The translations under genes and the position numbers were made by a program. This document shows positions 1-64,000 of a stretch of DNA of 64,000 bases, piece after piece. Location of the stretch: the NCBI RefSeq assembly GCF_900403705.1, contig NZ_OUNR01000016.1, positions 124,001-188,000 of the forward strand. Reading direction: 5' to 3'. How positions within the stretch are numbered: position 1 is the first letter of the stretch; every line of letters begins with the position of its first letter. Below the pieces are notes generated by a model that saw only the letters and a program-made list of their open reading frames with translations, did no database searches and was not told the origin of the DNA. This DNA comes from Nitrospira lenta. Its GTDB lineage: Bacteria > Nitrospirota > Nitrospiria > Nitrospirales > Nitrospiraceae.

Positions 1-236
1 ATAGAAATGACCTTCGAGTCGATCCTCGTCACTCGTTCAATGACTTCGAGACCGTTAATATCCGGCAGCTGGAAGTCTGTCACCAGAATCTGAACGGGAC
101 GTTCTTTGACGACTTGGATGCCCGTGGTGGCATCGGCGGCAACTGAAACGGTATAGCCCTCTGCAGACAATGTTTCCTGCAGGACGTCGCGCACCGCTTG
201 GTCGTCGTCAATGACTAAAATATGAGGAGCAGTCAT
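1..236 (-). CDS. Response regulator receiver domain (5' part, runs off left edge)
   Basis: The reverse strand from the ATG at 236 encodes an N-terminal CheY-like receiver domain that leaves the window at base 1. The start reads MTAPHILVIDDDQAVRDVLQ, with the acidic triplet DDD near residues 9-11. A phosphoacceptor-type Asp follows in LVTDFQLPDI at about residue 56. Only 78 codons are visible, so the output domain is unknown. It is transcribed away from the tRNA remnant at 434. The family (two-component signalling) is certain, the pathway unknown. Confidence 0.85.
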   Translation of the reverse strand, partial: MTAPHILVIDDDQAVRDVLQETLSAEGYTVSVAADATTGIQVVKERPVQILVTDFQLPDINGLEVIERVTRIDSKVIS

Positions 237-359
237 CAGATATTTATTCCGCAGCACGGGTAGAAGTTGGCGCATAGAATAAAGATCCTGTGGCATCAAT
301 GCAAGCCTAACAAAGCATCACAGGCTGATTCGCCAATCGCAGGTTTCTCGACCAATTCC

Positions 360-389
360 TTGACAGAATATTTGGGGAGTTGCTAGGGT
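360..389 (+). promoter_or_regulatory. Putative sigma70 promoter of the original tRNA-Thr gene
   Basis: A perfect -35 hexamer TTGACA at 360-365 is followed, after 18 bases, by TAGGGT at 384-389, which keeps the conserved T, A and final T of a -10 box. A GC-rich discriminator (GCGCG) follows, as is common at stable-RNA promoters. The predicted start near 396 lies about 39 bases before the tRNA 5' end at 435. After integration of the element this promoter would drive only the orphan tRNA 5' half. The -10 match is weak. Confidence 0.4.
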
Positions 390-433
390 GCGCGTAGTGG
401 CGAGCCCTGCTGTGCGGCAGGGTATTTCCATGT

Positions 434-471
434 GGCTGGCGTAGCTCAATGGCAGAGCAGCGGTTTTGTAA
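434..471 (+). repeat. Left attachment site: orphan 5' half of tRNA-Thr
   Basis: Bases 434-471 match 7312-7349 without a mismatch and diverge on both sides. The sequence covers tRNA bases 1-37, that is acceptor 5' strand, D arm, anticodon stem 5' strand and the whole anticodon loop, but has no 3' half. It is the left junction left when a tyrosine recombinase crossed over in the anticodon loop. It cannot give a functional tRNA. Confidence 0.9.
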
Positions 472-506
472 GCCTTTCTGATTCATCTACACAACCCCAT
501 GTCGGT

Positions 507-546
507 ACAGCGGAACACCTCTCTCACAGAGGGATTGCGCTGTTTT
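507..546 (+). terminator. Two-tier hairpin with short U tract just inside the left end
   Basis: Outer arms ACAGCG (507-512) and CGCTGT (538-543) enclose inner arms CCTCT (518-522) and AGAGG (528-532), with a symmetric 5/5 internal loop. The outer arm runs into TTTT (543-546). It could terminate transcription of the orphan tRNA half, or it could be an integrase/excisionase arm-site palindrome. The U tract is short, so terminator activity is inferred. Confidence 0.35.
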
Positions 547-690
547 GACTACTCAGTTTTGTTCAGGTGAGCTGGGGCGAATTTAGGTGGTTTTTGGTGT
601 GGAGAGGACATGCCGCGAACACGTAGGGTTTATATGTAGAAAGCGCTGTATGTTCTGTCAGCTCAGCGATGGGATCTAGGCCACATGGAA

Positions 691-870
691 TTAATGCCAC
701 GTTGTCAAGATGTAGATACAAACCAGGAAAACCGCTCAGCAGATCCCTATTGCGATCCAAACCCGTAAGTCTATCCCTTGCCGTTTCTGTTGTTGAGGAA
801 GTAGAGGACGGCCATCGAAGTGGGCCTTTGCTGCTTGAATTATGGCTTTGAGTTGTTCTTTGTCGTCCAT
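691..870 (-). pseudogene. Small membrane-protein reading frame interrupted by in-frame TGA
   Basis: From the ATG at 870 the minus strand encodes a 44-residue peptide beginning MDDKEQLKAIIQAAKAHF and ending LRVWIAIGIC, then TGA (738-736). The same frame continues with AVFLVCIYILTTWH before TAA at 693-691. The two hydrophobic parts together make one normal transmembrane helix, so the TGA splits the helix. It is most simply a decayed gene or a sequence error; recoding of TGA is possible but unsupported. No strong Shine-Dalgarno is seen. Apart from this, bases 547-1005 hold nothing recognisable. Confidence 0.35.
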
Positions 871-1005
871 CTAGATAGTCCCGTAGGGATGTCCGTTTCT
901 CAGACGGTGCAGTATGCTGGGAGCCAGGTCTCCCTGTCCATACCAACAAACTCAAGCGCAACCATGCTTAGGCAGAGTGCCACCTAACGAAGGAGAGCCG
1001 GTAGC

Positions 1006-1383
1006 ATGAGACCAGCGGTAGCCCTCACGTTAATGTTACTGCTCCTGTTAGAAGGATGCACAAGCGTCGGCAGCTACGCCACATCCTTAGGTATCGAGGA
1101 TGCTGCACAAATCAAAGGCGCTGAGGCAGATTACCTAGCAGCGCTAGCTGGGTTTTCGCGGGCTGGGGTGCTCACACCTGAGGAAGCGGAACTCGAATAT
1201 CATTCCGAGCGGATGCGACTTAATGAAGGAACGTGGAGCAAGGCGCGTCTGGAGGGCTATCGGCAAGCTGTCCTTCGCGGGCAACCACGCGTGCATACCT
1301 ACAAACAACAATGTTTCTGGGTAGATGCTAGGAAAGACGTTCGGTGTAAGGGGCAATTATTGATTTCCGGCATTGGCAAGTGA
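1006..1383 (+). CDS. Small predicted lipoprotein of the element
   Basis: This 125-residue protein opens with a basic start, a Leu-rich core (ALTLMLLLLL) and the lipobox LEGC, with Cys18 as the lipidation site. The mature part is hydrophilic and looks helical around residues 30-90 (AAQIKGAEADYLAALAGF). A strong AAGGAG lies 10 bases before the ATG at 1006. It would be anchored in the inner or outer membrane. I do not recognise the family. It is the first convincing gene inside the left end of the tRNA-Thr element; surface lipoproteins on such elements sometimes act in entry exclusion, but nothing here shows that. Confidence 0.75.
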   Translation: MRPAVALTLMLLLLLEGCTSVGSYATSLGIEDAAQIKGAEADYLAALAGFSRAGVLTPEEAELEYHSERMRLNEGTWSKARLEGYRQAVLRGQPRVHTYKQQCFWVDARKDVRCKGQLLISGIGK

Positions 1384-1620
1384 ACCCGCTGACATGGCTG
1401 CTTGAACGAAACGACAGCGCCTAGCTTTGAGAAGAGGAAATAATTCTGAGATAAAAATGTGAGAGCGCATATACAAGGGCATTTTCAATGTAGCTTCCCC
1501 ATGCCGGGTCGTCTTTCTTAGTGGGCCGGTCGGCACTGTGCTGGAGGTCGCACGGCAGTAGGCCGATTGCAGACCGACACGAGCAGGCGTAGAGTTCACC
1601 CACACCACACGAGGCACACC

Positions 1621-1968
1621 ATGAGACGCCTTCTCTTCTACTCCTTCCTTCTCTATCTCATTCCAGCAATCCAGACGCTCCCAGCACACGCTGAACTGGA
1701 CTTATGGGGGCAGCCCTCACAGCTTGGGCCATCCATCCGGGATCAACCGTCTTCCGTTCCTCAGCAGTTCAGGCCGAACGGAAACGCAGGCTATCTGGGG
1801 AGCGACCTGCCGCCCAGCGACTACCAACCCGACGAAGCACTAAGACACCGATACGGAAGCGAGACTGACAGGACTGCCCCAAGCGCACCCCTCGACAACG
1901 GACAATACTCCAGCAGACCTAACCCGTACTGCACTAATGCCGAGTTGTGTGGTGGTTCGACTCAGTAG
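1621..1968 (+). CDS. Small secreted Pro/Ser-rich protein of unknown function
   Basis: Starting at the ATG at 1621, the 115-residue product has a clear signal peptide (MRRLLFYSFLLYLIPAIQ) with an AHA-E cleavage motif near residue 25. The mature region is hydrophilic, rich in Pro, Ser, Gln and Tyr, and holds two cysteines near the C-terminus (PYCTNAELCGG) that could form a disulfide. GAGG lies 8 bases upstream. The frame is open to an ATG at 1567, but that would bury the signal peptide, so 1621 is preferred. No family is recognised. Confidence 0.65.
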   Translation: MRRLLFYSFLLYLIPAIQTLPAHAELDLWGQPSQLGPSIRDQPSSVPQQFRPNGNAGYLGSDLPPSDYQPDEALRHRYGSETDRTAPSAPLDNGQYSSRPNPYCTNAELCGGSTQ

Positions 1969-2043
1969 CCTCTATTTACTTAACCCCTTAAAACCACCTG
2001 AGAAACTTCCTGTGTTTCCGTGCCGGGAAACGGTCTAGTTTAT

Positions 2044-2073
2044 CTATTTACAATACACTTGATTAGTAAATAG
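2044..2073. promoter_or_regulatory. Perfect 8-bp inverted repeat upstream of the resolvase gene
   Basis: CTATTTAC (2044-2051) and GTAAATAG (2066-2073) are exact reverse complements separated by 14 bases, about 50 bases before the resolvase start. The total length and AT-rich arms fit a recombination (res/cross-over) subsite or a repressor operator for the adjacent serine recombinase. Position and symmetry are observed; function is inferred. Confidence 0.45.
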
Positions 2074-2121
2074 CCTCTCTGATACTCTCCCGACCACCAC
2101 ACTTCACCAGGAGGGCACACT

Positions 2122-2724
2122 ATGAAGCGGGTTGCGCTCTACGCCAGAGTCAGCACAGACGGGCAAACCACAGAGAACCAGCTCAGGGAACTCAGAGAGA
2201 CCGCCAAGCGCCACGGCTGGGAGATTACCGGGGAGTTCATTGACCGGGGCATTAGTGGGGCAAAGGGCAAGGAGGGACGGCCACAGTTTAATGCCCTGCA
2301 CACTGCGATAGCACGTAAAGAATGCGACCTGGTAGCCGCCTGGAGTGTGGACCGCCTTGGGAGGAGTCTCAAAGACCTGGTGGACTTCCTTGGGCAGGTG
2401 CATGCGAAGGGCATCGGCCTCTATCTCCATCAGCAGGGCCTCGATACTACCACTCCGGCAGGAAAGGCGTTGTTCGGCATGATGGGCGTCTTTGCGGAGT
2501 TTGAACGGGCGATGATCCAAGAGAGGGTTAAGGCAGGATTGTCGAGAGCGAAGGCCAACGGGACACGCCTTGGAAGGCCTCCTCTCGCTGCTTCTGCCGA
2601 TGGTTTGAAGGTGCAGCGGAGGGTACTGGATCTCCGGAAGAGTGGGCTGGGGATGTGCGCTATTGCGGAGAAGGTCGGCATCAGCTCGCGCACTGTCATG
2701 AAGATTGTTGCAGCGACAGCCTAG
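2122..2724 (+). CDS. Serine recombinase, resolvase/invertase family
   Basis: This 200-residue protein has the small serine recombinase layout. The N-terminal catalytic domain (about 1-135) carries YARVST, with nucleophile Ser11 and Arg9, then DRGISG, the conserved SVDRLGRS and FAEFERAMIQERVKAGL (E-helix). A C-terminal helix-turn-helix (about 165-200, IAEKVGISSRTVMKI) reads DNA. Length matches Tn3-resolvase/Hin enzymes. AGGAGG sits ahead of the ATG. It cuts and rejoins DNA through a phosphoserine link. In this element it could resolve dimers or invert DNA; the inverted repeat at 2044-2073 is a candidate site. Confidence 0.93.
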   Translation: MKRVALYARVSTDGQTTENQLRELRETAKRHGWEITGEFIDRGISGAKGKEGRPQFNALHTAIARKECDLVAAWSVDRLGRSLKDLVDFLGQVHAKGIGLYLHQQGLDTTTPAGKALFGMMGVFAEFERAMIQERVKAGLSRAKANGTRLGRPPLAASADGLKVQRRVLDLRKSGLGMCAIAEKVGISSRTVMKIVAATA

Positions 2725-2860
2725 ACACGTAGAAGTGGCAATACTTCCATGTATGGTAAATACCCGTAGGTGGATGATTAGAATTGTTGCAGGTAACCTG
2801 TGAGGAGCGTACAAGGCTCTCTATGCGGTCGGTTCTTCAACAACTAACTCGGAGGTTGCT

Positions 2861-2983
2861 ATGCTAGTTCGCTTGGGACGCCGGTTTGAATTTCAAGTCA
2901 ATGGGTGCGGCCTATACCTTAAGGCTCCCATTCTCGGTGAAGTCTGGATCGGGAGTGATGGGCAGCGGTACTGGGATAAGTAA
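2861..2983 (+). CDS. 40-residue protein of unknown function
   Basis: A short frame starts at ATG 2861, 6 bases after a clear GGAGG, and ends at TAA 2981-2983. The product starts MLVRLGRRFEFQVNG and ends GSDGQRYWDK, a compact mix of hydrophobic and charged residues resembling one small beta-rich unit. It lies alone between the resolvase and the repeat region. The support is the ribosome binding site and sensible composition; no family is recognised. Confidence 0.45.
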   Translation: MLVRLGRRFEFQVNGCGLYLKAPILGEVWIGSDGQRYWDK

Positions 2984-3314
2984 CCCGCTGTAGTCCTCGC
3001 AGTTCTCTTCCCCTGCCTCTCTCTTCGTTTGCTCCCTTCTCAATAGCCTGTCAGCATTGATAGGCTCCCTCCGGCCAGACCCATCCACTAGTGGGAACAG
3101 CCTCCTTAAGCCTCGGAAGTTCATACCTGTCTGCCTTACCCTGGACTTACAGAGAACCCACCGCTGTGGATTAGGTAGCACTTTAGGGTGTCTGGTCAAG
3201 GCCAAGACAAGCGCCCCCTCTCATGGCGGCTTAACAGATTGTTTTAGTTCAGTGTTTCTGTGAATTAAGCCATTAGGTGCCCCTTACAGAGGAATGAAGC
3301 GGGGAATTACCCGT

Positions 3315-3381
3315 GACTTATGAAGAACAAGCCGCCCATTAACCCCGACTTACAAGAAGAACCGCCATTAAGGCGGACTTA
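3315..3381 (+). repeat. Short imperfect direct repeats (iteron- or operator-like)
   Basis: GACTTA occurs at 3315-3320, 3347-3352 and 3376-3381. CCGCC(C)ATTAA lies between the copies (3332-3342 and 3362-3371), giving units of 29-32 bases. A further GACTTACA-type copy is seen near 3144. The 2984-3487 stretch has no convincing gene. Its repeats lie before a run of DNA-binding genes, so they could be iterons of an origin, ParB/HTH protein sites or transfer-origin repeats. Function is inferred only. Confidence 0.4.
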
Positions 3382-3487
3382 CGACTAACCAGCCCCTCCC
3401 CTCATCCTTCGTTTCATCGCTTGCGTCTCAGCCCCCTGTCTATTATTCGCACGGACCACACCTACCACCCAAAGGAGAACCACCCCT

Positions 3488-3832
3488 ATGCACGATCCCT
3501 TAAACAACCCGGTGACACAGCCGCAACACAACGGGCGATGTGTCCTTCACGTTCGCCATGCAACCGCTGTGCGGAGGCTTCGGACGGATGGCGAATCGGA
3601 GGCCGCCTTGATGTGGTTGAAGTCTGCACTTGCAGGCGAGGCACCAGCCGACAGGCCAAGTATTTCCCTTCTCCTACGTCGCGCTCTCAAACGCTATAGA
3701 GGTCATGTCTCTACCCTCCTCGGAACACCTCAGGGCCTCGAATATGAACGCCTCCTCGTAAGGCAAGGCAGTCGCCTGCCCACACTCCGCAGACCCACCA
3801 AATGCCAAGCGGTGGAAGTTACCCAGTCCTAG
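3488..3832 (+). CDS. Small basic protein of unknown function
   Basis: This 114-residue, strongly basic product starts at ATG 3488, with AAAGGAG 10 bases upstream. A central stretch (about 37-80; EAALMWLKSALAG, SLLLRRALKRYRGHV) looks like two amphipathic helices rich in Arg and Lys, consistent with a small nucleic-acid-binding protein. The C-terminus is Arg/Pro-rich and probably disordered. It sits just after the repeat array at 3315-3381 and ahead of the HTH/ParB-like pair, so a partner role at those repeats is possible. No family is recognised. Confidence 0.55.
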   Translation: MHDPLNNPVTQPQHNGRCVLHVRHATAVRRLRTDGESEAALMWLKSALAGEAPADRPSISLLLRRALKRYRGHVSTLLGTPQGLEYERLLVRQGSRLPTLRRPTKCQAVEVTQS

Positions 3833-3979
3833 CCTAACTGCCCTCCCGGTAATCCTCTTTCTCTGACCTCTCAGCCCGCAATTCAGTAAGGCACCCAGAC
3901 ACCCCTTCCGCTCTTCCTCTATTTGCCCTAAGACGCACGCACACCCTCTAACCCATGCCAGGAGTCGAACCACACCACA

Positions 3980-4180
3980 ATGACCACGCAGAAGCCCCGC
4001 CCCAAAATTCACCCTGATAGAAAACAACAGTTTACACAGTCAGCTCAACACCTCTTCCGCGTGTCTCGGACTGGTACGACGTGGTGTACCTGCGGACGAT
4101 GGACCTTATGGGAGGCTTCGAAGGAATCAGCCAGGAGGTCGCACAACTATCACTTGGAGAATCTCACCCGATGCCGATAG
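3980..4180 (+). CDS. Possible 66-residue small protein (element)
   Basis: A frame from ATG 3980 to TAG 4180 encodes a basic peptide with a Cys-x-Cys and Trp-rich segment (TTWCTCGRWTLWEASKE) followed by SHNYHL, which recalls a small zinc-finger-like unit. AGGAG lies 13 bases upstream, rather far. It overlaps the next gene by 10 bases if that gene starts at 4171, or by 100 if it starts at 4081, so only one of these readings of 4081-4170 is likely right. Bases 3833-3979 contain nothing else recognisable. Confidence 0.4.
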   Translation: MTTQKPRPKIHPDRKQQFTQSAQHLFRVSRTGTTWCTCGRWTLWEASKESARRSHNYHLENLTRCR

Positions 4181-4845
4181 TAAGTCAGGCAGTGGCCCAA
4201 GCGGCCCTGGAGGAGTGCCTACGGAATTGCGCAGAAGGCGAACGAGTTTTCAAAGAGAAGCAGGCCACCACGACAGGCCGAGACCCCTCTCAGCCCTGGC
4301 ACCCGCTCTTCAATCCAAACCCCGAAGAACTTCTAGAAGCCCATATCAGGCACAAGGAGGGGTTAGAACAGAAACCCTTTGGGGAATTATGGGGTGCTGT
4401 GCTGGCTGGGGTGGAGAGTGGGGAGTATCGGTCAGGGAAAGATATCGCTGACAAACTCGGCAAGCCGTACTCCTGGGTCTTGAGGTTGTTGCAAGTTGCC
4501 GTGAAACAGCGACGGTTCACCAGGGAGCAGCTCCGGGCCTACTTTAGGAAACAGCGCATCCAGCACGCCGGGGTCACAGCTCAACGTAGTATCCGAAAAC
4601 CCAACCGAGTGACCCGCGACACATTCGCAGAGGTTTTCATGGCGAAAGACCCCGCGCTGACGTTTGACCTTGTGGTGCGGTTGCTCCGGGTTGGTTGTTG
4701 GAAATGCGTTGGGGACTTCACTACACACTTTGCTCAGTCGAAGAAGTGGGTGCAGGCTTTCAGGCGGCTGCTAATCCGGGAACTGGTGATGAGTGCACAA
4801 GAGTGGAAGGCGTGTTGGAGCGTGGGAAGAAGGAGTAGGCGGTGA
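4171..4845 (+). CDS. HTH DNA-binding protein paired with ParB-like gene
   Basis: From ATG 4171 the product has 224 residues; upstream ATGs at 4081 and 4102 are alternatives. A helix-turn-helix-like segment (SGEYRSGKDIADKLGKPYSW) lies at about residues 81-100. The C-terminal half is rich in aromatic and basic residues (KWVQAFRRLLIREL). The stop overlaps the GTG start of the ParB-like gene by four bases (GTGA), so the two are translationally coupled. This suggests a two-component DNA-binding module of the element. The HTH is judged by eye and no named family is assigned. Confidence 0.7.
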   Translation: MPIVSQAVAQAALEECLRNCAEGERVFKEKQATTTGRDPSQPWHPLFNPNPEELLEAHIRHKEGLEQKPFGELWGAVLAGVESGEYRSGKDIADKLGKPYSWVLRLLQVAVKQRRFTREQLRAYFRKQRIQHAGVTAQRSIRKPNRVTRDTFAEVFMAKDPALTFDLVVRLLRVGCWKCVGDFTTHFAQSKKWVQAFRRLLIRELVMSAQEWKACWSVGRRSRR

Positions 4846-5675
4846 AGCCCAACACTTGGCTTGCCCAATTCAATGCCCTCAAAGGACGCGGCGTTGATAC
4901 CCTTACCGTCAGTGAGCGGGGACTTCGCCGTCTTCCGATTGAGGAGGTTCGCACGCTTGAGGCTGTCTTTCAGCCAAGGCAGCTTGAGGATGCAGCAGCA
5001 AGCGGGAGGCACCTAGGGGAATTGCTCCGGGTGCTCCGCGATCATGCCGCCCTCGACCCTATCGCCGTGATGAAGATTGGTGGAGACTGGTACTGCATAG
5101 ATGGCCATTACAGACTAGAAGCCTATAGGCAAGAGCGGGAGGCTGGAAGCAGGCGTAGCCACCTCCCCGTCAAAGTATTCAGTGGAACTCTAGAGGAGGC
5201 GCTTCGGGCCAGCATCGAAGTGAATGCTCCAGATAAATTGAACCTGACCAAAGAGGACAAGTTAGAAGCTGCATGGCGGCTGGTGGTGTTGGGGCAAGAC
5301 TCCGTGGCACAGATCAGCCACACCTCAACCATTGCCGAGAGAACCGTTCAGCGCATGCGGCGAGGGTTGGAGCAGGCGCGGACGCTGCACCCCTCTCAGC
5401 CGTTTGAGACCTGGACATGGGCCAAGGTCAAGGACCTGCTCCGGGGCGAACTGAAGGAAGTGCAGACCGCATGGCAGGATGCAAAGGCGGGGGAATGGGC
5501 CAAGCAGCTAGCACGGACCTTCAAGGGGCTTCCTTCTGAACACCCGCGTGTATTCGCTAAAGCACTCCTGCGGTACAACGCGGAAACTGCGAAAGCGATT
5601 GCAGAAGAGATCCACCAAGCAACACAACAGGGGAAATTACGGGCTGTCGTGTTTGAGGAAGCGCCGGATTTCTAG
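4842..5675 (+). CDS. ParB/KorB-like DNA-binding protein
   Basis: The 277-residue product starts with GTG at 4842, with AAGGAG upstream inside the previous gene. Residues about 60-110 match a ParB N-terminal (Srx-like) domain: LDPIAVMKIGGDWYCIDGHY, followed by RLEAYRQE. DGHYR stands where chromosomal ParB has the arginine-rich CTP motif. A central HTH (about 150-180, VAQISHTSTIAERTVQRM) fits the ParB/KorB fold. The last 100 residues are unassigned. Family members bind centromere-like or operator repeats. No ParA ATPase is visible in the element, so regulation or DNA processing is as likely as partitioning. Confidence 0.82.
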   Translation: MKPNTWLAQFNALKGRGVDTLTVSERGLRRLPIEEVRTLEAVFQPRQLEDAAASGRHLGELLRVLRDHAALDPIAVMKIGGDWYCIDGHYRLEAYRQEREAGSRRSHLPVKVFSGTLEEALRASIEVNAPDKLNLTKEDKLEAAWRLVVLGQDSVAQISHTSTIAERTVQRMRRGLEQARTLHPSQPFETWTWAKVKDLLRGELKEVQTAWQDAKAGEWAKQLARTFKGLPSEHPRVFAKALLRYNAETAKAIAEEIHQATQQGKLRAVVFEEAPDF

Positions 5676-5899
5676 GCTGGTTGTTGGGGGCGACACACTT
5701 GAGGGGGTGCCAAGTCACCCCTACCCCACCCGCTATGGGTCATGCATAAGCGTGCGAAAGAAGAAGGCCTTCGGGCTACTTCACGCCTTAGAACGAGCGT
5801 GACAGCTTGTCACGTTCATTTCCGGTCAAGAAAACCCTTCAGGACCAGCCGGAAGTCGAGTTCGTCCAGGATCATTCCGTAAACACACAACACATTTTT

Positions 5900-5944
5900 G
5901 AGCGGTCTATCTCTGAGGGGAACCCTCTTGGAGGGAGACCGCTC
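5900..5944 (+). terminator. Branched hairpin before the excisionase gene
   Basis: GAGCGGTCT (5900-5908) pairs exactly with AGACCGCTC (5936-5944). Inside, CCCTC (5923-5927) pairs with GAGGG (5931-5935). TTTCATTTC follows directly, and the AGGAG of the excisionase gene lies within 15 bases. It can be read as an intrinsic terminator insulating xis/int from the ParB-like operon, or as an attenuator. The stretch 5676-5899 contains no gene. Confidence 0.5.
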
Positions 5945-5964
5945 TTTCATTTCATAGGAGACTC

Positions 5965-6153
5965 ATGAGCAGCACATTTTTGACAATGAATGAGGCGGCA
6001 GAGTATCTAGGCGTATCAAAATTGACTCTATATGGGTGGGTCTCCGCACGAAAGCTGACCTTCATAAAGGTTGGGCGTCTTGTGAAATTCAAGCAAGATC
6101 AACTAGACAAGTGGATTGACCTACACACTGTCAAGGCACGAGTAGCCGTATAG
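5965..6153 (+). CDS. Excisionase-type HTH protein (MerR/HTH_17 fold)
   Basis: This 62-residue protein is almost entirely one winged-helix domain of the excisionase family: MNEAAEYLGVSKLTLYGWVS (recognition helix), then IKVGRLVKFKQDQLDKWID (wing and dimer helix). AGGAG precedes the ATG. It lies 20 bases before the integrase gene. Family members bend attachment-site DNA and steer the integrase toward excision, and often repress integrase expression. A general MerR-like regulator is the alternative, but the position makes a recombination directionality factor the better reading. Confidence 0.85.
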   Translation: MSSTFLTMNEAAEYLGVSKLTLYGWVSARKLTFIKVGRLVKFKQDQLDKWIDLHTVKARVAV

Positions 6154-6173
6154 CTGGTGGGAGGGCCGAGAAA

Positions 6174-7283
6174 ATGGGGCTGACCAAGAGACCTGATAGC
6201 TACTATGTGGAGTTCCGGGTGATTGACAGTGCAGACGGAAAGTCTTTGGTGTTGGCGAGTGGTGTACAGGGAGCAAGAAAGAAACGCTGGAAGGTGGGGT
6301 GTCTGAATAAGACCGTTGCCAGGGAAATGGAAGCAGCGATTAAGACGCGCATTCTTCTAGGCCAGGAACAGACCGAACAGGCGAAACCTGTTCTATTCAA
6401 AGAATGGGCAAAAACATACCTCGACATGGAGTCTGTCAAAACATTACGCAGCTATCAGGATCGCGTAGAGATCATGGGCAAGCAATTGATCCCGTTCTTT
6501 GGTGGGAAAATTCTTGGCGAGATCAAGCCCGCCGATGTTGAGACCTATCGAGGGCAACGGAAGAAGCGAAATGGGAGTATGGCCAGCACACAGACAATCA
6601 ACAATGATCATATCGTTTTGAAGCATGCCCTCAATGTGGCCGTTCGGCGAGATCTCCTAGTCAGCAATCCAGCGGCCAGAGTGCCAATGCCCGACCCACA
6701 AAATGCACGTGATCGGGTGTTGAGTGAGGAGGAATGGGGCAAGTTGTATCAGGCAGCAAAACCCCACCTACAACCAGTGCTCCTTCTCGCCTACCAACTC
6801 GGGCAGCGGCTGAGCGAAATCGTTAACCTCACCTGGGACCGCGTAGACTTGAAGCGCGGGTTTGTCACGCTCCGAAGCCAAGACACTAAGACAAAAAAGC
6901 CCCGGCAAGTTCCAATTACTCCAGATGTACGAGGGACGTTACAGCAGCTTGCTAAGTTGCGGAGTTTGGCTACTCGCCATGTCTTCTTGTATCAGGGAGA
7001 ACCGCTGAAGGACTTCAGAACGGCATTCCGCACAGCACTTAAGGACGCCGGTGTAATCGGCTTCAAGTTCCATGACTTGAGGCACTGCGCTGCAACCAAT
7101 CTAAGGCGTGCTGGGGTGGATACTACCACGGCTATGCAGATCGTTGGGCATACCTCCCCGCAGATGTGGAAGCGCTACAATCACATACGGGAGGAAGACT
7201 TGTCCCAGGCAGCAACCAAGCTCGGAAAGTATCTCCAGCAGACCACGCCCAGAACACTTGACGGGCAAGCGGAGAGCAGGTAG
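6174..7283 (+). CDS. int: Tyrosine recombinase (phage-type integrase)
   Basis: This 369-residue integrase has an N-terminal arm-type region, a SAM-like core-binding domain (about 75-170) and the catalytic domain (about 180-345). All catalytic residues are visible: Arg212 (LGQRLSEI), Lys near 239-242, His300 and Arg303 (HDLRH), His326 (VGHTS) and Tyr335 (KRYNHI). It catalyses site-specific recombination between the element and the anticodon-loop region of tRNA-Thr. The gene ends 29 bases before the intact tRNA. Its last codons also hold a good sigma70 promoter that points into the tRNA. Confidence 0.96.
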   Translation: MGLTKRPDSYYVEFRVIDSADGKSLVLASGVQGARKKRWKVGCLNKTVAREMEAAIKTRILLGQEQTEQAKPVLFKEWAKTYLDMESVKTLRSYQDRVEIMGKQLIPFFGGKILGEIKPADVETYRGQRKKRNGSMASTQTINNDHIVLKHALNVAVRRDLLVSNPAARVPMPDPQNARDRVLSEEEWGKLYQAAKPHLQPVLLLAYQLGQRLSEIVNLTWDRVDLKRGFVTLRSQDTKTKKPRQVPITPDVRGTLQQLAKLRSLATRHVFLYQGEPLKDFRTAFRTALKDAGVIGFKFHDLRHCAATNLRRAGVDTTTAMQIVGHTSPQMWKRYNHIREEDLSQAATKLGKYLQQTTPRTLDGQAESR

Positions 7284-7286
7284 AAA
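7258..7286 (+). promoter_or_regulatory. Element-borne promoter reading into tRNA-Thr
   Basis: TTGACG (7258-7263) and TAGAAA (7281-7286) are separated by exactly 17 bases, five of six and four of six matches to sigma70 consensus. The -10 overlaps the integrase stop codon. Predicted transcription would begin near 7293, 20 bases before the mature tRNA. Because integration displaced the original 5' flank, some new promoter must serve the tRNA, and this is the best candidate. Confidence 0.5.
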
Positions 7287-7311
7287 GATAACTCCGCAGA
7301 ATAATTAGATG

Positions 7312-7349
7312 GGCTGGCGTAGCTCAATGGCAGAGCAGCGGTTTTGTAA
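7312..7349 (+). repeat. Right attachment site inside intact tRNA-Thr
   Basis: The 38-base copy is identical to 434-471 and ends at the last base of the anticodon loop. Sequence to its right (7350 onward) is the original chromosomal 3' half of the tRNA gene; sequence to its left belongs to the element. Confidence 0.88.
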
Positions 7350-7387
7350 ACCGCAGGTTGGAGGTTCAATTCCTCTCGCCAGCTCCA
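7313..7387 (+). tRNA. tRNA-Thr (anticodon TGT)
   Basis: A full cloverleaf is visible. The acceptor stem GCTGGCG pairs with CGCCAGC, followed by discriminator T and encoded CCA (7385-7387). The anticodon stem GCGGT/ACCGC encloses the loop TTTGTAA, with TGT at 7345-7347. The T arm is GGAGGTTCAATTCCTC. It reads ACA (and other ACN) codons. The 5' half was supplied by the integrated element. Confidence 0.97.
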
Positions 7388-7501
7388 TATTTCAATCACT
7401 TACCATCTCTATTTCAATCTACCCCCTGCTGAGCATTCGCTGTCGATTCACGGGCTCTAGTCCGCGCGGATGAATCTTCGTCTCATTGCCCTTCGAGGGG
7501 C

Positions 7502-7525
7502 AGCCGACGCGTGAGTGCGTCGGCT
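7502..7525 (+). terminator. Perfect 9-bp hairpin after tRNA-Thr
   Basis: AGCCGACGC (7502-7510) pairs with GCGTCGGCT (7517-7525) around a six-base loop. There is no U tract beyond a short CCGTTCT, so it is a strong structure but not a textbook terminator. The rest of 7388-7782 contains no recognisable gene. Confidence 0.4.
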
Positions 7526-7782
7526 CCGTTCTGCCATACCGTCTTATCTCCCATGTCCGCCAGAGTGGCAGCGTAACAGGGTAAGCACCTAATTGCTCAC
7601 CGCCTTGATGGCACAATCTCTGCCCGCGCAAAAGTCCGTCGACGTACACGCTATTTCTCTAGTGAGCTTGGCATGGTTATCCACTCGTTGCCTCGGCTAG
7701 ATCCGAAATCAGACCTTCATCTCCTAGCCTCTTGCGATGAGATCTTGGCACGGTGCCACATTAGCGATTGCGTAAGCCCTTC

Positions 7783-8637
7783 ATGGGCAGTACGTTAAAG
7801 AAAGACTTCATGGCTGGTTACATTCGGAGCGACTCGCGCAGCGAGTGGAAAGAAGGTGCCGTCACGACTCAGAAACACACCACGCAAGCGCGCGGACCGA
7901 TAATCGATGCGGTTACGCTCGACTCACGCTCGGTCGATCCGGGGCACGATCAGAACCGACTTGACCGCAGCCGCGAAGAACTGCGCATGCTGACCGGTAA
8001 ACTGCTCACGGTTCAGGATGAAGAACGCCGCAGAATCTCGCGTGATTTGCATGACGACGTGAATCAGCGCTTAGGCGCCATCGGGCTTCAATTGGACTCG
8101 TTGTGCCGGCATCTGCCGGCCTCTTCGACGCTCATTCGCCGCAGAATCGGCGCGATCCGCCGCCACGTCAGCCGGCTCTCGGACGATGTCCGCCAGCTGG
8201 CCTACCGGTTCCACGAAACGACCGTCGAAGACCTCGGTCTGGCGGTGGCACTCCAGCGATACCTTCATGACTTCGTCAAACGCACGGGCATCAAAGCCAA
8301 ATTTATCAAACCGCATTCTGCCATGCCGATCCCGCCGCAGTTGGCTACCTGCCTGTATCGAATTGCCCAGGAGAGCTTGGGAAATGTCGGCCTGCATGCC
8401 CAGGCATCCCAAGTGACCATTCAACTGGCCCTGCTCCCTGACGCAGTCTCGTTAACGATTCGCGATAACGGAGTCGGCATGAATCCCGACGATGTTCAAA
8501 GCCGCACGGGAGGATTGGGCATCCTGAGCATGCAGGAACGCGCCCGCCTCCTCAATGGATCGGTGGAGTGGCATTCGACCACGGGAGCGGGTACGGACGT
8601 TGTCGCGCACCTGCCGTACCCGGTTGAGGCGCCATGA
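7783..8637 (+). CDS. NarL-type sensor histidine kinase, cytoplasmic
   Basis: The kinase core is of the HisKA_3/HATPase type. The H box is RRRISRDLHDDVNQRL, with the phosphorylated His in DLHDD. The N box is ATCLYRIAQESLGNVGLHA, and the G boxes are DNGVGM and GGLGILSMQERARLLNGS. No transmembrane or PAS domain is visible in the roughly 80 residues before the H box, so the signal is probably sensed in the cytoplasm or through a partner. The start is uncertain (TTG 7768, ATG 7783, ATG 7810; none with a strong ribosome site). The stop overlaps the regulator start at 8634 by ATGA, so the two genes are coupled. Confidence 0.92.
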   Translation: MGSTLKKDFMAGYIRSDSRSEWKEGAVTTQKHTTQARGPIIDAVTLDSRSVDPGHDQNRLDRSREELRMLTGKLLTVQDEERRRISRDLHDDVNQRLGAIGLQLDSLCRHLPASSTLIRRRIGAIRRHVSRLSDDVRQLAYRFHETTVEDLGLAVALQRYLHDFVKRTGIKAKFIKPHSAMPIPPQLATCLYRIAQESLGNVGLHAQASQVTIQLALLPDAVSLTIRDNGVGMNPDDVQSRTGGLGILSMQERARLLNGSVEWHSTTGAGTDVVAHLPYPVEAP

Positions 8638-9275
8638 CAAAGCCAAGAATTCTGCTCGCCGATGACCACACCATGTTCGTGGAGGCGTTGCACAAAGTGT
8701 TAGAGCCGGAATTTGATCTAGTGGGGTCGGTCGGAGATGGACGCGCCCTGCTCGAGGCCGCTCCTCGTTTGAAACCGGACGTCATTCTGCTCGATCTGTC
8801 GATGCCCTTGCTGAACGGAATCGATGCGGCGCAGCAACTCCGTCAGAGCCTGCCCTCCGTGAAAGTGGTGTTCCTCAGCATGCACGGGGATCCCACGTAT
8901 GTCACAGAAGCCTTTCGCGCCGGCGCGTCCGGGTATGTGCTCAAACGCGCGAGCGCGACCGAGCTGATTCAGGCGATCCGCATCGCGCTGCGCGGCCATC
9001 TCTACATGTCGCCCCTGCTGGCCAAGGGCGTCTTAGATCCCTTGCTGCATCATCGCCCGTCGCCATCGAGCGCACAAGCGACCCTTACGCTCCGGCAACG
9101 CGAGGTCCTGCAGCTTGTGGCCGAAGGCCGGTCTCTCAAGGAAATCGCCTCCATTCTGTGCGTGTCTGCCAAAACCGTTGAGTTTCACAAGACGCGCATC
9201 AGCAAGCAACTTGGCCTACACACGACCGCCGATCTCACGAAGTACGCCGTCACGCACGGATTAGTCTCGCCCTAG
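8634..9275 (+). CDS. NarL/FixJ-family response regulator
   Basis: This 213-residue protein pairs a receiver with a LuxR-type HTH. The receiver has the acidic pair Asp10-Asp11 (LLADDH), phosphoacceptor Asp54 (VILLDLSMP) and conserved Lys in GYVLKRAS. The HTH spans about 150-205 (LTLRQREVLQLVAEGRSLKE, then ASILCVSAKTVEFHKTRI). It is the evident target of the kinase encoded directly upstream, with which it overlaps by four bases. Regulated genes are unknown; the divergent regulator at 9630 and the small envelope genes beyond are candidates by position only. Confidence 0.95.
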   Translation: MTKPRILLADDHTMFVEALHKVLEPEFDLVGSVGDGRALLEAAPRLKPDVILLDLSMPLLNGIDAAQQLRQSLPSVKVVFLSMHGDPTYVTEAFRAGASGYVLKRASATELIQAIRIALRGHLYMSPLLAKGVLDPLLHHRPSPSSAQATLTLRQREVLQLVAEGRSLKEIASILCVSAKTVEFHKTRISKQLGLHTTADLTKYAVTHGLVSP

Positions 9276-9443
9276 CCATACCGGTCTACCGTTCAGATTT
9301 GTGAGGTGAGTCCTGCTACCCGCATGCGCATGAGCGCACGGTCATTCTAGGACAGCGTGCCGCCAAAACCGGGGATTCTCCGAGTTCCCTGTCGCATCGT
9401 TCCCCTTTACGGTGGGCCTCTACAGGAAGGGGCCCTACGGCGC

Positions 9444-9518
9444 ATGGCAATTGTTGTCGCGATGACGATGTTGATCGCGTGGATCGTCTTCCGGCGATAT
9501 GGAAGCAAGGGAGACTGA
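9444..9518 (+). CDS. Possible 24-residue single-helix membrane peptide
   Basis: The frame ATG 9444 to TGA 9518 encodes MAIVVAMTMLIAWIVFRRYG plus four residues, a perfect small transmembrane helix with a positive C-terminal flank. The purine-rich AGGAAGG is 14 bases upstream, too far for a good ribosome site. The 44-residue single-helix protein at 10914 has a similar layout. Support is composition only. The remainder of 9276-9629 holds no gene. Confidence 0.25.
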   Translation: MAIVVAMTMLIAWIVFRRYGSKGD

Positions 9519-9629
9519 CGCGCATTCCGCAGACACTTCAGACTTGCGAACAGAATGCTCCGGGACCGTACCACAGACGATTCACGGCACCGAAACAATC
9601 ACACACGAAGGGAAGGATCGCGGTAAAGC

Positions 9630-10274
9630 ATGGCGGATGCTCCCATACTACGGCAGCGAGTACTGTTCGCGGGACCCCCGTCCGAGATTGAGGCAGAGAG
9701 TCAGCGTCTGCTCTGCGGCCGCTATGAGATCGAGCGGTGCCCCGCAGACGAATTGTCGCTTCTTGCCAGAGTGGAGTTCCTTCGTCCGGATGTCGTGATC
9801 GTCGATCTCCAGCACCTCAGCAGCCTCAAGACGATCGGCCGCATCTTAGAACGCGCTCGATCGTGCCAGGTCCTGGCGTTGACCGGTATGCCACAGTTAT
9901 CGATAAGAGCAGCCGTGTTCGCGGCGGGCGGGACCGGGGTGATTGTCCGGTCCGAGCCCGCAACGGAGATCACAGGATGGATCGATGCAGTGCTATCAGG
10001 CCGTCCCTCTACTCGCTGCCTCCCGCCCGATGCCGAAACAAGTGCGAGAGAGAATCCGATCAGGCCAGCGCCACGCTTGACCGACTCGGACCGGCTTGTG
10101 CTCAGCCTGGTCGCACGATCCTATCCGGCCCATCGCATAGCCAGAGTGTTGGGGTTGTCGACCGGGGCAGTGCGATTGTCTCTGGCCTATCTGAAACGCC
10201 AGTTCAGAGTCTGCACACGACAGGAACTCAAGCAGCATGCCGGGAACCAGAGGTTGATTCCCGATATTCCGTAA
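9630..10274 (+). CDS. LuxR-type regulator with atypical receiver domain
   Basis: This 214-residue protein has the receiver-plus-LuxR-HTH length. The receiver lacks the paired acidic residues at its N-terminus (VLFAGPPSE instead of an ADD motif) and the switch Lys is replaced by Arg (VIVRSEP), although the central Asp is kept (VIVDLQHL). The C-terminal HTH (LTDSDRLVLSLVARSYPAHR, then RVLGLSTGAVRLSLAYL) is divergent. This suggests a regulator that does not use normal Mg-dependent phosphorylation. It follows the kinase/regulator pair and may be a diverged copy. No strong ribosome site is seen. Confidence 0.8.
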   Translation: MADAPILRQRVLFAGPPSEIEAESQRLLCGRYEIERCPADELSLLARVEFLRPDVVIVDLQHLSSLKTIGRILERARSCQVLALTGMPQLSIRAAVFAAGGTGVIVRSEPATEITGWIDAVLSGRPSTRCLPPDAETSARENPIRPAPRLTDSDRLVLSLVARSYPAHRIARVLGLSTGAVRLSLAYLKRQFRVCTRQELKQHAGNQRLIPDIP

Positions 10275-10497
10275 CGGCGATTGCGCGGCGCGCCGGTGCG
10301 CGCCTTTGCCTTTTCGATCGACCAGACTGGTTGTCAAATCGGCATACATCGAATCGCTTTCCGCCCCCCAGGGATGAAGCCAGAACCAACTAGGAGTTTT
10401 CCGAGTTCTCCGACGCCGGTCCGATGAGGCAGACTCGTAACTATCGTCTCCCGGCGCGAGTGTTTGTTCAGCCTGACATGAATAGGGAGGGGCGAGC

Positions 10498-10914
10498 GTG
10501 AAGCGGCCTGACAGCGTTCACCATCCGGCACCTGACGGTGTCATTCGCCTCGTCCACTGGGGAGATACGGTACGCATCCATGTTCTTGTTTGGCTGAAAG
10601 ATGGAACACTGCTCGGCTCATCGAGCCTGGGTGGACCGCTGACCTTCACGACGGGAGAACAGGCGGTCATGCAAGGAATAGAAGAATTGGTGATCGGCAT
10701 GGCAGTCGGAGAATCGAAAACGGAAATGATGGCGACGGATCGCGCGTTTGGTCCGAGCAGTAGCGATTCAATCTCCCACGCCCCCGATCGGCATCCGCGC
10801 CTTCGGTTGGCCGGACAGACACTCATTCTTCAACTCGAACTTCTGGACATCCTTGATCCCGTGCCGCAGTCCGTCACAAAACCATCACCCTGGCCTGGAG
10901 CGTTGCGCACGTGA
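10498..10914 (+). CDS. FKBP-type peptidyl-prolyl isomerase-like protein
   Basis: GTG 10498 follows GGGAGGGG. Of the 138 residues, about 20-85 fit an FKBP/SlyD core: WGDTVRIHVLVWLKDGTLLG, then GGPLTFTTGEQAVMQGIEELVIGM, as in the usual DGTxxDSS...GxxxVIxGxExALxGM pattern. The active-site aromatics are only partly kept. The C-terminus (about 95-138) contains LRLAGQTLILQLELLDI, which matches the final strand. No signal peptide is visible, so it would act in the cytoplasm. Its stop overlaps the ATG of the next small gene by one base. Confidence 0.75.
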   Translation: MKRPDSVHHPAPDGVIRLVHWGDTVRIHVLVWLKDGTLLGSSSLGGPLTFTTGEQAVMQGIEELVIGMAVGESKTEMMATDRAFGPSSSDSISHAPDRHPRLRLAGQTLILQLELLDILDPVPQSVTKPSPWPGALRT

Positions 10915-11048
10915 TGATACTGCTGGCAATCGGCTTACTGATCGTCGTGCTGGCTGGTTGGATTCTATTCATTCTGAGAAACGGCCGGCGACTCTCGGCT
11001 CGGGCCAGAAAGAATAAACCGTTACGGCGGCTATCTATCCGTATGTAA
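10914..11048 (+). CDS. 44-residue single-transmembrane protein
   Basis: The ATG at 10914 shares a base with the stop of the FKBP-like gene (TGATG), so translation is probably coupled. The product has one N-terminal helix (MILLAIGLLIVVLAGWILFI) and a very basic tail with ten Arg and three Lys, topology N-out/C-in. It may tether something acidic, such as nucleic acid or lipid head groups, at the inner membrane. No family is recognised. Confidence 0.5.
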   Translation: MILLAIGLLIVVLAGWILFILRNGRRLSARARKNKPLRRLSIRM

Positions 11049-11112
11049 TTGGCTGAGCCCTTGCCGCTACCGCGCCTGCGTCGGAGCCGGCCACCTGGAG
11101 TGGAGGAATCGT

Positions 11113-11562
11113 ATGATGATGGCAACCGTATTACGCCACTACCGACCGGCCTTGGTGATACCGCTCATGGTCATCGGGTTCTGGTTGATTTCATACAAAG
11201 GCTGCGTGCCCGATCAGGATCTGAAACCGACGCCGGCTCTGGCGATTGCGGCGACCCCGCTTGTGGCCGAGGCCCTTTCGGTTGAAGGTTTAGGCGACCT
11301 GAACTACTTGGGCGATCTGAGCTACTTGACGGGGCCCAAGGCGCTGCCCCCGTCCGGGAACGCAGCCCAATCGTTACTCCGTGCAGCCAAGCTTCTGAAA
11401 CAAGCCGCTCCCTTGATCGATAAGAATGAACATATGGCCGTGCAGTTCATTCGAGAAGCCATCGCGATTCTTAAACGCGACGTAATTCTTGCGCTGAACG
11501 CGCCCGAGTCCGACAAAATATCAGGGGCGACGGATGAGCACGACAGGGCACGGCCGCTTTAA
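11113..11562 (+). CDS. Membrane-anchored hypothetical protein
   Basis: ATG 11113 sits 6 bases after GGAGG. The 149-residue product has a signal-anchor helix at about residues 12-28 (ALVIPLMVIGFWLISY). A periplasmic part follows with an Asn/Leu/Gly repeat (GLGDLNYLGDLSYLTG) and a helical segment at about 85-125 (AAQSLLRAAKLLKQAAPLID). Cys31 just after the helix is not in a proper lipobox. I do not recognise the family. It belongs to a run of small envelope-directed genes between 10914 and 12728. Confidence 0.7.
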   Translation: MMMATVLRHYRPALVIPLMVIGFWLISYKGCVPDQDLKPTPALAIAATPLVAEALSVEGLGDLNYLGDLSYLTGPKALPPSGNAAQSLLRAAKLLKQAAPLIDKNEHMAVQFIREAIAILKRDVILALNAPESDKISGATDEHDRARPL

Positions 11563-11634
11563 TTCAATGCCGGCAGCACCTCATCTATCAAAGATGAGAC
11601 AGAATCCTGAACGGACCAAGGAAGGAACACGCCG

Positions 11635-11868
11635 ATGAAAACAACCATGGAACGGACCGTCGAAAACAACCTGCTCGACGATATCCGAAAAGAGTACGGC
11701 CACAATATCTCCCACATTCCCTGCGCCTTTTGTGGAGAACCGGCCAATCTTCACGATGCCGACGTGATCGTTGAAATGCATGGGCCGCACGCGGCGCCCG
11801 ATCACAGCAAGGACATCTGGCATCGGTCCTGTTTTGAGGATTTCCTCGACCAGGGTGAAGAAACCTGA
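11635..11868 (+). CDS. Small Cys/His protein, possible zinc binder
   Basis: This 77-residue protein starts at 11635, after AAGGAAGG. It contains CAFCGEP (CxxC, residues 30-33), several His residues (HDADVIVEMH, then HAAPDH) and a later Cys in WHRSCFEDF. The spacing resembles a treble-clef or HNH-like zinc site, but catalytic residues for a nuclease are not evident. It is acidic and has no signal peptide. The function is unknown; its stop abuts the next open frame. Confidence 0.65.
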   Translation: MKTTMERTVENNLLDDIRKEYGHNISHIPCAFCGEPANLHDADVIVEMHGPHAAPDHSKDIWHRSCFEDFLDQGEET

Positions 11869-11921
11869 TGGCGCGGCGCAGGATGGGTCTCGCATCACAC
11901 GTGGAAGGCGGGAGGATGACG

Positions 11922-12728
11922 ATGACAGTGACACGGAAGATGGCCCTATTCCCCCTCATGAGCCTGTTGGGGGTTGGAATGTTGAATCTCAGCGGGTGCG
12001 ACTATTGGCCGCCGGCCCTTCAGAGCGAGATCGCAATCCTCCGCGCCGAGCTCAATGACGCGCTGGATGACCAGCATCGGCTGAATCAGGAGCTCGAAGA
12101 GATGAAGGCGACACAGGCCTCCCTGCAACGCCTGGTTGACGACAAGACGCGGGACAATCATGCACTGACTGATCGAATCGCCGCGTTGTCCAGACCGGCT
12201 CCTCCTGCCAAGCCAGCCGCAACCGCCATCCCCGTCGCGCCGGCGGCGACACCCTCAGCTATTTCAAAAGGCGCCTTCGCCTCCCTCCGGGTTGAAGCCC
12301 CGGCTCGGCGAGGAGCGCAGATCGTTCACCTTCAGCGGCTCCTGCACCGCCATCGCGTTCCGATCCGCATCGACGGCCTGTACGGACAGGACACGGCAGC
12401 GGCCGTCCGGTGGTTTCAACGAACTCACGGTCTACGGCCTGATGGCATTGTCGGGCCCGCGACCTACCAGGCGCTTCATCGCCCGGAGAAAACCGTTCAG
12501 ACTGCCCAGCTCGCCAGGCAGCTCTGGCTCCAACGTCCCCCAGTGGCAGGGCAAGACGTCCTGAAGATCCAACGCGCGTTGCGGAAGGCTGGATACCGCG
12601 TGACCCTCGACGGCCACTTTGGACCGGAAACAGACATTGCGGTCATGCGTTTCCAGCGAAAGCATGGCATCGCGCCGGACGGGATGGTCGGGCCGCAAAC
12701 CTGGAATGCGCTGATGCAGAGGCGATGA
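11922..12728 (+). CDS. Peptidoglycan-binding lipoprotein with two PG_binding_1 domains
   Basis: ATG 11922 is preferred because GGAGG lies 6 bases before it and the sequence then begins with a lipoprotein signal (LGVGMLNLSGC, lipidated Cys near residue 27). A coiled coil follows (about 35-85, EIAILRAELNDALDD), then a Pro/Ala linker. Two PG_binding_1 repeats come last (about 135-195 and 205-267), each with the marker DGxxGxxTxxAVxxFQ (RIDGLYGQDTAAAVRWFQ and TLDGHFGPETDIAVMRFQ). It should tether a membrane to the cell wall. The frame is open to 11868, where it would overlap the previous gene by one base. Confidence 0.88.
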   Translation: MTVTRKMALFPLMSLLGVGMLNLSGCDYWPPALQSEIAILRAELNDALDDQHRLNQELEEMKATQASLQRLVDDKTRDNHALTDRIAALSRPAPPAKPAATAIPVAPAATPSAISKGAFASLRVEAPARRGAQIVHLQRLLHRHRVPIRIDGLYGQDTAAAVRWFQRTHGLRPDGIVGPATYQALHRPEKTVQTAQLARQLWLQRPPVAGQDVLKIQRALRKAGYRVTLDGHFGPETDIAVMRFQRKHGIAPDGMVGPQTWNALMQRR

Positions 12729-12746
12729 CGGCGGCCAGTGAAGCGA

Positions 12747-12774
12747 TTGTCTTTTCCTCGAATCTGTCTATACT
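12747..12774 (+). promoter_or_regulatory. Putative sigma70 promoter of the GH13 alpha-glucosidase gene
   Basis: TTGTCT (12747-12752) and TATACT (12769-12774) are 16 bases apart, with five of six matches in the -10. The predicted start near 12781 gives a 35-base leader before ATG 12816. Confidence 0.55.
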
Positions 12775-12815
12775 GACCCCAGCGAGTACGACCCCACCCT
12801 ATTCAGGCTGCTCTT

Positions 12816-14471
12816 ATGACCACTCGACTCCCCTGGTGGCAATCCGCCGTGGTGTATCAAATCTATCCATGGAGTTTTCAGGACTCCAACGGCGACGGGA
12901 TCGGCGATATTCCCGGCATCATTTCCCGGCTCGACTATCTGAATGACGGCACGGCGGACTCGCTCGGTATCGACGCGATCTGGCTCTCGCCGATCTATCC
13001 GTCCCCGATGGTCGATTTCGGCTACGATGTGGCTGACTTTTGCACGGTCGACAGCCGGTTCGGGACGCTCAGCGACTTTGACCGCCTGGTGAAGGAATGC
13101 CACAGGCGCGGGATCCGGCTGATTATGGATCTGGTGCTGAACCACACATCCGATCAGCATCCGTGGTTTCAAGACAGCCGTTCTTCTCGAAGCTCGGCCA
13201 AACGAGACTGGTATTATTGGGCCGACGGCAAAGGATTCGGGCGGCGGCCCAATAACTGGAATGCGCGATTCGGCGGTTCATCGTGGACCTGGGATGCTCA
13301 CAGTGGACAGTATTATCTGCATTCGTTTCTAAAAGAGCAGCCGGATTTGAACTGGCACAATCCCGCCGTACGAACCGCCATGTGGGACGTCGTAAAGTTT
13401 TGGCTCGACCGCGGGGTGGATGGATTTCGCTTGGACGCCATCAATTGGCTCGGCAAGGACAAGCGCTGGCCGAATAATCCGTTCAAGCTCGGTCTCCGAG
13501 GCTATACCAGACAAGAGCACCGGTATGACCGGGATCAACCTCTTGGGCACCAAGCCTTGAAGGAATTGCGCGCGCTCCTGTCCGGCACTCCCGATGTTGT
13601 CTTGATCGGGGAAGCCTCGGCCGATACCCCGGGTGGGCCGTCCGCGTTTTACGGCAATGGGTATGATGAGCTGCACATGCTGTTCGATTTTCGCCTCTTG
13701 AAGTCGCCCTGGCAGGCCGAACGGTTTGCCCCGCTTCTCGAAGCCGGCGACCGGGTAATTCCTCGCGGCGGTTGGCCGACCGTGGTGTTCAGCAATCACG
13801 ATCAGCCCCGGCATATCGATCGCTATGGAGCCAACGGCGACGCGGAGCGGCGCGCGCGAGCCGCGGCTGTGTTGCTCTTTACCTTGCGCGGGACCCCGTT
13901 CATCTACTATGGGGAGGAACTCGGGATGCGCAACACCCCGTTGCGATACCGCGATCTTCGGGATCCCTATACCAAACGATATTGGCCGTTTCGCATCGGG
14001 CGTGATCCGGCGCGCACACCGATGCAATGGGATGGATCCGAGCAGGCGGGATTTTCAACCGGGCGTCCCTGGCTGCCGGTGTCCCCGCACTATCGGGAGT
14101 TGAACGCGGCGAGGGAAGGAGCCGATCCCGCCTCGTTGCTGAATCTCTATCGACGGCTTATCCGGCTCCGGAAAACCTTTCCGGCACTCAGCGAGGGAAC
14201 GTATCGGCCGATTGGGACGGTGCCGGCCGGCTGTCTCGTGTTCATCCGGGAAGACGCGTCTCCTGCAAAACGCGACAGCGACATGTTGGTGGCGGTCAAC
14301 TTTTCTTCCGAGAGCCGCACCGTGACAGTGCCGGACGTCACAAGCCCCGGCGTGATACGGCTCTCGACGTGGAGTGGGACGGATTCAGCCACGCCATGGA
14401 TTGCAGCGCGGTTCCATTTGGAACCGGACGAGGCCATCATCGTCTCGCTGGGGAACCAGACCGCAGCGTGA
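12816..14471 (+). CDS. GH13 alpha-glucosidase / alpha-amylase family enzyme
   Basis: The 551-residue cytoplasmic enzyme has the whole GH13 barrel: YQIYPWSFQDSNGDGIGDIP at the start, [14 protein letters not shown] (conserved region I), GFRLDAIN with nucleophile Asp207, LIGEAS with acid/base Glu266, and FSNHDQPR with Asp329. The C-terminal beta domain is at about 440-551. Sequence style (DWYYWADGKG, TPMQWD) points to the alpha-glucosidase/oligo-1,6-glucosidase branch that trims short malto- or isomalto-oligosaccharides. It converges on glgB and opens the glucan/trehalose block. Exact substrate preference cannot be read from sequence. Confidence 0.9.
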   Translation: MTTRLPWWQSAVVYQIYPWSFQDSNGDGIGDIPGIISRLDYLNDGTADSLGIDAIWLSPIYPSPMVDFGYDVADFCTVDSRFGTLSDFDRLVKECHRRGIRLIMDLVLNHTSDQHPWFQDSRSSRSSAKRDWYYWADGKGFGRRPNNWNARFGGSSWTWDAHSGQYYLHSFLKEQPDLNWHNPAVRTAMWDVVKFWLDRGVDGFRLDAINWLGKDKRWPNNPFKLGLRGYTRQEHRYDRDQPLGHQALKELRALLSGTPDVVLIGEASADTPGGPSAFYGNGYDELHMLFDFRLLKSPWQAERFAPLLEAGDRVIPRGGWPTVVFSNHDQPRHIDRYGANGDAERRARAAAVLLFTLRGTPFIYYGEELGMRNTPLRYRDLRDPYTKRYWPFRIGRDPARTPMQWDGSEQAGFSTGRPWLPVSPHYRELNAAREGADPASLLNLYRRLIRLRKTFPALSEGTYRPIGTVPAGCLVFIREDASPAKRDSDMLVAVNFSSESRTVTVPDVTSPGVIRLSTWSGTDSATPWIAARFHLEPDEAIIVSLGNQTAA

Positions 14472-14480
14472 CGGTGCGCG

Positions 14481-16412
14481 CTATTCCGGGCTCTTGAAAA
14501 ATAGGATGGCCAGCGGCGGCAACGTCAGCGTAAGCGAGTGCGACCGCCCATGCAGGGGCACCGGCATCGCTTCGACTCCACCGATATTGCCCCAGCCGCT
14601 TCCGCCATACAGCGTCGCGTCGCTGTTCAAGACTTCCTTCCAGAATCCGCCGCACGGGGCACCGATCCGATAGTTGGTCCGGGGCACCGGCGTGAAATTG
14701 CACGCCACGAGCATCTGACTGCCGGCAGACTTCCCTTTCCGCAGCATGCTGATGACGCTGGATTCCGCGTCGGTACAATCGATCCATTCAAATCCCGCCG
14801 GATCCAAGTCCCGTTCATGCAGCGCCGGCTCGTCGCGATACAGCCGGTTGAGGTCCGCCACCCAGCGCTGCAGGCCCTTATGCGCGGGCTGGTCCAGCAG
14901 ATGCCACTCCACGCTGCGATCGTGAGCCCACTCGCTGCGTTGGCCGATTTCCCCTCCCATGAAGATCAGCTTTTTCGCCGCCTGCGCATACATGTAGCCG
15001 AACAAGAGACGAAGGTTGGCGAACTTCTGCCAATCATCGCCGGGCATCTTCCCGAGCAAAGAGCCTTTCCCATACACCACTTCGTCATGCGACAGCGGCA
15101 AGACAAAGTTTTCGTGAAAGGCGTACAGCATCCGGAAGGTCAACTTGTCGTGATGATACCGTCGGAAAAATGGATCCAGGCTCATGTAGGCAAGCGTGTC
15201 GTGCATCCAGCCCATGTCCCATTTGAGGCCGAACCCGAGGCCGCCAAGATACGTCGGCCGTGAGACCATGGGCCAGGACGTCGATTCTTCGGCCGTGGTT
15301 TGCACATCCGGATACTGCGCATAGATTTCTTCGTTCAACCGCCGCAAAAAACCAATGGCTTCGAGGTTTTCCTTTCCTCCGTACTGATTCGGCACCCATT
15401 CCCCTTCTTTGCGCGAATAATCCAGATACAGCGTGGAGGCTACCGCGTCCACGCGAATTCCGTCGATATGGTACTTATCCATCCAGAAGAGCGCGCTGCT
15501 GATCAGAAAGCTGCGTACTTCATTCCGGCCGAAATTGAAAATGTAGGTCTGCCAATCGGGATGGTACCCTTGCCGCGGATCGGCATGTTCAAAGAGGTGG
15601 GTCCCGTCGAAATAGCTCAACCCATGCGCGTCGGTCGGAAAATGCGACGGCACCCAATCCAAAATAACGCCGATGCCATGCCCGTGCAATTCGTCGATCA
15701 AGAACATCAAATCCTGCGGCGTGCCGTAGCAGCCAGAAGAGGCAAAATAGCCTGTCGTTTGATAGCCCCAGGATCCGAAAAACGGATGGTCCATGATCGG
15801 CAGAAACTCGACGTGGGTAAAGTTCATCTCCCGCAGGTATCCCGGCAGCACCGCTGCCAGCTCTCGATAGCTCAAGGAGCGATCGCCTTCGTCTGGCACC
15901 CGTTTCCAGGATCCGATATGCATTTCATAGACCGACTGCGGCGCATCCAGCGCATTGTGGGCGCGCCGGGTCTTCATCCACTCGGCGTCCCGCCACGCGT
16001 ATTCGCAATCCCACACGATCGAGGCCGTCTTCGGAGGAATCTCATTGAAGATGGCAAAGGGATCCGTCTTCTCAACCTGATAGTCGTTGAAGCGCGAGCG
16101 AATATGGAATTTATAGAGGTCTCCTTTCCCGACGCCCGGCAGAAAGCCTTCCCAGATTCCCGAATGCTCGCGCATATGCAGCGGATGCGCGCCCGGCTTC
16201 CAATCATTGAATACCCCAATGACCGAGACCTCCGCCGCATCCGGCGCCCAGACTCCAAACGTCGTTCCGCTCACACCGCCCCGCTTGACCGGATGGGCGC
16301 CTAACTTGTCATACAGATGGAAATGCGTGCCTTCGTTGAACAGGTAGAGATCATCCTGGCTCAACAGACTCGTTTCGTTCACCGTGTGTGTCATATCGTG
16401 CGTCTTCGCCAT
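14481..16412 (-). CDS. glgB: 1,4-alpha-glucan branching enzyme GlgB
   Basis: This 643-residue GH13 enzyme has an N-terminal CBM48 (about 28-125, [20 protein letters not shown]), a barrel with nucleophile Asp322 (GIRVDAVAS), acid/base Glu375 (TTAEES) and Asp443 ([14 protein letters not shown]), and a C-terminal beta domain. It moves chain segments from alpha-1,4 to alpha-1,6 positions and so branches the glucan made by GlgE. GAGGTG precedes the ATG at 16412. It is the last gene of the minus-strand block after glgE and the maltokinase, which is the usual GlgE-pathway order. Length is typical of short-form GlgB. Confidence 0.97.
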
Positions 16413-16492
16413 AGTGTCACCTCTTGACGGATGTTACAGCCACTACCCTGCGCGCGCGTATCGAGACACGTGTGTTCACAGCATCCACGTCG

Positions 16493-18154
16493 TCACGCCC
16501 GTTCCGACCCGGCCATCTCCAACAGATCGACGAGACCGTGCAGCGGAATCTCAACCCAATCAGGCCTATTATTCAGTTCATATCCCAATTCATAGATGGC
16601 CTTCTCGACCAAACACACATCAAACAATACGCGCACATCCCGCTCCTCTTTCGGCCAAAATTTCGTGGCGCTCGCGATGCCGAGATAGGCTTTCAGAAAT
16701 GCGACGCTGGCCCAATCGGACCAAAATTGAGCCCACAGCACACTCTCTCCGGGAATGCCCTGCGCGGCGACGGCAAGGCCGGTCCGCTTTCCCGCAAGAA
16801 AGGCGAACGGCGCATAGTGAAACGAGCGGACCATGCCGGCCACGTCCAGCATGGGCGGATGTTTTCTGCGGCGTGAGGCCAAGGACCTGGCCGGCTCTCC
16901 TTCAAAATCGATAATCACAAAATCGCTTCCCGTGGATAACACCTGGCCGAGGTGGTAATCGCCGTGGCACCGGATAAGGGAAACGGGCCGTTCGAGATCA
17001 CGGAACGCGCGGAAGGTTCGGTCCAACGCCGGCTTGAGATCGAACAAGCGCCGCGCCTCGGTTTGTCCCTTTGGGGAAAGCTGCGCAACTCGTTCCTTGA
17101 GCAGGGCCATGGTCTGCTCCGCAGAGGCCGCCATCGTGACGTACCGCTCGTGCCGATACGCGCTCGTCAGCCCTTCGGGAGTAAACGCCGGATCGTCCTC
17201 AATCTGACTGAGCGCCAGATGCAACTCGGCAGTCCGCCGGCCTAAACATTCGGCCGACTGCACATACCCACCGAGCAGCTCTCGCGCGACGGGAAGATAC
17301 TCCTCCCGCGCAAGATCAAGGAGCGGACGCCCCCGGCCGGGCGGCGCCGCTTCCCGGTAGAGGTCTCCGGCAGTCCGAACCATAAATTGATCGACCGCAT
17401 GCAGGCTCTGTTGCCACGCATCCCCGTCATTGCGGATGAATTGCTGCAGCAGCGCCAGCGTCATCGGATCGCCTGAAGTCCGCCGGTATTCAATCGCGCC
17501 GGCAATCGGCGGAACGCAGGGAAATCGCACAGCGGTCAAGTGCCGTCCGATTTCAAGGTCGGGGTTCATGCCTTCTTCCAATCGCCGATAGAATTTCAAG
17601 ATCACCTGCCCGCCGCAGGAGAGAGAGGTGTTGCTCTGCTCGGCCTTCAGGACCGTCGGGTCTTGCGGATACGCGACATCTACAAGCTCACGAAAGGCCT
17701 TGGTCGGAGTTGCGGCGGCGGTTCCGGCCGTACCGTGAAACTGCTCCCCCTGCCCGATGGCCTCGAACAGCCTGCGCGAGAGCGCCGGATTCCAGAGCGC
17801 ATCGTATAGGATGCCCTGCTCTTCCCCGCTGTCTGAACGCACCGTGAGCGGCGCAAGCACCGCCTGGGGAGCGGTCTCTTGAAGACGGATCGCCTCGCTT
17901 CCGAACGCCGCCGTCACCGGCATCTGATACGTTTCGGATGTCCCATCGCTGTACTCGACGCGCACCAGCAGGAGCCGCATCGTCGCCGTGCCCGTGGAAA
18001 CCGCGACGGATTCGACGATGGAGACCGCCTTGATACGGCGGGCTTTGCCGCCGAACCACCGCTTGGTCTTGAGAATGTCCGGCAGCAGCGCCGTCAAGGC
18101 CTCGGCGCCGGCGCCTTCGCATAATGATTCCCACTGGTGCATGGCCGTCAACAT
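16493..18154 (-). CDS. mak: Maltokinase (ATP:maltose 1-phosphotransferase)
   Basis: The product phosphorylates maltose to maltose 1-phosphate, the GlgE substrate. It has an N-terminal cap (about 25-120, LLPDILKTKRWFGGKARRIK) and an aminoglycoside-phosphotransferase-like kinase lobe with the catalytic loop RCHGDYHLGQ and metal-binding VIIDFEGEP. Both match Pep2/Mak proteins. ATG 18154 is chosen because an AGGAGG lies between it and the glgE stop at 18174. The frame is open to 18211, but that would overlap glgE. It sits between glgE and glgB, the classical context. About 553 residues. Confidence 0.93.
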   Translation of the reverse strand: MLTAMHQWESLCEGAGAEALTALLPDILKTKRWFGGKARRIKAVSIVESVAVSTGTATMRLLLVRVEYSDGTSETYQMPVTAAFGSEAIRLQETAPQAVLAPLTVRSDSGEEQGILYDALWNPALSRRLFEAIGQGEQFHGTAGTAAATPTKAFRELVDVAYPQDPTVLKAEQSNTSLSCGGQVILKFYRRLEEGMNPDLEIGRHLTAVRFPCVPPIAGAIEYRRTSGDPMTLALLQQFIRNDGDAWQQSLHAVDQFMVRTAGDLYREAAPPGRGRPLLDLAREEYLPVARELLGGYVQSAECLGRRTAELHLALSQIEDDPAFTPEGLTSAYRHERYVTMAASAEQTMALLKERVAQLSPKGQTEARRLFDLKPALDRTFRAFRDLERPVSLIRCHGDYHLGQVLSTGSDFVIIDFEGEPARSLASRRRKHPPMLDVAGMVRSFHYAPFAFLAGKRTGLAVAAQGIPGESVLWAQFWSDWASVAFLKAYLGIASATKFWPKEERDVRVLFDVCLVEKAIYELGYELNNRPDWVEIPLHGLVDLLEMAGSERA

Positions 18155-18173
18155 GGACTGCTCGGTCCTCCTG

Positions 18174-20168
18174 CTACAGAAAATAGTCAAAATCCTGTTC
18201 CGTGCGAACACGCCTGCGAATACGGAAAATATGCGCGGGAGCCGAATGGGGGTTCACCTCAATATAGTTGCGCTCTCCCTGCCACAGGTAATGCGCGTGC
18301 GTCAGGAGATCCTCCACTTGGAACGGCTGATCGGCATCGAGCCCTAGGCTCGCAAGATCCAATTCCAGCCATCCGGAATGCACGTGATGGGGACTCAAAT
18401 TCACCACGACCAGAATGACATTGGATCCGTCTGCCGTGCGCTTGCTGTAGCAGAGCAACTGCTCGTTCGCGATGGCGTGAAAGCGGAGACTCCCATCGCG
18501 CTGAAGCGCGGGATTGTCCCGCCGTATCCGATTCACGCAGCCGATGAATTCCTGCAAACTATCCGGCCTATCCAGATCCCATCGCTTGATTTCATACTTT
18601 TCAGAATCCGCATATTCTTCGCTTCCGGCTTCGCGAGGCAGATGCTCGCCGAGTTCATACGCCGGACCGTAGATCCCGTAGCTGGCTCCCAGCGTGGCGG
18701 CCAGCACCAGCCGAGACATAAAGACGGGGCGTCCGCCATGCTGCAGCTGCTCCGTCAGAATATCCGGCGTATTCGGCCAGAGATTCGGCCGGAGATATTC
18801 CCGCACATCCGACTGCGTGAGCTCCGTGAAATATTGCGTGAGCTCTGCCTTCGTCGTGCGCCAGGGGAAATAGTTGTAGGATTGGGAAAAGCCGATTTTA
18901 GCCAGACGATTCATCACTTTCGGCCGCGTGAACGCTTCAGCCAGAAACACGACGTCCGGATGCGTGCGCTTCACCTCGCCGATGAGCCATTCCCAAAACG
19001 GAAACGGCTTGGTGTGAGGATTGTCCACGCGGAATATTCGAATGCCCTGCTCGATCCAATAATCGACCACCTGCTTCAATTCATCCCACAATGCCCGCCA
19101 CTGGTCCGTCTCAAACTCCAGCGGGAATATATCCTGATATTTCTTCGGCGGATTCTCCGCATACTGCACCGTGCCATCCGGCCGGATCCGGAACCATTCG
19201 CGATGCTCTTTCACATAGGGATGGTCCGGGGAGCACTGAAATGCGATGTCCATCGCGATCTCGATGTCATGGGTGCGGGCCCGTTCCATCAAGCGTCGAA
19301 AATCTTTGAGCGTCCCCAACGCCGGATGAATCGCGGTGTGTCCCCCGTCCGGCGAGCCGATCGCCCAGGGACTGCCGTGGTCTTCCGGCCGGCTGGTCGG
19401 CGCATTGTTCTTACCCTTCCGATGAGTCTTTCCGATGGGATGGATGGGAGGAAGATAGAGCACGTCAAACCCCATGGAGGCGATGTAGGGCAGCCTCTTC
19501 TCACAGTCTTTGAAGGTGCCGTGCACGCCGGGCTTAGTGGAACAGGACCGCGGAAACATTTCATACCAGGTGCTATAGCGGGCTTTCTCGCGATCGACAA
19601 TGACGGCAAATTCAACCTCGTAAAGGGAGGCCTGGGCTCGATCCGGATGTTTCGCCATTATCCCGGCCAACTCGGCGCTCAGCGCTGCGCGAATACGGTC
19701 CGCTTCAGGGGCGTCCGTCGCGCGGAGCTCCTTCACCCATCGAGACAGCGCCTGTTCCACTTCTTTCGGGGCCTGCGTGGCGGCCTTTTCAATCAACTGT
19801 GCGCCGATGAGAAGGTCTAGTCGAAGATCTTGGTTCGCGTCGCGTTTCTTAATCAGATCCCGGCGCCAGGTGAGAAAGTGATCGACCCATCCCGTGACGG
19901 TGTAGCGATACTGCCCGATGTTCGAGAGAGGGAATGCCGCGCGCCACCGGTCGTTTCCGATGGCCTCCATCGGGATCTCGGTCCATTGCGGAACCGACTC
20001 AGCCCGGTAGCGGAGAGCCACGGCGAGCGCATCGTGTCCGTCGGCGAACACGTCGGCCTCCACGATCAGTTCGTCGCCGATCGTCCGTTTAATGGGAAAG
20101 CGGCCTCCGTCTACCGCAGGCCGCACGCCCTCAATGATCACCCGTTGTCTGCCGCGGTCATCACGCAT
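18174..20168 (-). CDS. glgE: Alpha-1,4-glucan:maltose-1-phosphate maltosyltransferase GlgE
   Basis: This 664-residue GH13_3 enzyme adds maltosyl units from maltose 1-phosphate to the non-reducing end of alpha-1,4-glucan. Seen features are the N-terminal beta domain, the helical insertion (about 110-180), the family signature YEMFPRSCS (about 202-210), nucleophile Asp382 (IRIFRVDNPHTKPFPFWEW) and acid/base Glu411 (VFLAEAFTRPKVM). SYNYFPWRTTKAEL is also typical of GlgE. The maltokinase gene follows at once. Together with TreS and GlgB it gives a complete glycogen-making route that does not need GlgA. Confidence 0.96.
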   Translation of the reverse strand: MRDDRGRQRVIIEGVRPAVDGGRFPIKRTIGDELIVEADVFADGHDALAVALRYRAESVPQWTEIPMEAIGNDRWRAAFPLSNIGQYRYTVTGWVDHFLTWRRDLIKKRDANQDLRLDLLIGAQLIEKAATQAPKEVEQALSRWVKELRATDAPEADRIRAALSAELAGIMAKHPDRAQASLYEVEFAVIVDREKARYSTWYEMFPRSCSTKPGVHGTFKDCEKRLPYIASMGFDVLYLPPIHPIGKTHRKGKNNAPTSRPEDHGSPWAIGSPDGGHTAIHPALGTLKDFRRLMERARTHDIEIAMDIAFQCSPDHPYVKEHREWFRIRPDGTVQYAENPPKKYQDIFPLEFETDQWRALWDELKQVVDYWIEQGIRIFRVDNPHTKPFPFWEWLIGEVKRTHPDVVFLAEAFTRPKVMNRLAKIGFSQSYNYFPWRTTKAELTQYFTELTQSDVREYLRPNLWPNTPDILTEQLQHGGRPVFMSRLVLAATLGASYGIYGPAYELGEHLPREAGSEEYADSEKYEIKRWDLDRPDSLQEFIGCVNRIRRDNPALQRDGSLRFHAIANEQLLCYSKRTADGSNVILVVVNLSPHHVHSGWLELDLASLGLDADQPFQVEDLLTHAHYLWQGERNYIEVNPHSAPAHIFRIRRRVRTEQDFDYFL

Positions 20169-20203
20169 GCTATCCCTCTCCTCTGTCAGCGCCTATCAGG
20201 GCT

Positions 20204-20902
20204 CTAGATATGCGACACCTCGTCATCGTCATGCTTCCGGCGGAATCGCCGTTCCAGCGCATCCTTCGCGATCGTGCGTCCACCCATTCCCAACGCGAGG
20301 GCTAATGCCAGAACGGCCCCGCCGAAGATAATGGAGAACGCCGCGACCACGATTTCCTTGGCGATTCCCAATTGGGTCAACACCATGGCCGCCGTAAAGG
20401 TGAGAATCCCCCAGCGAATGAGATTGGCGATCAGCCGGGCCTCTTGAATCTGGGCATTCACCGCCGCAATCAAGGCCGCTTCGCTGCTGAAATTGGCCAG
20501 CAGCGCTCCGAGCAGGGCGACCAGCATCGCCGCCAGCACATGCGGCAAAAATCCCAGAATGATACTCATCAGATTCGCCGTCGCCGGCAGATCCAAGGCA
20601 TCGATTCCCATAAACGCAAAGAGCAGGAACACCGTCCAAAACGAGAACCGGCCGATCATGTGAGAGATCGGCTGTTTCATGCCCGCCTTTCCCAAGGCGG
20701 GAGTGAGCCCCAGCCGCTCGCACAAGGGGTCGAAGCGAAACGCTTTCAGAATGCGCAGGAGCAGAAACTTGACGAGCCAACCCACGGCCAGGCCGATAAG
20801 CAGAAAGGTCAGCAGCGCCATGAGTTTCGGCAAGAAGAGCGCAACGCGTTTCATCGTTTCTCGAAAGGCTTCTACCATTGCCTCTTGCCATAGTTCATTC
20901 AT
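20204..20902 (-). CDS. Integral membrane protein, CmpX/mechanosensitive TM-helix-repeat type
   Basis: This 232-residue protein has five hydrophobic helices (LPKLMALLTFLLIGLAVGWL; FSFWTVFLLFAFMGI; SIILGFLPHVLAAMLVALLG; GILTFTAAMVLTQLGIA; AFSIIFGGAVLALALALGMG). The repeated FLPxxLAAxxxLLxG-type pattern fits the conserved TM-helix family related to MscS channels (CmpX-like). The last helix and GGRTIAKDALERRFRRK resemble the MscS pore-lining helix. ATG 20902 overlaps the upstream glycosyltransferase stop by ATGA and has GGAGG 5 bases before it. It is probably an osmotic or membrane-stress channel working beside solute synthesis. Confidence 0.8.
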   Translation of the reverse strand: MNELWQEAMVEAFRETMKRVALFLPKLMALLTFLLIGLAVGWLVKFLLLRILKAFRFDPLCERLGLTPALGKAGMKQPISHMIGRFSFWTVFLLFAFMGIDALDLPATANLMSIILGFLPHVLAAMLVALLGALLANFSSEAALIAAVNAQIQEARLIANLIRWGILTFTAAMVLTQLGIAKEIVVAAFSIIFGGAVLALALALGMGGRTIAKDALERRFRRKHDDDEVSHI

Positions 20903-22179
20903 TGGAACCTCCATCGCCCGACTAAGTAGGGCTTCATGCTTTCGAACGACTCGCACACCCGCTCACCCGCACGGTCGGCATCACCCGGCTCTCCATCCTT
21001 CGTTTCAAGGACCAGCGACGCGGTGCGCCCCAGGTACAACGGAGTCAACGACTTCAGCAGGTGCTCTCGATGAATCACTTTTTCGTGATACGCAATCGCG
21101 AAGTCGTAGACGGTCTGGGTCCAGAGCGGGATGGGAAACCGGAACTCTTCTTCATCCTCCAGCCCCAAAGTGAGAATCCCGGCCAGCGTGTCGGGGGCCA
21201 AGATCGATTCCCAGATCGGCAGCAGATCGCGCAGCCCTTGGCGGAACCCCTTCACCATCCGTTCGACGTTGATCGCGACAGACGCGTCCCCCGGACCGTA
21301 CGGCGCGCCGACCGCCGGAACGGCGCTCGACTCCTTCCGCTGTTCCCACACCTCCTGATACTGCTCCATATAATGGTAGGCGGCTCCCACCGCTTGAGCC
21401 AGGATGAACGACACATCCTGTCCGCTTGCCTTGGAATCCTGCACTTTAGCCCCGAGAAAGGCCTGCCACACGTGGAACCCTTCGGCCACGGCGACCGTCG
21501 TCAACCAATTATCGATGCCGTATTTAGCCGTCTCGCCTTCCCAGAGATCCTTCGCGAGGCAGCGATTCGTCAATCGTGCGGAAAATCCGTACCCGCCGCC
21601 GCTCTGGCAGGCCACTCGTTTCCCATAGAGCGCCCGAGTCAATGGTGCAATGAGACTGTTGGTCAAACTCCCCTCATACCGCTGGCGCCGGAAGACCGGC
21701 GCGACAAAATCCGCCCCTTGCTCCAATACCGGCTGCGCCAACCGTTCGATCCATTCAGGGGTGACCGAGCGAAGCTGGGCATCCATGACCACGCAGGCCT
21801 TCGCCTCCACCTTCTCGGCGATCGTAAAGAAAGCGCGAAATGCCGCCTCCCGCTTCGCCACTCCGGACTCCGACAGCCGATCCAAGGCAGCCGGCTGTGC
21901 CGACAGTCCTCCCGTGAGGTACTGAACCGACACAACGGGCACCGCGCTCCCTACGGCGCGTTTAATGATGTCCGGGGTGCCATCCTGCGATCCGGCATCG
22001 GCATTGACGACCACCACCGAGACCTGGGGAAGAAAGGCCGCGAGTCCTGCCATGACCGACTTCACCACCAGCTCAACGGTCGAGCCATGATTGAAGGTCG
22101 GCAGACCGACAAGGAGATCCGCCTTGCGGAGATCGGGACATTGCGCCTGAACCTGCTCCCACGCTGTCATGTGCGTCAC
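20899..22179 (-). CDS. GT-A glycosyltransferase, GpgS/mannosylglycerate-synthase-like
   Basis: About 426 residues. The N-terminal nucleotide-sugar fold starts LLVGLPTFNHGSTVELVVKS, with VVVVNADAGSQDGT as the NDP-binding region and a metal motif in CVVMDAQLRS. Later EGSLTNSLIAPLTRALYGKR and KYGIDNWLTTVAVAEGF resemble the mannosylglycerate/glucosyl-phosphoglycerate synthases. The likely product is a glucosylated or mannosylated small acid used as compatible solute. GTG 22179 is chosen because AAGGG precedes it; ATG 22170 is an alternative. The gene follows treT closely. Substrates are inferred from family resemblance only. Confidence 0.75.
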   Translation of the reverse strand: MTHMTAWEQVQAQCPDLRKADLLVGLPTFNHGSTVELVVKSVMAGLAAFLPQVSVVVVNADAGSQDGTPDIIKRAVGSAVPVVSVQYLTGGLSAQPAALDRLSESGVAKREAAFRAFFTIAEKVEAKACVVMDAQLRSVTPEWIERLAQPVLEQGADFVAPVFRRQRYEGSLTNSLIAPLTRALYGKRVACQSGGGYGFSARLTNRCLAKDLWEGETAKYGIDNWLTTVAVAEGFHVWQAFLGAKVQDSKASGQDVSFILAQAVGAAYHYMEQYQEVWEQRKESSAVPAVGAPYGPGDASVAINVERMVKGFRQGLRDLLPIWESILAPDTLAGILTLGLEDEEEFRFPIPLWTQTVYDFAIAYHEKVIHREHLLKSLTPLYLGRTASLVLETKDGEPGDADRAGERVCESFESMKPYLVGRWRFQ

Positions 22180-22246
22180 CGCGTCCCTTCTCTCGGACCA
22201 TTCGTGTGAGACATCCGGTCTCCCAATCCCACCTGTGCTCCCTCGC

Positions 22247-23446
22247 TCACTGCTTCGCAAATAATTTCAGCAGCGTCAGGTAATCGCTCAAATGACGCGT
22301 GATGAGAAAATTTCTCCGGACATGCTCCCGCGCCGCCCCGCCCATGCGCTGAATGAGGCCGGGATTATTCAAGAGATATCGGGCTCTGAAGGCGACCCCT
22401 TCGACGGAATAGACGGTGTACCCGGTGACTCCGTCCACGATCTGGGCGGCAATCCCGCCGGCCGTACTTCCGATCACCGGCTTCCCCTTCCACATCGATT
22501 CAGACACGGCGACGCCAAAACCCTCCTTGATGGATTTCTGAATGACGATGGTCGCGGCCCGCTGAAGCGCATTGAGTTCAAGGTCGGCCTCGGGCGGCAG
22601 CTGGAGCACATGAATATCCGAATCCTTTCCAGCCGCTTCCTGCACCTCGGCTAAAACCGCTTCCCCTTCCTGATCGTGCATGACCCCGGACCCGGCAATG
22701 ATCAACCGGCAGCGATGATATTTCTTAATCATGCGATAGGCCTTGATGGCACCCAGGGGATCGTTGAATCGTTCGAAGCGGCCCATTTGCAGCAAGATCG
22801 GTTTGTCTCTGGGGATACCCAGCCGCACAAGGACCTCATTCACTTCTGCCCGGGACAACTCCAGATTTTTTTGGCTTAACGGATCAATCGATGGGTGTAT
22901 CAAGAACTTGGGGATCGACAGCCGATGGGCGAACCCCGGCATGGAAAAAATCGCGGCATCGTACCGGACGATGAACCGGCGAAGAAAGCTCCAGCTCTGC
23001 TGGTGAGGTTTGGCCAAATCGAGATGGCAGCGCCAAATCCAGTTGCCCCCCGACTTCTGCTCAATCAGCGCCGCCGGCTGAAGATCGTGGATCATGACGA
23101 GGTCCGCGTCCAGCTTGAGCGTCTGTGCGTTGCGCTGGTTGATCTTGAGATAGGCCTGCTCCATCGCCTCGGTCAGATCTTCTTTTCGCCCCTGCAGCCC
23201 GTTCGCCAATCGTTTCGTGATATCGAAAAATTCCTGATCGCCCGCGATGACGTCCCATCGTGCGGCGACCCCTAGGGCTTTCATCATCGGCACCAACCGG
23301 CGGAGAATTTCCGCGATCCCGCCGCCGTACCGGACGGAATTGACGTGCAGAAAGCTTCGCCCCGCCACGAGGGCGCTCAACCGGTAGAGGAATTCGACTG
23401 TGCCTTTCGGCGCGAAGTCTCGATACTCGTCCAGTTCCTGAACCAT
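22247..23446 (-). CDS. treT: Trehalose synthase TreT-type glycosyltransferase (GT4)
   Basis: This 399-residue GT-B enzyme has HVNSVRYGGGIAEILRRLVP near the N-terminus, the hallmark of TreT. DADLVMIHDLQPAAL follows, and the C-terminal donor-binding part has LLQMGRFERFNDPLG, SIKEGFGVAVSESMWKGKPV and STAGGIAAQI, including the Glu of the GT4 E-x7-E motif. TreT joins NDP-glucose to glucose to give trehalose in one step. The gene lies between treS and the second glycosyltransferase. ADP-glucose from GlgC (29445-30698) is a plausible donor because no glycogen synthase gene is seen here. Confidence 0.88.
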   Translation of the reverse strand: MVQELDEYRDFAPKGTVEFLYRLSALVAGRSFLHVNSVRYGGGIAEILRRLVPMMKALGVAARWDVIAGDQEFFDITKRLANGLQGRKEDLTEAMEQAYLKINQRNAQTLKLDADLVMIHDLQPAALIEQKSGGNWIWRCHLDLAKPHQQSWSFLRRFIVRYDAAIFSMPGFAHRLSIPKFLIHPSIDPLSQKNLELSRAEVNEVLVRLGIPRDKPILLQMGRFERFNDPLGAIKAYRMIKKYHRCRLIIAGSGVMHDQEGEAVLAEVQEAAGKDSDIHVLQLPPEADLELNALQRAATIVIQKSIKEGFGVAVSESMWKGKPVIGSTAGGIAAQIVDGVTGYTVYSVEGVAFRARYLLNNPGLIQRMGGAAREHVRRNFLITRHLSDYLTLLKLFAKQ

Positions 23447-23476
23447 CCGTGATGCCTCCCGATTGTGCGCACTGCG

Positions 23477-25156
23477 CTAAATGAGACTGTCTTCGATCCC
23501 GTAGGAACGGTCCTGCCCCGCCGCCTGGTGCAGCCGAAACCAGTAGAACCCGTAGGGGGCGACGCTCAACACGTAGGGCTGCGTTCCCACCTGGGGGAAT
23601 CTCGAATCTCCGAATAATTCGATGGGGACTGCGCCTTGATATTTGCCCAAGTCCAATTCGACGGCCTGAGCCGATCCGGCCAGATTGTGCACGAGCAGCA
23701 ACGTCTCCCCGCCGTACTCCCGCAAGTAGGCCAGCACTTTGTCGTTTCGCGGGCGCAAAAACTCCACGGTCCCGCGGCCGAAGGCCGGATGTTGCTTGCG
23801 CACGCAGATCATCCGTTTCATCCAGTGCAGAAGGGAATGGGGTGATTGCCGTTGGGCCTCCACGTTGATGGCCTGATATCCGTACACGGAATCGGAAATG
23901 GACGGCAGATACAGTTTCGACGGATCGGCCTTGGAGAATCCCCCGTTGCGGTCGTCGGTCCATTGCATCGGTGTGCGCACGCCGTTGCGGTCTCCGAGAT
24001 GAACATTGTCTCCCATCCCGATTTCATCGCCGTAATAGACGATGGGGCTGCCGGGGAGCGTAAAGACCAGGCTATTGAGCAGTTCGATTTTCCGGCGATC
24101 GTTTTCCAACAAGGGCGCCAGCCGTCTGGCGATCCCGATATTGCGCCGCATCTGGGGATCGCGCGCGTACGCGTAGTACATATAGTCCCGCTCTTCTCCG
24201 GAACACATTTCGAGCGTCAGCTCGTCATGGTTGCGCAAAAAGAGGCACCACTGGCAATTCTCCGGGATCGCCGGAGTGTGCGTGAACATGTCCACAATGG
24301 GGTGCCAATCTTCGCTACCCACGCCCATGAACAGCCGCGGCATCAGCGGGAAATGAAACGCCATGTGGAACTCGTCGCCATCGCCGAAGTAGGGACGGAC
24401 GTCCGCGGGCCACTGATTGGCTTCAGCCAGCAGCACACGCCCCTGATACGACTCGTCGATGCGTTTGCGGACTTCTTTCAGATAGGTGTGGGTCTCCGGA
24501 AGGTTCTCGCAGATCGTCCCCTCTTGCTCGAATAAATAGGGCACGGCATCGCAACGGAATCCATCGAGCCCCTGCTCCAGCCAAAAGGACATGACGTCCA
24601 GCATGGCTTTGCGCAACTCCGGATTCTCATAGTTCAAATCCGGCTGGTGGCTGAAAAACCGATGCCAGTAATAGGCCTTCGCGACCGGATCCCACGTCCA
24701 GTTGGACTTCTCCGTGTCGATAAAGATGATCCGTGCCTTGTCATACTTCTTGTCGCTGTCGCTCCACACATAGTAGTCCCGCTTGGGAGACTGCGGAGAA
24801 CTCCGCGCGTCTTGAAACCAGGCATGCTGATCCGACGTGTGATTCAGCACCAGATCCGCAATCACCCGCATGCCTCTGCGGTGCGCTTCGTCGAGGAACG
24901 TCCTGAACTCGTCCATCGTCCCGTAGTCGGGAAAGATGTTACGGTAGTCGGCGACATCGTAGCCGTCGTCTCTCAACGGAGACGGGAAAAACGGCAGCAA
25001 CCACAGGCAATTGACGCCGAGCCATTCCAGGTAATCCAGCTTCTGGATTAACCCTTGGAAATCTCCGATGCCGTCGGCATTGCCGTCAGAGAACGCTTTG
25101 ACATGCAGTTCGTAAAACACCGCATCTTTGAACCACAAGGGATCGGTCGTCGGCAC
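23477..25156 (-). CDS. treS: Trehalose synthase / maltose alpha-glucosyltransferase TreS
   Basis: This 559-residue GH13_16 enzyme interconverts trehalose and maltose. Visible motifs are [50 protein letters not shown] with nucleophile Asp203, [16 protein letters not shown] with Glu245 and [12 protein letters not shown] with Asp311. All are strictly TreS-like. Length matches single-domain TreS without a fused maltokinase; maltokinase is a separate gene at 16493. It feeds maltose to that kinase and then to GlgE, or runs backward to make trehalose. Confidence 0.97.
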
Positions 25157-25167
25157 GATGCTCCTCC

Positions 25168-25836
25168 TTACCGTTCAGGCTCGCGGACCAGAAACTCATC
25201 GCACAGCGTCAGCATCGCCGACCGAAGCCGTTCGAGACTGCCCAAGTAGGGATTGATGGCGCGGAACTTCTCGGCCAGATCCGGCATTCCCAGACTCTGA
25301 TCAATCCACGCAGAGAAATCGCTCTCTTTGCGCTTGAGGCGATGCCGGGCCTCGAACACATGAAAATAGATCGCACTCACTTCCACCTCACTCACGGCAT
25401 TCCGGAACTCCCGAAGCGTCCGCACTTCTAGTCCCGTGGGAACTTCGAGGTGTCGGGACTGGTTGAAGTGAAACGGTTTGCCGAACATGACGCGCGGCAC
25501 GATCGGCGTGCTGGACAGGTGATCGTCGATGATGGCGATCAGCTCCGTACGTAGGGCTTCGAGACCGTTCAATTCGAACGGATCGACGACCGCCAGCCGT
25601 TCTCCCAATACGTGATCCCGAACCTCCATCGCCACCCACTGGGCAAAGTCGTTCGGATACACTCGCTCCACATAGCTGTGCCGGAGAAAATAGCTGTGCG
25701 TATGGTAATAGATCGAATCGAGCGGAACCGTCTCCAACAGCTCGACCAGCCGCCGCTCATCCTCGGCTTCTTCACCGAGGATTTCCCGCAGCTCACTGCA
25801 CCCGATAAATTGAAACGCGGTGTCTGTCTGTTTCAC
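25168..25836 (-). CDS. DUF5752-like protein
   Basis: This 222-residue soluble protein begins with [20 protein letters not shown], then a helical region with [20 protein letters not shown] and later [21 protein letters not shown] recognise this pattern as the DUF5752 family, which tends to occur beside trehalose and glucosylglycerate genes; the name is from memory. His-rich and Tyr-rich patches ([18 protein letters not shown]) suggest a binding or catalytic site. It ends 11 bases before treS and probably belongs to the same operon. Function unknown. Confidence 0.7.
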
Positions 25837-25907
25837 GATGCGTATGTCCTCATGGTGATGGGTCGCCTCATGTCGCTTGACTCGTCCTCACCGATCCCGC
25901 CGATGTA

Positions 25908-26261
25908 TCAGGACGCCCCGCCACCCGGAGCGGCATCTTTGGCGATCGCGTCTTTTGTCACCTGAGCGGCCTCCTTGATCCGAGCCGCGGTCTTTTTCAT
26001 TGCGCCGCGCGCGCTTTCGGCCACGGATTTCCACGAATCCTCAGTCTCGGTCACAATCTCATCGAGTTCCTGCCTGGCCGTCTCGGCTCCCCGCCTCAAG
26101 CGCTGTCGAACCGACGGTCCTGACACCGGAGTCGTCAGTAACACCGCCACGGCGCCGGCCAACGCGCCGAGTCCGAACGCTGCCAATACCACTGCGGCCC
26201 CCATCCCGCCGCCACTCTCTTCATCGTGCCCACGCCGCCGATTGTCTTGTCCCGTTTCCAT
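25908..26261 (-). CDS. YtxH-like membrane-anchored protein
   Basis: From ATG 26261 (ribosome site AAAGGAG, 7 bases) the 117-residue product has one N-terminal helix (AAVVLAAFGLGALAGAVAVL) followed by the YtxH marker LLTTPVSGPSVRQRLRRG. A long basic/acidic helix follows (AETARQELDEIVTETEDSW) and a Lys/Ala-rich tail. Such proteins are general-stress membrane anchors. The frame stays open back to ATG 26525, two bases after the treY stop, and this extension adds another possible membrane helix (VGLVPLLAGAVVGGLSALAA). A 205-residue two-helix form is therefore possible. Confidence 0.72.
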   Translation of the reverse strand: METGQDNRRRGHDEESGGGMGAAVVLAAFGLGALAGAVAVLLTTPVSGPSVRQRLRRGAETARQELDEIVTETEDSWKSVAESARGAMKKTAARIKEAAQVTKDAIAKDAAPGGGAS

Positions 26262-26527
26262 CGATAGGCTCCTTTCCGCCGTTGTCTCGGTGCAGCGTTC
26301 TGCGGATGAACGCCCCGACTTCCCGTTCACCGTTGTCCTTGCGGCGAGGGCGCTGAGCCCTCCGACGACAGCGCCGGCCAGCAGTGGAACAAGCCCGACT
26401 GCCGCCGACCTCCATCTGATCGCGCGCGACCCGCTCACTCTATCGCCGTCGACATAGGCCTCTCCGCCTGGCCACCATGTCGGCGCTCCCTTCTCTGACT
26501 CGCTCACATCAATCAACCGCACCATGG

Positions 26528-29434
26528 TCAGGCCACTTTCTCCAGACAGGCGACCGGATAGTGAGCAAAGATCTCTCCGACGGACAACACCTGTTTATTC
26601 CCGCGTAACACCGTTTTGACCACCTCTCCGGTCAGAATATTGCGAAACCTGACGCCCTCCTGCCCGACCGGGACGACGAGCCAGGTGTCACGCCAGACGG
26701 CTTCGCCGAACGGCGGCGTCTGCGCATCCGGCACGACCGCGGTGATCAACCGGGGGACAATCGCGAGCACCATCTCCTCACCCTGACAGCGGGCAAACGC
26801 GAAGAGATGATCGGCATGCTCTCCTCCGGCGGCCAGCGGTACATAGCGGCCGTGCGCAAACAACTCACGATGCGCACGCCGAAAACGCAGGAGGTCAGCG
26901 GACAGAAATAATTTAATCCTGCCGTCCTGCCGTCGCGCGAAGAGGTCCTGTGCCCGCGCAAGGCGATCGGCGTCGGCGGACGACGCACGAGTCCATTCGG
27001 TCAGGCAGCGAACCCTGGTGGAAAAATCAACGGGCCGCCGGTTGTCCGGATCCACCAGACTGAAGTCCCACAGCTCAGTCCCCTGATACACATCGGGCAC
27101 ACCCGGCGCCACCATCTTGAGGAGGGTCTGTGACAAGGAGTTGTAAAGGCCGTATTGAGCCACCTGTTGTTGAAATGGAAGGAAGTCATCCAGAAATTCG
27201 TTCGGAATCGATCGATCCAACGACTTGGCGATAAAGGCTCTAATGCCCTCCTCGTACTCCGCATTGGGACTGACCCAGCTCGTGTGCTCCTTCGCCTCTT
27301 TGACGGCCTTATTCATGTACGCCTGGATGCGCTCGACAAAGCAGGCATACTCCGGTTCATCCAGCGGCGCCAACGGCCACACGCCGATCACGGTCTGATA
27401 CAGCAGATACTCTTCGTTGCAGCCGGGAATCGTGTCGCCTCCGACGTGTGTTTTGTGGCAACGGTTGATCTTGACCCAGCGCAGCACATGTTCTTTCCAT
27501 TGCTTGGGGATCTCTGACAGCACATTGAGCCGCGCGCGAACGTCTTCGCTTCGTTTCGTATCGTGGGTCGAGGTGGCCGAAAGCGACGTCGAGCGAAGCT
27601 CCTGCCGGGATTCCCATTGGTGATGGACGAGCGAGGGGGCGATACCGAATTGTTCGGGGCTGGATCCGACTTCATTGAGAGACACAAACCTGTGATAGCG
27701 ATAGAAGGCCGTATCCTCCACGCTCTTGGCCGTCACGGGGCTGGTCGTTTGCTGGAAGCGCGTCACAAACTTCAACCGTTCGTCGCAATCCGATTCGGCA
27801 TGGTTGGAGGATTGCAACAAGAGATCGCGCACGAAATTAAAGACCAGTCCGCTCACCGCAGGGTTCCGGCGTTTGGCATGCGCCACGGCTTGCCAGATGA
27901 ACACGCGATCCCGGTCAAGAATGCCGTCGGTGTCGCCGGTCGTATAGGTGCGATAGACGGGGAAGCAGGCAATAATCTCCTGAATCGCGTAGGTCAAACT
28001 ATTGAGCGTGAAGTCCCGTGACCGCCGGTCCCGTTCAGACAACCGGTCCAATTGATGGCCCAGCACAGCGAGTTCACTGGCCATCGACACCTGCATGATG
28101 AGCTGCTTGCACCGGTAGACGAGTTCTTCAAATGATTCCACCCTTCTGGACATTCGCCTGTACAGGGCATCGAACGCCCGCTCATTCGCGCGATCCACGA
28201 ACAGCGCGTTCAGCCAGCCGAGAAAGTCGTAGCCTGTGGTACCGAAGACCGGCCAATTCGCCGGCAGCTGCTCATTGACGCCGAGAATCTTTTCGACTAC
28301 CACATAGAGCGGGCGCTCCGTCACATCCGATGCGACGGTCAGTTCCTTCTTGGCCCACGACTGCAGTTTATTCAGATAGTCGGCCGGATCGTAGAGCCCG
28401 TCCACATGATCGATGCGCAGGCCCGTGACCGACCCTTCCTTAAGGAGGCGAAACAAGAGTTTGTGAGTCTCCTCAAACACCGTGGGATCTTCCATACGAA
28501 TTGCGGCCAACTCGTTGATGTCGAAGAAGCGGCGATAATTGATCTCCTCCGCCGCAACCCGCCAATACGCCAGCCGGTACGCCTGATCGTTCAGGACTTG
28601 ATCCAGCAGATCAAAGCTTCGAGGCTGACCTTTTGTGCCGTTGACGATCCGGACATTCTCATGGAGAAACGTTCGCACCGTCGCGCTGCTCTCAACCAGC
28701 GTGGCCAGGCGGCGCTTGATAATTTCCTTTTCACGATAGCGCTCCGCCACCAGCGCCGGCTCTCGGTCCTGCCGAGTGGGCAAATGCCGCAATGCCGTGA
28801 TGATACTTTCCAATTCCATGACATGCGGACTGTGTGGACCCGTTTCACGGATCAGCGAATCCAGCCGATGCAAGAGAATGAGGGCGGACGGTTTCGGGGC
28901 CACCGGGAGAGAATGGTCATAGTATCGGATTAAAAACCGTCCATCCTCGTAGACCAGTTGCAGTTCCTGATTTTCCAACACCAGGCCATACTGATCCCCG
29001 AGGATCGGCAAGAGCACCTTGTCCTGCAATTCAGACTTGAGCGGATCCCAATCGATATCGAAAAACGACGCATACGGAGAACTCGGACCGTTTTCCAGCA
29101 CGTCCTGCCACCAGCGATTGAGCTGCCGCGTGATCCCCATGTGATTGGGCACCACATCCATCAGCTGGCCCATGTCGTGCCGCTGCAACGCATCCACCAT
29201 CACGCGGTAGTCTTCCTCCGTTCCAATGTCCGCATTCAACCGGGTGGGATCGACGATGTCATAGCCGTGCGAACTGCCCGGCACGGCCGTGAAATAGGGC
29301 GAACAATAGAGATCCGTAATCCCCAGGTCGTGCAGGTACGGGACGATCGCCGCCACATCGCGGAACGTGAAGGTCCGGTTGAGTTGGATCCGGTAGGTTG
29401 AAACGGGAATTCTTGGGTGAACGGTTTGGTGCAT
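26528..29434 (-). CDS. treY: Maltooligosyltrehalose synthase TreY
   Basis: About 968 residues. It turns the reducing-end alpha-1,4 bond of a malto-oligosaccharide into an alpha,alpha-1,1 bond. The TreY signature is clear: STYRIQLNRTFTFRDVAAIV, then SHGYDIVDPTRLNADIG, DVVPNHMGI, nucleophile region LRIDHVDGLYDP, and VVVEKILGVNEQLP with the acid/base Glu. Near the end NDVYQGTEL-type sequence appears as PDVYQGTELWDFSLVDPDNR. ATG 29434 follows GGGAG just after the glgC stop; the frame is open to 29494 inside glgC. Its partner TreZ is encoded about 8 kb away at 37694. Confidence 0.96.
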   Translation of the reverse strand: MHQTVHPRIPVSTYRIQLNRTFTFRDVAAIVPYLHDLGITDLYCSPYFTAVPGSSHGYDIVDPTRLNADIGTEEDYRVMVDALQRHDMGQLMDVVPNHMGITRQLNRWWQDVLENGPSSPYASFFDIDWDPLKSELQDKVLLPILGDQYGLVLENQELQLVYEDGRFLIRYYDHSLPVAPKPSALILLHRLDSLIRETGPHSPHVMELESIITALRHLPTRQDREPALVAERYREKEIIKRRLATLVESSATVRTFLHENVRIVNGTKGQPRSFDLLDQVLNDQAYRLAYWRVAAEEINYRRFFDINELAAIRMEDPTVFEETHKLLFRLLKEGSVTGLRIDHVDGLYDPADYLNKLQSWAKKELTVASDVTERPLYVVVEKILGVNEQLPANWPVFGTTGYDFLGWLNALFVDRANERAFDALYRRMSRRVESFEELVYRCKQLIMQVSMASELAVLGHQLDRLSERDRRSRDFTLNSLTYAIQEIIACFPVYRTYTTGDTDGILDRDRVFIWQAVAHAKRRNPAVSGLVFNFVRDLLLQSSNHAESDCDERLKFVTRFQQTTSPVTAKSVEDTAFYRYHRFVSLNEVGSSPEQFGIAPSLVHHQWESRQELRSTSLSATSTHDTKRSEDVRARLNVLSEIPKQWKEHVLRWVKINRCHKTHVGGDTIPGCNEEYLLYQTVIGVWPLAPLDEPEYACFVERIQAYMNKAVKEAKEHTSWVSPNAEYEEGIRAFIAKSLDRSIPNEFLDDFLPFQQQVAQYGLYNSLSQTLLKMVAPGVPDVYQGTELWDFSLVDPDNRRPVDFSTRVRCLTEWTRASSADADRLARAQDLFARRQDGRIKLFLSADLLRFRRAHRELFAHGRYVPLAAGGEHADHLFAFARCQGEEMVLAIVPRLITAVVPDAQTPPFGEAVWRDTWLVVPVGQEGVRFRNILTGEVVKTVLRGNKQVLSVGEIFAHYPVACLEKVA

Positions 29435-29444
29435 GCGCTCCCTG

Positions 29445-30698
29445 TTATGAAGAGATTCGGATATTGGATGCGCTCTTGCCGAGGGTCTGGCCACGGGGCA
29501 GCACGACCAGGCCTGATTTCGTTGTCTTGTAGTGTTTCCGATCCGCTTCGAGTGATATGCCGATGTGCGTCGATTGCGGAATCACGTTATAGCGGTCGGC
29601 AATCACTCGGCGGAGGCGGGCATTGGCCCCGATCCTCGCGCCGTCCAGAATGACACATTCTTCAATCTCGACTCCGTGCTCGATATGGACATTGCGGCCG
29701 ATCACCGAGCGGGAAATCTTCGCATCGGTCACCAGGCTCCCCTGCCCCACCATAGAGTCTTCGATCATCGCTCGGGCAAAACTGGCTGTCGGGCCATCGA
29801 ACGTGTCCGAGAGAATCGGCCAGGCCTCATTGCGAAGATCGAGCACCGGCGCAGCCCCGAGCATATCCATATGCGCCTGCCAATAGGCGTCCAGCGTCCC
29901 GACATCGCGCCAGTACCCTGGTTCCTCATACGGCTTGATCCCCGGCACGCTGTTGTCGCAAAAATTGTAGGCCATCACGCGATGGCTTGAGATCAAGCGA
30001 GGAATAATGTCTCGGCCAAAATCATGCGACCCCGGTTTCGAGGCGTCCTCCTCCAAGACGGTGGCAAGCAACTCGCGGTTAAAAATGTAATTCCCCATCG
30101 AGGAGAACGCATGCCGGGGATCCTGCACCATGGGTTTCGGCTGCTTGGGTTTCTCTTCAAAACCCGTGACACGCCCGTCATGGTCAGTCTCGATGATTCC
30201 AAACCCCGTGGCCGCCTGCAGCGGCACCGGCAACGCCGCCACGGTGACGTCGGCCTGTTGCTCTTGGTGAAAGCGGACCATCTGGTTAATGTCCATGCGA
30301 TAGATATGGTCGGCCCCAAACACCGCGACCAGATCCGGCGCGAAATCATGAATCAGATTCAGATTGTGATAGACCGCATCGGCGGTCCCTTCATACCACC
30401 CGCCCCGCGCCTTCATTTGCGGAGGGACGACGGTGATGAAATGCTGTTTGATGCGCCCGCCGATCCGCCAGGCTCGGCGCAAGTGTTCGATCAACGATTG
30501 AGAGCGGTACTGCACCAGCACATAGATCGACATGATCCCGGAGTTCAAGAAGTTACTCAGGACAAAATCCGCAATACGATACTTTCCGCCGAACGGCACG
30601 GCCGGCTTACTCCGCTGCTCGGTCAACGGCATGAGCCGCTCGCCCTTGCCTCCGGCCATAATGATGGCCAGCACGCGATTGCCTGGTGTGCTCGTCAC
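29445..30698 (-). CDS. glgC: Glucose-1-phosphate adenylyltransferase GlgC
   Basis: The 417-residue enzyme makes ADP-glucose from ATP and glucose 1-phosphate. Seen are the nucleotide-binding IIMAGGKGERLMPLT, SKPAVPFGGKYRIADFVLSN, GTADAVYHNL, GADHIYRMD, FEEKP and the C-terminal left-handed beta-helix (about 290-400). The start is GTG 30698 with AAAGGAG 10 bases upstream. With no glgA in the window, its ADP-glucose may serve TreT. GlgC is usually allosterically controlled; nothing here tells by what. Confidence 0.96.
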   Translation of the reverse strand: MTSTPGNRVLAIIMAGGKGERLMPLTEQRSKPAVPFGGKYRIADFVLSNFLNSGIMSIYVLVQYRSQSLIEHLRRAWRIGGRIKQHFITVVPPQMKARGGWYEGTADAVYHNLNLIHDFAPDLVAVFGADHIYRMDINQMVRFHQEQQADVTVAALPVPLQAATGFGIIETDHDGRVTGFEEKPKQPKPMVQDPRHAFSSMGNYIFNRELLATVLEEDASKPGSHDFGRDIIPRLISSHRVMAYNFCDNSVPGIKPYEEPGYWRDVGTLDAYWQAHMDMLGAAPVLDLRNEAWPILSDTFDGPTASFARAMIEDSMVGQGSLVTDAKISRSVIGRNVHIEHGVEIEECVILDGARIGANARLRRVIADRYNVIPQSTHIGISLEADRKHYKTTKSGLVVLPRGQTLGKSASNIRISS

Positions 30699-30725
30699 GA
30701 CCTGGTTACTCCTTTGGGCCGCACA

Positions 30726-31355
30726 TTACGCCGCATCCCTGCCCGCGATAGGAAGCTGAGACTTCAGGCAATCCGACAACCGCTTTTCGACTCGTCCCCA
30801 ATCGATCACGTTGAAGAAGGCTTCCACATATTCCTGCCGTTTCAGCCGGTAGTCCGGAAGGTAGGCATGCTCGAACATATCCATGACCAACAACGGAAGG
30901 GTATCGACCAACAAACCGGTATCGTGCTCATTGAGCCAGACATTGAAAAGTCTCCCGGTCTGCACGTCATAGGACAGGATGACCCAGCCAATCCCACGCA
31001 TGCCGCCGGTCCCCTTAAACCCCTGTTCCCAGAGGCCATAGCCGTTAAAGTCTTCTTCGATTTTCTTGTAGAGCTGCGATTGCCGGTCCAGCGCCGTGGC
31101 TGTGCCGGTGAGGTTCTCGAAATAATACTCATGCAGGCGCATGCCGTTGAACTCCCAGGCGAAGCGCCGTTTCATTTCCGCCCATTCGATCGTCCCGCAT
31201 TGTCCGACCGTTAATTGCTCACGCATCATTTCGGCGAGGAGGTTCGTGTTGTTGACATAACCCTGATAGAGAGTCAGGTGCGTTGTCACGGACTGCTCAC
31301 TGAACCCGGGCAAGCGCATCAGATGGTCATACGCTTTCGCATGATATTCTTTCAT
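30726..31355 (-). CDS. Fe/Mn superoxide dismutase family protein, copy 1
   Basis: This 209-residue protein fits the Fe/Mn SOD fold with putative metal ligands His26 (TTHLTLYQGY), His75 (GMRLHEYYF), Asp159 and His163 (VMDMFEHAYLPDY). The second-ligand helix reads FNGMRLHEYYFENL rather than the usual HLNHSxFW, which marks a divergent subfamily. No signal peptide, so cytoplasmic. The start ATGA overlaps the stop of the second SOD gene by four bases, so the pair is co-translated. Metal type cannot be decided from sequence alone. Confidence 0.9.
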   Translation of the reverse strand: MKEYHAKAYDHLMRLPGFSEQSVTTHLTLYQGYVNNTNLLAEMMREQLTVGQCGTIEWAEMKRRFAWEFNGMRLHEYYFENLTGTATALDRQSQLYKKIEEDFNGYGLWEQGFKGTGGMRGIGWVILSYDVQTGRLFNVWLNEHDTGLLVDTLPLLVMDMFEHAYLPDYRLKRQEYVEAFFNVIDWGRVEKRLSDCLKSQLPIAGRDAA

Positions 31356-31984
31356 GAGGCCCTCCTTTTGATCACCGCCGTCGCCGGGCGAGGCGGAGGG
31401 AGTGCCGCCTCGAAGCGCCGTTCGACCACCGGCCAGGCAATCGCCCGCATAAAGGCCTGGACATAGGCCGTGCGGTTCATTCCGAATTCCTGCAAGTACG
31501 CGTGTTCGAACACATCCATGACCAGCAACGGGGTCGACCCAACGAGAAATCCGGCATCGTGCTCATCCAGCCAGACATTGAACAGGCGACCGGTCTCTGG
31601 ATCTCGCGTGAGGACCACCCATCCGATCCCGCGCATGCCGCCGACACTCCTGAACCCACGCTCCCAGGTGGAGTAGTCCCCGAATTCTTGCCACACCTTT
31701 TCGTAGAGCGGGGATTCTTTCCTGAGTGGAACCGGGCGCTTCGTCAGATTCTCGAAATAGAGTTCATGGAGACGCATGCCGTTGAACTCCCAACCGAAGC
31801 GGCGCTTCATCTCCGCATATTCCATCGTGTCGGCTTTTCCAAGCTTCACCAGATGGATCAGGTGCGCGGCCAACTGATTCGTGTTCTTGACGTACCCCTG
31901 GTACAGCGCGAGATGGTTTTGCAGCAGCTGATTGCTGAAATCACGCAACCCTTTGAGATCATCAAACTTCTTCACACGGTACAT
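31352..31984 (-). CDS. Fe/Mn superoxide dismutase family protein, copy 2
   Basis: From ATG 31984 (GGAAGG 10 bases before) the product has 210 residues and is a clear paralogue of its downstream neighbour. Shared motifs are LYQGYVKNTNQL, FNGMRLHELYFENL, FNVWLDEHDAGF and VMDVFEHAYL, with ligands His24, the His of RLHEL, and the Asp and His of DVFEH. The open frame reaches 32101 but that extension is unlike the family. Two adjacent SODs suggest a heterodimer or different metal use. They lie between a TetR regulator and glgC. Confidence 0.88.
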   Translation of the reverse strand: MYRVKKFDDLKGLRDFSNQLLQNHLALYQGYVKNTNQLAAHLIHLVKLGKADTMEYAEMKRRFGWEFNGMRLHELYFENLTKRPVPLRKESPLYEKVWQEFGDYSTWERGFRSVGGMRGIGWVVLTRDPETGRLFNVWLDEHDAGFLVGSTPLLVMDVFEHAYLQEFGMNRTAYVQAFMRAIAWPVVERRFEAALPPPRPATAVIKRRAS

Positions 31985-32115
31985 GTCAGCGCGTCCTTCC
32001 TGTCCTGCGACTCTATGCGTGTCACCGGCTACCGACTCGCTTCCGCAAGATCGGAGCGTAGGAGCAAGGCCGCCGCATATGAATTGAGGCCGCCGGCTCA
32101 AACAGCCCGAAAGGC

Positions 32116-32784
32116 TTACTTACCCCGCTTCAGAGAGATCGAGCGTCCGCTGCCGCTCTTGATCAAAGCCTTTACACTCTGCTCAATGGCATGAACCAAA
32201 CTGTCTCGCCGCCGCCGGACGCCTTCAGCGCCCTCGAACAGCACATGATAGGTCAAGAGTCCTGATGTATAGGCTGCAATCGCCGTCGCTAGGTCTCTCG
32301 CCGTGCTCGCCTCGGTTCCTTCCACCGCCGGACGCACGGCCTTCGCAAGCCAGCGGAGATGGGCGTCGTACACCTCCAATAAACCCTTCGCCGCATCGAC
32401 TTGCAGTTGCAACATTCCCCGCACCTGGTGAAACAACAGCAAATAATCGGGATGCCGGAGAAAGAAATCCACGCGCGTGGTAATCGCCGCCGAGAGGATC
32501 TTTGCCGGAGATGAGGCCCGGCGCACCGCGGCGTCAGTTTCCGCCGCCAGCTCGCTAAGTCCTTCTTCCAGCAAGACCCGAATGATCGCCTCTTTCGATT
32601 CGAAATATTTGTAGAAGGTGCCTTTCCCCAGATCCGCCAATTCCGTAATATCTTCGACCTTGGCCCAATAAATTCCCTTTTCCGAAAAGAGCTGTCGCGC
32701 AACTTTGAGCAGGCGGCGATTGGTTTCCACCTTCCGCCTGGCGACTCGGGAAAGTGCGACCTCTTCCTGCGCTGGTATCATCAT
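32116..32784 (-). CDS. TetR/AcrR-family transcriptional regulator
   Basis: The 222-residue protein has an N-terminal TetR HTH (about 20-66): NRRLLKVARQLFSEKGIYWA, VEDITELADLGKGTFYKYFE, SKEAIIRVLLEEGL. The C-terminal ligand-binding part is all helical. GAGGAG lies immediately before tandem ATGs at 32784 and 32781. It stands directly upstream of the SOD pair and downstream of the CBM48 gene, in the same direction, and may control this operon. The inducer is unknown. Confidence 0.92.
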   Translation of the reverse strand: MMIPAQEEVALSRVARRKVETNRRLLKVARQLFSEKGIYWAKVEDITELADLGKGTFYKYFESKEAIIRVLLEEGLSELAAETDAAVRRASSPAKILSAAITTRVDFFLRHPDYLLLFHQVRGMLQLQVDAAKGLLEVYDAHLRWLAKAVRPAVEGTEASTARDLATAIAAYTSGLLTYHVLFEGAEGVRRRRDSLVHAIEQSVKALIKSGSGRSISLKRGK

Positions 32785-32790
32785 TCTCCT

Positions 32791-33144
32791 CTATCCTTTT
32801 CTCTCCGGTAACTGCGCAACCGGCGCACCCACCTTCCGAATTGAATTAAACGTCGCGTGGTCGTTATAGATGCGATGCAGATTCAAGGGGTCCTCTTCCC
32901 ATCGGTCTCCGTTCACAACAAACTTGTACTGATAGGCGCCAGGCTCCAGGCGAACGGTGACTTTCCATAATCCTCCGGCATCGCGCTTGAGCACGCGCGC
33001 CGCTGGATTCCACTGATTGAAATCTCCAGCCACGGTGACAATCTTTGCCGCAGGATCGAAGTATTCGAAAACCACAGGCTGTTTGGCCGGCGCGCGCCGC
33101 CGGGGCAATCCAGGCGGCGTCTTTTTTCGAACTGGCTGCTTCAT
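32791..33144 (-). CDS. Stand-alone CBM48 (glycogen-binding) protein
   Basis: From ATG 33144, right after AAAGGAGGAG, a 117-residue protein consists of a basic N-tail (KQPVRKKTPPGLPRRRAPAK) and a single isoamylase-N/AMPK-beta-like domain: IVTVAGDFNQWNPAARVLKR, LWKVTVRLEPGAYQYKFVVN, GDRWEEDPLNL. FNQW and YQYKFVVNG are the usual glucan-contact and core motifs. No catalytic domain is attached. It probably binds alpha-glucan and recruits or regulates the surrounding enzymes. The frame is open to 33231, but the ribosome site decides for 33144. Confidence 0.88.
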   Translation of the reverse strand: MKQPVRKKTPPGLPRRRAPAKQPVVFEYFDPAAKIVTVAGDFNQWNPAARVLKRDAGGLWKVTVRLEPGAYQYKFVVNGDRWEEDPLNLHRIYNDHATFNSIRKVGAPVAQLPERKG

Positions 33145-33184
33145 GACTCCTCCTTTTGTCGGCCACTGTGCCGTGACACAGACC

Positions 33185-33328
33185 TCACCCGCCGAGCAAG
33201 AACCACATCCCGAATACCGTGAACGCTCCAACCGCCAGTATCAACGCACCCCACACGTAATGTCTGAGGGGAGAGTCATCCCATAACTTCAGCTGCAACA
33301 GACTCCGCTTCGGTATCAGAGGACTCAT
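33185..33328 (-). CDS. 47-residue single-transmembrane protein
   Basis: A short gene begins at ATG 33328, 7 bases after GGGGAG, and ends at TGA 33185. The product starts MSPLIPKRSLLQLKLWDDSP and has one C-terminal membrane helix (HYVWGALILAVGAFTVFGMW). It is transcribed with the CBM48 gene 40 bases downstream. The N-terminal part resembles a short cytoplasmic tail. It may be a small membrane partner; no family is recognised. Confidence 0.6.
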   Translation of the reverse strand: MSPLIPKRSLLQLKLWDDSPLRHYVWGALILAVGAFTVFGMWFLLGG

Positions 33329-33411
33329 GACGTCGCTCCCCTCCATTGCGGACAATGGAGACATTCGGTCATCGCTCCCAAACCAAATCCATTGTTGTGC
33401 GGTGCCGACCC

Positions 33412-34377
33412 TTATGCAACCCCCGTCAATTCCGCGGAGAACACCGGAACCTTTCCGATCCCGCGCAAACTCTCGGTGATCCTCTCCGCCCGGCCCCAGT
33501 CATTCCAGGCCACATCTCTCACTTCAAAGGCGGCCACATGCGAGGGCGCTCGTTCCAGCACATCCGATGAGAAATTGCGCACCGGCATGCGCTCATACAG
33601 CCGGCCCAGGACTTGAAGCTCGCGCGACGTTCCAATGGCCGGTTGAAAGGTTTCAAACAATCGCATCATCGACGGCAGGGTTTTCTCCCCCAACTTCCAG
33701 AGCATATCCACCTTTGCCACGATGATCATCGTGTTCCACAAGACCTCTTCTCCAAGGGATCCGGCGGTCCGGGGATCCGGTTTCTCCAGAAATTGGTCCA
33801 CCGTCCACACCGAATGGGGTCCATAATCAGCGACCCGTTGATCCAGCTTTATATGGCCATACTCAAACTCTTTGGCGTCCGGCCTGATCCCGAGAAGCAT
33901 CAGCCGGTCGTCCATGAGGTCGGCAGCCAACGCCGCATGACGGACCGCGTCGATAAAGACGCCTTCAGGGTAGATGAAATGATCGGAAGGATAGATGACC
34001 ACCGTCGCGTCGGGATCCATGGCCCGCACATAGGTGAGGGGTAAATAGATCCCGGCCGCTGTATCGCGATTGGCCGGCTGAAGAACGAGTTTGCCGCCGC
34101 GCGAGTCCAACTGCCTGACCGCCTCTGCCTCATGATGCGCGCCCACGACCGTCACCCGTTGTTCAGGCGCGGCCAGGCAGTCGGCGCGATCCACCGTATG
34201 TTGCAACATGGATCGCGTTCCGGTGAAGGTACAGTACTGTTTAGGTTTTTCTTCACCCAGCCACTGCTTGATGACTGGTGCCAATCGTTTTCCTTCTCCT
34301 CCTGCCAGTACAATCGACCAGAGCGGAGAAGCCGTGCGCGTGTTCCCTTGCATCGATTTCGTGTATGTCTGCATCAT
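33412..34377 (-). CDS. Mannose-1-phosphate guanylyltransferase-like nucleotidyltransferase
   Basis: From ATG 34377 (AGGAGG 8 bases before) the 321-residue enzyme has SIVLAGGEGKRLAPVIKQWL, the pyrophosphorylase loop. KPKQYCTFTGTRSMLQHTVD, VVIYPSDHFI (metal-binding Asp) and VDQFLEKPD follow, typical of ManC/GMP. No C-terminal isomerase or cupin domain follows. It would make GDP-mannose or a related NDP-sugar, perhaps the donor for the glycosyltransferase at 20899. The exact sugar is not certain. The open frame goes back to 34455 without a ribosome site. Confidence 0.82.
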   Translation of the reverse strand: MMQTYTKSMQGNTRTASPLWSIVLAGGEGKRLAPVIKQWLGEEKPKQYCTFTGTRSMLQHTVDRADCLAAPEQRVTVVGAHHEAEAVRQLDSRGGKLVLQPANRDTAAGIYLPLTYVRAMDPDATVVIYPSDHFIYPEGVFIDAVRHAALAADLMDDRLMLLGIRPDAKEFEYGHIKLDQRVADYGPHSVWTVDQFLEKPDPRTAGSLGEEVLWNTMIIVAKVDMLWKLGEKTLPSMMRLFETFQPAIGTSRELQVLGRLYERMPVRNFSSDVLERAPSHVAAFEVRDVAWNDWGRAERITESLRGIGKVPVFSAELTGVA

Positions 34378-34491
34378 AAGGGACGCCTCCTTTCTTAATG
34401 GCACCGGTCGCGGCAATGCCCCGGTTAAGGGCACGGGCGGCCATGGCATGAACAATACGGGCGGGATCGGGATCCTCCTTTTCAGCCGACG

Positions 34492-34761
34492 TCAGGTGTG
34501 TGGAGGCTGCAGGCCGTTCCCAGGTGGTTCGGCCGGAGCGTCGATAGTCGTTTGAGAGGCCGCTTCTGACCTCGGAGGGATCGTGGGTTGCGGTGCCGTC
34601 GGCTCAGCGGCTATCTCGTCTGCCTCATGGACGGACTTCTTAAACCCCTTAATGGCCTTTCCAACTCCTTCACCCAGCTGCGGCAGCTTCCCCGCCCCGA
34701 AGATAATCAGAACGATAAAGAGGATGAGGACTAATTCCATGATGCCGAATGAACCGAACAT
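34492..34761 (-). CDS. tatA: Twin-arginine translocase subunit TatA/TatE
   Basis: ATG 34761 is 4 bases after AGGAGG. The 89-residue protein has the classical TatA layout: a short N-terminal helix (MELVLILFIVLIIFGAGKLP) with the FGxxKLP hinge, an amphipathic helix (GEGVGKAIKGFKKSV) and an acidic/Pro-rich tail. TatA oligomers form the pore for folded proteins at the inner membrane. tatB and tatC are not beside it, so it is a solitary copy; why it lies among glucan genes is unclear. Confidence 0.93.
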   Translation of the reverse strand: MFGSFGIMELVLILFIVLIIFGAGKLPQLGEGVGKAIKGFKKSVHEADEIAAEPTAPQPTIPPRSEAASQTTIDAPAEPPGNGLQPPHT

Positions 34762-34824
34762 GCATCCTCCTCTCCGCACAGTCGTACGTATCGGGACGGC
34801 TCGGCACTCATCGCACCTTCGGCC

Positions 34825-35043
34825 CTACACCACGGCCAGACGTTCCCAGCCTCGCCGATCTCTGGTCTTCCCCCGGTAGGGCCCCTCCGGATGATTGCGC
34901 CGATGGGCAAGCACCACGGCATCGACCACTTCTCCGCAATTCACGCAACGCCATCCCTGAAACACCACCGTTCCCGTGTCATCACGAAGATCGCAAAACG
35001 AATCGCGGATCATACATCCATTGCATCGTTGGCATGACATCAT
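34825..35043 (-). CDS. Small zinc-ribbon protein
   Basis: This 72-residue protein has four cysteine pairs or near pairs: CQRCNGC near the N-terminus and CVNCGEVVDA in the middle (about 33-36). That fits one zinc ribbon. The rest is basic (HRRNHPEGPYRGKTRDRRGW). GGGAG lies just upstream of two candidate starts (35043 and 35040). Such ribbons bind nucleic acid or protein partners. No specific role is recognised. Confidence 0.75.
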   Translation of the reverse strand: MMSCQRCNGCMIRDSFCDLRDDTGTVVFQGWRCVNCGEVVDAVVLAHRRNHPEGPYRGKTRDRRGWERLAVV

Positions 35044-35110
35044 TCACTCCCTTCGCTTGATTCACGTTGCCTGTGTTCCAACACATTCACGCCCGCGTAT
35101 CTGCCCTCAT

Positions 35111-35341
35111 CTAGGCGGAGACCAGGCGTCGTCCACGCTCGACCATGGACTCGACCGCCCCCTTGGTATCCTCCGCAAGAACGCCGACTCGCTCTTTCAC
35201 ATCTTCAGTCAGGTTCCCTAGTCGGCGACGCGTCCTGGCACCTGATTGAGGAGCGAACAATAATCCGGCCACTCCGCCGGCCAACACACCCGTGATAAAT
35301 GTAAATCCGACTGTCTTTATCCCGTTACCATTGACGGTCAT
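35111..35341 (-). CDS. YtxH-domain protein
   Basis: The 76-residue protein has an N-terminal glycine-rich membrane helix (VGFTFITGVLAGGVAGLLF) followed by the defining APQSGARTRRRLG and a charged helix (NLTEDVKERVGVLAEDTKGA). AAAGGA precedes the ATG. YtxH family members are stress-induced membrane-anchored proteins of unknown biochemical role. Paralogues lie at 25908 and 61385. Confidence 0.85.
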   Translation of the reverse strand: MTVNGNGIKTVGFTFITGVLAGGVAGLLFAPQSGARTRRRLGNLTEDVKERVGVLAEDTKGAVESMVERGRRLVSA

Positions 35342-35367
35342 AGATCACCGTTCCTTTCTGGATTCCG

Positions 35368-35538
35368 TTATAGAACTCCCGTTTCTCTCACCACATTCAG
35401 CCGAGCACTTCCGCCTGAAGACTCTACCGCTTCATGGATTGAAGGCGATGAGTGCTCTGCCTGACTACTGGGCCAACACCGCCCCAGACGACCCGGCTGC
35501 GGGATGACCGGCTTCGCGATTCCGTGCAACACCTTCAT
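35368..35538 (-). CDS. 56-residue protein translationally coupled to the PilZ-like gene
   Basis: The ATG at 35538 overlaps the stop of the upstream gene (ATGA), and AAAGGAGG lies four bases before it, inside that gene. The frame is open to TAA 35368. The product starts MKVLHGIAKPVIPQPGRLGR, is Ser- and Arg-rich and has no membrane helix. The near-ideal ribosome site and coupling argue for real translation. No family is recognised. Confidence 0.5.
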   Translation of the reverse strand: MKVLHGIAKPVIPQPGRLGRCWPSSQAEHSSPSIHEAVESSGGSARLNVVRETGVL

Positions 35539-36002
35539 CTTGCCTCCTTTGGGCTATTCGCCGCCGCACATCCGACAGCCAGAGCCCCACTTGCGTGCAG
35601 ACGGACACCAAAACCCTTCACATTCTTAAAGTGATCGGCCACCGGGCAGAGCCAAACAACCGTCGCTTCCGTTGCTTCCAAAGTGCCCGATCCCGGAGTG
35701 CCTAATTGAGTCGGTTGAATCGAGATGGTCGTTCCGACGGGAAGCAGCATCCGCGATTCGACAAAGAGAAATTCGTCGTTCGTCCTCTTTGTGGTTCCCT
35801 CGCAACAGGTGCCGTCAGGCAACCACACACTGATGGTTTGCTGACTCGGCCCACCGCTGACGTCATCACCAACAACACTTAAGCAGATCGCATCTCCCAA
35901 CTTCGCACTGCATGGCTCGCTATGAGCGGCATCGACCTTCACGCCCGGTCCTCGCCCCTGCCCCCTAGAGACACGCCCCGCTTCGGACTTGAGTAATCTC
36001 AT
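35535..36002 (-). CDS. PilZ-like domain protein
   Basis: ATG 36002 (GGGAGG 6 bases before) gives 155 residues. The central region reads like a PilZ barrel: a strand with CCEGTTKRTNDEFLFVESRM, then LLPVGTTISIQPTQL and EATVVWLCPVADHFKNVKGF, ending GVRLH. The classical c-di-GMP motif RxxxR...DxSxxG is not convincingly present, so nucleotide binding is doubtful. It starts a small gene set with the 56-residue protein and YtxH. The assignment rests on strand pattern and is moderate. Confidence 0.5.
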   Translation of the reverse strand: MRLLKSEAGRVSRGQGRGPGVKVDAAHSEPCSAKLGDAICLSVVGDDVSGGPSQQTISVWLPDGTCCEGTTKRTNDEFLFVESRMLLPVGTTISIQPTQLGTPGSGTLEATEATVVWLCPVADHFKNVKGFGVRLHASGALAVGCAAANSPKEAR

Positions 36003-36714
36003 GGCAGCCTCCCTCTCCACTCCGGAATCATCGCATCGTGACCATTCATTCAAATGTGACCGATGAGTCACTTTACCGCTTTACCAATTTCCAGTCAAGA
36101 ACTATTTTCACTCGTTCTTCACGCATCCCTATCGCTCTGCGCACCTGCCTGCGGCGCGTCAAGCAGCTGAATTCTTACTGCCCGATTCCCGCACAGCTCC
36201 GGTGCAAGACAAGACTGCGTCTGGCGGCTCACATCACAGCCTCGGCAGCGCGCAGCGACCGTCACGCTTTCTTGCTCTTCAAGCTAGCTAAACCCTGCTT
36301 GCCGCAATGAACTCAATCAGGTCCTTCGTCTGAACGTGATAGATCGAGATCGCCACGCATGTGCGCGGCGCCACCGAGAAGCATTCTTATGTAATGATTG
36401 GAGGCGACAGAGAAATGATGCGCCGGCTCGTCATCAGGACGCCGTACTGACGCAGAGTGCAGCCAGATGAACGGGGCTCGCAGCCCGCCCCCGGCCCCGT
36501 AGAAGCCGATCTACGCCTATTGGCCCCCACGTATCCAGCACAGCACTACTTGGCCAAGCAAAGCAGGATAGTTCCCACCACGGAGTCAATTGGCAGAACC
36601 TGAGTGTAGCTTGTAGCTATAGGATGGAAACCAATACAGCACACAGAGCCGCAATGCCGTGACCGCCACCTCGTTCAACTATTCAGCTCAAGCCGAGAAT
36701 GCCGGCAGGCTTCA
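36003..36714. other. Intergenic stretch without a supported gene
   Basis: About 700 bases between the PilZ-like gene and the MscS gene contain only low-quality open frames with no ribosome site and no recognisable protein pattern. I see no tRNA, obvious repeat or strong terminator in it. It may hold the promoter of the 35535-36002 gene and an undetected non-coding RNA. Confidence 0.5.
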
Positions 36715-37629
36715 TTAATTAGATGCTGCGTTCGATTGATGCAGTTCCGCGACGTATAACGGCGGCGGCGTCCCCTTCTTGGGCTCACCCCAGTAAATCG
36801 TCTGATGCGGGAATGGGATCTCAATCCCCTTGGCGTCAAAGGTATTTTTGATTCGCCGGTTCATCTCTCGACCGATGCTCCATTGTTTCAGAGGCTCGGT
36901 CTTAATGCGGCACTTAATAATCACGGCAGAATCCGCAAATTGATCCACGCCCAACATTTCCATCGGCTCCAGAACGTCGTTCGTAAACCGGGGATCTCGA
37001 CGCAGCTCTTCGGCAATCTCCAGCAAAACGGCCATCACCTCATCCACATTTTCTCGGTAGGCGACCCCGACGCTGAACAGAGCGAAGGAGTAGTCTTTCG
37101 TCATGTTTTTCACTTTATCGATGACGCCATTGGGAACGACATAGACCGTGCCGGACAAGTCGCGGAGCTTGATGGTGCGCAGTTCGATTTCTTCGACAAG
37201 CCCTGTCACTCCTGCCACCTCAACCACATCTCCCACTCGAACGGAGTTTTCCAAAAGAATAAAAAACCCTGAGATCAGGTCTTTCACAAGACTTTGCGCT
37301 CCAAAACCAATGGCCAATCCACCAAGACCGGCAGCCGCCAGCAACGGTTTCAAGTCCACCCCGATTTCGGACAAGATCATCATCCCCCCGACGGCAATAA
37401 TGATGATCCGCACGACATCCCTGACAATATGCGTCAACGTGCGCGCGCGCTTGATTTGGGACGGACCGGGGAGCGCCCCTTCATACACAGAACGGAATCT
37501 CGCCATGCCCCGCTTCAGTAGCGTCAACAAAAAGAACATGGCGACTGCGATCAAGAGCACGCGTAAACCCGAAGTGGAGGCCCATTCGAGTAGCCGATCA
37601 AACAATTGCGTTATATGGGATGGCTGCAT
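36715..37629 (-). CDS. Mechanosensitive channel, MscS family
   Basis: This 304-residue protein has two or three N-terminal helices (VLLIAVAMFFLLTLL; VVRIIIIAVGGMMILSEIG). The MscS pore helix and signature follow: LLAAAGLGGLAIGFGAQSLV, then DLISGFFILLENSVRVGDVV. The cytoplasmic beta domain has IKLRDLSGTVYVVPNG and the C-terminal alpha/beta cage runs to about 285. It opens on membrane tension and releases solutes after osmotic downshock. It lies next to treZ, which suggests joint function with trehalose accumulation. Confidence 0.93.
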   Translation of the reverse strand: MQPSHITQLFDRLLEWASTSGLRVLLIAVAMFFLLTLLKRGMARFRSVYEGALPGPSQIKRARTLTHIVRDVVRIIIIAVGGMMILSEIGVDLKPLLAAAGLGGLAIGFGAQSLVKDLISGFFILLENSVRVGDVVEVAGVTGLVEEIELRTIKLRDLSGTVYVVPNGVIDKVKNMTKDYSFALFSVGVAYRENVDEVMAVLLEIAEELRRDPRFTNDVLEPMEMLGVDQFADSAVIIKCRIKTEPLKQWSIGREMNRRIKNTFDAKGIEIPFPHQTIYWGEPKKGTPPPLYVAELHQSNAASN

Positions 37630-37693
37630 ACCACACCTCCACTGGTTCAGGTCCGACCCGGTGCGCCACCGCTCGCCGGCTTCCTTGGTCTTG

Positions 37694-39577
37694 TCAGATA
37701 GACTTCTTGGGTTGTACCAAAGCGTATACGGCTGCGTTATACGCGGGAATGATCAGCGTGCTTCCCTGGGGAGCGATGACGAGCTCTTGCGGCATTCCCT
37801 CTGCTCCAGTTCCACCGAACTCTATCGCTCCGGAATCCAGTCCGAGTTGCCAGCTCCCCACCGGCCTAGAGAGTGTCAGCTTGGTTGGGGAAGGATTGAA
37901 TCCAAACAGCAACAACGCCGCATCGCCGCTATCGGACCATCTATGTAGGATCAATACGTGTTCTTGTTCCAAGGCCCACACGGAATGGTGTATCCGAGTT
38001 CCCTCACCGGCACCCAGGATTGGAAGCGTTTTCCTGAAGTAGGTAAGCGCGCGGGTCCAGCGAAGCAGTCCGGCCTGCCCTTCATTGAGCCGCTCCCGAT
38101 TCAACCGGCTTCGCTCGAAGGTCGCTGGGTCCTGCGGATCAGGAATGTCTTCTGCCTTCCATTCAAAATGAGCGAACTCGTCCCGCCGCCCCTGCCTGAC
38201 AGCGTCGACCAAGCCGGGATCGCCGTGCTCGATGAAATATTGGAAGGGCGCTGTTTCCCCATATTCTTCGCCCATGAATAACAGCGGAATTTGGGGTGAG
38301 AGCAGGACCAGCGCACGCGCCACCTTCAGCGCCCCCATGGGAAGGTGCGTGGTCAACCGGTCTCCGACCGCACGATTCCCAACCTGATCGTGATTTTGGG
38401 AATAGATCACCAGCTGAGACGGACGGCTCTGTTGCGACGAAGACCCGTGCCGGCGTCGCCGATGCGCAGAATACCGTCCGCTGTACACAAACCCATCGCG
38501 AACCGCCGTGCCGAGGTCCTTTAGACCGTGGAAGTCCTCATAATAGCCTCGCCGCTCTCCGCGCAACGTCACTCGCAGCGCATGATGAAAGTCATCGTTC
38601 CACTGCCCGTCAAGACCGTATCCGCCCAACGCGGGCGGGTCGATGATCCGTGTATCATTCAAATCGCTTTCGGCAATGACCACAACGTGGCGGTTGAGCG
38701 TGGCCGCCTGATGCTGTACCGACATCGCCAGTTCTTTCAAAATATGCGTTGCGCTGAAATCGTAGATCCCGTGAATTGCGTCCAGCCGCAAGGCATCGAT
38801 GTGATATTCGGTAATCCAGTAGAGGGCATTGCTGACGATATAGTGACGGACCTCGTCGCTGTCCGGGCCATCGTAATTGATCGCCGAACCCCACGGCGTC
38901 TTGTACCGGTCGGTAAAATAGGGACCGTACTCGCCGAGATAGTTTCCTTCGGGGCCGAGATGGTTGTACACCACGTCGAGCATGACGGCGAGCCCTAGAG
39001 CATGACAGGCATCCACCAGGCGCTTCAGCCCTTCTGGCCCGCCGTAAGTGTTCTGCGGAGCAAACGGGTACACCCCGTCATACCCCCAGTTCCGCCCCCC
39101 TGGAAACTGCGCCACCGGCATCAATTCAATGACCGTCACACCGACAGTCTCTTTCAGATAGAGCAGCTGCGGAATAATGGCATCGAATGTTCCTTCCCGC
39201 GTAAAGGTTCCCGCATGCAATTCATAGATGATCATGTCTTTCAGCCGCAGGCCTTGCCAGGCCGTATCCGTCCACACGAACGAGCGCGGATCGATGACCG
39301 CTGAAGGACCATGCACTCCCTCCGGCTGAAATCGTGACGCAGGATCCGGCCGCGCGTTCTTCCCGTCCAAGAGATACCGATACCGCGCCCCTGGCCCGAT
39401 TCCCTCGACCATGGCTTCGAAATATCCCCCTTCTGTGGATTGCATCGGGAAGGAAGATCGGTCCTGATCGGCCATTTCGACAGCCACCGCATGGGCCTTC
39501 GGCGCCCACACTCGAAAGTGTACGCGGTCTGTTCCAACAAGCCTGGCGCCGAAATCCAACTGCCATGTGTCTGCCAC
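37694..39577 (-). CDS. treZ: Maltooligosyltrehalose trehalohydrolase TreZ
   Basis: This 627-residue GH13_10 enzyme releases trehalose from maltooligosyltrehalose made by TreY. It has an N-terminal beta domain (FGARLVGTDRVHFRVWAPKA), YELHAGTFTREGTFDAI, DVVYNHLGPEGNYL, nucleophile Asp266 (ALRLDAIHGIYD), Glu303 (VIAESDLND) and NHDQVGNRAVGDRL. The start is GTG 39577, 5 bases after GGAGG. It is divergent from the mscS/glgX pair; the shared upstream region (39578-39725) contains a TGTGA-TT-TCACA element at 39611-39622. Confidence 0.96.
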   Translation of the reverse strand: MADTWQLDFGARLVGTDRVHFRVWAPKAHAVAVEMADQDRSSFPMQSTEGGYFEAMVEGIGPGARYRYLLDGKNARPDPASRFQPEGVHGPSAVIDPRSFVWTDTAWQGLRLKDMIIYELHAGTFTREGTFDAIIPQLLYLKETVGVTVIELMPVAQFPGGRNWGYDGVYPFAPQNTYGGPEGLKRLVDACHALGLAVMLDVVYNHLGPEGNYLGEYGPYFTDRYKTPWGSAINYDGPDSDEVRHYIVSNALYWITEYHIDALRLDAIHGIYDFSATHILKELAMSVQHQAATLNRHVVVIAESDLNDTRIIDPPALGGYGLDGQWNDDFHHALRVTLRGERRGYYEDFHGLKDLGTAVRDGFVYSGRYSAHRRRRHGSSSQQSRPSQLVIYSQNHDQVGNRAVGDRLTTHLPMGALKVARALVLLSPQIPLLFMGEEYGETAPFQYFIEHGDPGLVDAVRQGRRDEFAHFEWKAEDIPDPQDPATFERSRLNRERLNEGQAGLLRWTRALTYFRKTLPILGAGEGTRIHHSVWALEQEHVLILHRWSDSGDAALLLFGFNPSPTKLTLSRPVGSWQLGLDSGAIEFGGTGAEGMPQELVIAPQGSTLIIPAYNAAVYALVQPKKSI

Positions 39578-39725
39578 TGGAGCCTCCGAATCATCTCTGA
39601 ATCATGACGATGTGATTTCACATTACTGGGCAGCCGGTTCTTACACAAGACGAATACGGGGGGAAATTTCTCCTTGCATACGGTTTGGGGGCACCGTAAG
39701 AACTGAATGAATAGGACGGAGTCTC

Positions 39726-40628
39726 ATGAGCGCGCTGCCTCAACCGTGGGTGATTTGGACGAACGACCTTGATGATCGCCTGATTTATACCGTCGTCCTG
39801 CTCATCGTGTTCGTCGCGGCGGTTCGCCTCGGCGAATGGGCCGCGGAGCGCACCGTGTCGGATGAGCACTGGCGCTATCTCATTCGAAAGCTGATCCGAT
39901 ACAGCGCCGTCAGCATATTCCTGGTGACGATTCTGGGGATTTGGGCTCAACGGCTACAAGGTCTGCTGCTCGTGCTTGGCGCGACGGGAGCGGGACTGGC
40001 GATCGCACTGGCTCCGCTCATTGTCAGCATGGCCGGATGGGCGCTGATCATTTCGTCGAATCTCTATAAGGTCGGCGATCGCATACAACTGGGCGGGGTC
40101 ATCGGAGACGTCATCGATATGGGCATTTTGAAAACGTCGCTCTTGGAAATCGGCAATTGGGTCTCGGCCGATCAACTCACTGGGCGTGTGGTCAACATCA
40201 CGAATGCCGCCGTGTTCAAAGATCCTGTCTTCAATTACACGCAAGGTTCTCCGTATATATGGGATGAATTTACTGTGCCGATCTCGTACGGCCCCAAGTG
40301 GGAACGAGCCGAGCCGACGATCCTGGAAGCAATCTCCGATTACACGCGAGACACGGCAGGCCCGGCGAAAATGGCTATGCAACAGTTGCCCGGGGCCTCA
40401 TTCGTTGGCGACCTCGACACCGATAGTCATGTGTACATCTCGCTGACGGAACACTGGGTGGCCTGCACCCTGCGTTATGTCGTACAGGCGCGCGCACGGC
40501 GAACGGTCAAACATCACATGCAGATCCAGGTGCTACAATCACTGGCACAGGCTGGGATTGCAATCGCGTCTCCGGCCTTAACGGTGGTGAAATACCCGGC
40601 TGAACGAAACTGGAAGGATCCACAATGA
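39726..40628 (+). CDS. MscS-like small-conductance channel protein
   Basis: The 300-residue membrane protein has helices at about 20-35 (LIYTVVLLIVFVAAVRLG), 60-75 and 80-112. The MscS core follows: LVLGATGAGLAIALAPLIVS, then GWALIISSNLYKVGDRIQLG and VIGDVIDMGILKTSLLEIG. In place of the usual AxGLGxxxxAxQ the pore helix has GATGAGLAIALAPLIVSMAG, a divergent packing pattern. Its stop overlaps the glgX start by ATGA, so channel and debranching enzyme are co-translated. Confidence 0.85.
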   Translation: MSALPQPWVIWTNDLDDRLIYTVVLLIVFVAAVRLGEWAAERTVSDEHWRYLIRKLIRYSAVSIFLVTILGIWAQRLQGLLLVLGATGAGLAIALAPLIVSMAGWALIISSNLYKVGDRIQLGGVIGDVIDMGILKTSLLEIGNWVSADQLTGRVVNITNAAVFKDPVFNYTQGSPYIWDEFTVPISYGPKWERAEPTILEAISDYTRDTAGPAKMAMQQLPGASFVGDLDTDSHVYISLTEHWVACTLRYVVQARARRTVKHHMQIQVLQSLAQAGIAIASPALTVVKYPAERNWKDPQ

Positions 40629-42760
40629 GAACTTGGCCAGGACGACCGTATCCCCTGGGCGCGACCTGGGATGGCGAGGGAGTCAATTTTGCGATTTTCT
40701 CCGAGAACGCCACCGCGGTCGAACTCTGCCTGTTCGATGGACCCGATTCCCCACAAGAATCGATTCGGATCCGATTGGAAGAGCGGACCGACCAAGTTTG
40801 GCATGTCTATATTCCCGGACTCTGGCCCGGACACCATTACGGTTATCGGGTGCATGGCCCCTATGCCCCGGAAGCGGGACATCGATTCAATCCCAATAAG
40901 CTCTTGATTGATCCCTATGCAAAATCCATCGCCGGCACGATCCAGTGGTCGGATGCCATGTTCGGCTATAGCATCGGCGACCCGAAAGCCGACCTGTCAT
41001 TCGACACCAGGGACAATGCCGCCAATATTCCCAAATGCGTCGTGATCGACCAGGCCTTTACCTGGGGCGACGACCGTCTGCCGAAGACCCCCTGGGACAA
41101 AACAATCATCTACGAAGCGCACGTCAAGGGATTCACCGCGAGACACCCGGATGTCCCCGAGCATATGCGCGGCACCTACTCCGGGATGACGACTCCCGCC
41201 GTCATCGACCATCTCGTGAACCTCGGTATTACCGCGGTCGAGCTGATGCCGATCCAGCATTTCGTTCGCGACAAACACCTGCTCGACCTGGGGCTCACCA
41301 ACTATTGGGGCTATAACACCATTGGATTCTTCGCGCCGGATATTCGATACGCCACCTCTCCTGTGCGCGGACGACACGTGCGCGAATTCAAAACCATGGT
41401 GAAGACGCTGCATAGTGCAGGAATCGAAGTGATTCTCGACGTGGTGTACAACCATACGGCAGAGGGCAACCACTTGGGGCCGACCTTATCCTTTCGCGGA
41501 GTGGACAATAGCGCCTATTACCGCCTGAGCTCGGCGGAGCCCCGGTACTACAGGGACTACTCGGGGTGCGGCAATACGCTCAATGTGACCCACCCACGTA
41601 CGCTTCAACTGATCATGGACAGTCTGCGTTACTGGGTCACGGAGATGCACGTGGACGGATTCCGCTTCGATCTCGCATCCGCGCTCGCACGAGAACTGCA
41701 CGCCGTCGACCGGCTGAGTGCGTTTTTCGATATCCTCCATCAAGACCCGCTCCTGTCACAGGTGAAGTTGATTGCCGAGCCCTGGGACGTGGGTGAAGGC
41801 GGCTATCAAGTCGGCAATTTCCCGGTCGGCTGGGCCGAGTGGAACGGCAAATACCGAGACACGATCCGCCGGTACGTCAAGGGTGACGGAGGCCAGGTCG
41901 CGGAAGTCGCCTACCGGCTCACCGGCAGCAGCGATCTCTACAGCATGAGCGGCCGGCGACCGTATGCCAGTGTCAATTTCATCACGGCTCACGATGGATT
42001 CACCCTCCAAGACCTGGTGTCATATAACAACAAACACAATGACGCCAACGGCGAAATGAACCGCGACGGCACAGACGACAATGCAAGCTGGAACTGCGGC
42101 GTCGAAGGCCCGACAGAGGATCCGGCCGTCCTCGCGTTGCGCGAGCGCTTGAAGCGCAATTTCATGACGTTGTTGTTTTTCTCGCAAGGCGTGCCGATGC
42201 TCTGCGGAGGCGACGAACTCGGCCGCACTCAGATGGGAAACAATAATGCCTACTGCCAGGACAATGAAATCAGCTGGTACGACTGGAACCTGACCAAAGC
42301 TCAGCGCGATCTGTTTGACTTTATCCGAGGCCTGATCGGATTCCGCAAGCGCCACCCCGTTCTCAGAAGAAGGCGGTTTTTCCAGGGGCGGCACATACGA
42401 GGATCTGAAGTAAAAGACATTTCCTGGTTCAAGCCAGACGGCAAGGAGATGACCGACGAAGACTGGTATGCCGGGTATACAAAATCCTTAGCGCTCCGGC
42501 TGGCCGGAGACGCCATCGGAGAAACCGATGAAAAGGGACGCGCCATTATCGACGATACGCTCTTGATTCTTCTCAATGCCCATCATGAGCCGCTATCCTT
42601 CACACTTCCGGCTCACAAGCGGGGCGTTCGATGGCAGCCGATCCTCGATACCTCAGTGGCAGCGGGAACGGAGAAGGAGGTCGTGATCCTCAAGGGAGGC
42701 GAGCGATACGAGCTCGAAGCCAGGTCCATCGCGGTGCTCCAACTCAGCGAGACGCCGTGA
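40625..42760 (+). CDS. glgX: Glycogen debranching enzyme GlgX
   Basis: This 711-residue GH13_11 isoamylase-type enzyme cleaves alpha-1,6 branches, usually short stubs left by phosphorylase. Seen are the N-terminal CBM48 (RPYPLGATWDGEGVNFAIFS), YEAHVKGFTARHPDVPE, DVVYNHTAEGNHLGPTLSFR, nucleophile Asp349 (GFRFDLASALARE), Glu385 (LIAEPWDVGEGGYQVGNFP) and FITAHDGFTLQDLVSYN. Its length and motifs match GlgX/TreX. TreX-type enzymes supply linear chains to TreY/TreZ, which fits this locus. Confidence 0.96.
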   Translation: MRTWPGRPYPLGATWDGEGVNFAIFSENATAVELCLFDGPDSPQESIRIRLEERTDQVWHVYIPGLWPGHHYGYRVHGPYAPEAGHRFNPNKLLIDPYAKSIAGTIQWSDAMFGYSIGDPKADLSFDTRDNAANIPKCVVIDQAFTWGDDRLPKTPWDKTIIYEAHVKGFTARHPDVPEHMRGTYSGMTTPAVIDHLVNLGITAVELMPIQHFVRDKHLLDLGLTNYWGYNTIGFFAPDIRYATSPVRGRHVREFKTMVKTLHSAGIEVILDVVYNHTAEGNHLGPTLSFRGVDNSAYYRLSSAEPRYYRDYSGCGNTLNVTHPRTLQLIMDSLRYWVTEMHVDGFRFDLASALARELHAVDRLSAFFDILHQDPLLSQVKLIAEPWDVGEGGYQVGNFPVGWAEWNGKYRDTIRRYVKGDGGQVAEVAYRLTGSSDLYSMSGRRPYASVNFITAHDGFTLQDLVSYNNKHNDANGEMNRDGTDDNASWNCGVEGPTEDPAVLALRERLKRNFMTLLFFSQGVPMLCGGDELGRTQMGNNNAYCQDNEISWYDWNLTKAQRDLFDFIRGLIGFRKRHPVLRRRRFFQGRHIRGSEVKDISWFKPDGKEMTDEDWYAGYTKSLALRLAGDAIGETDEKGRAIIDDTLLILLNAHHEPLSFTLPAHKRGVRWQPILDTSVAAGTEKEVVILKGGERYELEARSIAVLQLSETP

Positions 42761-42827
42761 ACATCTCACTCGCCACGAGACGAACCCCTGGACGGCGTTA
42801 CAGCCCCTTCCCCCTATCCTCACCGGT

Positions 42828-42853
42828 GTCACGGCACTTTGTTGCGCCGTGAC
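42828..42853. terminator. Hairpin between convergent glgX and response regulator genes
   Basis: GTCACGGC (42828-42835) pairs perfectly with GCCGTGAC (42846-42853) around a ten-base loop. It lies 68 bases after glgX and 78 bases beyond the end of the opposing gene, so it could end transcription from both sides. There is no U tract on either strand. Confidence 0.4.
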
Positions 42854-42930
42854 TGACTCACAAGCCGCGCACCCGGTTGCAATATAACCAACCGGCACGA
42901 ATCCTCATTTCCCCTGCCGACGAGAATGCC

Positions 42931-44349
42931 TTATCGATCGGCTTCCATCAGAGTCGACTCATCTTCCATTTCTTCGATATCAGCCTCGATCTTCCCCTTC
43001 GTGGTCGAGGGGTGCAATCCATATTTCCGCAACATTTTATAGAAGTCCGCCCGATACCGGCCGGCGAACTGGGCCGCGCGGGAGATGTTCCCGCCGGTCA
43101 ATTGGAGGACATTCTTCAGATACGTCCGCTCGAACTCTTCCTTCGCCTCTGTCAGTGGTTTCAGCGGCGTATCGGGAGACACCCCGACGGACGGCAGGAG
43201 ATCCGGCGTAATCATATCCTGGCGGGTCATCACCACCGCTTTCTCAATCGCGTTTTCCAATTCACGCACATTTCCCGGCCAGGGATTCACCATCAACCGG
43301 TGCAGCGCCGTCGGTGTAAAGCCACGGACATCTTTATTCGCCCGCTGGTTACTGATTTTCAGGAAATGCTGCGCGAGCAATGGAATATCGTCGCGACGGT
43401 CGCGCAACGGCGGAATAAAAAGCGGCACCACGGAAATCCGGTAATACAGATCGTTGCGGAAGCTGCCGTTCTTGACCGCCTCGCCGAGATCTTTGTTCGT
43501 CGCAGCAATGATGCGCACGTCAATTTTGGTCGAGAGCTCAGATCCGACTTCGCGGACCTCCCGCTCTTGAACCGCGCGGAGAAGCTTCACCTGCATCGAG
43601 AGCGGCATTTCACCGATCTCATCCAGGAAAATCGTCCCGCCGTTGGCGCTCTGAAAGAGTCCTTTTTTAGCGCCGTGCGCGCTGGTAAAGGCTCCGCGCA
43701 CATGCCCAAAGAGTTCGCTTTCGAATAACGCTTCAGGAATGGCGGCGCAATTTAACGCGACAAAAGGCCCTTTGCTTCGGCGGCTGTTGGTGTGCGCCAC
43801 CCGGGCCATCACTTCTTTCCCAGTACCGGTTTCGCCAAAGAGCAGAATCGTGGCATCGGAATCCGCCACTTGGGCGATCTGCTGAAAGAGCCGCTGCATG
43901 GCCGGACTCCGCGCGACGACGTTTTCAAGTCCGTAGAGCTCTTTGACCAAAGACTTGAGCCGTTGAATTTCCTTGCTCATGCGCTGTTGCGACAGAGCCT
44001 TTTCGATCGTGGCTTTTAGCTCTTTGTCGTCGAATGGTTTCGTCAGATATCCGAAGGCTCCGCGCTGCATCGCTTCGACGGCATTTGGAATGCTGCCGTG
44101 CGCGGTCAGAATAATCACCGGCAACTGCGGATGAATCCGCAGCAGTTCCTCCGTCACATCCAGACCGTCTTCCCCGTGCAGTCGCAAGTCCGTCACGGCT
44201 AGATCGAACATCTTCTTTTTCGCCTCCACCAGAGCTTCGTGCCCGGTGGTGCATGAGGTCACGGCAAATCCCTCTGCGGAGAGTCGCATCTTCAATAGAT
44301 GCAACAATCCTTCATCGTCATCGACTACTAAGATTTGTTCCTTGTCCAT
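42931..44349 (-). CDS. glrR: Sigma54-dependent response regulator (GlrR/QseF-like)
   Basis: From ATG 44349 (AAGGAG just before) 472 residues: receiver with Asp10-Asp11-Asp12 and phosphoacceptor Asp54 (AVTDLRLHGEDG), AAA+ domain with Walker A GETGTGKE and Walker B GGTIFLDEIGEMP, arginine finger region, and C-terminal Fis-type HTH (GGNISRAAQFAGRYRADFY). The sigma54-contact loop reads GAFTSA instead of GAFTGA. Gene order with a lipoprotein and a kinase matches the enterobacterial glrK-qseG-glrR operon. Targets are unknown; no sigma54 promoter was found nearby. Confidence 0.93.
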   Translation of the reverse strand: MDKEQILVVDDDEGLLHLLKMRLSAEGFAVTSCTTGHEALVEAKKKMFDLAVTDLRLHGEDGLDVTEELLRIHPQLPVIILTAHGSIPNAVEAMQRGAFGYLTKPFDDKELKATIEKALSQQRMSKEIQRLKSLVKELYGLENVVARSPAMQRLFQQIAQVADSDATILLFGETGTGKEVMARVAHTNSRRSKGPFVALNCAAIPEALFESELFGHVRGAFTSAHGAKKGLFQSANGGTIFLDEIGEMPLSMQVKLLRAVQEREVREVGSELSTKIDVRIIAATNKDLGEAVKNGSFRNDLYYRISVVPLFIPPLRDRRDDIPLLAQHFLKISNQRANKDVRGFTPTALHRLMVNPWPGNVRELENAIEKAVVMTRQDMITPDLLPSVGVSPDTPLKPLTEAKEEFERTYLKNVLQLTGGNISRAAQFAGRYRADFYKMLRKYGLHPSTTKGKIEADIEEMEDESTLMEADR

Positions 44350-44356
44350 AGGCTCC

Positions 44357-45130
44357 TTACTGCGCAGGTGCGGGTTCTGTCGCGGGGACAGGCGCATTCG
44401 CTGATGGCGGACGAATCGGTCGAACCTTCTCGCGCATCTCCTGATCGATCCGCTTCAGCGCCTCCAACTGGCTAGAAAGTTCTTCGATCTTCTTATCCCG
44501 TTCTATGACTTGTTTCTGAAATGTTTGAACTGAGCCTTGCTCGGATGCCGTTTTCAGGCCGTCCTTGTCCTTCTTCGATGTCAATATCTCGATCTTTCGC
44601 TCCTGGTCGGCAATCTGCCGTTGCAGCGCCTCAATCGCTTGCGCATCGGCCTCCTTCATCCCACGAAGTTGCTGCATAATCACTTCACGGTCAAGCAAGT
44701 CCCGCACCAGGCGGTCTGTCGCATGATTTAATGAGCTATTCGCATCAGCCACGGCAGGAGCCGTCAACACCGCCTGCACCCACGATGGATCCTTAGAGCC
44801 ATTCGAATCCTGCAGCAATTTCAGCCACGCTTTACTGGAGGCCGCTAACTGGCTCTTGGGTGCAACGGCGAGAACCTTTCCAAAATATTTTTCAGCAACT
44901 TCGCGGCTTTCGTACAGTCCTAAGAGGCCCCGAGTAAAATAGGCGTGGTCGCACGAAGTCGTTTCGTTGCATTTCTGCACGATGGCATCTTGCTTCTTTG
45001 CAAGTGTCTGATAGAGCTTAGATTCTGCTGAATCAACGTGGAAAAATGGTTGATTCAGCGGCAATGGCGAAGTCCAGCTCGCACATCCGCTGACCACAAT
45101 AGGAATAATCCACAATACGGCACTCTTCAT
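44357..45130 (-). CDS. QseG/YfhG-like lipoprotein with coiled coil
   Basis: ATG 45130 gives 257 residues: a signal with lipobox VSGC, then LPLNQPFFHVDSAESKLYQT, a helical domain (about 30-130) and a long coiled coil (about 150-235, IEALQRQIADQERKIEILTS). The Pro/Ala-rich tail is disordered. It sits between kinase and regulator genes exactly where QseG lies in the glrK-qseG-glrR operon; in enterobacteria QseG is an outer-membrane lipoprotein that activates the kinase. Similar function is inferred from position and architecture. Start could also be GTG 45136. Confidence 0.72.
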   Translation of the reverse strand: MKSAVLWIIPIVVSGCASWTSPLPLNQPFFHVDSAESKLYQTLAKKQDAIVQKCNETTSCDHAYFTRGLLGLYESREVAEKYFGKVLAVAPKSQLAASSKAWLKLLQDSNGSKDPSWVQAVLTAPAVADANSSLNHATDRLVRDLLDREVIMQQLRGMKEADAQAIEALQRQIADQERKIEILTSKKDKDGLKTASEQGSVQTFQKQVIERDKKIEELSSQLEALKRIDQEMREKVRPIRPPSANAPVPATEPAPAQ

Positions 45131-45138
45131 AGTCACCC

Positions 45139-46611
45139 TCAGCTTGTCCCGCCTGGTTTGGTCAACCGTAGGATAAACCGTACAGTCGTCCCCTTTCCAG
45201 CCTCCCCTTCAATCCAGATCCGCCCACTATGGGCTTCCACAATTTTCTTTGCCAGCGCCAATCCCAGTCCGCTCCCTGCCGAGGCATTCTTGGCCTTATT
45301 TCGTCCTTGATAAAATCGCTCAAAAATATGAGGCAGATCTTCCGAATCGATACCCGGCCCGGCATCAGAGACTGATATTTCCAAGACCCCCGCCTTGGCA
45401 TCCTGTGCCATGTGCAATTTGACGATGCCTCCTTCGGGGCTGAATTTCAAGGCGTTGGACAAGAGATTATCGAACACTTGTTCGATGCGCAACGCATCCG
45501 CTTTCACCCACAACCGCTCTTTCGGATGCTCCGTCAGAAGCTGAACGTGTTTGGAATCAGCCAAGAGACGGACCTTATTGACTGAAATATCCGCAATTCT
45601 ATTCAGATCGATCGGAACAATTCTATACTCCATCATCCCGGCTTCCATCTTGGAAAGATCGAGAATCGTCGAGATGAGGTGAATCAGCCGTCGACTGCTG
45701 TCGGCCATGATCCGAAGCGTAGTCCGCTGCTCTTGAACGAGCGGTCCTGGAATTTCATCGAGAAGCAGATGAGTCCCTTCCTGAATCGAGGCCATCGGCG
45801 TGCGTAATTCGTGGGACACGTGGGCGAGAAATTCAGACTTCATGTCGTCCAGCTCTTGGAGCTTCCCCCCCATCCAGTTGACGGTGTCCACCAGATCGCG
45901 AAGCTCTGAAGGGGCAGTAATCTCCAAGGGTGTCCCGAATTTTCCTTGCCCGATCAGCTTGATATGTCCCTGTAGTTGACCAAGCGGCCGTAGAATACTG
46001 TAACTGGCAATTCCTGCGAGTCCAATCCCGAAGACCAAGGCCACCAGCACTAACTGCTCTGTCACGGCTTCCGCCCGCGCTGCGCTGGCGCGTGATTCGC
46101 TGACGCCCACACTCACGCGAGCTTCATGCACGTCGATATAACTTTGAATCGTCGCAGACATTCGATCCATGATGGCATCTCGACGATTCTCGTATCCTAC
46201 CGCATGCCCGCCGACTTGATCGGCGGGATGCTCGAATTCGTCATGAAAAAGCACCAGGCGTTCCTGTAGCAGCCGTCCGGCCTCTTGCAGCAACGTGATG
46301 GCATGAGGAGTAATTTCTTGATCGCGGAGGTGCTGAAGGTTTCGCTGAAATTCTTCAACCTCTTCATTATAGTTCGTCAGAAACGCCGTATCCTTCGTGG
46401 CAAGATACTTTTTCTCACTGTTCAGTTGCGCAAACAACGATTCCTGCAATCGCTTGGCAGCCTCCACTGCGGGATAGTGAAACGACGCCATTTCTGTACT
46501 GAGCGCCGTGAGTTGGCGAAGCTGGAATAAGGCATAGAGATTCACCCCTGCCATAACGACAATAATCACAAGGCAGGTAAGAACCAACCGCCAAAAGATG
46601 GAGAGTCTCAT
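45139..46611 (-). CDS. glrK: Membrane sensor histidine kinase (GlrK/QseE-like)
   Basis: This 490-residue kinase has TM1 (about 7-29, LVLTCLVIIVVMAGVNLYAL), a helical periplasmic sensor of about 155 residues, TM2 (about 187-207, VLVALVFGIGLAGIASYSIL) and a HAMP domain. The H box is FLAHVSHELRTPMASI, followed by the ATPase motifs FDNLLSNALKFSPEGG, DAGPGIDSEDLPHIFERFY and GSGLGLALAKKIVEAH. It heads a three-gene operon with the QseG-like lipoprotein and the sigma54 regulator. The all-helical sensor lacks a small-molecule pocket pattern, in line with control by an envelope partner. Confidence 0.93.
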   Translation of the reverse strand: MRLSIFWRLVLTCLVIIVVMAGVNLYALFQLRQLTALSTEMASFHYPAVEAAKRLQESLFAQLNSEKKYLATKDTAFLTNYNEEVEEFQRNLQHLRDQEITPHAITLLQEAGRLLQERLVLFHDEFEHPADQVGGHAVGYENRRDAIMDRMSATIQSYIDVHEARVSVGVSESRASAARAEAVTEQLVLVALVFGIGLAGIASYSILRPLGQLQGHIKLIGQGKFGTPLEITAPSELRDLVDTVNWMGGKLQELDDMKSEFLAHVSHELRTPMASIQEGTHLLLDEIPGPLVQEQRTTLRIMADSSRRLIHLISTILDLSKMEAGMMEYRIVPIDLNRIADISVNKVRLLADSKHVQLLTEHPKERLWVKADALRIEQVFDNLLSNALKFSPEGGIVKLHMAQDAKAGVLEISVSDAGPGIDSEDLPHIFERFYQGRNKAKNASAGSGLGLALAKKIVEAHSGRIWIEGEAGKGTTVRFILRLTKPGGTS

Positions 46612-46813
46612 GATTTGGGAAGCCTTCGCCCTATGAGCTGGAGTTGGTCAAAGACCAAGCGTAGGTAAAACCATACACAATTTCACCCTCTACCACAACT
46701 CTTGCCGTACTCTATTGCGTGAATTCGAGAATATTTTATGACAGGTCTCGCTCGCGCACAGTCTACTCAGAGAGTCTGCGCCAGCTCTACACCGGCAGTC
46801 GCCATTCACCTAT

Positions 46814-47644
46814 CTACCGCCCGTCGTCAAATCGACGGGCGAACGCACGTTGTCGGTGAGATGAGCCATGCAGTAATGCAAAGAGATGGCCGCGAAACAA
46901 AAGGATGCTCATGGCCACAGGAGGAGTCAGCAGAATCGCCAGGATCCAGTAGGCGTCGGACGGAAGCCCCAGATAACTGAACCACCCGCCGAGCACGGTG
47001 AACGGGAGAATCAATAGTTGGAAAAAGTCGAGCCCGGCTCCCCGGCCAAGACGACTCGATAAGCGAACAAATTGCTCAAGCCCGGACGGCGAGATCACCA
47101 CCGGAAGGATCAAGAGTCCAAACGGCAAGAACCATTCGATCCAATTTTCCAGGACAAACTCGTAGCAGGTTTTCAGTACGTCCAGCGGAGAGTCCTGCCG
47201 CACCTGATAAATCACCTCCGGTGCCGGATTCAGCAAAATGAAAAGAAGCAGGAGCACTGCCGACGAGAGAAATTGGCCATAGGGATTGGCTTGAGTCCCC
47301 AAGTCGAGCGCCATGATGGGGAGCCATAAGACAAACCCCACCCCGATGACCTCCCAAAAGTAGGCGCCCAGACTTTCCTGAATGTCGTGCAATTGAAGGG
47401 AGCGGGCGCCGTTCAGCGAGCGCTCGATCAACGAAAGTGTCGCACCCACCAACAAGGCATTGAGGGCTCCCAGAATAAAACCGCCGACGATCCCTAACGT
47501 GCCGGCCACCTGCGACACCACGACGAATAGCAGCGCAAACCCCACCAACGCGAGCATGGCGATCCAACTATGACGAAGCGACCGCCCCGTAGACCGAATC
47601 GCTTGCCGGTACAATTCAAATAACGAAGACACCTGGCTGGACAT
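46814..47644 (-). CDS. Polytopic membrane protein of unknown function
   Basis: This 276-residue protein has about six hydrophobic helices (MLALVGFALLFVVVSQVAGT; GGFILGALNALLVGATLSLI; VIGVGFVLWLPIMALDLG; LSSAVLLLLFILLNPAPEVI; FLPFGLLILPVVI; YWILAILLTPPVAMSILLF). Between helices 4 and 5 lies a loop with QVRQDSPLDVLKTCYEFVLENW. It faces clpB divergently. The pattern recalls small uncharacterised membrane families, but I cannot name one. No transporter signature is seen. Confidence 0.8.
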   Translation of the reverse strand: MSSQVSSLFELYRQAIRSTGRSLRHSWIAMLALVGFALLFVVVSQVAGTLGIVGGFILGALNALLVGATLSLIERSLNGARSLQLHDIQESLGAYFWEVIGVGFVLWLPIMALDLGTQANPYGQFLSSAVLLLLFILLNPAPEVIYQVRQDSPLDVLKTCYEFVLENWIEWFLPFGLLILPVVISPSGLEQFVRLSSRLGRGAGLDFFQLLILPFTVLGGWFSYLGLPSDAYWILAILLTPPVAMSILLFRGHLFALLHGSSHRQRAFARRFDDGR

Positions 47645-47809
47645 CGATAACTCTTAGCGCCTCATCCTACTATCGTTCGTACGGACAGACTGGCGGTGTC
47701 GGCTCATCAACGATTGAACAGCCACAAAACCACCTCAGTTCGCACCATAATCCTGAACGACCGGCTGGTCAAGAACTGTCCGGAGAAGAGAGATTCTCTC
47801 CTCCGTCGC

Positions 47810-47846
47810 TTGACACATGCCGCCCGATGATTATTAATCGATCATC
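47810..47846 (+). promoter_or_regulatory. clpB promoter region with palindrome
   Basis: A perfect TTGACA (47810-47815) is followed by TATTAAT at 47832-47838 with 16-17 bases between. Overlapping the -10, GATTA-T-TAATC (47829-47839) is a palindrome, and GATGAT/ATCATC (47826-47831, 47841-47846) form a wider inverted repeat. The element could bind a heat-shock or stress repressor; it is not the CIRCE sequence. Transcription would start near 47845, 35 bases before clpB. Confidence 0.5.
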
Positions 47847-47879
47847 AGCAACTCGTCCATCTGTCGAGGAGGGATTTCC

Positions 47880-50480
47880 GTGGACATGAACACCATGACG
47901 ATGAAACTCCAAGAGGCGTTGCAAACAGCCTCATCCCATGCCATGCGCCGTAACCATCAGGGCATCGACGTCGAGCATTTGTTGCTCGCACTGCTCGACC
48001 AGGGAGGCGGAACCACATCAGCATTACTAGAACAAACCGGCGTGGCGCTTCCCGCCGTTCGCCAGGCCATCGAGCAAGCACTCGGAAAACTGCCTCAGGT
48101 ACAGGGTGCGAGCGGCGGACCTGGACAGGTGCATGTCACCAATCGCCTGAGCCAGGTGCTCAGCAAAGCCGAAGATGAAAAAACCGCACTGAAGGATGAC
48201 TATCTCAGCGTCGAACACGCCCTGCTCGCCATGGCCCAAGAAGGCGGCATTTTCAAAAAACTGGGCATCACGCGGGATCGCCTGCTCTCCGGGTTGCAGC
48301 AGGTGCGAGGCAATCAACGGGTCACCACGCAAGACCCTGAAAACACCTATCAATCACTCGAAAAATATGGCCGCGATCTGACCCGGGCAGCGGGCCAGGG
48401 AAAACTCGATCCGGTGATCGGACGAGACGACGAAATTCGCCGAGTGATTCAGATCCTTTCCCGGCGTACCAAGAACAATCCCGTCCTGATTGGCGAACCC
48501 GGCGTGGGCAAGACCGCCATCGTCGAAGGGTTGGCCATCAGAATTATCAAGGGAGATGTCCCGGAAGGGCTAAAACAGAAACGAGTGATCACCCTGGATA
48601 TGGGGGCCCTGGTCGCCGGCGCAAAGTTTCGCGGTGAATTCGAAGAGCGGCTCAAAGCCGTCCTCAAGGAGATCCAATCTTCGCAGGGACAGATATTGTT
48701 GTTCATCGACGAATTGCACACCGTCGTCGGAGCCGGCGCTGCCGAAGGTTCGATGGATGCGGCAAACTTGCTCAAACCCATGCTCGCGCGCGGCGAACTG
48801 CACCTCATCGGCGCCACCACACTCGATGAATACCGCAAATATATCGAAAAAGACGCCGCGCTCGAACGGCGGTTCCAGACCGTCCTCGTCGATCAACCGT
48901 CGGTCGAGGATACGATTTCAATCCTACGCGGCCTGAAGGAACGCTACGAAGTGCACCACGGCGTGCGCATTAAAGACAGCGCGCTGGTGGCCGCCGCAAA
49001 GTTGTCGAACCGGTATATCGCCGATCGCTTCCTGCCCGATAAAGCCATCGATTTGGTCGATGAAGCGGCTGCGCGACTACGGACGGAGATCGATAGTCTG
49101 CCGGCTGAACTGGATGAAGTCTCCCGCAAAGTGCTCCAACTGGAGATCGAGCGTGAAGCGCTCCGGAAAGAAAAGGATCAGGCGAGCGCCGCTCGATTGA
49201 CCACGCTCGAAGCAGAACTTGCCGAAAAACAAAGCACCGTTCAAACGCTCAAGACCCAGTGGGATTCAGAAAAAGCCTCTGTAGGACGGCTTCGCAAAAC
49301 CAGAGAAGCGATTGAAGAAGTGAAATTGAAAATTGAACAGGCAGAACGGGCCTACGACCTCAATCGAGTAGCGGAGCTCCGCTACGGAGACCTCCCCCGC
49401 CTGGAGCGAGAACTCTCCATCGAACAAACCTCCTTGGGGAAGAAGCAGGATCAAAACCGGCTGCTCAAGGAAGAAGTCGATGAAGACGAGATCGCCGCTG
49501 TCGTGAGTCGATGGACCGGGATCCCTGTCTCGCGTTTAATGGAAGGCGAATCCGATAAACTGCTCAAGCTCGAAGATCTCTTGCATCAACGGGTCATCGG
49601 GCAGGATGAAGGCGTGCGCGCCGTGGCCGACGCCGTGCTGCGGGCACGATCCGGCATCAAAGATCCCAACCGGCCGATCGGATCGTTCCTCTTTCTCGGT
49701 CCGACCGGAGTGGGAAAAACAGAATTGGCGCGCGCCCTGGCGAACGTGCTGTTCGATGATGAAAGCAATCTCATTCGCATCGACATGTCGGAGTATATGG
49801 AGAAACATACCGTCGCCCGCCTGATCGGAGCCCCTCCTGGATACGTGGGCTTCGAGGAAGGCGGTCAACTGACCGAAGCGGTGCGCCGGCACCCATTCTC
49901 CGTCGTCCTCTTCGATGAAATCGAAAAAGCGCACCACGATGTCTTCAATGTGTTTTTACAAATCCTGGATGATGGCCGGTTAACCGACTCCCAAGGCCGG
50001 ACGGTCGACTTTAAAAATACGGTGCTGATCATGACGTCGAATATCGGCAGCCCACAAATCCTAGAGGCACAACAGCGCGGTGCTTCCTATGAAGAGATGC
50101 GATCGGTCGTCATGGCAGAACTCCGTCAGCATTTCCGTCCGGAGTTTCTCAATCGCGTGGACGAAACCGTCGTCTTCCATCCCTTGGCCACTGAACAACT
50201 GGTGAAGATTGTGGAGATTCAGCTGGAGCGGTTGCGGGCGCGACTCGCGGAGCGGCGCATTCAGCTGGCCATTACCCCGGCGGCGCTCACCTATCTGGGG
50301 GAGCGCGGCTACGATCCGATCTACGGCGCGCGGCCGCTCAAACGGCTCATTCAGCAGGAGCTGGAAACGCCCCTCGCGAGACTCTTAGTGAAGGGAGAAT
50401 TGCGCGACGGTGAGACCGCGTCGATCGATCGAGACAAGAATGCCCTGGTGATTGTCCCGACAGTGGCGGCGGAAGGCTGA
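47880..50480 (+). CDS. clpB: ATP-dependent disaggregase ClpB
   Basis: The 866-residue Hsp100 chaperone has the full order: N-domain repeats (about 1-150), AAA-1 with [15 protein letters not shown], the coiled-coil M domain (about 400-530, [20 protein letters not shown]) and AAA-2 with [25 protein letters not shown] and the C-terminal small domain ([20 protein letters not shown]). It works with DnaK to pull proteins out of aggregates. GTG 47880 is preferred because AGGAGG lies 7 bases before it; ATG 47886 is possible. A sigma70-like promoter with a palindrome precedes it. Confidence 0.97.
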
Positions 50481-50490
50481 TCGATGCATA

Positions 50491-50523
50491 GCGGTCGGAC
50501 TTGCACTACCCAAGTCTGACCGC
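50491..50523. terminator. Strong hairpin at the clpB/convergent gene junction
   Basis: GCGGTCGGACTTG (50491-50503) pairs with CAAGTCTGACCGC (50511-50523) in a 13-bp stem with one mismatch and a seven-base loop. It begins 10 bases after the clpB stop and overlaps the last codons of the opposing gene (stop at 50506), so it can serve as a bidirectional terminator. No long U tract is seen. Confidence 0.55.
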
Positions 50524-50931
50524 ACCGCCTTTCACATCCTGTGTCGTGCCGCTGGCTCGAAGCTTATCGATTTTCCATTCCTTTGAAGACACCTCCAGGA
50601 GGTGGCCCTTCATTGTAGGAAAGTCACCCTTCGAGAACACCACCACGTTCGGCGCTTTCACGTCGAACTGGAGCAACACCTTCCCCGAGGCCGATTCTTT
50701 TAACGTGACCGTCTTGGGCGCTTTGGTCACATCATAGGCCCGGCGCTCGTTGAACATGATGGTGCTGTCGACCAACTTCACCAGCATTTTCCCCGTCTGG
50801 TCGAACAGCGCGAAATTCAGCAGGATGGATCCGGTCGACGGATGTTGCGCGACTTGGATGAGCGGCACGCCCTCGACTTCAATCGTGCCATCGGTATTGC
50901 GATAGAGATTCGATCCGACTTCAAGATCCAT
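50506..50931 (-). CDS. Hypothetical soluble beta-rich protein
   Basis: This 141-residue protein, with no signal peptide, is built of alternating strands and short loops (ILLNFALFDQTGKMLVKLVD; KVLLQFDVKAPNVVVFSKG). It begins MDLEVGSNLYRNTDGTIEVE. The even strand spacing suggests a beta-sandwich or a short beta-helix that may bind a ligand. It converges on clpB. I do not recognise the family. Confidence 0.75.
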   Translation of the reverse strand: MDLEVGSNLYRNTDGTIEVEGVPLIQVAQHPSTGSILLNFALFDQTGKMLVKLVDSTIMFNERRAYDVTKAPKTVTLKESASGKVLLQFDVKAPNVVVFSKGDFPTMKGHLLEVSSKEWKIDKLRASGTTQDVKGGAVRLG

Positions 50932-50975
50932 GATTCCCCTCGTGTGACCAACCGTCAGTAAAAAAACCGCACGTG

Positions 50976-51179
50976 TTATGACTTCTTGATGCGATCGAGA
51001 ATTAACGCGATGCAGCCGCCGAGCAGCCCCCCGCCGATAATGGTCGTCAGCAGTTCCGCCAGCTTGAGCGTCCAGACCGATCCCTGAGCCTGCATGACAT
51101 CACGGATGCCGCCTTGCAGCATCAGCACCGAGAGTGCCATCGTCGCCCCAACGATGAACCACCAGAGAAACACTTTCAT
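50976..51179 (-). CDS. Small two-helix membrane protein
   Basis: From ATG 51179 the 67-residue product has two transmembrane helices (VFLWWFIVGATMALSVLMLQ; LLTTIIGGGLLGGCIALIL) joined by a polar loop with GIRDVMQAQGSVW. It ends in DRIKKS, giving a cytoplasmic basic tail. No good ribosome site is seen; translation may depend on the upstream comM gene, which ends 19 bases before. An upstream TTG at 51191 is in frame. Family unknown. Confidence 0.6.
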   Translation of the reverse strand: MKVFLWWFIVGATMALSVLMLQGGIRDVMQAQGSVWTLKLAELLTTIIGGGLLGGCIALILDRIKKS

Positions 51180-51197
51180 TGTCGTCAACACGGCCCG

Positions 51198-52727
51198 TCA
51201 CACCTCAATCGCTCGATCAAGCGCCCGATACTGAATAGCTTCTGCGACATGGACGGTCTCAATCTTATCAGAGTCCGCTAAATCAGCAATGGTCCTCGCC
51301 ACACGCAAAATCCGTCCATGGGCGCGGGCTGACAGATTCAGCCTCGCCATCGCCTGCTCCAGCAGTTCTTGAGGTCCGACCGCGAGCCCACAATACCGCT
51401 TCACGAGTCTGGGCTTCAACTGGGCATTTGTGTAGATGCCGTCGTCACGATAGCGCACCTGCTGCCGCCCGCGCGCGGCCAGCACGCGCGCGCGAATCGC
51501 GGCCGAGCTTTCCGTCGGAGGCTGTTCATGGCGCAACTCGCGAATCGGCACCGGCGGCACCTCCAGGTGCAGATCCAACCGGTCAAGCAAAGGACCAGAG
51601 AGCTTGGCGCGATAGCGGCGGATCTGCGGCACCGTACAGACACAAGGCCTCGCTCGATCACCATAGTATCCACAAGGACAGGGATTCATAGCCGCGATCA
51701 GCATGAAGCGGGCCGGATAGCGTATCGTGCCGCTGGCCCTCGTGAGCGTCACATGCCCGTCTTCAAGCGGTTGCCGCAATCCTTCCAGCACGGGCCGCTT
51801 GAACTCCGGCGATTCGTCCAGAAAGAGCACGCCGTTGTGTGCGAGCGACACCTCGCCCGGTTTCGGCACGGCCCCGCCTCCCACCAATCCGGCATCCGAA
51901 ATACTATGATGTGGGGCTCGAAACGGCCGGACCATGAGTAGCGGACGGTCCGGCGGCAGCTGTCCCGCCACACTGTGGACTCTGGTGGTTTCAATCGCTT
52001 CATCCAGCTCCATGATCGGGAGAATCGACGGGAGTCGACGCGCGAGCATCGTCTTTCCGGATCCCGGCGGCCCCACCATCAGGAGATTGTGGCCGCCGGC
52101 CGCAGCCACTTCCAATGCTCGTTTCGCAAAATCTTGTCCCCGGACATCCGCATAATCTTCATCGTCCGCCGGACGTAACGACTCGAGATGGTTGAGATTC
52201 GACAAGCAGGCAGTGAGCCCCTGGCTCCCTTTCAGGAACTCGACGGCTTCTGGCAGGGTATGGAGTGGATAGGCGTTGACTCCTTCAACAAGCGCCGCTT
52301 CAGGTCCATTCGCGGCAGGGAGGAGAAGATCGTAGCCTTTGCGACAGGCCAGTCCAAAGGATAGTGCGCCGGTGATGGGCTTGATTCGTCCGTCGAGCGA
52401 GAGCTCGCCCAACAAGACCCGCCGGTCTAGTGCCTCCGGCGGAATCACCTCTTCCGCGACGAGGATCCCGATGGCAATGGCCAAGTCGAGCCCGGATCCT
52501 TCTTTCTTGATGCCTGCGGGAGCGAGATTGACCGTAATACGTTTGGCGGGAAAATGAAACCCTGTGTTCTTCAGAGCAGCACGGACACGATCACGGCTTT
52601 CACGCACGGTCGCATCCGGCAATCCCACCACTGAGAATTGCGGAAGCCCTCCGGAAATGTCGACTTCGACGTCGACAAGATGAGCATCCAGCCCCACGAG
52701 TGCAGCACTCGCGACCTTGGCCAGCAT
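51198..52727 (-). CDS. comM: YifB/ComM-family Mg-chelatase-like AAA+ ATPase
   Basis: The 509-residue protein has the N-terminal Lon-like/ChlI-associated part (VASAALVGLDAHLVDVEVDI, GIKKEGSGLDLAIAIGIL). The AAA+ module carries Walker A GPPGSGKTMLARRLPSIL and Walker B GVLFLDESPEF, with FRAPHHSISDAGLVGGG and PCPCGYYGD, the Cys-rich signature of the family. ComM is a hexameric branch-migration helicase aiding integration of incoming DNA during transformation. Whether this organism is competent is unknown. Confidence 0.94.
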   Translation of the reverse strand: MLAKVASAALVGLDAHLVDVEVDISGGLPQFSVVGLPDATVRESRDRVRAALKNTGFHFPAKRITVNLAPAGIKKEGSGLDLAIAIGILVAEEVIPPEALDRRVLLGELSLDGRIKPITGALSFGLACRKGYDLLLPAANGPEAALVEGVNAYPLHTLPEAVEFLKGSQGLTACLSNLNHLESLRPADDEDYADVRGQDFAKRALEVAAAGGHNLLMVGPPGSGKTMLARRLPSILPIMELDEAIETTRVHSVAGQLPPDRPLLMVRPFRAPHHSISDAGLVGGGAVPKPGEVSLAHNGVLFLDESPEFKRPVLEGLRQPLEDGHVTLTRASGTIRYPARFMLIAAMNPCPCGYYGDRARPCVCTVPQIRRYRAKLSGPLLDRLDLHLEVPPVPIRELRHEQPPTESSAAIRARVLAARGRQQVRYRDDGIYTNAQLKPRLVKRYCGLAVGPQELLEQAMARLNLSARAHGRILRVARTIADLADSDKIETVHVAEAIQYRALDRAIEV

Positions 52728-52844
52728 GGAACGTCACACCTTTCTGTGCCCGACGAACGCGGGATTATAGAAACTCCTCAATAGTGTTGCAAGCGAATGA
52801 TCGAACGTGCGTCGTAGCCGGTAGCTGCCCTTCCCGTAAGACTG

Positions 52845-52850
52845 TATAAT
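52845..52850 (+). promoter_or_regulatory. Consensus -10 box immediately before a leaderless start
   Basis: A perfect TATAAT stands at 52845-52850. Seven bases further lies the A of ATG 52858, the expected first transcribed base. No good -35 is seen (TAGCTG region at 52822-52827). If active, the mRNA would start at or near the start codon. Confidence 0.45.
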
Positions 52851-52857
52851 GCCCGCC

Positions 52858-53499
52858 ATGCGTCTCTCTCTTCGATGCCTCTCGCCCGCACTGCAACCGT
52901 CCATATACTTCGTCACTGCATTCCTGACCGTCCTCATTTTCGGCGGACTCGTTGCAATCATTGAAGCGGCGCCCGCATCGGCAGATCCGGCAGAAAACCC
53001 GGCGCTGACCCTAACCGCACGATCCGCCAAAACCGCCTCGCCTCACATCGGTTCTGCGATGGCCGTGCTCGCCACCCTGCAAGACGCAGAGGTCTTGCCG
53101 CCCGAAGGCACGCCTGAAGCGAACCACATCATCCGGTTCGTGATTCAATTTCAATCGGTCTTCACAAAAAGCGACGACGTCGCGGTTCAGGAATTCGCCA
53201 GACAGGCACTGGCTGAGCAATATGGCAACCAAGCTCCAGACAACGTCAACAACCTCCGGACGACCGGTTGGACAGCAGACCTATTGGAACGGCTCTCCGA
53301 TGAAGAGGCGCGACACACGTCTGAAGACCTGCGCGTCCTCGCTCCTGGATTCGCCTCGTTCAATCTGTCGGTCGAGGAATTTCATCGGTTCATGCAGTTG
53401 GTACGGGACGCCCGGCTGGCCTTTCAGGCCCGCGGGCTTGAGTTCAGCACGATATTTTCATCACGCAGAAAGGAGATGCCTGGAGCTGGATCCAGTTAG
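52858..53499 (+). CDS. Hypothetical exported or membrane-anchored protein
   Basis: Taking ATG 52858 (an ATG at 52849 overlaps the -10 box), the 213-residue product has an N-terminal helix (YFVTAFLTVLIFGGLVAIIE) followed by AAPASA-D, a good cleavage site. The mature part is helical, with IIRFVIQFQSVFTKSDDVAV and LSVEEFHRFMQLVRDARLAF. No known domain is recognised. It precedes an Lrp-type gene but with a 50-base gap. Confidence 0.7.
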   Translation: MRLSLRCLSPALQPSIYFVTAFLTVLIFGGLVAIIEAAPASADPAENPALTLTARSAKTASPHIGSAMAVLATLQDAEVLPPEGTPEANHIIRFVIQFQSVFTKSDDVAVQEFARQALAEQYGNQAPDNVNNLRTTGWTADLLERLSDEEARHTSEDLRVLAPGFASFNLSVEEFHRFMQLVRDARLAFQARGLEFSTIFSSRRKEMPGAGSS

Positions 53500-53551
53500 T
53501 GTCCGATGAAGTGGTGGGGATGAATTCATGCAGCACACGAAGGAGGAAGTC

Positions 53552-53788
53552 ATGGCAACACGTGCGTACATCCTGATTAAGGTCAAGGCAGGCAAGACCA
53601 AGGACGTCGTCCAGGCACTCAAAAAACTGAGTGGAGTCGAGCAGGCCCATTCCTGCTTCGGTCGCCCGGATATTTTCGTCTTCATCAACGTCCAAGACGA
53701 GCGGACCCTCTCCGACGTCGTCATTACCAAAGTGCACGCGATTGAAGGGGTCGAAGAAACCGATACCCATATCGTAGCGGACGCCTAA
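53552..53788 (+). CDS. Lrp/AsnC ligand-binding (RAM) domain protein without HTH
   Basis: From ATG 53552, 6 bases after AAGGAGG, 78 residues form one RAM domain: MATRAYILIKVKAGKTKDVV, then GRPDIFVFINVQDERTLSDV and VITKVHAIEGVEETDTHIV. The usual N-terminal HTH is missing, so this is a stand-alone effector-binding module. Such proteins may bind amino acids and form mixed oligomers with full Lrp proteins. The frame is open to 53528, but the ribosome site favours 53552. Confidence 0.88.
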   Translation: MATRAYILIKVKAGKTKDVVQALKKLSGVEQAHSCFGRPDIFVFINVQDERTLSDVVITKVHAIEGVEETDTHIVADA

Positions 53789-53848
53789 CAACGAGACGAG
53801 CGCGAGACAGACGGGATGGATGGACAGCCGCACGCCGAATGAGAACGC

Positions 53849-54838
53849 TTATGCCCGTAGAGGCAGAGTCATGCTCGCGCCATCCGCCTCGGCGGAGCGA
53901 TAGCAGGCTTCCGCAATCTCGACGGCGCGACATCCGTCTTCCCCGGTAATCGGCATGGCAGTGTGTTGCTGCAGCGCACGCAAAAACTCTCGTAGCGTGG
54001 AGAGGACGGTCTGACTCAGGGCGACCGGCCACTCTTCGCTGCGGGAGGCGCTGTCTGTATACCGAACGTGCCGGTTCGTCCAATCGGCCAGAATCCGGCC
54101 TTCTGATCCAATCCATTCGGCTCGCCCTACCCGCCCTGCCTCCACACGCGCGACATCAATGCTGCACGGCATCCCGCTCCTCGTTCGGAGATCGACCTTC
54201 GCGACGGTCTCCGGGTGAGCCGGCGGCAACTGATTCAAGACACAGCTCGCCGATTCAATTTCTTCCCCGGTGAGCATGCGAACCAGATCCAGCAGGTGCA
54301 CGCCAAACTCCAGGAGCGCTCCCCTCCGGCCATATCCATCGGCATGGTCCGCGCTCCGCCCTTTCGTCTCAATGTGGCTCGTCAGGACCAGCTGTTGAGG
54401 ACGGCCGATTCGTGCACGGGACGCGAGTACCGATTGAACCGCCGCATCAAATCGCAGGGTATGCGCGGTCATCAACGGAACGTTTGCCCGTGCAGCCGCA
54501 TCGACCATCACACAAGCATCATGGTACGTCGTTGCCAGGGGTTTTTCGATGAGCACCGGCTTCCGTGCCGCAACAGCGGCCAGACATAGTTCTTTATGAA
54601 GTATCGGTGGAACGACGAGCACGATTGCATCGACCAGTGGATCCGCGATCAGCTCCTCAGGCCGCCCATACATTCTGACGGCCTCGCTCCCGGGAACGCC
54701 CAGACCCTGTTCCGGATGTTGCCGGCAGACCGCGCGCAATCGGGCATCGGGAATATCCTGGATCAGATGGCGGGCATAGCGAATGCCATGGCGACCGGCA
54801 CCAATGAGTCCCAGACCGATTTCCGACCGTCCCGCCAT
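53849..54838 (-). CDS. Gfo/Idh/MocA-family oxidoreductase
   Basis: ATG 54838 (GAGGAGTGGGG before it) gives 329 residues. The N-terminal Rossmann fold has IGLGLIGAGRHGIRYARHLI. EKP in KPVLIEKPLATT is the family's nicotinamide-contact motif, and the C-terminal alpha/beta domain has LLEFGVHLLDLVRMLTGEE, with the conserved GxHxxD. Members oxidise or reduce sugars, inositols or UDP-sugars with NAD(P). The substrate cannot be told here; neighbours give no firm clue. Confidence 0.9.
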   Translation of the reverse strand: MAGRSEIGLGLIGAGRHGIRYARHLIQDIPDARLRAVCRQHPEQGLGVPGSEAVRMYGRPEELIADPLVDAIVLVVPPILHKELCLAAVAARKPVLIEKPLATTYHDACVMVDAAARANVPLMTAHTLRFDAAVQSVLASRARIGRPQQLVLTSHIETKGRSADHADGYGRRGALLEFGVHLLDLVRMLTGEEIESASCVLNQLPPAHPETVAKVDLRTRSGMPCSIDVARVEAGRVGRAEWIGSEGRILADWTNRHVRYTDSASRSEEWPVALSQTVLSTLREFLRALQQHTAMPITGEDGCRAVEIAEACYRSAEADGASMTLPLRA

Positions 54839-55001
54839 CCCCACTCCTCTCATATGCACTGTAGACAGGAAGCCCTTGCCGGTCAATGAGTTCGCGACGC
54901 AACACTCCGTTGACATTCCCGCAAACGGTTCCCTATAGTCGAACCCCAGGTTCGATGCGGATCAGCATTCGGAAATGCGGGTAGGGAAAGGGTTGAGCAC
55001 C

Positions 55002-55802
55002 ATGACCACGACACATTCGGCACCGTTTACGTTAGATCAAATTGGAACAGGCATCGCCAGATTCCCGAGCGGCGTGCCGATCCCGACCCATAGCGATGCC
55101 ATGGTGGATCCCTACATCAAAACGCGCATGCCGAAAGAAGTGCAGGTTGAAACCATCTTGTTTTGGCCTCAGGACAAAGCGCTCTACCCAAGTCTCGTTC
55201 TGCTCCACGACCGCTGGGGTTTGACCGGGCAGATCAAAGACCTCGGCGCTCGTCTGGCCTGCGAAGGGTACGTGGTAATCATCCCCAATCTCTATGGACG
55301 GATCGGCGGCATGGTCACGGCCAATGATGAGGTCGGCGAGGCGCTGATGGCCAAGATGGACGAGACTCTGGCGCTTCGGGATATCAACTCCTGCTGCGAA
55401 TATCTCAATACCAAAGATTTTACCAAGCGGAATATTCACGGGGTCGTCGGCTATGGGCTGGGAGCCTCGCTGGCGCTCCGCTTTGCCGCTCAGCGGAAGC
55501 GGTTGCGCACGACCGTCGCCTATTATGGAAAGATGTTTCAGCCGCGGGAGCTGATGAAAGAGGTGATCTCACCGATTCTCTACCATCAAGCCGGGCAGGA
55601 CACCTGGGCCACCGCAGACGATGCCGAGCAATTGCGCGCCGCCGCCGCTGAATATGGGAAAAAGGTCGAGATCGCGACCTACCCGGATGCGCCGCATGCC
55701 TTCTGCAATGAAATGAAGACCAACTCGTATCGTGCGGATATCACCGCCACAGCGTGGGAACGATCGGCCGTCTTCCTCAAGTCCTGCTTTCAAGGAACCT
55801 AG
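55002..55802 (+). CDS. Dienelactone-hydrolase-like alpha/beta-hydrolase, nucleophile missing
   Basis: From ATG 55002, 266 residues show a DLH fold: SLVLLHDRWGLTGQIKDLGA, LACEGYVVIIPNLYGR and GVVGYGLGASLALRFAAQRK, with the His in PDAPHAFCNE and an Asp in GQDTWATADD. The nucleophile elbow, normally G-x-C-x-G, reads G150-Y-G-L-G154, so Gly152 replaces the catalytic Cys or Ser. It may be non-catalytic or use another residue. No signal peptide. GTG/TTG/ATG alternatives lie upstream to 54975. Confidence 0.85.
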   Translation: MTTTHSAPFTLDQIGTGIARFPSGVPIPTHSDAMVDPYIKTRMPKEVQVETILFWPQDKALYPSLVLLHDRWGLTGQIKDLGARLACEGYVVIIPNLYGRIGGMVTANDEVGEALMAKMDETLALRDINSCCEYLNTKDFTKRNIHGVVGYGLGASLALRFAAQRKRLRTTVAYYGKMFQPRELMKEVISPILYHQAGQDTWATADDAEQLRAAAAEYGKKVEIATYPDAPHAFCNEMKTNSYRADITATAWERSAVFLKSCFQGT

Positions 55803-55847
55803 CGAGCATCTCAACAACCCTCGCATTCATCCCTATCCTGGTGACCT

Positions 55848-56753
55848 ATGAGTCGATATCTGAACATGGCAGGGGTTTTCATCGGTCTGCTCCTGTTCGT
55901 TGATTCCGGCCATGCCGCAGAATCCATCTCCGGACCGGCTGACCTGCATCCGTTAGTCCACGCTCACTCCGAAACGCTTGGGGCCCTGTCGGACAATGCG
56001 ATGGCCGTCTCTCTTTTTACAACGAAAGTCGGACCCGCACTGGGCCTCCAAGATGTTGCGAGTACACTCGCCGCAAAAAATATCCCCACTAAAATTGCCA
56101 AAGAACTGGGTGTTCAAGAACTGACCGCTTCGGCTCAACGCCTCATTGCCAGCTTGGCTGCTTGGCAGGCGGCCGACCGCCTCGCGCAATCATTGGGTGA
56201 TTCCGCGACTCCCATCGCAGCTCCTCCGGCAACGTTGGTGACTTGGATCCAGACGGCAGCGTCCGAGCCCTCATTTGCTCCCATGGCAAAGGAATTAACG
56301 CAACTGGCTGAGGCGAAGCCGGATACCGCCGTAGCCGATCGCCTGCCCCTCGCCCTCTCAGCAGGACGGCTGGCCCTCAACGCACAACAGCGGGCGCTTG
56401 CGGAATGGTGGCAACTCAAAACCTGGAAAGATCGGGTACGCACCGTGCGGGGACGCAACAAGCTGTGCGGAACCTGGCAATGGATTATTCACAATCACCA
56501 GCAGCACCATCAAGAACAGAAGCTCGCCTTGCTCTTTCCCCCTCCGGGGACTGAATATCCGCTGCCCCCCGGGCTGGTCGAAACCGTCGTGCTCGGAGAG
56601 AACGTCTATCTTCGGTGGGAAAGCAACGGCCAGGTCCAGGAAGACAGCCTTCAATTTACCAAAGAAGGGAAAGGCCTAGAAGGCTCCTTCGTCAACTCGC
56701 AAGGCGGATGGGGATCGATTAGCGGAAAGCGAACCAGCGACTGCAAACCCTAA
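55848..56753 (+). CDS. Hypothetical secreted protein
   Basis: The 301-residue product starts with a signal peptide (MAGVFIGLLLFVDSGHAAE, cleavage near residue 24). The mature part has a helical N-terminal half (about 40-190, Ala/Leu-rich) and a beta-rich C-terminal half with KLCGTWQWIIHNHQQHHQEQ, VYLRWESNGQVQEDSLQF and GSISGKRTSDC. The C-terminal portion resembles a small lipocalin- or META-like barrel by eye. Two cysteines may pair. No family is named. Confidence 0.75.
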   Translation: MSRYLNMAGVFIGLLLFVDSGHAAESISGPADLHPLVHAHSETLGALSDNAMAVSLFTTKVGPALGLQDVASTLAAKNIPTKIAKELGVQELTASAQRLIASLAAWQAADRLAQSLGDSATPIAAPPATLVTWIQTAASEPSFAPMAKELTQLAEAKPDTAVADRLPLALSAGRLALNAQQRALAEWWQLKTWKDRVRTVRGRNKLCGTWQWIIHNHQQHHQEQKLALLFPPPGTEYPLPPGLVETVVLGENVYLRWESNGQVQEDSLQFTKEGKGLEGSFVNSQGGWGSISGKRTSDCKP

Positions 56754-56773
56754 CCCGGTTGCCTGGTACGTGC

Positions 56774-57175
56774 TCAATCTTGCCCGGGCATCTTTTCACG
56801 CCAGACAGACCAGCCCAAGAGACTCCACCCCAGAATAAAAGCCACTCCTCCAATCGGGGTCAGGGCGCCTAACCAGCGAATGCCCAGCAACGAGACTCCG
56901 TAGAGACTCCCACAAAACAAGAGGATTCCTGCTGCGAAACACCAGCCAGCGCGCAATACCCGAAGGCAACCAAAGACCTGCCCGGCTAATCCAGCGGCGA
57001 TCATGCCCAAGGCGTGGTACATCTGATAGCGTGCTGCGGTCTCAAACACCGCCAGCATCGGCGGATCCAATATCTGTTTCAACATGTGGGCGCCGAACGC
57101 CCCCGCCGCCACGGCCAGTGCCGCCAACAGGCTTCCGATTCCGATGAGCGTTTGATAGGATCTTCGTGACTGCAT
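56774..57175 (-). CDS. DUF423 membrane protein (YgdD-like)
   Basis: This 133-residue protein has four hydrophobic helices and the family pattern GIGSLLAALAVAAGAFGAHM (with GAFGAH), then ETAARYQMYHALGMIAAGL, CFAAGILLFCGSLYG and LTPIGGVAFILGWSLLGWS. These are classic DUF423 features. The role is unknown in all bacteria; it is an inner-membrane protein. It converges on the preceding exported-protein gene. Confidence 0.92.
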   Translation of the reverse strand: MQSRRSYQTLIGIGSLLAALAVAAGAFGAHMLKQILDPPMLAVFETAARYQMYHALGMIAAGLAGQVFGCLRVLRAGWCFAAGILLFCGSLYGVSLLGIRWLGALTPIGGVAFILGWSLLGWSVWREKMPGQD

Positions 57176-57251
57176 TGAGTCCTCGCGGTATTGTAGCGCT
57201 GCAATGAAGCTCTACTTGAACGCATTCTAGCAGACTGCCGGATGTCGTCAC

Positions 57252-57806
57252 ATGCCGATTGAATGCCCCCGATGTCTTCAGATGAACCCTGACTCGTCGC
57301 TCTCGTGCGATTGCGGGTACGACCTCACGGCGCTCATCCGGCGTCGCTTGATGTCTCGCACAGACCAGCCGCCTCCCTCAAGCAACCGGTCTTTTGAAAG
57401 TCCGCTGACTCATTGGCATTTCTCGATCGGGGTGGCCATCGTCGGCCTTCTCTTGATCGCCGGGGAAGGCATCCGCCTCAAACTCGATCTCGGTTCCCGC
57501 GCAACCTCGCGGCTTATCATCGACAGCGTCCTGATCGGACTCACTGATTTGGCCGGAGCCTTGGGGGTCGGAGCGCTGGCGTGGATGGTGGTGTGGGTGC
57601 TGCTTTCATATGACGAAGGCCGTTACCGCCCCTGTCCCAAACGCACGACGTTAGGAGCCACGATCACCGCCGCCGCCCTCATTTTCCTTGGCCGTCTGAC
57701 GCCTCCGGACATCGCCAGCTACTACTTCACTCAGATGCTGGTGTATCTCGCAATTGTCATCCCAGCATACTTCGCCGGTTCGCGCCATTGGCTAGGAAAG
57801 TGGTAA
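57252..57806 (+). CDS. Zinc-ribbon-containing membrane protein
   Basis: This 184-residue protein begins with a small zinc ribbon (CPRCLQMNPDSSLSCDCGYD, residues 5-24). A linker and four transmembrane helices follow (FSIGVAIVGLLLIAGEGI; LIGLTDLAGALGVGALAWM; TLGATITAAALIFLGRLT; MLVYLAIVIPAYFAG). Such ribbon-plus-membrane proteins are common and uncharacterised. GATG-type spacing without a strong ribosome site. Confidence 0.75.
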   Translation: MPIECPRCLQMNPDSSLSCDCGYDLTALIRRRLMSRTDQPPPSSNRSFESPLTHWHFSIGVAIVGLLLIAGEGIRLKLDLGSRATSRLIIDSVLIGLTDLAGALGVGALAWMVVWVLLSYDEGRYRPCPKRTTLGATITAAALIFLGRLTPPDIASYYFTQMLVYLAIVIPAYFAGSRHWLGKW

Positions 57807-57887
57807 CCGTCAGCGGTCCTGAATATACCTATACCAAGATCCGCACAACACAGCATCCAGCTGCCCAGCCATCCAGAAACACCTCTC

Positions 57888-58274
57888 TTACCACTGAGTT
57901 CTAACCGGATATTGCGCAATCAGAGGATCGGGAGTGAGCAGCAAACAGTCGTGTTCAATAGCCTGGCAAATCAACAGCCGGTCGAATGGGTCCCGATGCA
58001 ACGCAGGCAGCTTATGAAGATGCAGCACAGCCGGTTCATCGAGCGGCAGTGTCACGATCCCATGCTGCTCCCGTTGCTCCACTAGAAACCGCTCGATTGG
58101 GCCTGGCAAAGGCAACTTGCCCAGCGCATGCTTCACCGACAGCTCCCAGACCGACACCGCACTGAGCAACACATCATTGGCAGGGTCTACAAACAACGCT
58201 CTCGCCCTGAGAGAGAGTTCGTTTGAACCTGAGATGATCCACAAGAACGTGCACGTATCGAGCAGACATTTCAT
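57888..58274 (-). CDS. vapC: PIN-domain toxin (VapC family)
   Basis: The 128-residue PIN ribonuclease shows the acidic site Asp6 (LLDTCTFLW), Glu44 (SVWELSVK), Asp95/Asp98 (HRDPFDRLL) and Asp116 (LTPDP). VapC toxins cut specific RNAs, often tRNAs, and are held inactive by the cognate antitoxin. The start overlaps the upstream antitoxin gene by four bases (58271-58274). The branch with SVWELSVKHALGKLPLP and TLPLDE is the typical type II PIN toxin. Confidence 0.95.
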   Translation of the reverse strand: MKCLLDTCTFLWIISGSNELSLRARALFVDPANDVLLSAVSVWELSVKHALGKLPLPGPIERFLVEQREQHGIVTLPLDEPAVLHLHKLPALHRDPFDRLLICQAIEHDCLLLTPDPLIAQYPVRTQW

Positions 58275-58516
58275 CCGCGCAAACTTTCAAAGGCCTGAAG
58301 CACGTCATCTGGCAGAGGTTCAAAGAATGACCGAGGAACAGTGAATCGGCCCTTGGCCAAACCGATCGGGCGGGGCCGAACCTCCATCTGAGGCAAGGGG
58401 GTAATTTCTGCAATCGGGTGATTATGCCGGCACAAGAGAATACGATCCCCCGCTTTCAGCTTCGCCAAATATCTGGAGAGGTGTGTTTTCGCTTCGTGAA
58501 TATTTAATTTAATCAT
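58271..58516 (-). CDS. Phd/YefM-type antitoxin
   Basis: This 81-residue protein begins MIKLNIHEAKTHLSRYLAKL, the Phd/YefM DNA-binding fold, continues GDRILLCRHNHPIAEITPL and ends in a flexible tail rich in Pro and Phe (GRFTVPRSFFEPLPDD) that would block the toxin. It precedes and overlaps the VapC gene. Antitoxin and complex usually repress their own promoter. Confidence 0.92.
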   Translation of the reverse strand: MIKLNIHEAKTHLSRYLAKLKAGDRILLCRHNHPIAEITPLPQMEVRPRPIGLAKGRFTVPRSFFEPLPDDVLQAFESLRG

Positions 58517-58542
58517 GATTCAAGGCTGAACTTGAAAGTGAA

Positions 58543-59046
58543 CTAAGTCAAGTGCGGTGAATTCACGATATACCCATGGATAATGGAACTGAACCCATTG
58601 CCGGTCGTCGTCGTCACGGTCACAGCCGTCGCGCCGGTGCGTGCGGCAAAGGAAATCTGGACGGTGGCGGTGAGAGAGGTCGGAGTCGTGAGGACGTTAC
58701 GAACGAGAATGCCGGGGTTATCCGTGGCCAGCGCCGCGCCGGTGAGATGGGTGCCGGTGAGGGTGACGTTGACCGAGGCCCCCGCATTACCGGTGTTCGG
58801 CGTGAGCGCCGTAATGGTTGGCGCGCCGACGCCGCCGGTGTTGCGTGCGATGGAGAGTAGATTGCCGACGGCATCATACGTGTACGTCGCGACATTCCCC
58901 TGCCCGTCGATCACCTGGGAGAGCCGGCCCAGATCGTCGTAGATGTATTGCGCCTAGTCGGCAATTGCCAGCGACGGCGCTGACATGCAGAGCATTAGCA
59001 CGCAGGCCACAGCCGACAAGACTTTTACAAACGCCATCTGCTTCAT
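58543..59046 (-). pseudogene. YD-repeat/IPT-domain gene with amber stop after signal peptide
   Basis: ATG 59046 opens a perfect signal peptide (MKQMAFVKVLSAVACVLMLC, then SAPSLAIAD), followed at once by TAG (58956-58954). The same frame goes on with AQYIYDDLGRLSQVIDGQGN, VATYTYDAVGNLLSIARN (two YD/Rhs repeats) and an IPT/TIG-like domain (ITALTPNTGNAGASVNVTLT) to TAG 58545-58543. Either the amber codon inactivated a small secreted YD protein or it is read through. The C-terminal part is short for an Rhs protein, so the gene is truncated. Confidence 0.7.
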
Positions 59047-59289
59047 CGACAGTCTTTCGTCACCGAGTTGGACTCATTTGTGCTTCACTTGGATCGCACC
59101 ATTTTCGTTTGTCTTGCTGAGTGCACAGTCAAGAACCGACCCCATCTCTCTTTTCGTCACTGATTCAGCTCACTCGCACGTCCATTCCAAAGCCACATCG
59201 CACTCAAGCTCCGCCAGAAAAGTAGCCTGTCTCATTTTCTCCTCCCCTTCAAGAGTTTATGACTTCCCGAACGGCTTCTACCCGTTTTG

Positions 59290-59631
59290 TCATACCTCTC
59301 CCCCCTTCGGAAACGTTCGGAGTATCTCCTGACATGCAGCGAGAATATCTGGTTTGCAATCATCGATAAGCTTGTTCATTTTATCGTCGAGTCTTTTTAG
59401 ATGGTTGGGCTCGTATTCTGCTCGCAACTTTCCGATGGGAAACGCTTCTGTATCGTCCTCAAATGCAATAATTGCATTGAAAACCTCATGCCCAGGCTCA
59501 TCAATTTCGAATCGTAACCTGTTAATCTTCCGTGTGCCTTCAACGAGATGCATCCGATCTTCAATCATTGCCGTTGCCACTGTTCTCAACTCAGCCAGCT
59601 TCCTGGCTTTAATGATATCTGGCAAACTCAT
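59290..59631 (-). CDS. Possible immunity-type protein (DUF2489-like)
   Basis: The 113-residue, acidic, helical protein begins MSLPDIIKARKLAELRTVAT and has IEDRMHLVEGTRKINRLRFE plus a C-terminal region NKLIDDCKPDILAACQEILR. It is encoded directly after the Rhs C-terminal fragment, where cognate immunity proteins lie. It resembles DUF2489-type proteins as far as memory serves. Function as immunity protein is inferred from place and size. Confidence 0.6.
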   Translation of the reverse strand: MSLPDIIKARKLAELRTVATAMIEDRMHLVEGTRKINRLRFEIDEPGHEVFNAIIAFEDDTEAFPIGKLRAEYEPNHLKRLDDKMNKLIDDCKPDILAACQEILRTFPKGGEV

Positions 59632-59687
59632 GGACCACCCCGGAGTTAAGGCTTACTGGGGAGAAGTTTAGTCTTGAATTCCTGTCT

Positions 59688-59876
59688 CTAGTTAGTCTTC
59701 ATATTCTCGATCCAATGCGTCTCAAATCGTGTGCCATCCGGTGCGGTATGTGGGACGCTACTTTTTTTCGCCCACTCAGAGGGATCTCCACCATACGTCT
59801 TCGCAGCACGATCTGCATCGCGAAATGGCTTATCTGAACCGGCCCCCGCAATGGTTCTGGCTGGCGGGCCCGACAT
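59688..59876 (-). CDS. Orphan Rhs toxin C-terminal tip
   Basis: The ATG at 59876 immediately follows the stop (TAA 59879-59877) of the Rhs core frame, in the same frame. The 62-residue product (KPFRDADRAAKTYGGDPSEW, then SVPHTAPDGTRFETHWIENM) resembles the C-terminal end of polymorphic toxins (GGDPSxW...APDGTxFETHW). It could be the end of a toxin once fused to the core and now cut off by the ochre stop, or a separately translated tip. Confidence 0.5.
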   Translation of the reverse strand: MSGPPARTIAGAGSDKPFRDADRAAKTYGGDPSEWAKKSSVPHTAPDGTRFETHWIENMKTN

Positions 59877-60605
59877 TTAGGATTGGCTTCCAACCGACTT
59901 ATTAAGATTGTTCCTGTTAGTCGCACTGGACGTACCTGTATTCCCAGATTTATTCCCTGCCCCTACACATCCCTTCGCCGCATCCAGGAGATCGTCCGGA
60001 TCAACATCCGGTTTGCGTTTGGCGAGATCAGTCCCGGCAATCTTCGCGATCGCCTTGATCAGCCCGACAACGCATTTCTTCACGAAGGGCGGAATCCTGC
60101 CCGCTTCCCCGGACGGATCGACCAAGTTCGTCGGGCTATTGGAGACATAGTCATACAAATTCGGATCACCCGCGTCAAACCCTAGCGGGTCTTCACTCAG
60201 GAACCAACTGCGTGTGGGGCTGTAGTACCGCGCTCGATAGTAGTTGAGCCCGGTGCCATCGTTTTCCCGCCCAGTGAATTGAAACGGATTCGTCGAAGAG
60301 CCGGTGACGGTGGTGGAACCGAATGGCCCGTAGGTATAGCGCGTCGTGACGGATCCACTATCGTCGCTCAGGGCGACGGTCGAGCCGAGATCGTCGGTAT
60401 GGAAGAACTCGTTTCCGCTTGGCGTTTGCCGGACCAGCGGCTCATCGATAGTCAGCGTGCTCAGATAGCTGGAATTCGTCGCGCCGTTGATGGTTTTGGC
60501 CAGGCGGCGATCCAGGGCATCGTAGCTGAAGGTGGCAGAGAGGGGGACAGTCCCCATGCCGGAAAGGGACTGTCCCCTGTGATCCCTGTTGCTGATCCCG
60601 ATCAA
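59877..60605 (-). pseudogene. Rhs core C-terminal fragment, 5' disrupted
   Basis: The frame contains the classical end of an Rhs core: SATFSYDALDRRLAKTING, FHTDDLGSTVALSDDSG, TTRYTYGPFGSTTV, FTGRENDGTGLNYYRARYYS and GDPNLYDYVSNSPTNLVDPS. The end variable domain follows (PPFVKKCVVGLIKAIAKIAG...). Upstream, the frame is broken: TGA at 60608-60606 and a REP palindrome at 60543-60577 lie in the coding sequence. The ordinary N-terminal part and the many upstream repeats are missing. A decayed Rhs toxin gene. Confidence 0.8.
60543..60577. repeat. REP-type palindrome inside the Rhs frame
   Basis: GGGGACAGTCCC (60543-60554) and GGGACTGTCCCC (60566-60577) are perfect inverted copies round an 11-base loop. 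This 'gggacagtccc' form is the kind of REP element mobilised by RAYT transposases. It interrupts the conserved GISNRD...LSATFSY stretch of the Rhs core but leaves the frame open. No RAYT gene is in the window. Confidence 0.7.
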
Positions 60606-60673
60606 TCAATCGCGCGCATCCCAGAGAATAGTTGATCTGCGTCACGCTCCCATCGGCCATTGAAGGCACCGGG

Positions 60674-61054
60674 CTAGTCGCAGACGCCATCGATTAGGGG
60701 ATCGCATATGAGGTCCCCGATGGCTGACGGACGCATGTAGGTAGACGAGGGATCCTGGGAACCGAGCGCTCCCTTAATGGGCGGGCCTCCGGGCATTCCA
60801 GGTAGTCCCCTCCCAGCAGAACCCAATGTGCCGGCTTTTGCGGAACTCGGTATCGTTCCGATCCCTTGCACCACTGAAGGTGAGGCGATCGGCGCAGCGG
60901 GAACTCCGCCTGCTCCACCTGATGGATCAAGCCCGTTTTGCAAACTGAGGGAAGATGGATTCTGAGGATTCGCTGCGGGTGTGCTGCTTTGAGCCAGAGC
61001 GGAAGAAGCGCAAACCGAGAACATGATCGGGAGCACGCAGAGCAGGACTCGCAT
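60674..61054 (-). CDS. Small secreted Pro/Gly/Ser-rich protein
   Basis: From ATG 61054 the 126-residue product has a signal peptide (MRVLLCVLPIMFSVCASSAL, cleaved near ALAQ). A low-complexity Pro/Gly/Ala/Ser mature chain follows (GLDPSGGAGGVPAAPIASPS), ending with two Cys (DLICDPLIDGVCD). It lies just upstream of the Rhs fragment and ends GAC TAG as does the signal peptide at 59046. It may be an accessory or N-terminal leftover of the Rhs locus. An upstream ATG at 61099 is less likely. Confidence 0.55.
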   Translation of the reverse strand: MRVLLCVLPIMFSVCASSALAQSSTPAANPQNPSSLSLQNGLDPSGGAGGVPAAPIASPSVVQGIGTIPSSAKAGTLGSAGRGLPGMPGGPPIKGALGSQDPSSTYMRPSAIGDLICDPLIDGVCD

Positions 61055-61119
61055 CCTTGCAATCGGTCTCTCGCCCCTGCTCGCCGAGCGCATGCACACA
61101 AAGCACCACCTTCAATGCG

Positions 61120-61206
61120 TGGTGCGCGAGGCGGGAATTGAACCCGCACGCCATTGCTGACCCAGGATTTTAAGTCCTGTGCGTCTGCCGATTCCGCCAC
61201 TCGCGC
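61120..61206 (-). tRNA. tRNA-Leu (anticodon TAA)
   Basis: The reverse strand gives an 87-nt class II tRNA. The acceptor stem GCGCGAG pairs with CTCGCGC, with discriminator A and encoded CCA. The anticodon loop CTTAAAA holds TAA at 61172-61170. A long variable arm (GGGTCAGCAATGGCGT region) and T arm GGGTTCAATTCCC follow. It reads UUA (and UUG) codons. Confidence 0.95.
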
Positions 61207-61384
61207 ATGCGGCGCAGTGTAGCGGGAATGTCACCTGAGCCGCAACACCTGGCTCAGACCTGGACAGGATTGAAAGAGTCAACGTAGACACGAATCGAAC
61301 GTGAGCAGCTGAAGCCTCGGTTGAGCGGGAGCCCGAACCTCTCGCTCAACCGTCGCTTCGACTGCATTCGTCGCGTCGACAAAC

Positions 61385-61645
61385 TTACGCCGCCTCAACC
61401 ACAGGCCGCGCCTCGCGACGCTGCACCAACTGCTTGCTCCGATTCATCACATCCTGCACTCCCGATTGAACCGTGCGGCCCCAACGGGTTGCCTGAACCT
61501 GCGCCTTCTTGGCATAACGACCGATATCGCGACGAGTTTCCACTCCGGACTTTGGTGCAAACAATAACCCCAGCCCTGCTCCAATCACCGCTCCACCGGC
61601 AATCATTGCGGCGACCTTGGCTGCCTGCTTTCCCTGTTCCGACAT
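61385..61645 (-). CDS. YtxH-domain protein
   Basis: The 86-residue protein has an N-terminal helix (KVAAMIAGGAVIGAGLGLLF), followed by APKSGVETRRDIGRYAKKAQ, the YtxH core, and a basic helical tail with QDVMNRSKQLVQRREARP. Two more YtxH proteins lie in this window (25908 and 35111). It is probably a stress-induced membrane-anchored protein. Confidence 0.85.
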   Translation of the reverse strand: MSEQGKQAAKVAAMIAGGAVIGAGLGLLFAPKSGVETRRDIGRYAKKAQVQATRWGRTVQSGVQDVMNRSKQLVQRREARPVVEAA

Positions 61646-61982
61646 TGCACGCCTCCTGGTTATTGATGAAGGTTTGTAGAGAGTCTTGTTCTCGCCCTCT
61701 TGCCAAGTAGCTACAGCAGATCCCGTGCCAGGTCACATTCTGCTGAATTTCGCCCGAATATTCTCCACTACCGCTGCCAGGGTTAGGGCCGTCTCATGAA
61801 CGGTGCCGTTTTCTCCACAGTCCGCAACACACCCGTTTCAGAAATCTTACACTCCCGGGCCTATCACGATAAATCGGCCACAGTATTGAGCTGCAAGGCC
61901 TCGTCACTCTGCCGGTAACCGTCGGCTTGCTTTGAATAGGCTCCTTCCCTATGATCCGGGCCAGTCCATTGCTGGAGGTCAC

Positions 61983-62810
61983 ATGGGTTCGTTCGCCGCA
62001 CTTCCCTATCCACATATTGATCCGGTATTTCTCGACCTCGGGCCGCTCCAGTTCCGCTGGTATGGCTTGATGTATCTGATCGGGCTGACAGCCGCCTATT
62101 TCATGATTCGTCGCAGAGTCCGCGAACAACACATTCCGCTCACTCCGGATCAGATCTACGACATGGTCGTGTACGCCGCATTCGGCGTGTTTATCGGCGG
62201 ACGCATCGGATATACCCTGTTCTATAATTTCTCCTACTACGCTCAGAATCCGTTGAAAGTCTTCGCCGTGTGGGAAGGCGGTATGTCGTTCCACGGCGGC
62301 CTCATCGGAGTCATCATCGCGTTAATTTGGTTCAGTAAGCGGCAAGGCCTGCCCGTGTACACCATTGCCGACCTGGCTGCCGCGGTGACGCCGATTGGGC
62401 TGGGATTCGGCCGGCTCGGCAATTTTATCAATGGAGAACTGTACGGGCGCGCCACCGATGTGGAGTGGTGCATGGTGTTTCCCGCAGGAGGGCCGGCATG
62501 CCGGCATCCCTCTCAGCTCTATGAAGCAGGGCTGGAAGGCGTTCTCCTCTTCACGATCCTCTGGCTGCTCGCGCGCACGTCGCCGCCGCCCGGATCGCTG
62601 TGCTGGACATTCCTCGCCGGCTACGGCATCAGTCGTATGATTGTGGAATTAGTGCGAGAGCCCGATCAGCACATCGGTTTTGTGCTTGGGCCGATCACGA
62701 TGGGGCAGATGCTTTCGGCTCCCATGGTGATGTTGGGCCTGTTCATGCTGGTATGGGGCTATCACAAACGTTCGCTGGAACGCGCACGTTCAGTTCCGCA
62801 TCCTCAATAG
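61983..62810 (+). CDS. lgt: Phosphatidylglycerol-prolipoprotein diacylglyceryl transferase
   Basis: ATG 61983, 5 bases after GGAGG, gives 275 residues with seven hydrophobic helices. Lgt marks are seen: FRWYGLMYLIGLTAAYFMIR, WEGGMSFHGGLIG and the signature GFGRLGNFINGELYGR with the essential Arg. A C-terminal ISRMIVELVREPDQHIGFV follows. Lgt adds diacylglycerol to the lipobox Cys, first step for the lipoproteins seen in this window. The frame is open to TTG 61932 but without a ribosome site. Its end overlaps the opposing gene by 7 bases. Confidence 0.96.
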   Translation: MGSFAALPYPHIDPVFLDLGPLQFRWYGLMYLIGLTAAYFMIRRRVREQHIPLTPDQIYDMVVYAAFGVFIGGRIGYTLFYNFSYYAQNPLKVFAVWEGGMSFHGGLIGVIIALIWFSKRQGLPVYTIADLAAAVTPIGLGFGRLGNFINGELYGRATDVEWCMVFPAGGPACRHPSQLYEAGLEGVLLFTILWLLARTSPPPGSLCWTFLAGYGISRMIVELVREPDQHIGFVLGPITMGQMLSAPMVMLGLFMLVWGYHKRSLERARSVPHPQ

Positions 62811-63184
62811 GGCATCTCGTCGTCATCTAAGCCGACGTGGTGCCCTAACTCATGCACGAGCGTGTCGCCTATTTCCTGAACCATCTCCATCTCCGTGTCG
62901 CATTGCCGAAGAATCGGTCCGCGATAGAGCGAGATCTGCGGCGGGGCCTGACCTCCGGCACGAAAGAACGACTCATCATTGAGGGGGAGGCCATGGTACA
63001 GCCCAAGCAGGTCTTCTCCCTCTTCAAGCTCAAGCTCTTTCAGCACACTCAAAGAGGGTTCGTCCTCCACGACGACCGCCACGGTATCGAGCAAGCGCGC
63101 ATACTCGACGGGCAAGTCCGCGATGGCCTGCTGAACGACCCTGGCGAACGACTCCGCCGACATTCGGTAATGAGCGCCCGTCAT
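62804..63184 (-). CDS. Zincin-like metallopeptidase family protein
   Basis: This 126-residue protein ends with HELGHHVGLDDDEM, the HExxH zinc motif extended to HExGHHxGxxDDEM that defines the zincin_1 (PF06262-type) family. The N-terminal half FARVVQQAIADLPVEYARLL and the strand QISLYRGPILRQ match too. Members are small cytosolic putative metalloproteases with unknown targets. Ends overlap with lgt. Confidence 0.92.
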   Translation of the reverse strand: MTGAHYRMSAESFARVVQQAIADLPVEYARLLDTVAVVVEDEPSLSVLKELELEEGEDLLGLYHGLPLNDESFFRAGGQAPPQISLYRGPILRQCDTEMEMVQEIGDTLVHELGHHVGLDDDEMPY

Positions 63185-63186
63185 TC

Positions 63187-63600
63187 TTAGAATCGTTGGC
63201 CAGGAGCGGGATCGAGAAAGGATTTTTGCCGTAAGTTGTGATTCAGTCCAGTCTCCCTGAGCGGCGGTGAATCCCAGATCACTTTGTTGCCGGGAGCCAG
63301 ATTCGCGGCCTCCAGATAGTGCTTCTTCGCTTCCGTCTTGTCCCCCATGCGATCCAGCGAGACCGCCCAGTTATAGTGCGCTTCCGCCAATGCCGGTTGC
63401 TGGACGGCTGCGGCCTGATACGCCTGAGCCGCCCCGGCCCAATCGCCCGACCGGAACAATCGCTCCCCTTCGGTCATGGCCGCAGCGGCCTGTGCCGAGG
63501 TATCGATAGGACTCGTCAGAATGGTGGTCCGATATTTTACCGGACTCGCGCAACTTGCAAGCAACCCACAGAGCAATACCAGCGTGAGGTAGCGTCGCAT
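63187..63600 (-). CDS. TPR-containing lipoprotein
   Basis: ATG 63600 (GAGGAG before it) gives 137 residues: a lipoprotein signal (RYLTLVLLCGLLASCASP, Cys15), then two TPR-like repeats (AAAMTEGERLFRSGDWAGAA and LAEAHYNWAVSLDRMGDKTE, then AKKHYLEAANLAPGNKV). It would stand on the outer membrane as an adaptor. It ends two bases before the zincin gene start, so they are in one transcript. Confidence 0.85.
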   Translation of the reverse strand: MRRYLTLVLLCGLLASCASPVKYRTTILTSPIDTSAQAAAAMTEGERLFRSGDWAGAAQAYQAAAVQQPALAEAHYNWAVSLDRMGDKTEAKKHYLEAANLAPGNKVIWDSPPLRETGLNHNLRQKSFLDPAPGQRF

Positions 63601-63613
63601 GGTCCGTCTCCTC

Positions 63614-64000
63614 TCAAAGTTCATACCCAACCGCGCAGCGAAGGAACAGCAGCTGCGCGGATATCGCCGACACCCCTAAGCTTTTCTCCGCAGCAGCCTT
63701 ATAGAGCATCATCTGAGCTCGATAGCGCTCAGCCCGCTCAGGCACGTCCTGCGCCAGCACCGCGTCGGTTTTATAGTCCCCAATCCAGATCCGGCCGTCA
63801 AGACGGTAGATCACATCCATCACGCCGTGCACAATCTGGCCCTCTTCCCACGCCATCGCAAATGGCACCTCACGGCCGAGAATCGTCGCTGACGCCAACC
63901 GCTGATACAGCTCGGATTGTATGAAACCACCGAACAGCTCCAGGAGCGATTCGGTCACAGCAGACGCGACCTCCGCGTCGTCCGGCATGAGCTGCTGCCG
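63614..64000 (-). CDS. UvrD/AddA-type helicase-nuclease, C-terminal nuclease part (runs off right edge)
   Basis: The visible 128 codons carry a PD-(D/E)XK RecB-like nuclease: PFAMAWEEGQIVHGVMDVIY, then RIWIGDYKTDAV, with the active-site Asp and the D-x-K triad, and YRAQMMLYKAAAEK, the family QxxxY-like motif. This is the usual end of AddA/RecB-type double-strand break repair enzymes. The 5' part lies outside the window. It precedes the TPR lipoprotein gene by 13 bases. Confidence 0.8.
   Translation of the reverse strand, partial: RQQLMPDDAEVASAVTESLLELFGGFIQSELYQRLASATILGREVPFAMAWEEGQIVHGVMDVIYRLDGRIWIGDYKTDAVLAQDVPERAERYRAQMMLYKAAAEKSLGVSAISAQLLFLRCAVGYEL

Follow-up and report, generated by a model that had tools for sequence, protein, structure and literature searches.

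Analysis of a 64,000-nt window from a Nitrospira genome (G000, contig C16:124001-188000) suggests that an integrated element of about 6.9 kb (472-7311) has cut a tRNA-Thr(UGU) gene off from its native promoter, and that the promoter in use now lies within the tail of the element's own integrase gene. The insertion geometry and the separation of the tRNA from its native promoter are in our view virtually certain, and judging from sequence comparison we give a probability of roughly 0.84 to the reading that the integrase-tail promoter is the main source of tRNA-Thr. As we picture the process, the tyrosine integrase would recombine the small element in the anticodon loop of the tRNA, with the end of the integrase gene set, unlike in most tRNA-targeting islands, against the tRNA 5' side and with an attachment site that also encodes the tRNA 5' half. 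Once integrated, the element provides the 5' half of the working tRNA and the host the old 3' half, the native promoter is stranded together with the native 5' half 6.9 kb upstream, and a sigma-70-type promoter in the last integrase codons, its -10 placed on the stop codon, would stand in for the lost one.

A single intact tRNA-Thr(UGU) is called by ARAGORN at 7313-7387 on the plus strand, with the anticodon at 7345-7347 and the anticodon loop at 7343-7349, and the target appears to be a single-copy gene. The displaced 5' half at 434-471, the left junction (attL), is identical in 38 of 38 nt and in the same orientation to 7312-7349, which forms the element-borne 5' half of the intact tRNA (attR) and is followed by the 3' half at 7350-7387. 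The repeat starts one base ahead of the mature tRNA, and its identity stops at 7349, the last base of the loop, since the first mismatch, a G/A difference, is the base directly after the anticodon loop; extended to 434-474 and 7312-7352 it is 98% identical over 41 nt. It is the longest direct repeat within positions 1-9000, the next families being of 16-19 nt and 74-88% identity. The copy at 434 is thus a half tRNA only, a 5' fragment lying upstream of the intact gene, with the block of identity ending in the anticodon loop, inside which the crossover would have taken place. An intact tRNA is accordingly found at one end of the element and a matching fragment at the other, a tyrosine integrase (PF00589, E=1e-28) lies inside the element and adjoins the rebuilt tRNA, and the uninterrupted target is found in eight relatives.

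In these eight genomes (G047, G052, G064, G072, G084, G085, G086 and G087; loci L079, L081-L084 and L086-L088) the left flank of the window, at 76-90% identity, continues directly into an intact tRNA-Thr(UGU), and a native promoter of the form TTGACA-18-TAGGGT-GCGC is present upstream of the tRNA in each of them. The same promoter is intact in the window at 360-389 on the plus strand (-35 TTGACA at 360-365, an 18-nt spacer, -10 TAGGGT at 384-389, then GCGC), where it lies beside the displaced half and 6.9 kb from the working tRNA, and it follows that the element has separated the tRNA from its promoter. These observations bear out the original prediction as regards a repeat that spans only the 5' half and stops at the end of the anticodon loop, an intact tRNA composed of an element 5' half and an old 3' half, and an original promoter now some 7 kb away. 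What precedes the tRNA at the empty sites is in all eight cases host flank with the native promoter and not the sequence of 7284-7311, and a search for an empty-site genome with unchanged tRNA and upstream sequence found none.

The clear genes of the element are nearly all on the plus strand, and include those of a serine recombinase of the resolvase/invertase kind (2122-2724; PF00239, E=4e-45), a ParB-like protein (4842-5675; phrog_1033, E=5e-8), and a small HTH protein (5965-6153; PF12728, E=7e-13), likely an excisionase, which also matches phrog_66 (E=3e-10), annotated as 'excisionase and transcriptional regulator'. The tyrosine integrase (6174-7283) is full-length, and the residues R212, K239, H300, R303, H326 and Y335, which we take to be the catalytic set of tyrosine recombinases, are invariant in its family; the element may still excise. 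The left arm beside the crossover (472-580) has homologues at the left ends of other 5'-type elements, and its block TTGTCAGAACAG...CGGAGTTTGGCTGTTTTG is common to L061, L065, L067 and L247-L252. A hairpin at 501-549 (z -3.7) was considered as a terminator shielding the element from the stranded tRNA promoter and rejected; we read it as part of the attachment arm, because the homologous left ends do not share its fold (z -1.8 to +0.8 in most). A phage origin found no support in IMG/VR, which gave one close match (71%, L217), a short contig without a tRNA, and otherwise distant ones.

The predicted element-borne promoter occupies 7258-7286 on the plus strand, with a -35 TTGACG at 7258-7263, a 17-nt spacer and a -10 TAGAAA at 7281-7286 whose first three bases are the integrase stop codon TAG (7281-7283), exactly as had been described from the letters of the window. 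A generic promoter scan passed over it, since the scan requires a final T, which is missing from TAGAAA; the promoter matches 9 of 12 consensus bases and scores weaker than the native promoters. Its hexamers and 17-nt spacing are kept in all related Thr-UGU elements that were read, and TTGAC(C/G)-17-TARRA precedes the intact tRNA-Thr(UGU) in 18 genomes of the search set and in one further record. By a rough sigma-70 score, to be used as a yardstick only, the mean z against shuffles is 1.8-1.9 for the integrase-tail copies, 2.4 for native promoters and 0.1 for 3'-type controls at the equivalent position. The proposal that the integrase gene carries the promoter of the tRNA is well supported by this clade-wide conservation, and likewise by the retention of the promoter after loss of the integrase described below. 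Transcription would on this basis start near 7293, and the promoter would presumably suffice for the cell. An element-borne promoter is not universal to 5'-type elements, an idea that was rejected when no recognisable sigma-70 promoter was found in those at Arg-UCU and Pro-UGG (mean z -0.3 and 0.0, respectively); a local promoter is therefore not a general requirement of the 5'-type architecture, and other solutions, for example readthrough, must exist.

Readthrough is indeed the alternative that fares best for the window as well, and it may make some contribution, though as the main source of the tRNA we consider it improbable. It would have the tRNA made mainly from the promoter of the integrase or of an excisionase-integrase unit, with the TTGACG/TAGAAA pair incidental or minor, and it is in agreement with the co-directional placement of integrase and tRNA, the stop codon being 30 nt from the tRNA with no terminator found between them, with the Arg-UCU and Pro-UGG elements, which share the architecture and lack a clear local promoter, and with the precedent of pTN3-like archaeal integrations (PMC8371274). 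It is however difficult to reconcile with the fact that the integrase at the tRNA is deleted or broken in 11 of the 18 genomes (G005, G017, G018, G041, G042, G044, G057, G081, G082, G089 and G092), since the tail is kept in these and both hexamers, at 17-nt spacing, still adjoin the tRNA. Among the 11 integrase-less copies the mean column entropy is 0.24 in the hexamers against 0.77-0.86 in the spacer and flanks, a difference with a column permutation p of ~1e-4 that the kinship of the sequences makes optimistic. Furthermore, a second and distantly related type of integrase at the same tRNA (G006, G016, G039, G060 and G080) is likewise accompanied by a promoter-like sequence, TTGACA-17/18-TTARTTT.

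Somewhat less probable still is the notion that the conserved tail is attachment-site DNA, kept as integrase arm sites for recombination, and that it resembles a promoter only incidentally. AACAC repeats just upstream of the promoter are also conserved and are probably integrase arm sites, and both the AACAC blocks in the tail and a TAAGTnnTTGAAA motif near the tRNA recur in 3'-type relatives, which need no promoter. Such sites could explain part of the conservation around the -35, but not that of the -10. The hexamer pair is moreover missing from the 3'-type elements, and hexamers and spacing are unchanged in L017 and L093/L120 even though the tail has diverged there. The displaced 5' half is also missing in 9 of the 11 integrase-less genomes (all but G018 and G092), so that the element can no longer excise from these, and the TTGAC-17-TARRA tail which they retain is therefore not kept for the sake of mobility. 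Finally, that the repeat is a chance match or a tandem tRNA remnant instead of an integration junction can be dismissed for practical purposes, since nothing speaks for it beyond the small size of the element, and it is contradicted by 38 nt of identity ending exactly at the anticodon loop, by an integrase abutting the repeat in an architecture found again at other tRNAs, and by the empty sites of the eight relatives.

Integrases 67-80% identical to that of the window are encoded upstream of Thr-UGU, Arg-CCU or Arg-UCU tRNAs and in the same direction as these; more distant ones are found on the 5' side of Pro-UGG, Gly-CCC and Ser-UGA, and on the 3' side of Thr-CGU, Thr-UGU, Leu, Lys, Phe, Val and Asp tRNAs, and close relatives at Thr-CGU, Lys and Leu lie on the 3' side and are convergent with the tRNA. 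In a tree of 56 integrase sequences, that of the window falls in a 23-member clade (SH-aLRT 100), all members of which are on the 5' side and co-directional with the tRNA, and the target side has according to this tree switched at least 2-3 times in the family. The tree leaves out L167, a broken copy of 69% identity that sits on the 3' side of Arg-CCU. The distance between the TAAGTnnTTGAAA motif and the anticodon loop is similar in the 5'- and 3'-type classes, and we infer that the near-symmetrical anticodon stem-loop can serve one and the same recombination complex in both orientations. The displaced 5' halves of the 5'-type cases comprise tRNA positions 1 to 40-42 and are found upstream, at distances of 24 kb (G017), 27.5 kb (G012), 32 kb (G018), 77 kb (G080), 87 kb (G059), 103 kb (G042) and 117 kb (G081).

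Among 56 Nitrospira genomes, a count that includes many metagenome assemblies, the sequence upstream of the intact tRNA-Thr(UGU) is native in 32, in three forms, and element-derived in 24, namely 18 of the first type, 5 of the second type and G022, which holds another integrase remnant. G003 and G011 carry element-type DNA even ahead of the displaced half, and the promoter has therefore been replaced twice. The native promoters are GC-rich after the -10 (GCGC, GCGA or CCC) and the element promoters AT-rich. A GC-rich stretch at this position is linked to stringent control, and as the element promoters lack it the tRNA may have left growth-rate control. That the control of one apparently single-copy tRNA has been altered again and again across the genus by mobile elements with integrases of at least two families, with the change at times made twice, fixed in nine genomes once the integrase and the other junction had gone, and growth-rate (stringent) control perhaps lost, is a tentative proposal to which we give somewhat less than even odds, and a change of growth control is in itself a prediction only.

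In G064 and G022 the tRNA is directly adjoined by a host gene that is found in the window at 42931-44402, and about 35.5 kb to the right of the tRNA is therefore extra as well. Adjoining the tRNA 3' end, at 7388-7411 on the minus strand, is an arm-like motif of 3'-type elements, GGTAAGTGATTGAAATA, which points to an older right-side element; TAAGTGNTTGAA occurs once in the whole window, at 7388-7411, and the same motif takes the same position beside the tRNA in the 3'-type loci L051-L053 and L058. Neither a displaced 3' half nor an integrase remnant of a right-hand island was found. The tRNA is thus probably wedged between a 5'-type element and an old 3'-type element, and both neighbours persist in G061, G076 and G004, where an integrase flanks the tRNA on either side.

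tRNA genes are regarded as safe landing sites on the grounds that insertion does not usually part the tRNA from the host promoter. The present family of elements breaks this linkage and appears to compensate for it with a promoter folded into the integrase gene. In several species this promoter has outlived the integrase, and a housekeeping RNA thus appears to be run by a captured mobile-element promoter. The empty, occupied, decayed and twice-replaced loci furthermore make up a natural series for how well a tRNA tolerates a change of promoter, and the same series bears on whether growth control of the tRNA supply is lost.

An architecture that restores the 5' half is known but rare. In the Islander collection 159 of 3,919 islands have a 5' tDNA fragment (PMC4383910), the other 3,760 being in keeping with the expectation that most islands restore the 3' half. 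The element of the window resembles this 5'-fragment class in being a tyrosine-integrase island with a displaced 5' fragment, an own 5' part that restores the gene and an anticodon-centred attP; the class was however counted without analysis of tRNA transcription, whereas here the integrase clade and the promoter have been traced. A clade-wide integrase-tail promoter, its persistence where the integrase has gone, serial replacement and two-sided occupation of a tRNA were not found described in the literature searched. According to a review, rebuilt bacterial tRNAs keep their original promoter with very few exceptions (PMC8371274), and in the pTN3-like archaeal integrations the tRNA is said to be expressed from the integrase promoter (PMC8371274, PMC5495485). 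The pTN3/TKV4-type integrations into archaeal tRNA-Leu are similar in that the tRNA is rebuilt and cut from its original promoter (PMC5495485, PMC8371274), but there the integrase gene is split, and here it is whole and the promoter lies in its 3' end. Islands in dusA (IMEVchUSA3) and SXT in prfC likewise enter the 5' part of a gene and bring a new promoter, in these cases to protein genes, as determined for dusA by lacZ fusion (PMC8409611), and a separated native promoter of the kind expected of such elements is found here at 360-389. The output of the dusA promoter was below native by lacZ fusion (PMC8409611); the present promoter is predicted from comparison. The dusA/prfC targets are protein-coding and acquire an altered N-terminus, whereas the gene restored here encodes an RNA and its sequence is unaltered. 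In the tRNA-dependent lysogeny of actinobacteriophages (PMC10865867) an element similarly becomes the source of an essential tRNA under its own promoter, but there the host tRNA is destroyed and the phage supplies an entire tRNA gene, while the Nitrospira element brings a half only.

The native promoter of tRNA-Thr(UGU), stranded at the left end of the 6.9 kb element (within window 360-475), now points into the element, and a transcript of the 5' tRNA half should be produced from it, extending toward the first genes of the element (ORF 1006-1383). In the compared genome G022 (locus L060), approximately 7.8 kb is also present between the tRNA and the left host flank. What is left of an integrase there (37% over the last 84 aa) lies 54 nt upstream of the tRNA, but a displaced 5' half was looked for and not found.

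To the right of tRNA-Thr(UGU), some 35.5 kb (window 7388-42930) is missing at the corresponding locus of G022 and of a further genome, G064. Judged from ORFs read by eye, this stretch holds a glycogen/trehalose-like gene cluster with several alpha-amylase-family proteins, one glgC-like gene and one maltokinase-like gene, and no integrase was found within it. Directly at the 3' end of the tRNA (window 7388-7430) lies the arm-like motif GGTAAGTGATTGAAATA on the minus strand, followed by the partial repeat GGTAGATTGAAATA, and together these are a sign of a former 3'-type element that has lost its integrase.

Distant relatives of the integrase have likewise integrated on the 5' side of Ser-UGA tRNAs in candidate division FCPU426 and of Gly-CCC and Pro-UGG tRNAs, and no obvious local promoter was seen at these nine loci (L199, L204, L170, L171, L173, L174, L176, L178 and L185). 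At three tRNA-Thr(UGU) loci, L032 (G061), L070 (G076) and L077 (G004), integrases are found on either side, both directed at the tRNA, and since one is of the 5'-type and the other, from a different integrase group, of the 3'-type, both halves of these tRNAs appear to be of element origin.

Follow-up and report, generated by a model that had tools for sequence, protein, structure and literature searches.

The window (the whole 64,000-nucleotide stretch of Nitrospira lenta DNA that was analysed) contains an integrative element of 6.9 kb, inserted at a tRNA-Thr gene of its Nitrospira host (Table 1). Rfam matched only the tRNA and the tRNA fragment, the latter under the gathering score. The integrated element has its own integrase and excisionase, as a phage satellite should, and it shares ParB, Xis and Int with a sibling element (L037) at 53, 58 and 69% identity, respectively. 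The serine recombinase was matched in 14 of the 20 loci of the family, whose members have a common layout, and the lipoprotein-like ORF had no match above the cut-off in family-profile scans. Ten chosen window ORFs yielded no portal, capsid or terminase gene (the siblings were scanned in part), no recognisable replication enzyme, including primase, and, as the first-pass annotation had held, no ParA, relaxase or known Rep in Pfam, NCBIfam and PHROGs. PADLOC returned nothing for six window proteins; a Cas2b match (0.0053) that it gave for the ParB of L037 was regarded as due to chance.

Table 1. Features of the integrative element, with positions in the window
Feature	Position	Strand	Evidence
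attL, 41-bp duplicate, 5' part of tRNA-Thr(TGT)	434..474	+	98% direct repeat of 7312-7352
Small lipoprotein-like ORF (lipoprotein by eye)	1006..1383	+	
Small secreted-type ORF (by eye)	1621..1968	+	59% identity with sibling L064 (71 aa)
Serine recombinase / invertase	2122..2724	+	Pfam Resolvase 4.3e-45
Promoter-like unit, weak	3134..3156	+	T3-only matrix rank 94 of 127,956 positions
Promoter-like unit, Klebsiella-phage type	3169..3191	+	19/23 identity to Klebsiella T7-like phage promoter
Promoter-like unit	3271..3293	+	score 7.5; SP6-only matrix rank 14
Promoter-like unit, first GACTTA	3305..3327	+	12.8, top combined-matrix score in 64 kb, both strands
Promoter-like unit, second GACTTA	3337..3359	+	T3-only rank 1 of 127,956; 16/23 identity with a single T3 promoter
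Promoter-like unit, third GACTTA, weak	3366..3388	+	score 2.2; T3-only matrix rank 54
Small basic protein (SBP), conserved first gene	3488..3832	+	in 14/175 host-family genomes, own included
Small CxC...H (zinc-type) peptide	3980..4180	+	tblastn L034 2.5e-4, L071 0.001, L066 0.012
HTH protein	4171..4845	+	ORF open from GTG 4081
Orphan ParB-fold protein	4842..5675	+	phrog_1033 E 4.8e-8; homologues L037, L070, L071
Excisionase-type HTH	5965..6153	+	TIGR01764 3.2e-17
Tyrosine integrase	6174..7283	+	Pfam Phage_integrase 1.2e-28
attR, start of intact tRNA-Thr gene 7313-7387	7312..7352	+	tRNA call and repeat comparison

The central operon consists, in this order, of the genes for the SBP, the zinc peptide, the HTH protein and the ParB-like protein. 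All four had been proposed in the first-pass annotation and are present, with a four-base overlap (GTGA, 4842-4845) between the last two. The SBP has a ribbon-helix-helix (RHH)-like pattern by eye; 10 members gave no RHH match, no PDB match was found, and NikR-like and antitoxin-type RHHs did not align sensibly on their own. A single-sequence structure prediction of the SBP (mean pLDDT 47.5) was not used. For the HTH protein, ATG 4171, which is preceded by GGAGAA and overlaps the end of the zinc ORF, is a better start than 4081. This protein had no Pfam or NCBIfam match, PHROGs gave 0.087 or worse, and relatives were absent from plasmids and IMG/VR; a sibling protein was matched directly (42% over 64 residues, E 1.5e-12). 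Numbered from 4081, a profile of seven HTHs, that of the window included, covers residues 96-163, and a two-sequence search gave a weak second copy at residues 196-251 (i-E 1.3e-4). The protein may thus possibly contain two HTH copies; a BLAST search of one half against the other returned nothing.

A profile of four relatives matched ParB (4umk, 1.6e-4) and Noc (7nfu, 1.2e-3) in the PDB. In Pfam, ParB_N was not named for the window protein, for which DUF7586 was best (5.5e-4, under the cut-off), and scored 0.0078 in the homologue of L037, also under the cut-off. By profile only, the protein has the ParB N-terminal fold; the structure prediction that had been proposed as a check was run on the single sequence and was too poor for use (mean pLDDT 44.6). 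In the four aligned sequences, the GxxR of Box II is present throughout as GH[YHS]R, Box III seems divergent (N..D..N), and a ParA-binding motif as given in PMC12704722 is absent by eye. The orphan ParB-CTPase-fold proteins of mobile elements described in that source likewise have no ParA motif and a retained GxxR, and the apparent divergence of Box III may be a further likeness; the C-terminal part of the window protein differs from them in being known only from a few relatives. The protein was found in 4 of 175 host-family genomes, a search of 146 close relatives returned its own genome only, and no relatives were found in plasmids, phages, IMG/VR or GTDB contigs. We infer ParB function, and the most likely role, as judged from sequence, would be that of an NTP-gated DNA clamp in copying or control of the element, not in ParA-driven partition. 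The HTH/ParB pair noted in the first-pass annotation finds no support as a conserved unit: in L037 and L071, the other ParB loci for which upstream context exists, a scaffold-domain gene precedes ParB.

Upstream of the operon, GACTTA occurs three times (3315, 3347 and 3376), so that the array noted earlier is real, but it consists of two full units and a part: CCGCCATTAA has one exact copy (3362-3371), a second copy (3332-3342) carries an inserted C, and none follows the third GACTTA. Weaker units lie further upstream, at 3134, 3169 and 3271. The significance of the repeats varies with the test used. The gapped score of tandem similarity was 34, whereas 300 shuffles reached at most 29 and 400 randomly chosen stretches of 141 bp at most 30, and ungapped word counts were equalled by 0 of 40 shuffles for 14-mers (3 mismatches), 8 of 40 for 7-mers and 36 of 40 for 10-mers, or, for a shorter stretch, by 17, 8 and 7 of 60. 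Elsewhere in the host genome, the unit pattern was not matched when up to two mismatches were allowed. A sigma-70 scan of 3100-5990 returned no sites, with 0.9 expected.

The units of the array are best read, on the basis of matrix scores, as tandem promoters of the class used by the T7/T3/SP6 phage polymerases. The array comprises about six 23-bp units on the same strand, roughly 120-355 bp upstream of the operon. With a combined matrix built from the annotated promoters of T7 (13) and T3 (11) and 11 SP6 sites picked by a repeated 10-mer, 28 sites scored at least 4 on both strands of the 64 kb, and four of these lie on the + strand of 2991-3487, a number reached in none of 1000 dinucleotide shuffles. 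At a threshold of 8 the same region has one site, which 31 of 1000 shuffles equalled. As a control, the upstream regions of 40 other window ORFs contained one site in five cases and two in none. The unit at 3169..3191 ranks 8 with the SP6-only matrix, and the next-best match to the Klebsiella promoter on both strands of the 64 kb was 15/23; when the matrix was built from T7 alone, no unit of the array ranked higher than 47th. Thus, the array matches known T7-family promoters above chance, though all of its scores (maximum 12.8) lie under those of the 35 matrix promoters (13.1-31.8, scored on themselves). The array shares its one-strand, 23-bp architecture with the promoters of T7, T3, SP6 and the Klebsiella T7-like phage, whereas its units differ at the CTTA core.

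The first-pass annotation had treated the repeats as a possible binding site of the HTH and ParB-like proteins. Iterons or a parS-like site for the SBP, HTH or ParB protein, within a minimal replication or partition module, would agree with tandem repeats ahead of a run of DNA-binding genes, with the ParB family match, and with the siblings, in which the ParB slot holds a helicase-like or phrog_4756 protein (neither convincingly matched in the PDB). However, the units fit phage promoters, similar 33-bp repeats in genome G434 precede two first-gene proteins (SBPs) that are only 35% identical, and both ParA (among the ten ORFs) and the ParA-binding motif of PMC12704722 (in the four aligned ParB sequences) are absent. 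Replication iterons or parS were dropped as the first choice after the promoter-matrix and promoter-match results, and we regard them as unlikely. Of the earlier proposal of a minimal replication, maintenance or regulation module, what is supported is regulation or maintenance within a mobile element, without the reading of the repeats as a binding site or of a conserved pair.

In 17 sibling loci, 12 promoter sites were found on the coding strand and 4 on the other, with about 4.0 expected. It should be noted that 9 of 18 loci have no promoter above chance, including L037 and L071 (the other two elements that carry ParB and have sequence upstream of the operon), and 3 more are borderline, and that 26 of the 33 sites scoring at least 9 in the 18 loci (about 306 kb) fall outside the same-strand region upstream of the first gene. 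The array might instead be an operator for autorepression of the operon by the SBP or HTH protein, the promoter likeness arising from composition and CTTA words. This would suit a first gene whose small basic product looks RHH-like by eye and the presence of repeats ahead of the first gene in several elements, but the shuffles, the strand bias of the siblings and the unconfirmed RHH assignment make it rather improbable.

No T7-type polymerase was detected in 175 host-family genomes (114 at least 90% complete) with a model that was positive on SP6 and the Klebsiella phage; the polymerase would therefore have to come from a phage that infects the cell. A pattern from the upstream region of L034 matched 33 stretches in IMG/VR, all in contigs of 40-41 kb with several copies each; a single contig was checked, and it is that of a T7-like phage, polymerase included. 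The search with the window-type pattern found no phage, its 10 single matches being regarded as chance. On four T7-like or matched contigs, the window-unit matrix stayed within shuffles in three; the minus strand of L121 (6, shuffle maximum 5) was judged not convincing.

A T7-scaffold-like C-terminal domain is present in 8 of the 20 family loci, 5 of which were profile seeds, and also in L089, which has a T7 gp14-like protein, and L090. The comparison retained L068 and L069 although they are weak; L039 and L041, with SBP matches inside chromosomal genes, were left out of the family table, and 8 further weak places (L018-L025) were outside the comparison. In the window element the scaffold motif is absent, as is, by that search, any gene for redirection or packaging of a helper capsid. 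This, the lack of a recognised replication enzyme in the scanned ORFs and its being the smallest of the 8 elements with located ends might indicate a decayed prophage or satellite remnant with no present function, yet the reading frames named above are uninterrupted, with operon-like overlaps, and ParB, Xis and Int are retained with L037, so that decay seems the least probable of the explanations considered.

The locus probably represents the early operon of a small integrative element that resembles a phage satellite, behind a T7-family-type promoter array, and the best reading of the sequence is that the element would be a stripped member of a satellite family of T7-type phages, of which we found no description. 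In an uninfected cell, the operon would be silent or low, given that the genomes searched from the host family yielded no T7-type polymerase. Upon infection by a T7-type phage, the single-subunit RNA polymerase of the phage would read the array, the DNA-binding proteins would be expressed and, together with Xis and Int, they would lead to excision and to either copying or maintenance of the element, with the virion supplied by the infecting phage. The T7-scaffold-like domain of the sibling operons would fit the expectation for a capsid-redirecting satellite, although the window member has none.

We infer satellite activity and a helper phage. According to PMC12409344, the SaPI protein CpmB acts as a mimic and outcompetes the scaffold of the helper. 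Like the scaffold-mimicry satellites (SaPI CpmB, Rcm), the siblings encode a protein with the end of a phage-type scaffold; in contrast, their domain is T7-type, the window member has none and no terminase gene among its scanned ORFs, and the host is Nitrospira-type. The accessible text of PMC10803314 describes PICMI as Vibrionaceae satellites of virulent phages, with the prototype at fis and a requirement for primase. The likeness to PICMI consists of few genes, an integrase with an AlpA-type protein, no capsid-remodelling gene and, as proposed here, a virulent helper (PMC10803314), but the window element has a T7-type promoter-like array and, in the ten scanned ORFs, no primase. The T7 family is generally described as strictly lytic in the part of PMC10134795 available, and T7-type phages as satellite helpers were not found in literature searched by title and the opening of the abstract.

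The array before the regulatory genes suggests a parasite that wakes on infection by a T7-type virus. We offer tentatively, at slightly less than even confidence, the wider proposal of Nitrospira satellites wired to transcription in virulent T7-type phages. Tandem promoters of the helper's polymerase class would turn on the early operon solely upon infection and T7-scaffold mimics would redirect the capsid, while in a minimal lineage, to which the window element would belong, a ParB-fold protein would take the place of the replication enzyme. Elements with T7-type promoters and scaffold-like domains would be a directly testable infection sensor triggered by one polymerase gene, would place an orphan ParB-fold protein within a satellite, and would be a lead to T7-type phages, as yet unseen, that infect nitrifying bacteria.

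The ends of the window element are marked by a direct repeat of 41 bp, at 434-474 and 7312-7352 (6,878 bp from start to start), which duplicates the 5' part of tRNA-Thr(TGT); genes for an excisionase-type protein and a tyrosine integrase lie at the tRNA end of the element. A host protein encoded nearby shares 88% identity with proteins of two Nitrospira sp. MAGs, which places the host in or near Nitrospira. The genes named in the first-pass annotation are all present in the sequence where it placed them. Its three GACTTA/CCGCCATTAA units survive in part: GACTTA recurs at 3315, 3347 and 3376, and CCGCCATTAA precedes only the second and third copies, once with an inserted C. In the HTH ORF, which is open from GTG 4081, the ATG at 4171 is preceded by GGAGAA and overlaps the tail of the zinc-peptide ORF; translational coupling of the genes for the zinc peptide, the HTH protein and the ParB-like protein is therefore probable.

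The gapped tandem-similarity score of the repeat stretch was 34; the highest score among 300 shuffles was 29, and among 400 random stretches of 141 bp it was 30. Ungapped 14-mers with 3 mismatches were as frequent in none of 40 shuffles; shorter ungapped words (8 and 36 of 40 shuffles as high) were less clear than the gapped score, and word counts in a shorter repeat stretch were equalled by 7 to 17 of 60 shuffles. Elsewhere in the host genome, neither the unit pattern nor its backwards control was found at two mismatches.

The array upstream of the gene for the small basic protein (SBP) comprises about six units with the common layout ATTA-N7-CTTA, which are likely to be phage promoters of the T7 family. 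A combined matrix, built without window sequence from annotated promoters of T7 (13) and T3 (11) and from 11 SP6 sites located via the most repeated 10-mer of SP6, had its best hit of the whole window, either strand, at 3305-3327; the score of 12.8 lies below the range of the 35 source promoters (13.1 to 31.8). At a score of 4 or more, four of the 28 window sites were on the plus strand of 2991-3487, a number reached in none of 1000 shuffles (mean 0.19); three remained at threshold 6 (0 of 1000 shuffles) and one at threshold 8 (31 of 1000). As a control, the upstream regions of 40 other window ORFs contained one site in five cases and two in none. The unit at 3337 ranked first of 127,956 positions with a T3-only matrix, those at 3169, 3271 and 3305 ranked 8, 14 and 24 with an SP6-only matrix, and the best unit with a T7-only matrix (3169) ranked 47. 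Furthermore, 3169-3191 shares 19 of its 23 bases with a promoter of a contig from a Klebsiella T7-like phage, versus 15 for the next best window places.

In 18 loci, the window included (L038 anchored on its first HTH ORF, L008 with 100 masked bases), the scan covered 400 bp upstream of the first gene. At a score of 4 or more, 16 coding-strand sites were found versus 4.1 expected, and 12 versus about 4.0 without the window; the other strand had four in both cases. The best site had a p value of 0.02 or less in six loci (window, L030, L031, L032, L034, L038), of 0.05-0.10 in three (L033, L067, L089) and above 0.15 in nine (L037, L071, L035, L036, L040, L008, L064, L065, L066). Across the full scanned loci, 33 sites scored at least 9; seven of them were in the first-gene upstream stretches (about 1% of the sequence) and 26 elsewhere. 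In L031 and L032, both in genome G434, similar 33-bp promoter-like repeats precede SBPs that are only 35% identical; no match was found elsewhere in that genome at 3 mismatches. Three CTATTGA repeats precede the SBP of the ParB-bearing sister element (L037 9529-9710; tandem score matched by 8 of 300 shuffles) and have no likeness to T7 promoters.

The 20-base pattern of L034 matched 33 IMG/VR stretches on 12 contigs (by name), all of 40.3-41.3 kb, with several copies per contig, all on the plus strand of the locus. The one contig checked is identical to Klebsiella phage SH-Kp 152234 over 8,000 bases and encodes a T7-type polymerase; the phage copies end in GGGAGA or GGGAAG, the L034 counterpart in GGAAGA. 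The window-type pattern gave 10 single matches, and therefore no helper phage is named. The 175 host-family genomes gave no hit for a T7-type polymerase, with a model that detects SP6 and the Klebsiella phage and gives no signal in two T7-like contig fragments.

SBP is encoded in 14 of the 175 genomes, the host's own included (18 places, E 1e-3 or better), and the ParB-like protein in four (five places, E 1e-8 or better, one being a fragment in L032). Twenty loci, window included, were annotated with profiles built in this analysis, whose seeds score high by construction. The recurrent order is serine recombinase (14 of 20 loci), SBP, HTH, scaffold-domain protein, zinc protein, one large or ParB-like gene and integrase, with genes missing from some loci. 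One of three protein types fills the large slot in 15 of the 20 loci.

Proteins in the large slot of the 20 annotated loci
Type	n	Loci
Helicase-like	7	L032, L033, L034, L035, L036, L038, L040
phrog_4756 type	4	L008, L030, L064, L066
Full-length ParB-like	4	window, L037, L070, L071

The label "helicase-like" denotes motifs judged by eye; one of three proteins scanned matched Pfam ResIII, at 1e-3, below the cut-off. No large-slot protein was seen in L031, L065, L067, L068 and L069, and contig ends may lie behind some of these empty slots. L089, beyond the 20 loci, is a fifth phrog_4756 case and has no detectable SBP. Profiles did not find SBP in L038, L070 and L071; the L071 protein at this position aligns with the SBP profile (E 3.3e-5, probability 72%). 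Profile searches gave an HTH protein in 10 of the 20 loci, seven of them profile seeds. Eight of 11 loci tested have direct repeats at the tRNA that delimit elements between 6.9 and 13.7 kb long; none was found in L071, L008 and L089. Distant relatives of the phrog_4756 protein of L030 (10760-12229) occur in 71 phage records, 66 of Vibrio phages (ICP1 included) and five of Shewanella phages. L037 carries a second element at 13804-18653, which encodes a further integrase and a replication initiator of phrog_453 and has tRNA-Arg in common with the ParB-bearing sister.

A family protein with a D-P-x-Y...Y-R motif, often in two copies, shows similarity to the C terminus of the T7 scaffold family. 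Pfam PF05396 was matched in L032 (4.5e-12), L038 (6e-10), L035 (2.3e-8) and L037 (6.7e-7) and, below the Pfam cut-off, in L089 (4.9e-5) and L071 (4.8e-4); all six motif proteins scanned matched phrog_1052 "head assembly" at 4.1e-7 or better. The domain occurs in eight of the 20 loci (five being profile seeds), including the ParB-bearing L037 and L071; the motif is absent from the window element. PF05396 matched 14 places in 10 of the 175 family genomes, eight of the C-terminal, satellite kind, four in an apparently unrelated 648-aa frame and two in genome G020, and none of 14 control genomes. A 5.9-kb contig of G020, from the host's genus (L088, G020:C222), encodes a T7-type portal and scaffold and may be phage or contamination; its portal has 88 IMG/VR relatives, of which 80 were kept. 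L089 has a gene for an internal virion protein resembling T7 gp14 (PF24072, 5.4e-18), and its DNA methylase, BamHI-type restriction enzyme and AlbA-type protein genes (15628-18473) are probable anti-phage cargo.

The ParB-like family profile hit structures of ParB and Noc (1.6e-4 to 2.1e-3), and FQPR, GH[YHS]R and N..D..N are kept in four full-length relatives. According to one study, mobile elements frequently carry orphan ParB-fold proteins; most of these have no ParA motif, Box III is often lost, and CTP, ATP or GTP can be bound, with GxxR arginine mutants as the negative control (PMC12704722). By its sequence, the window protein fits the group as described there, and it might, tentatively, act as a clamp in copying or control of the element. 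An L032 ORF matching the ParB N-terminus (14358-14933, reverse strand) fuses this N-terminus, as judged by eye, to a segment like the L070 sequence before ParB and looks like a recombinant ParB gene.

CpmB is described as a scaffold mimic (PMC12409344) and PICMI as satellites of virulent phages (PMC10803314). Within the literature searched, with most subscription papers outside its scope, "Nitrospira" and "phage satellite" did not occur jointly, and none of the titles and abstract openings listed described satellites of T7-type phages. The element, its operon, the promoter-like array, the shared layout, the siblings' scaffold-type domain and the ParB family are apparent at the sequence level, and we lean towards a satellite lifestyle for the window element.
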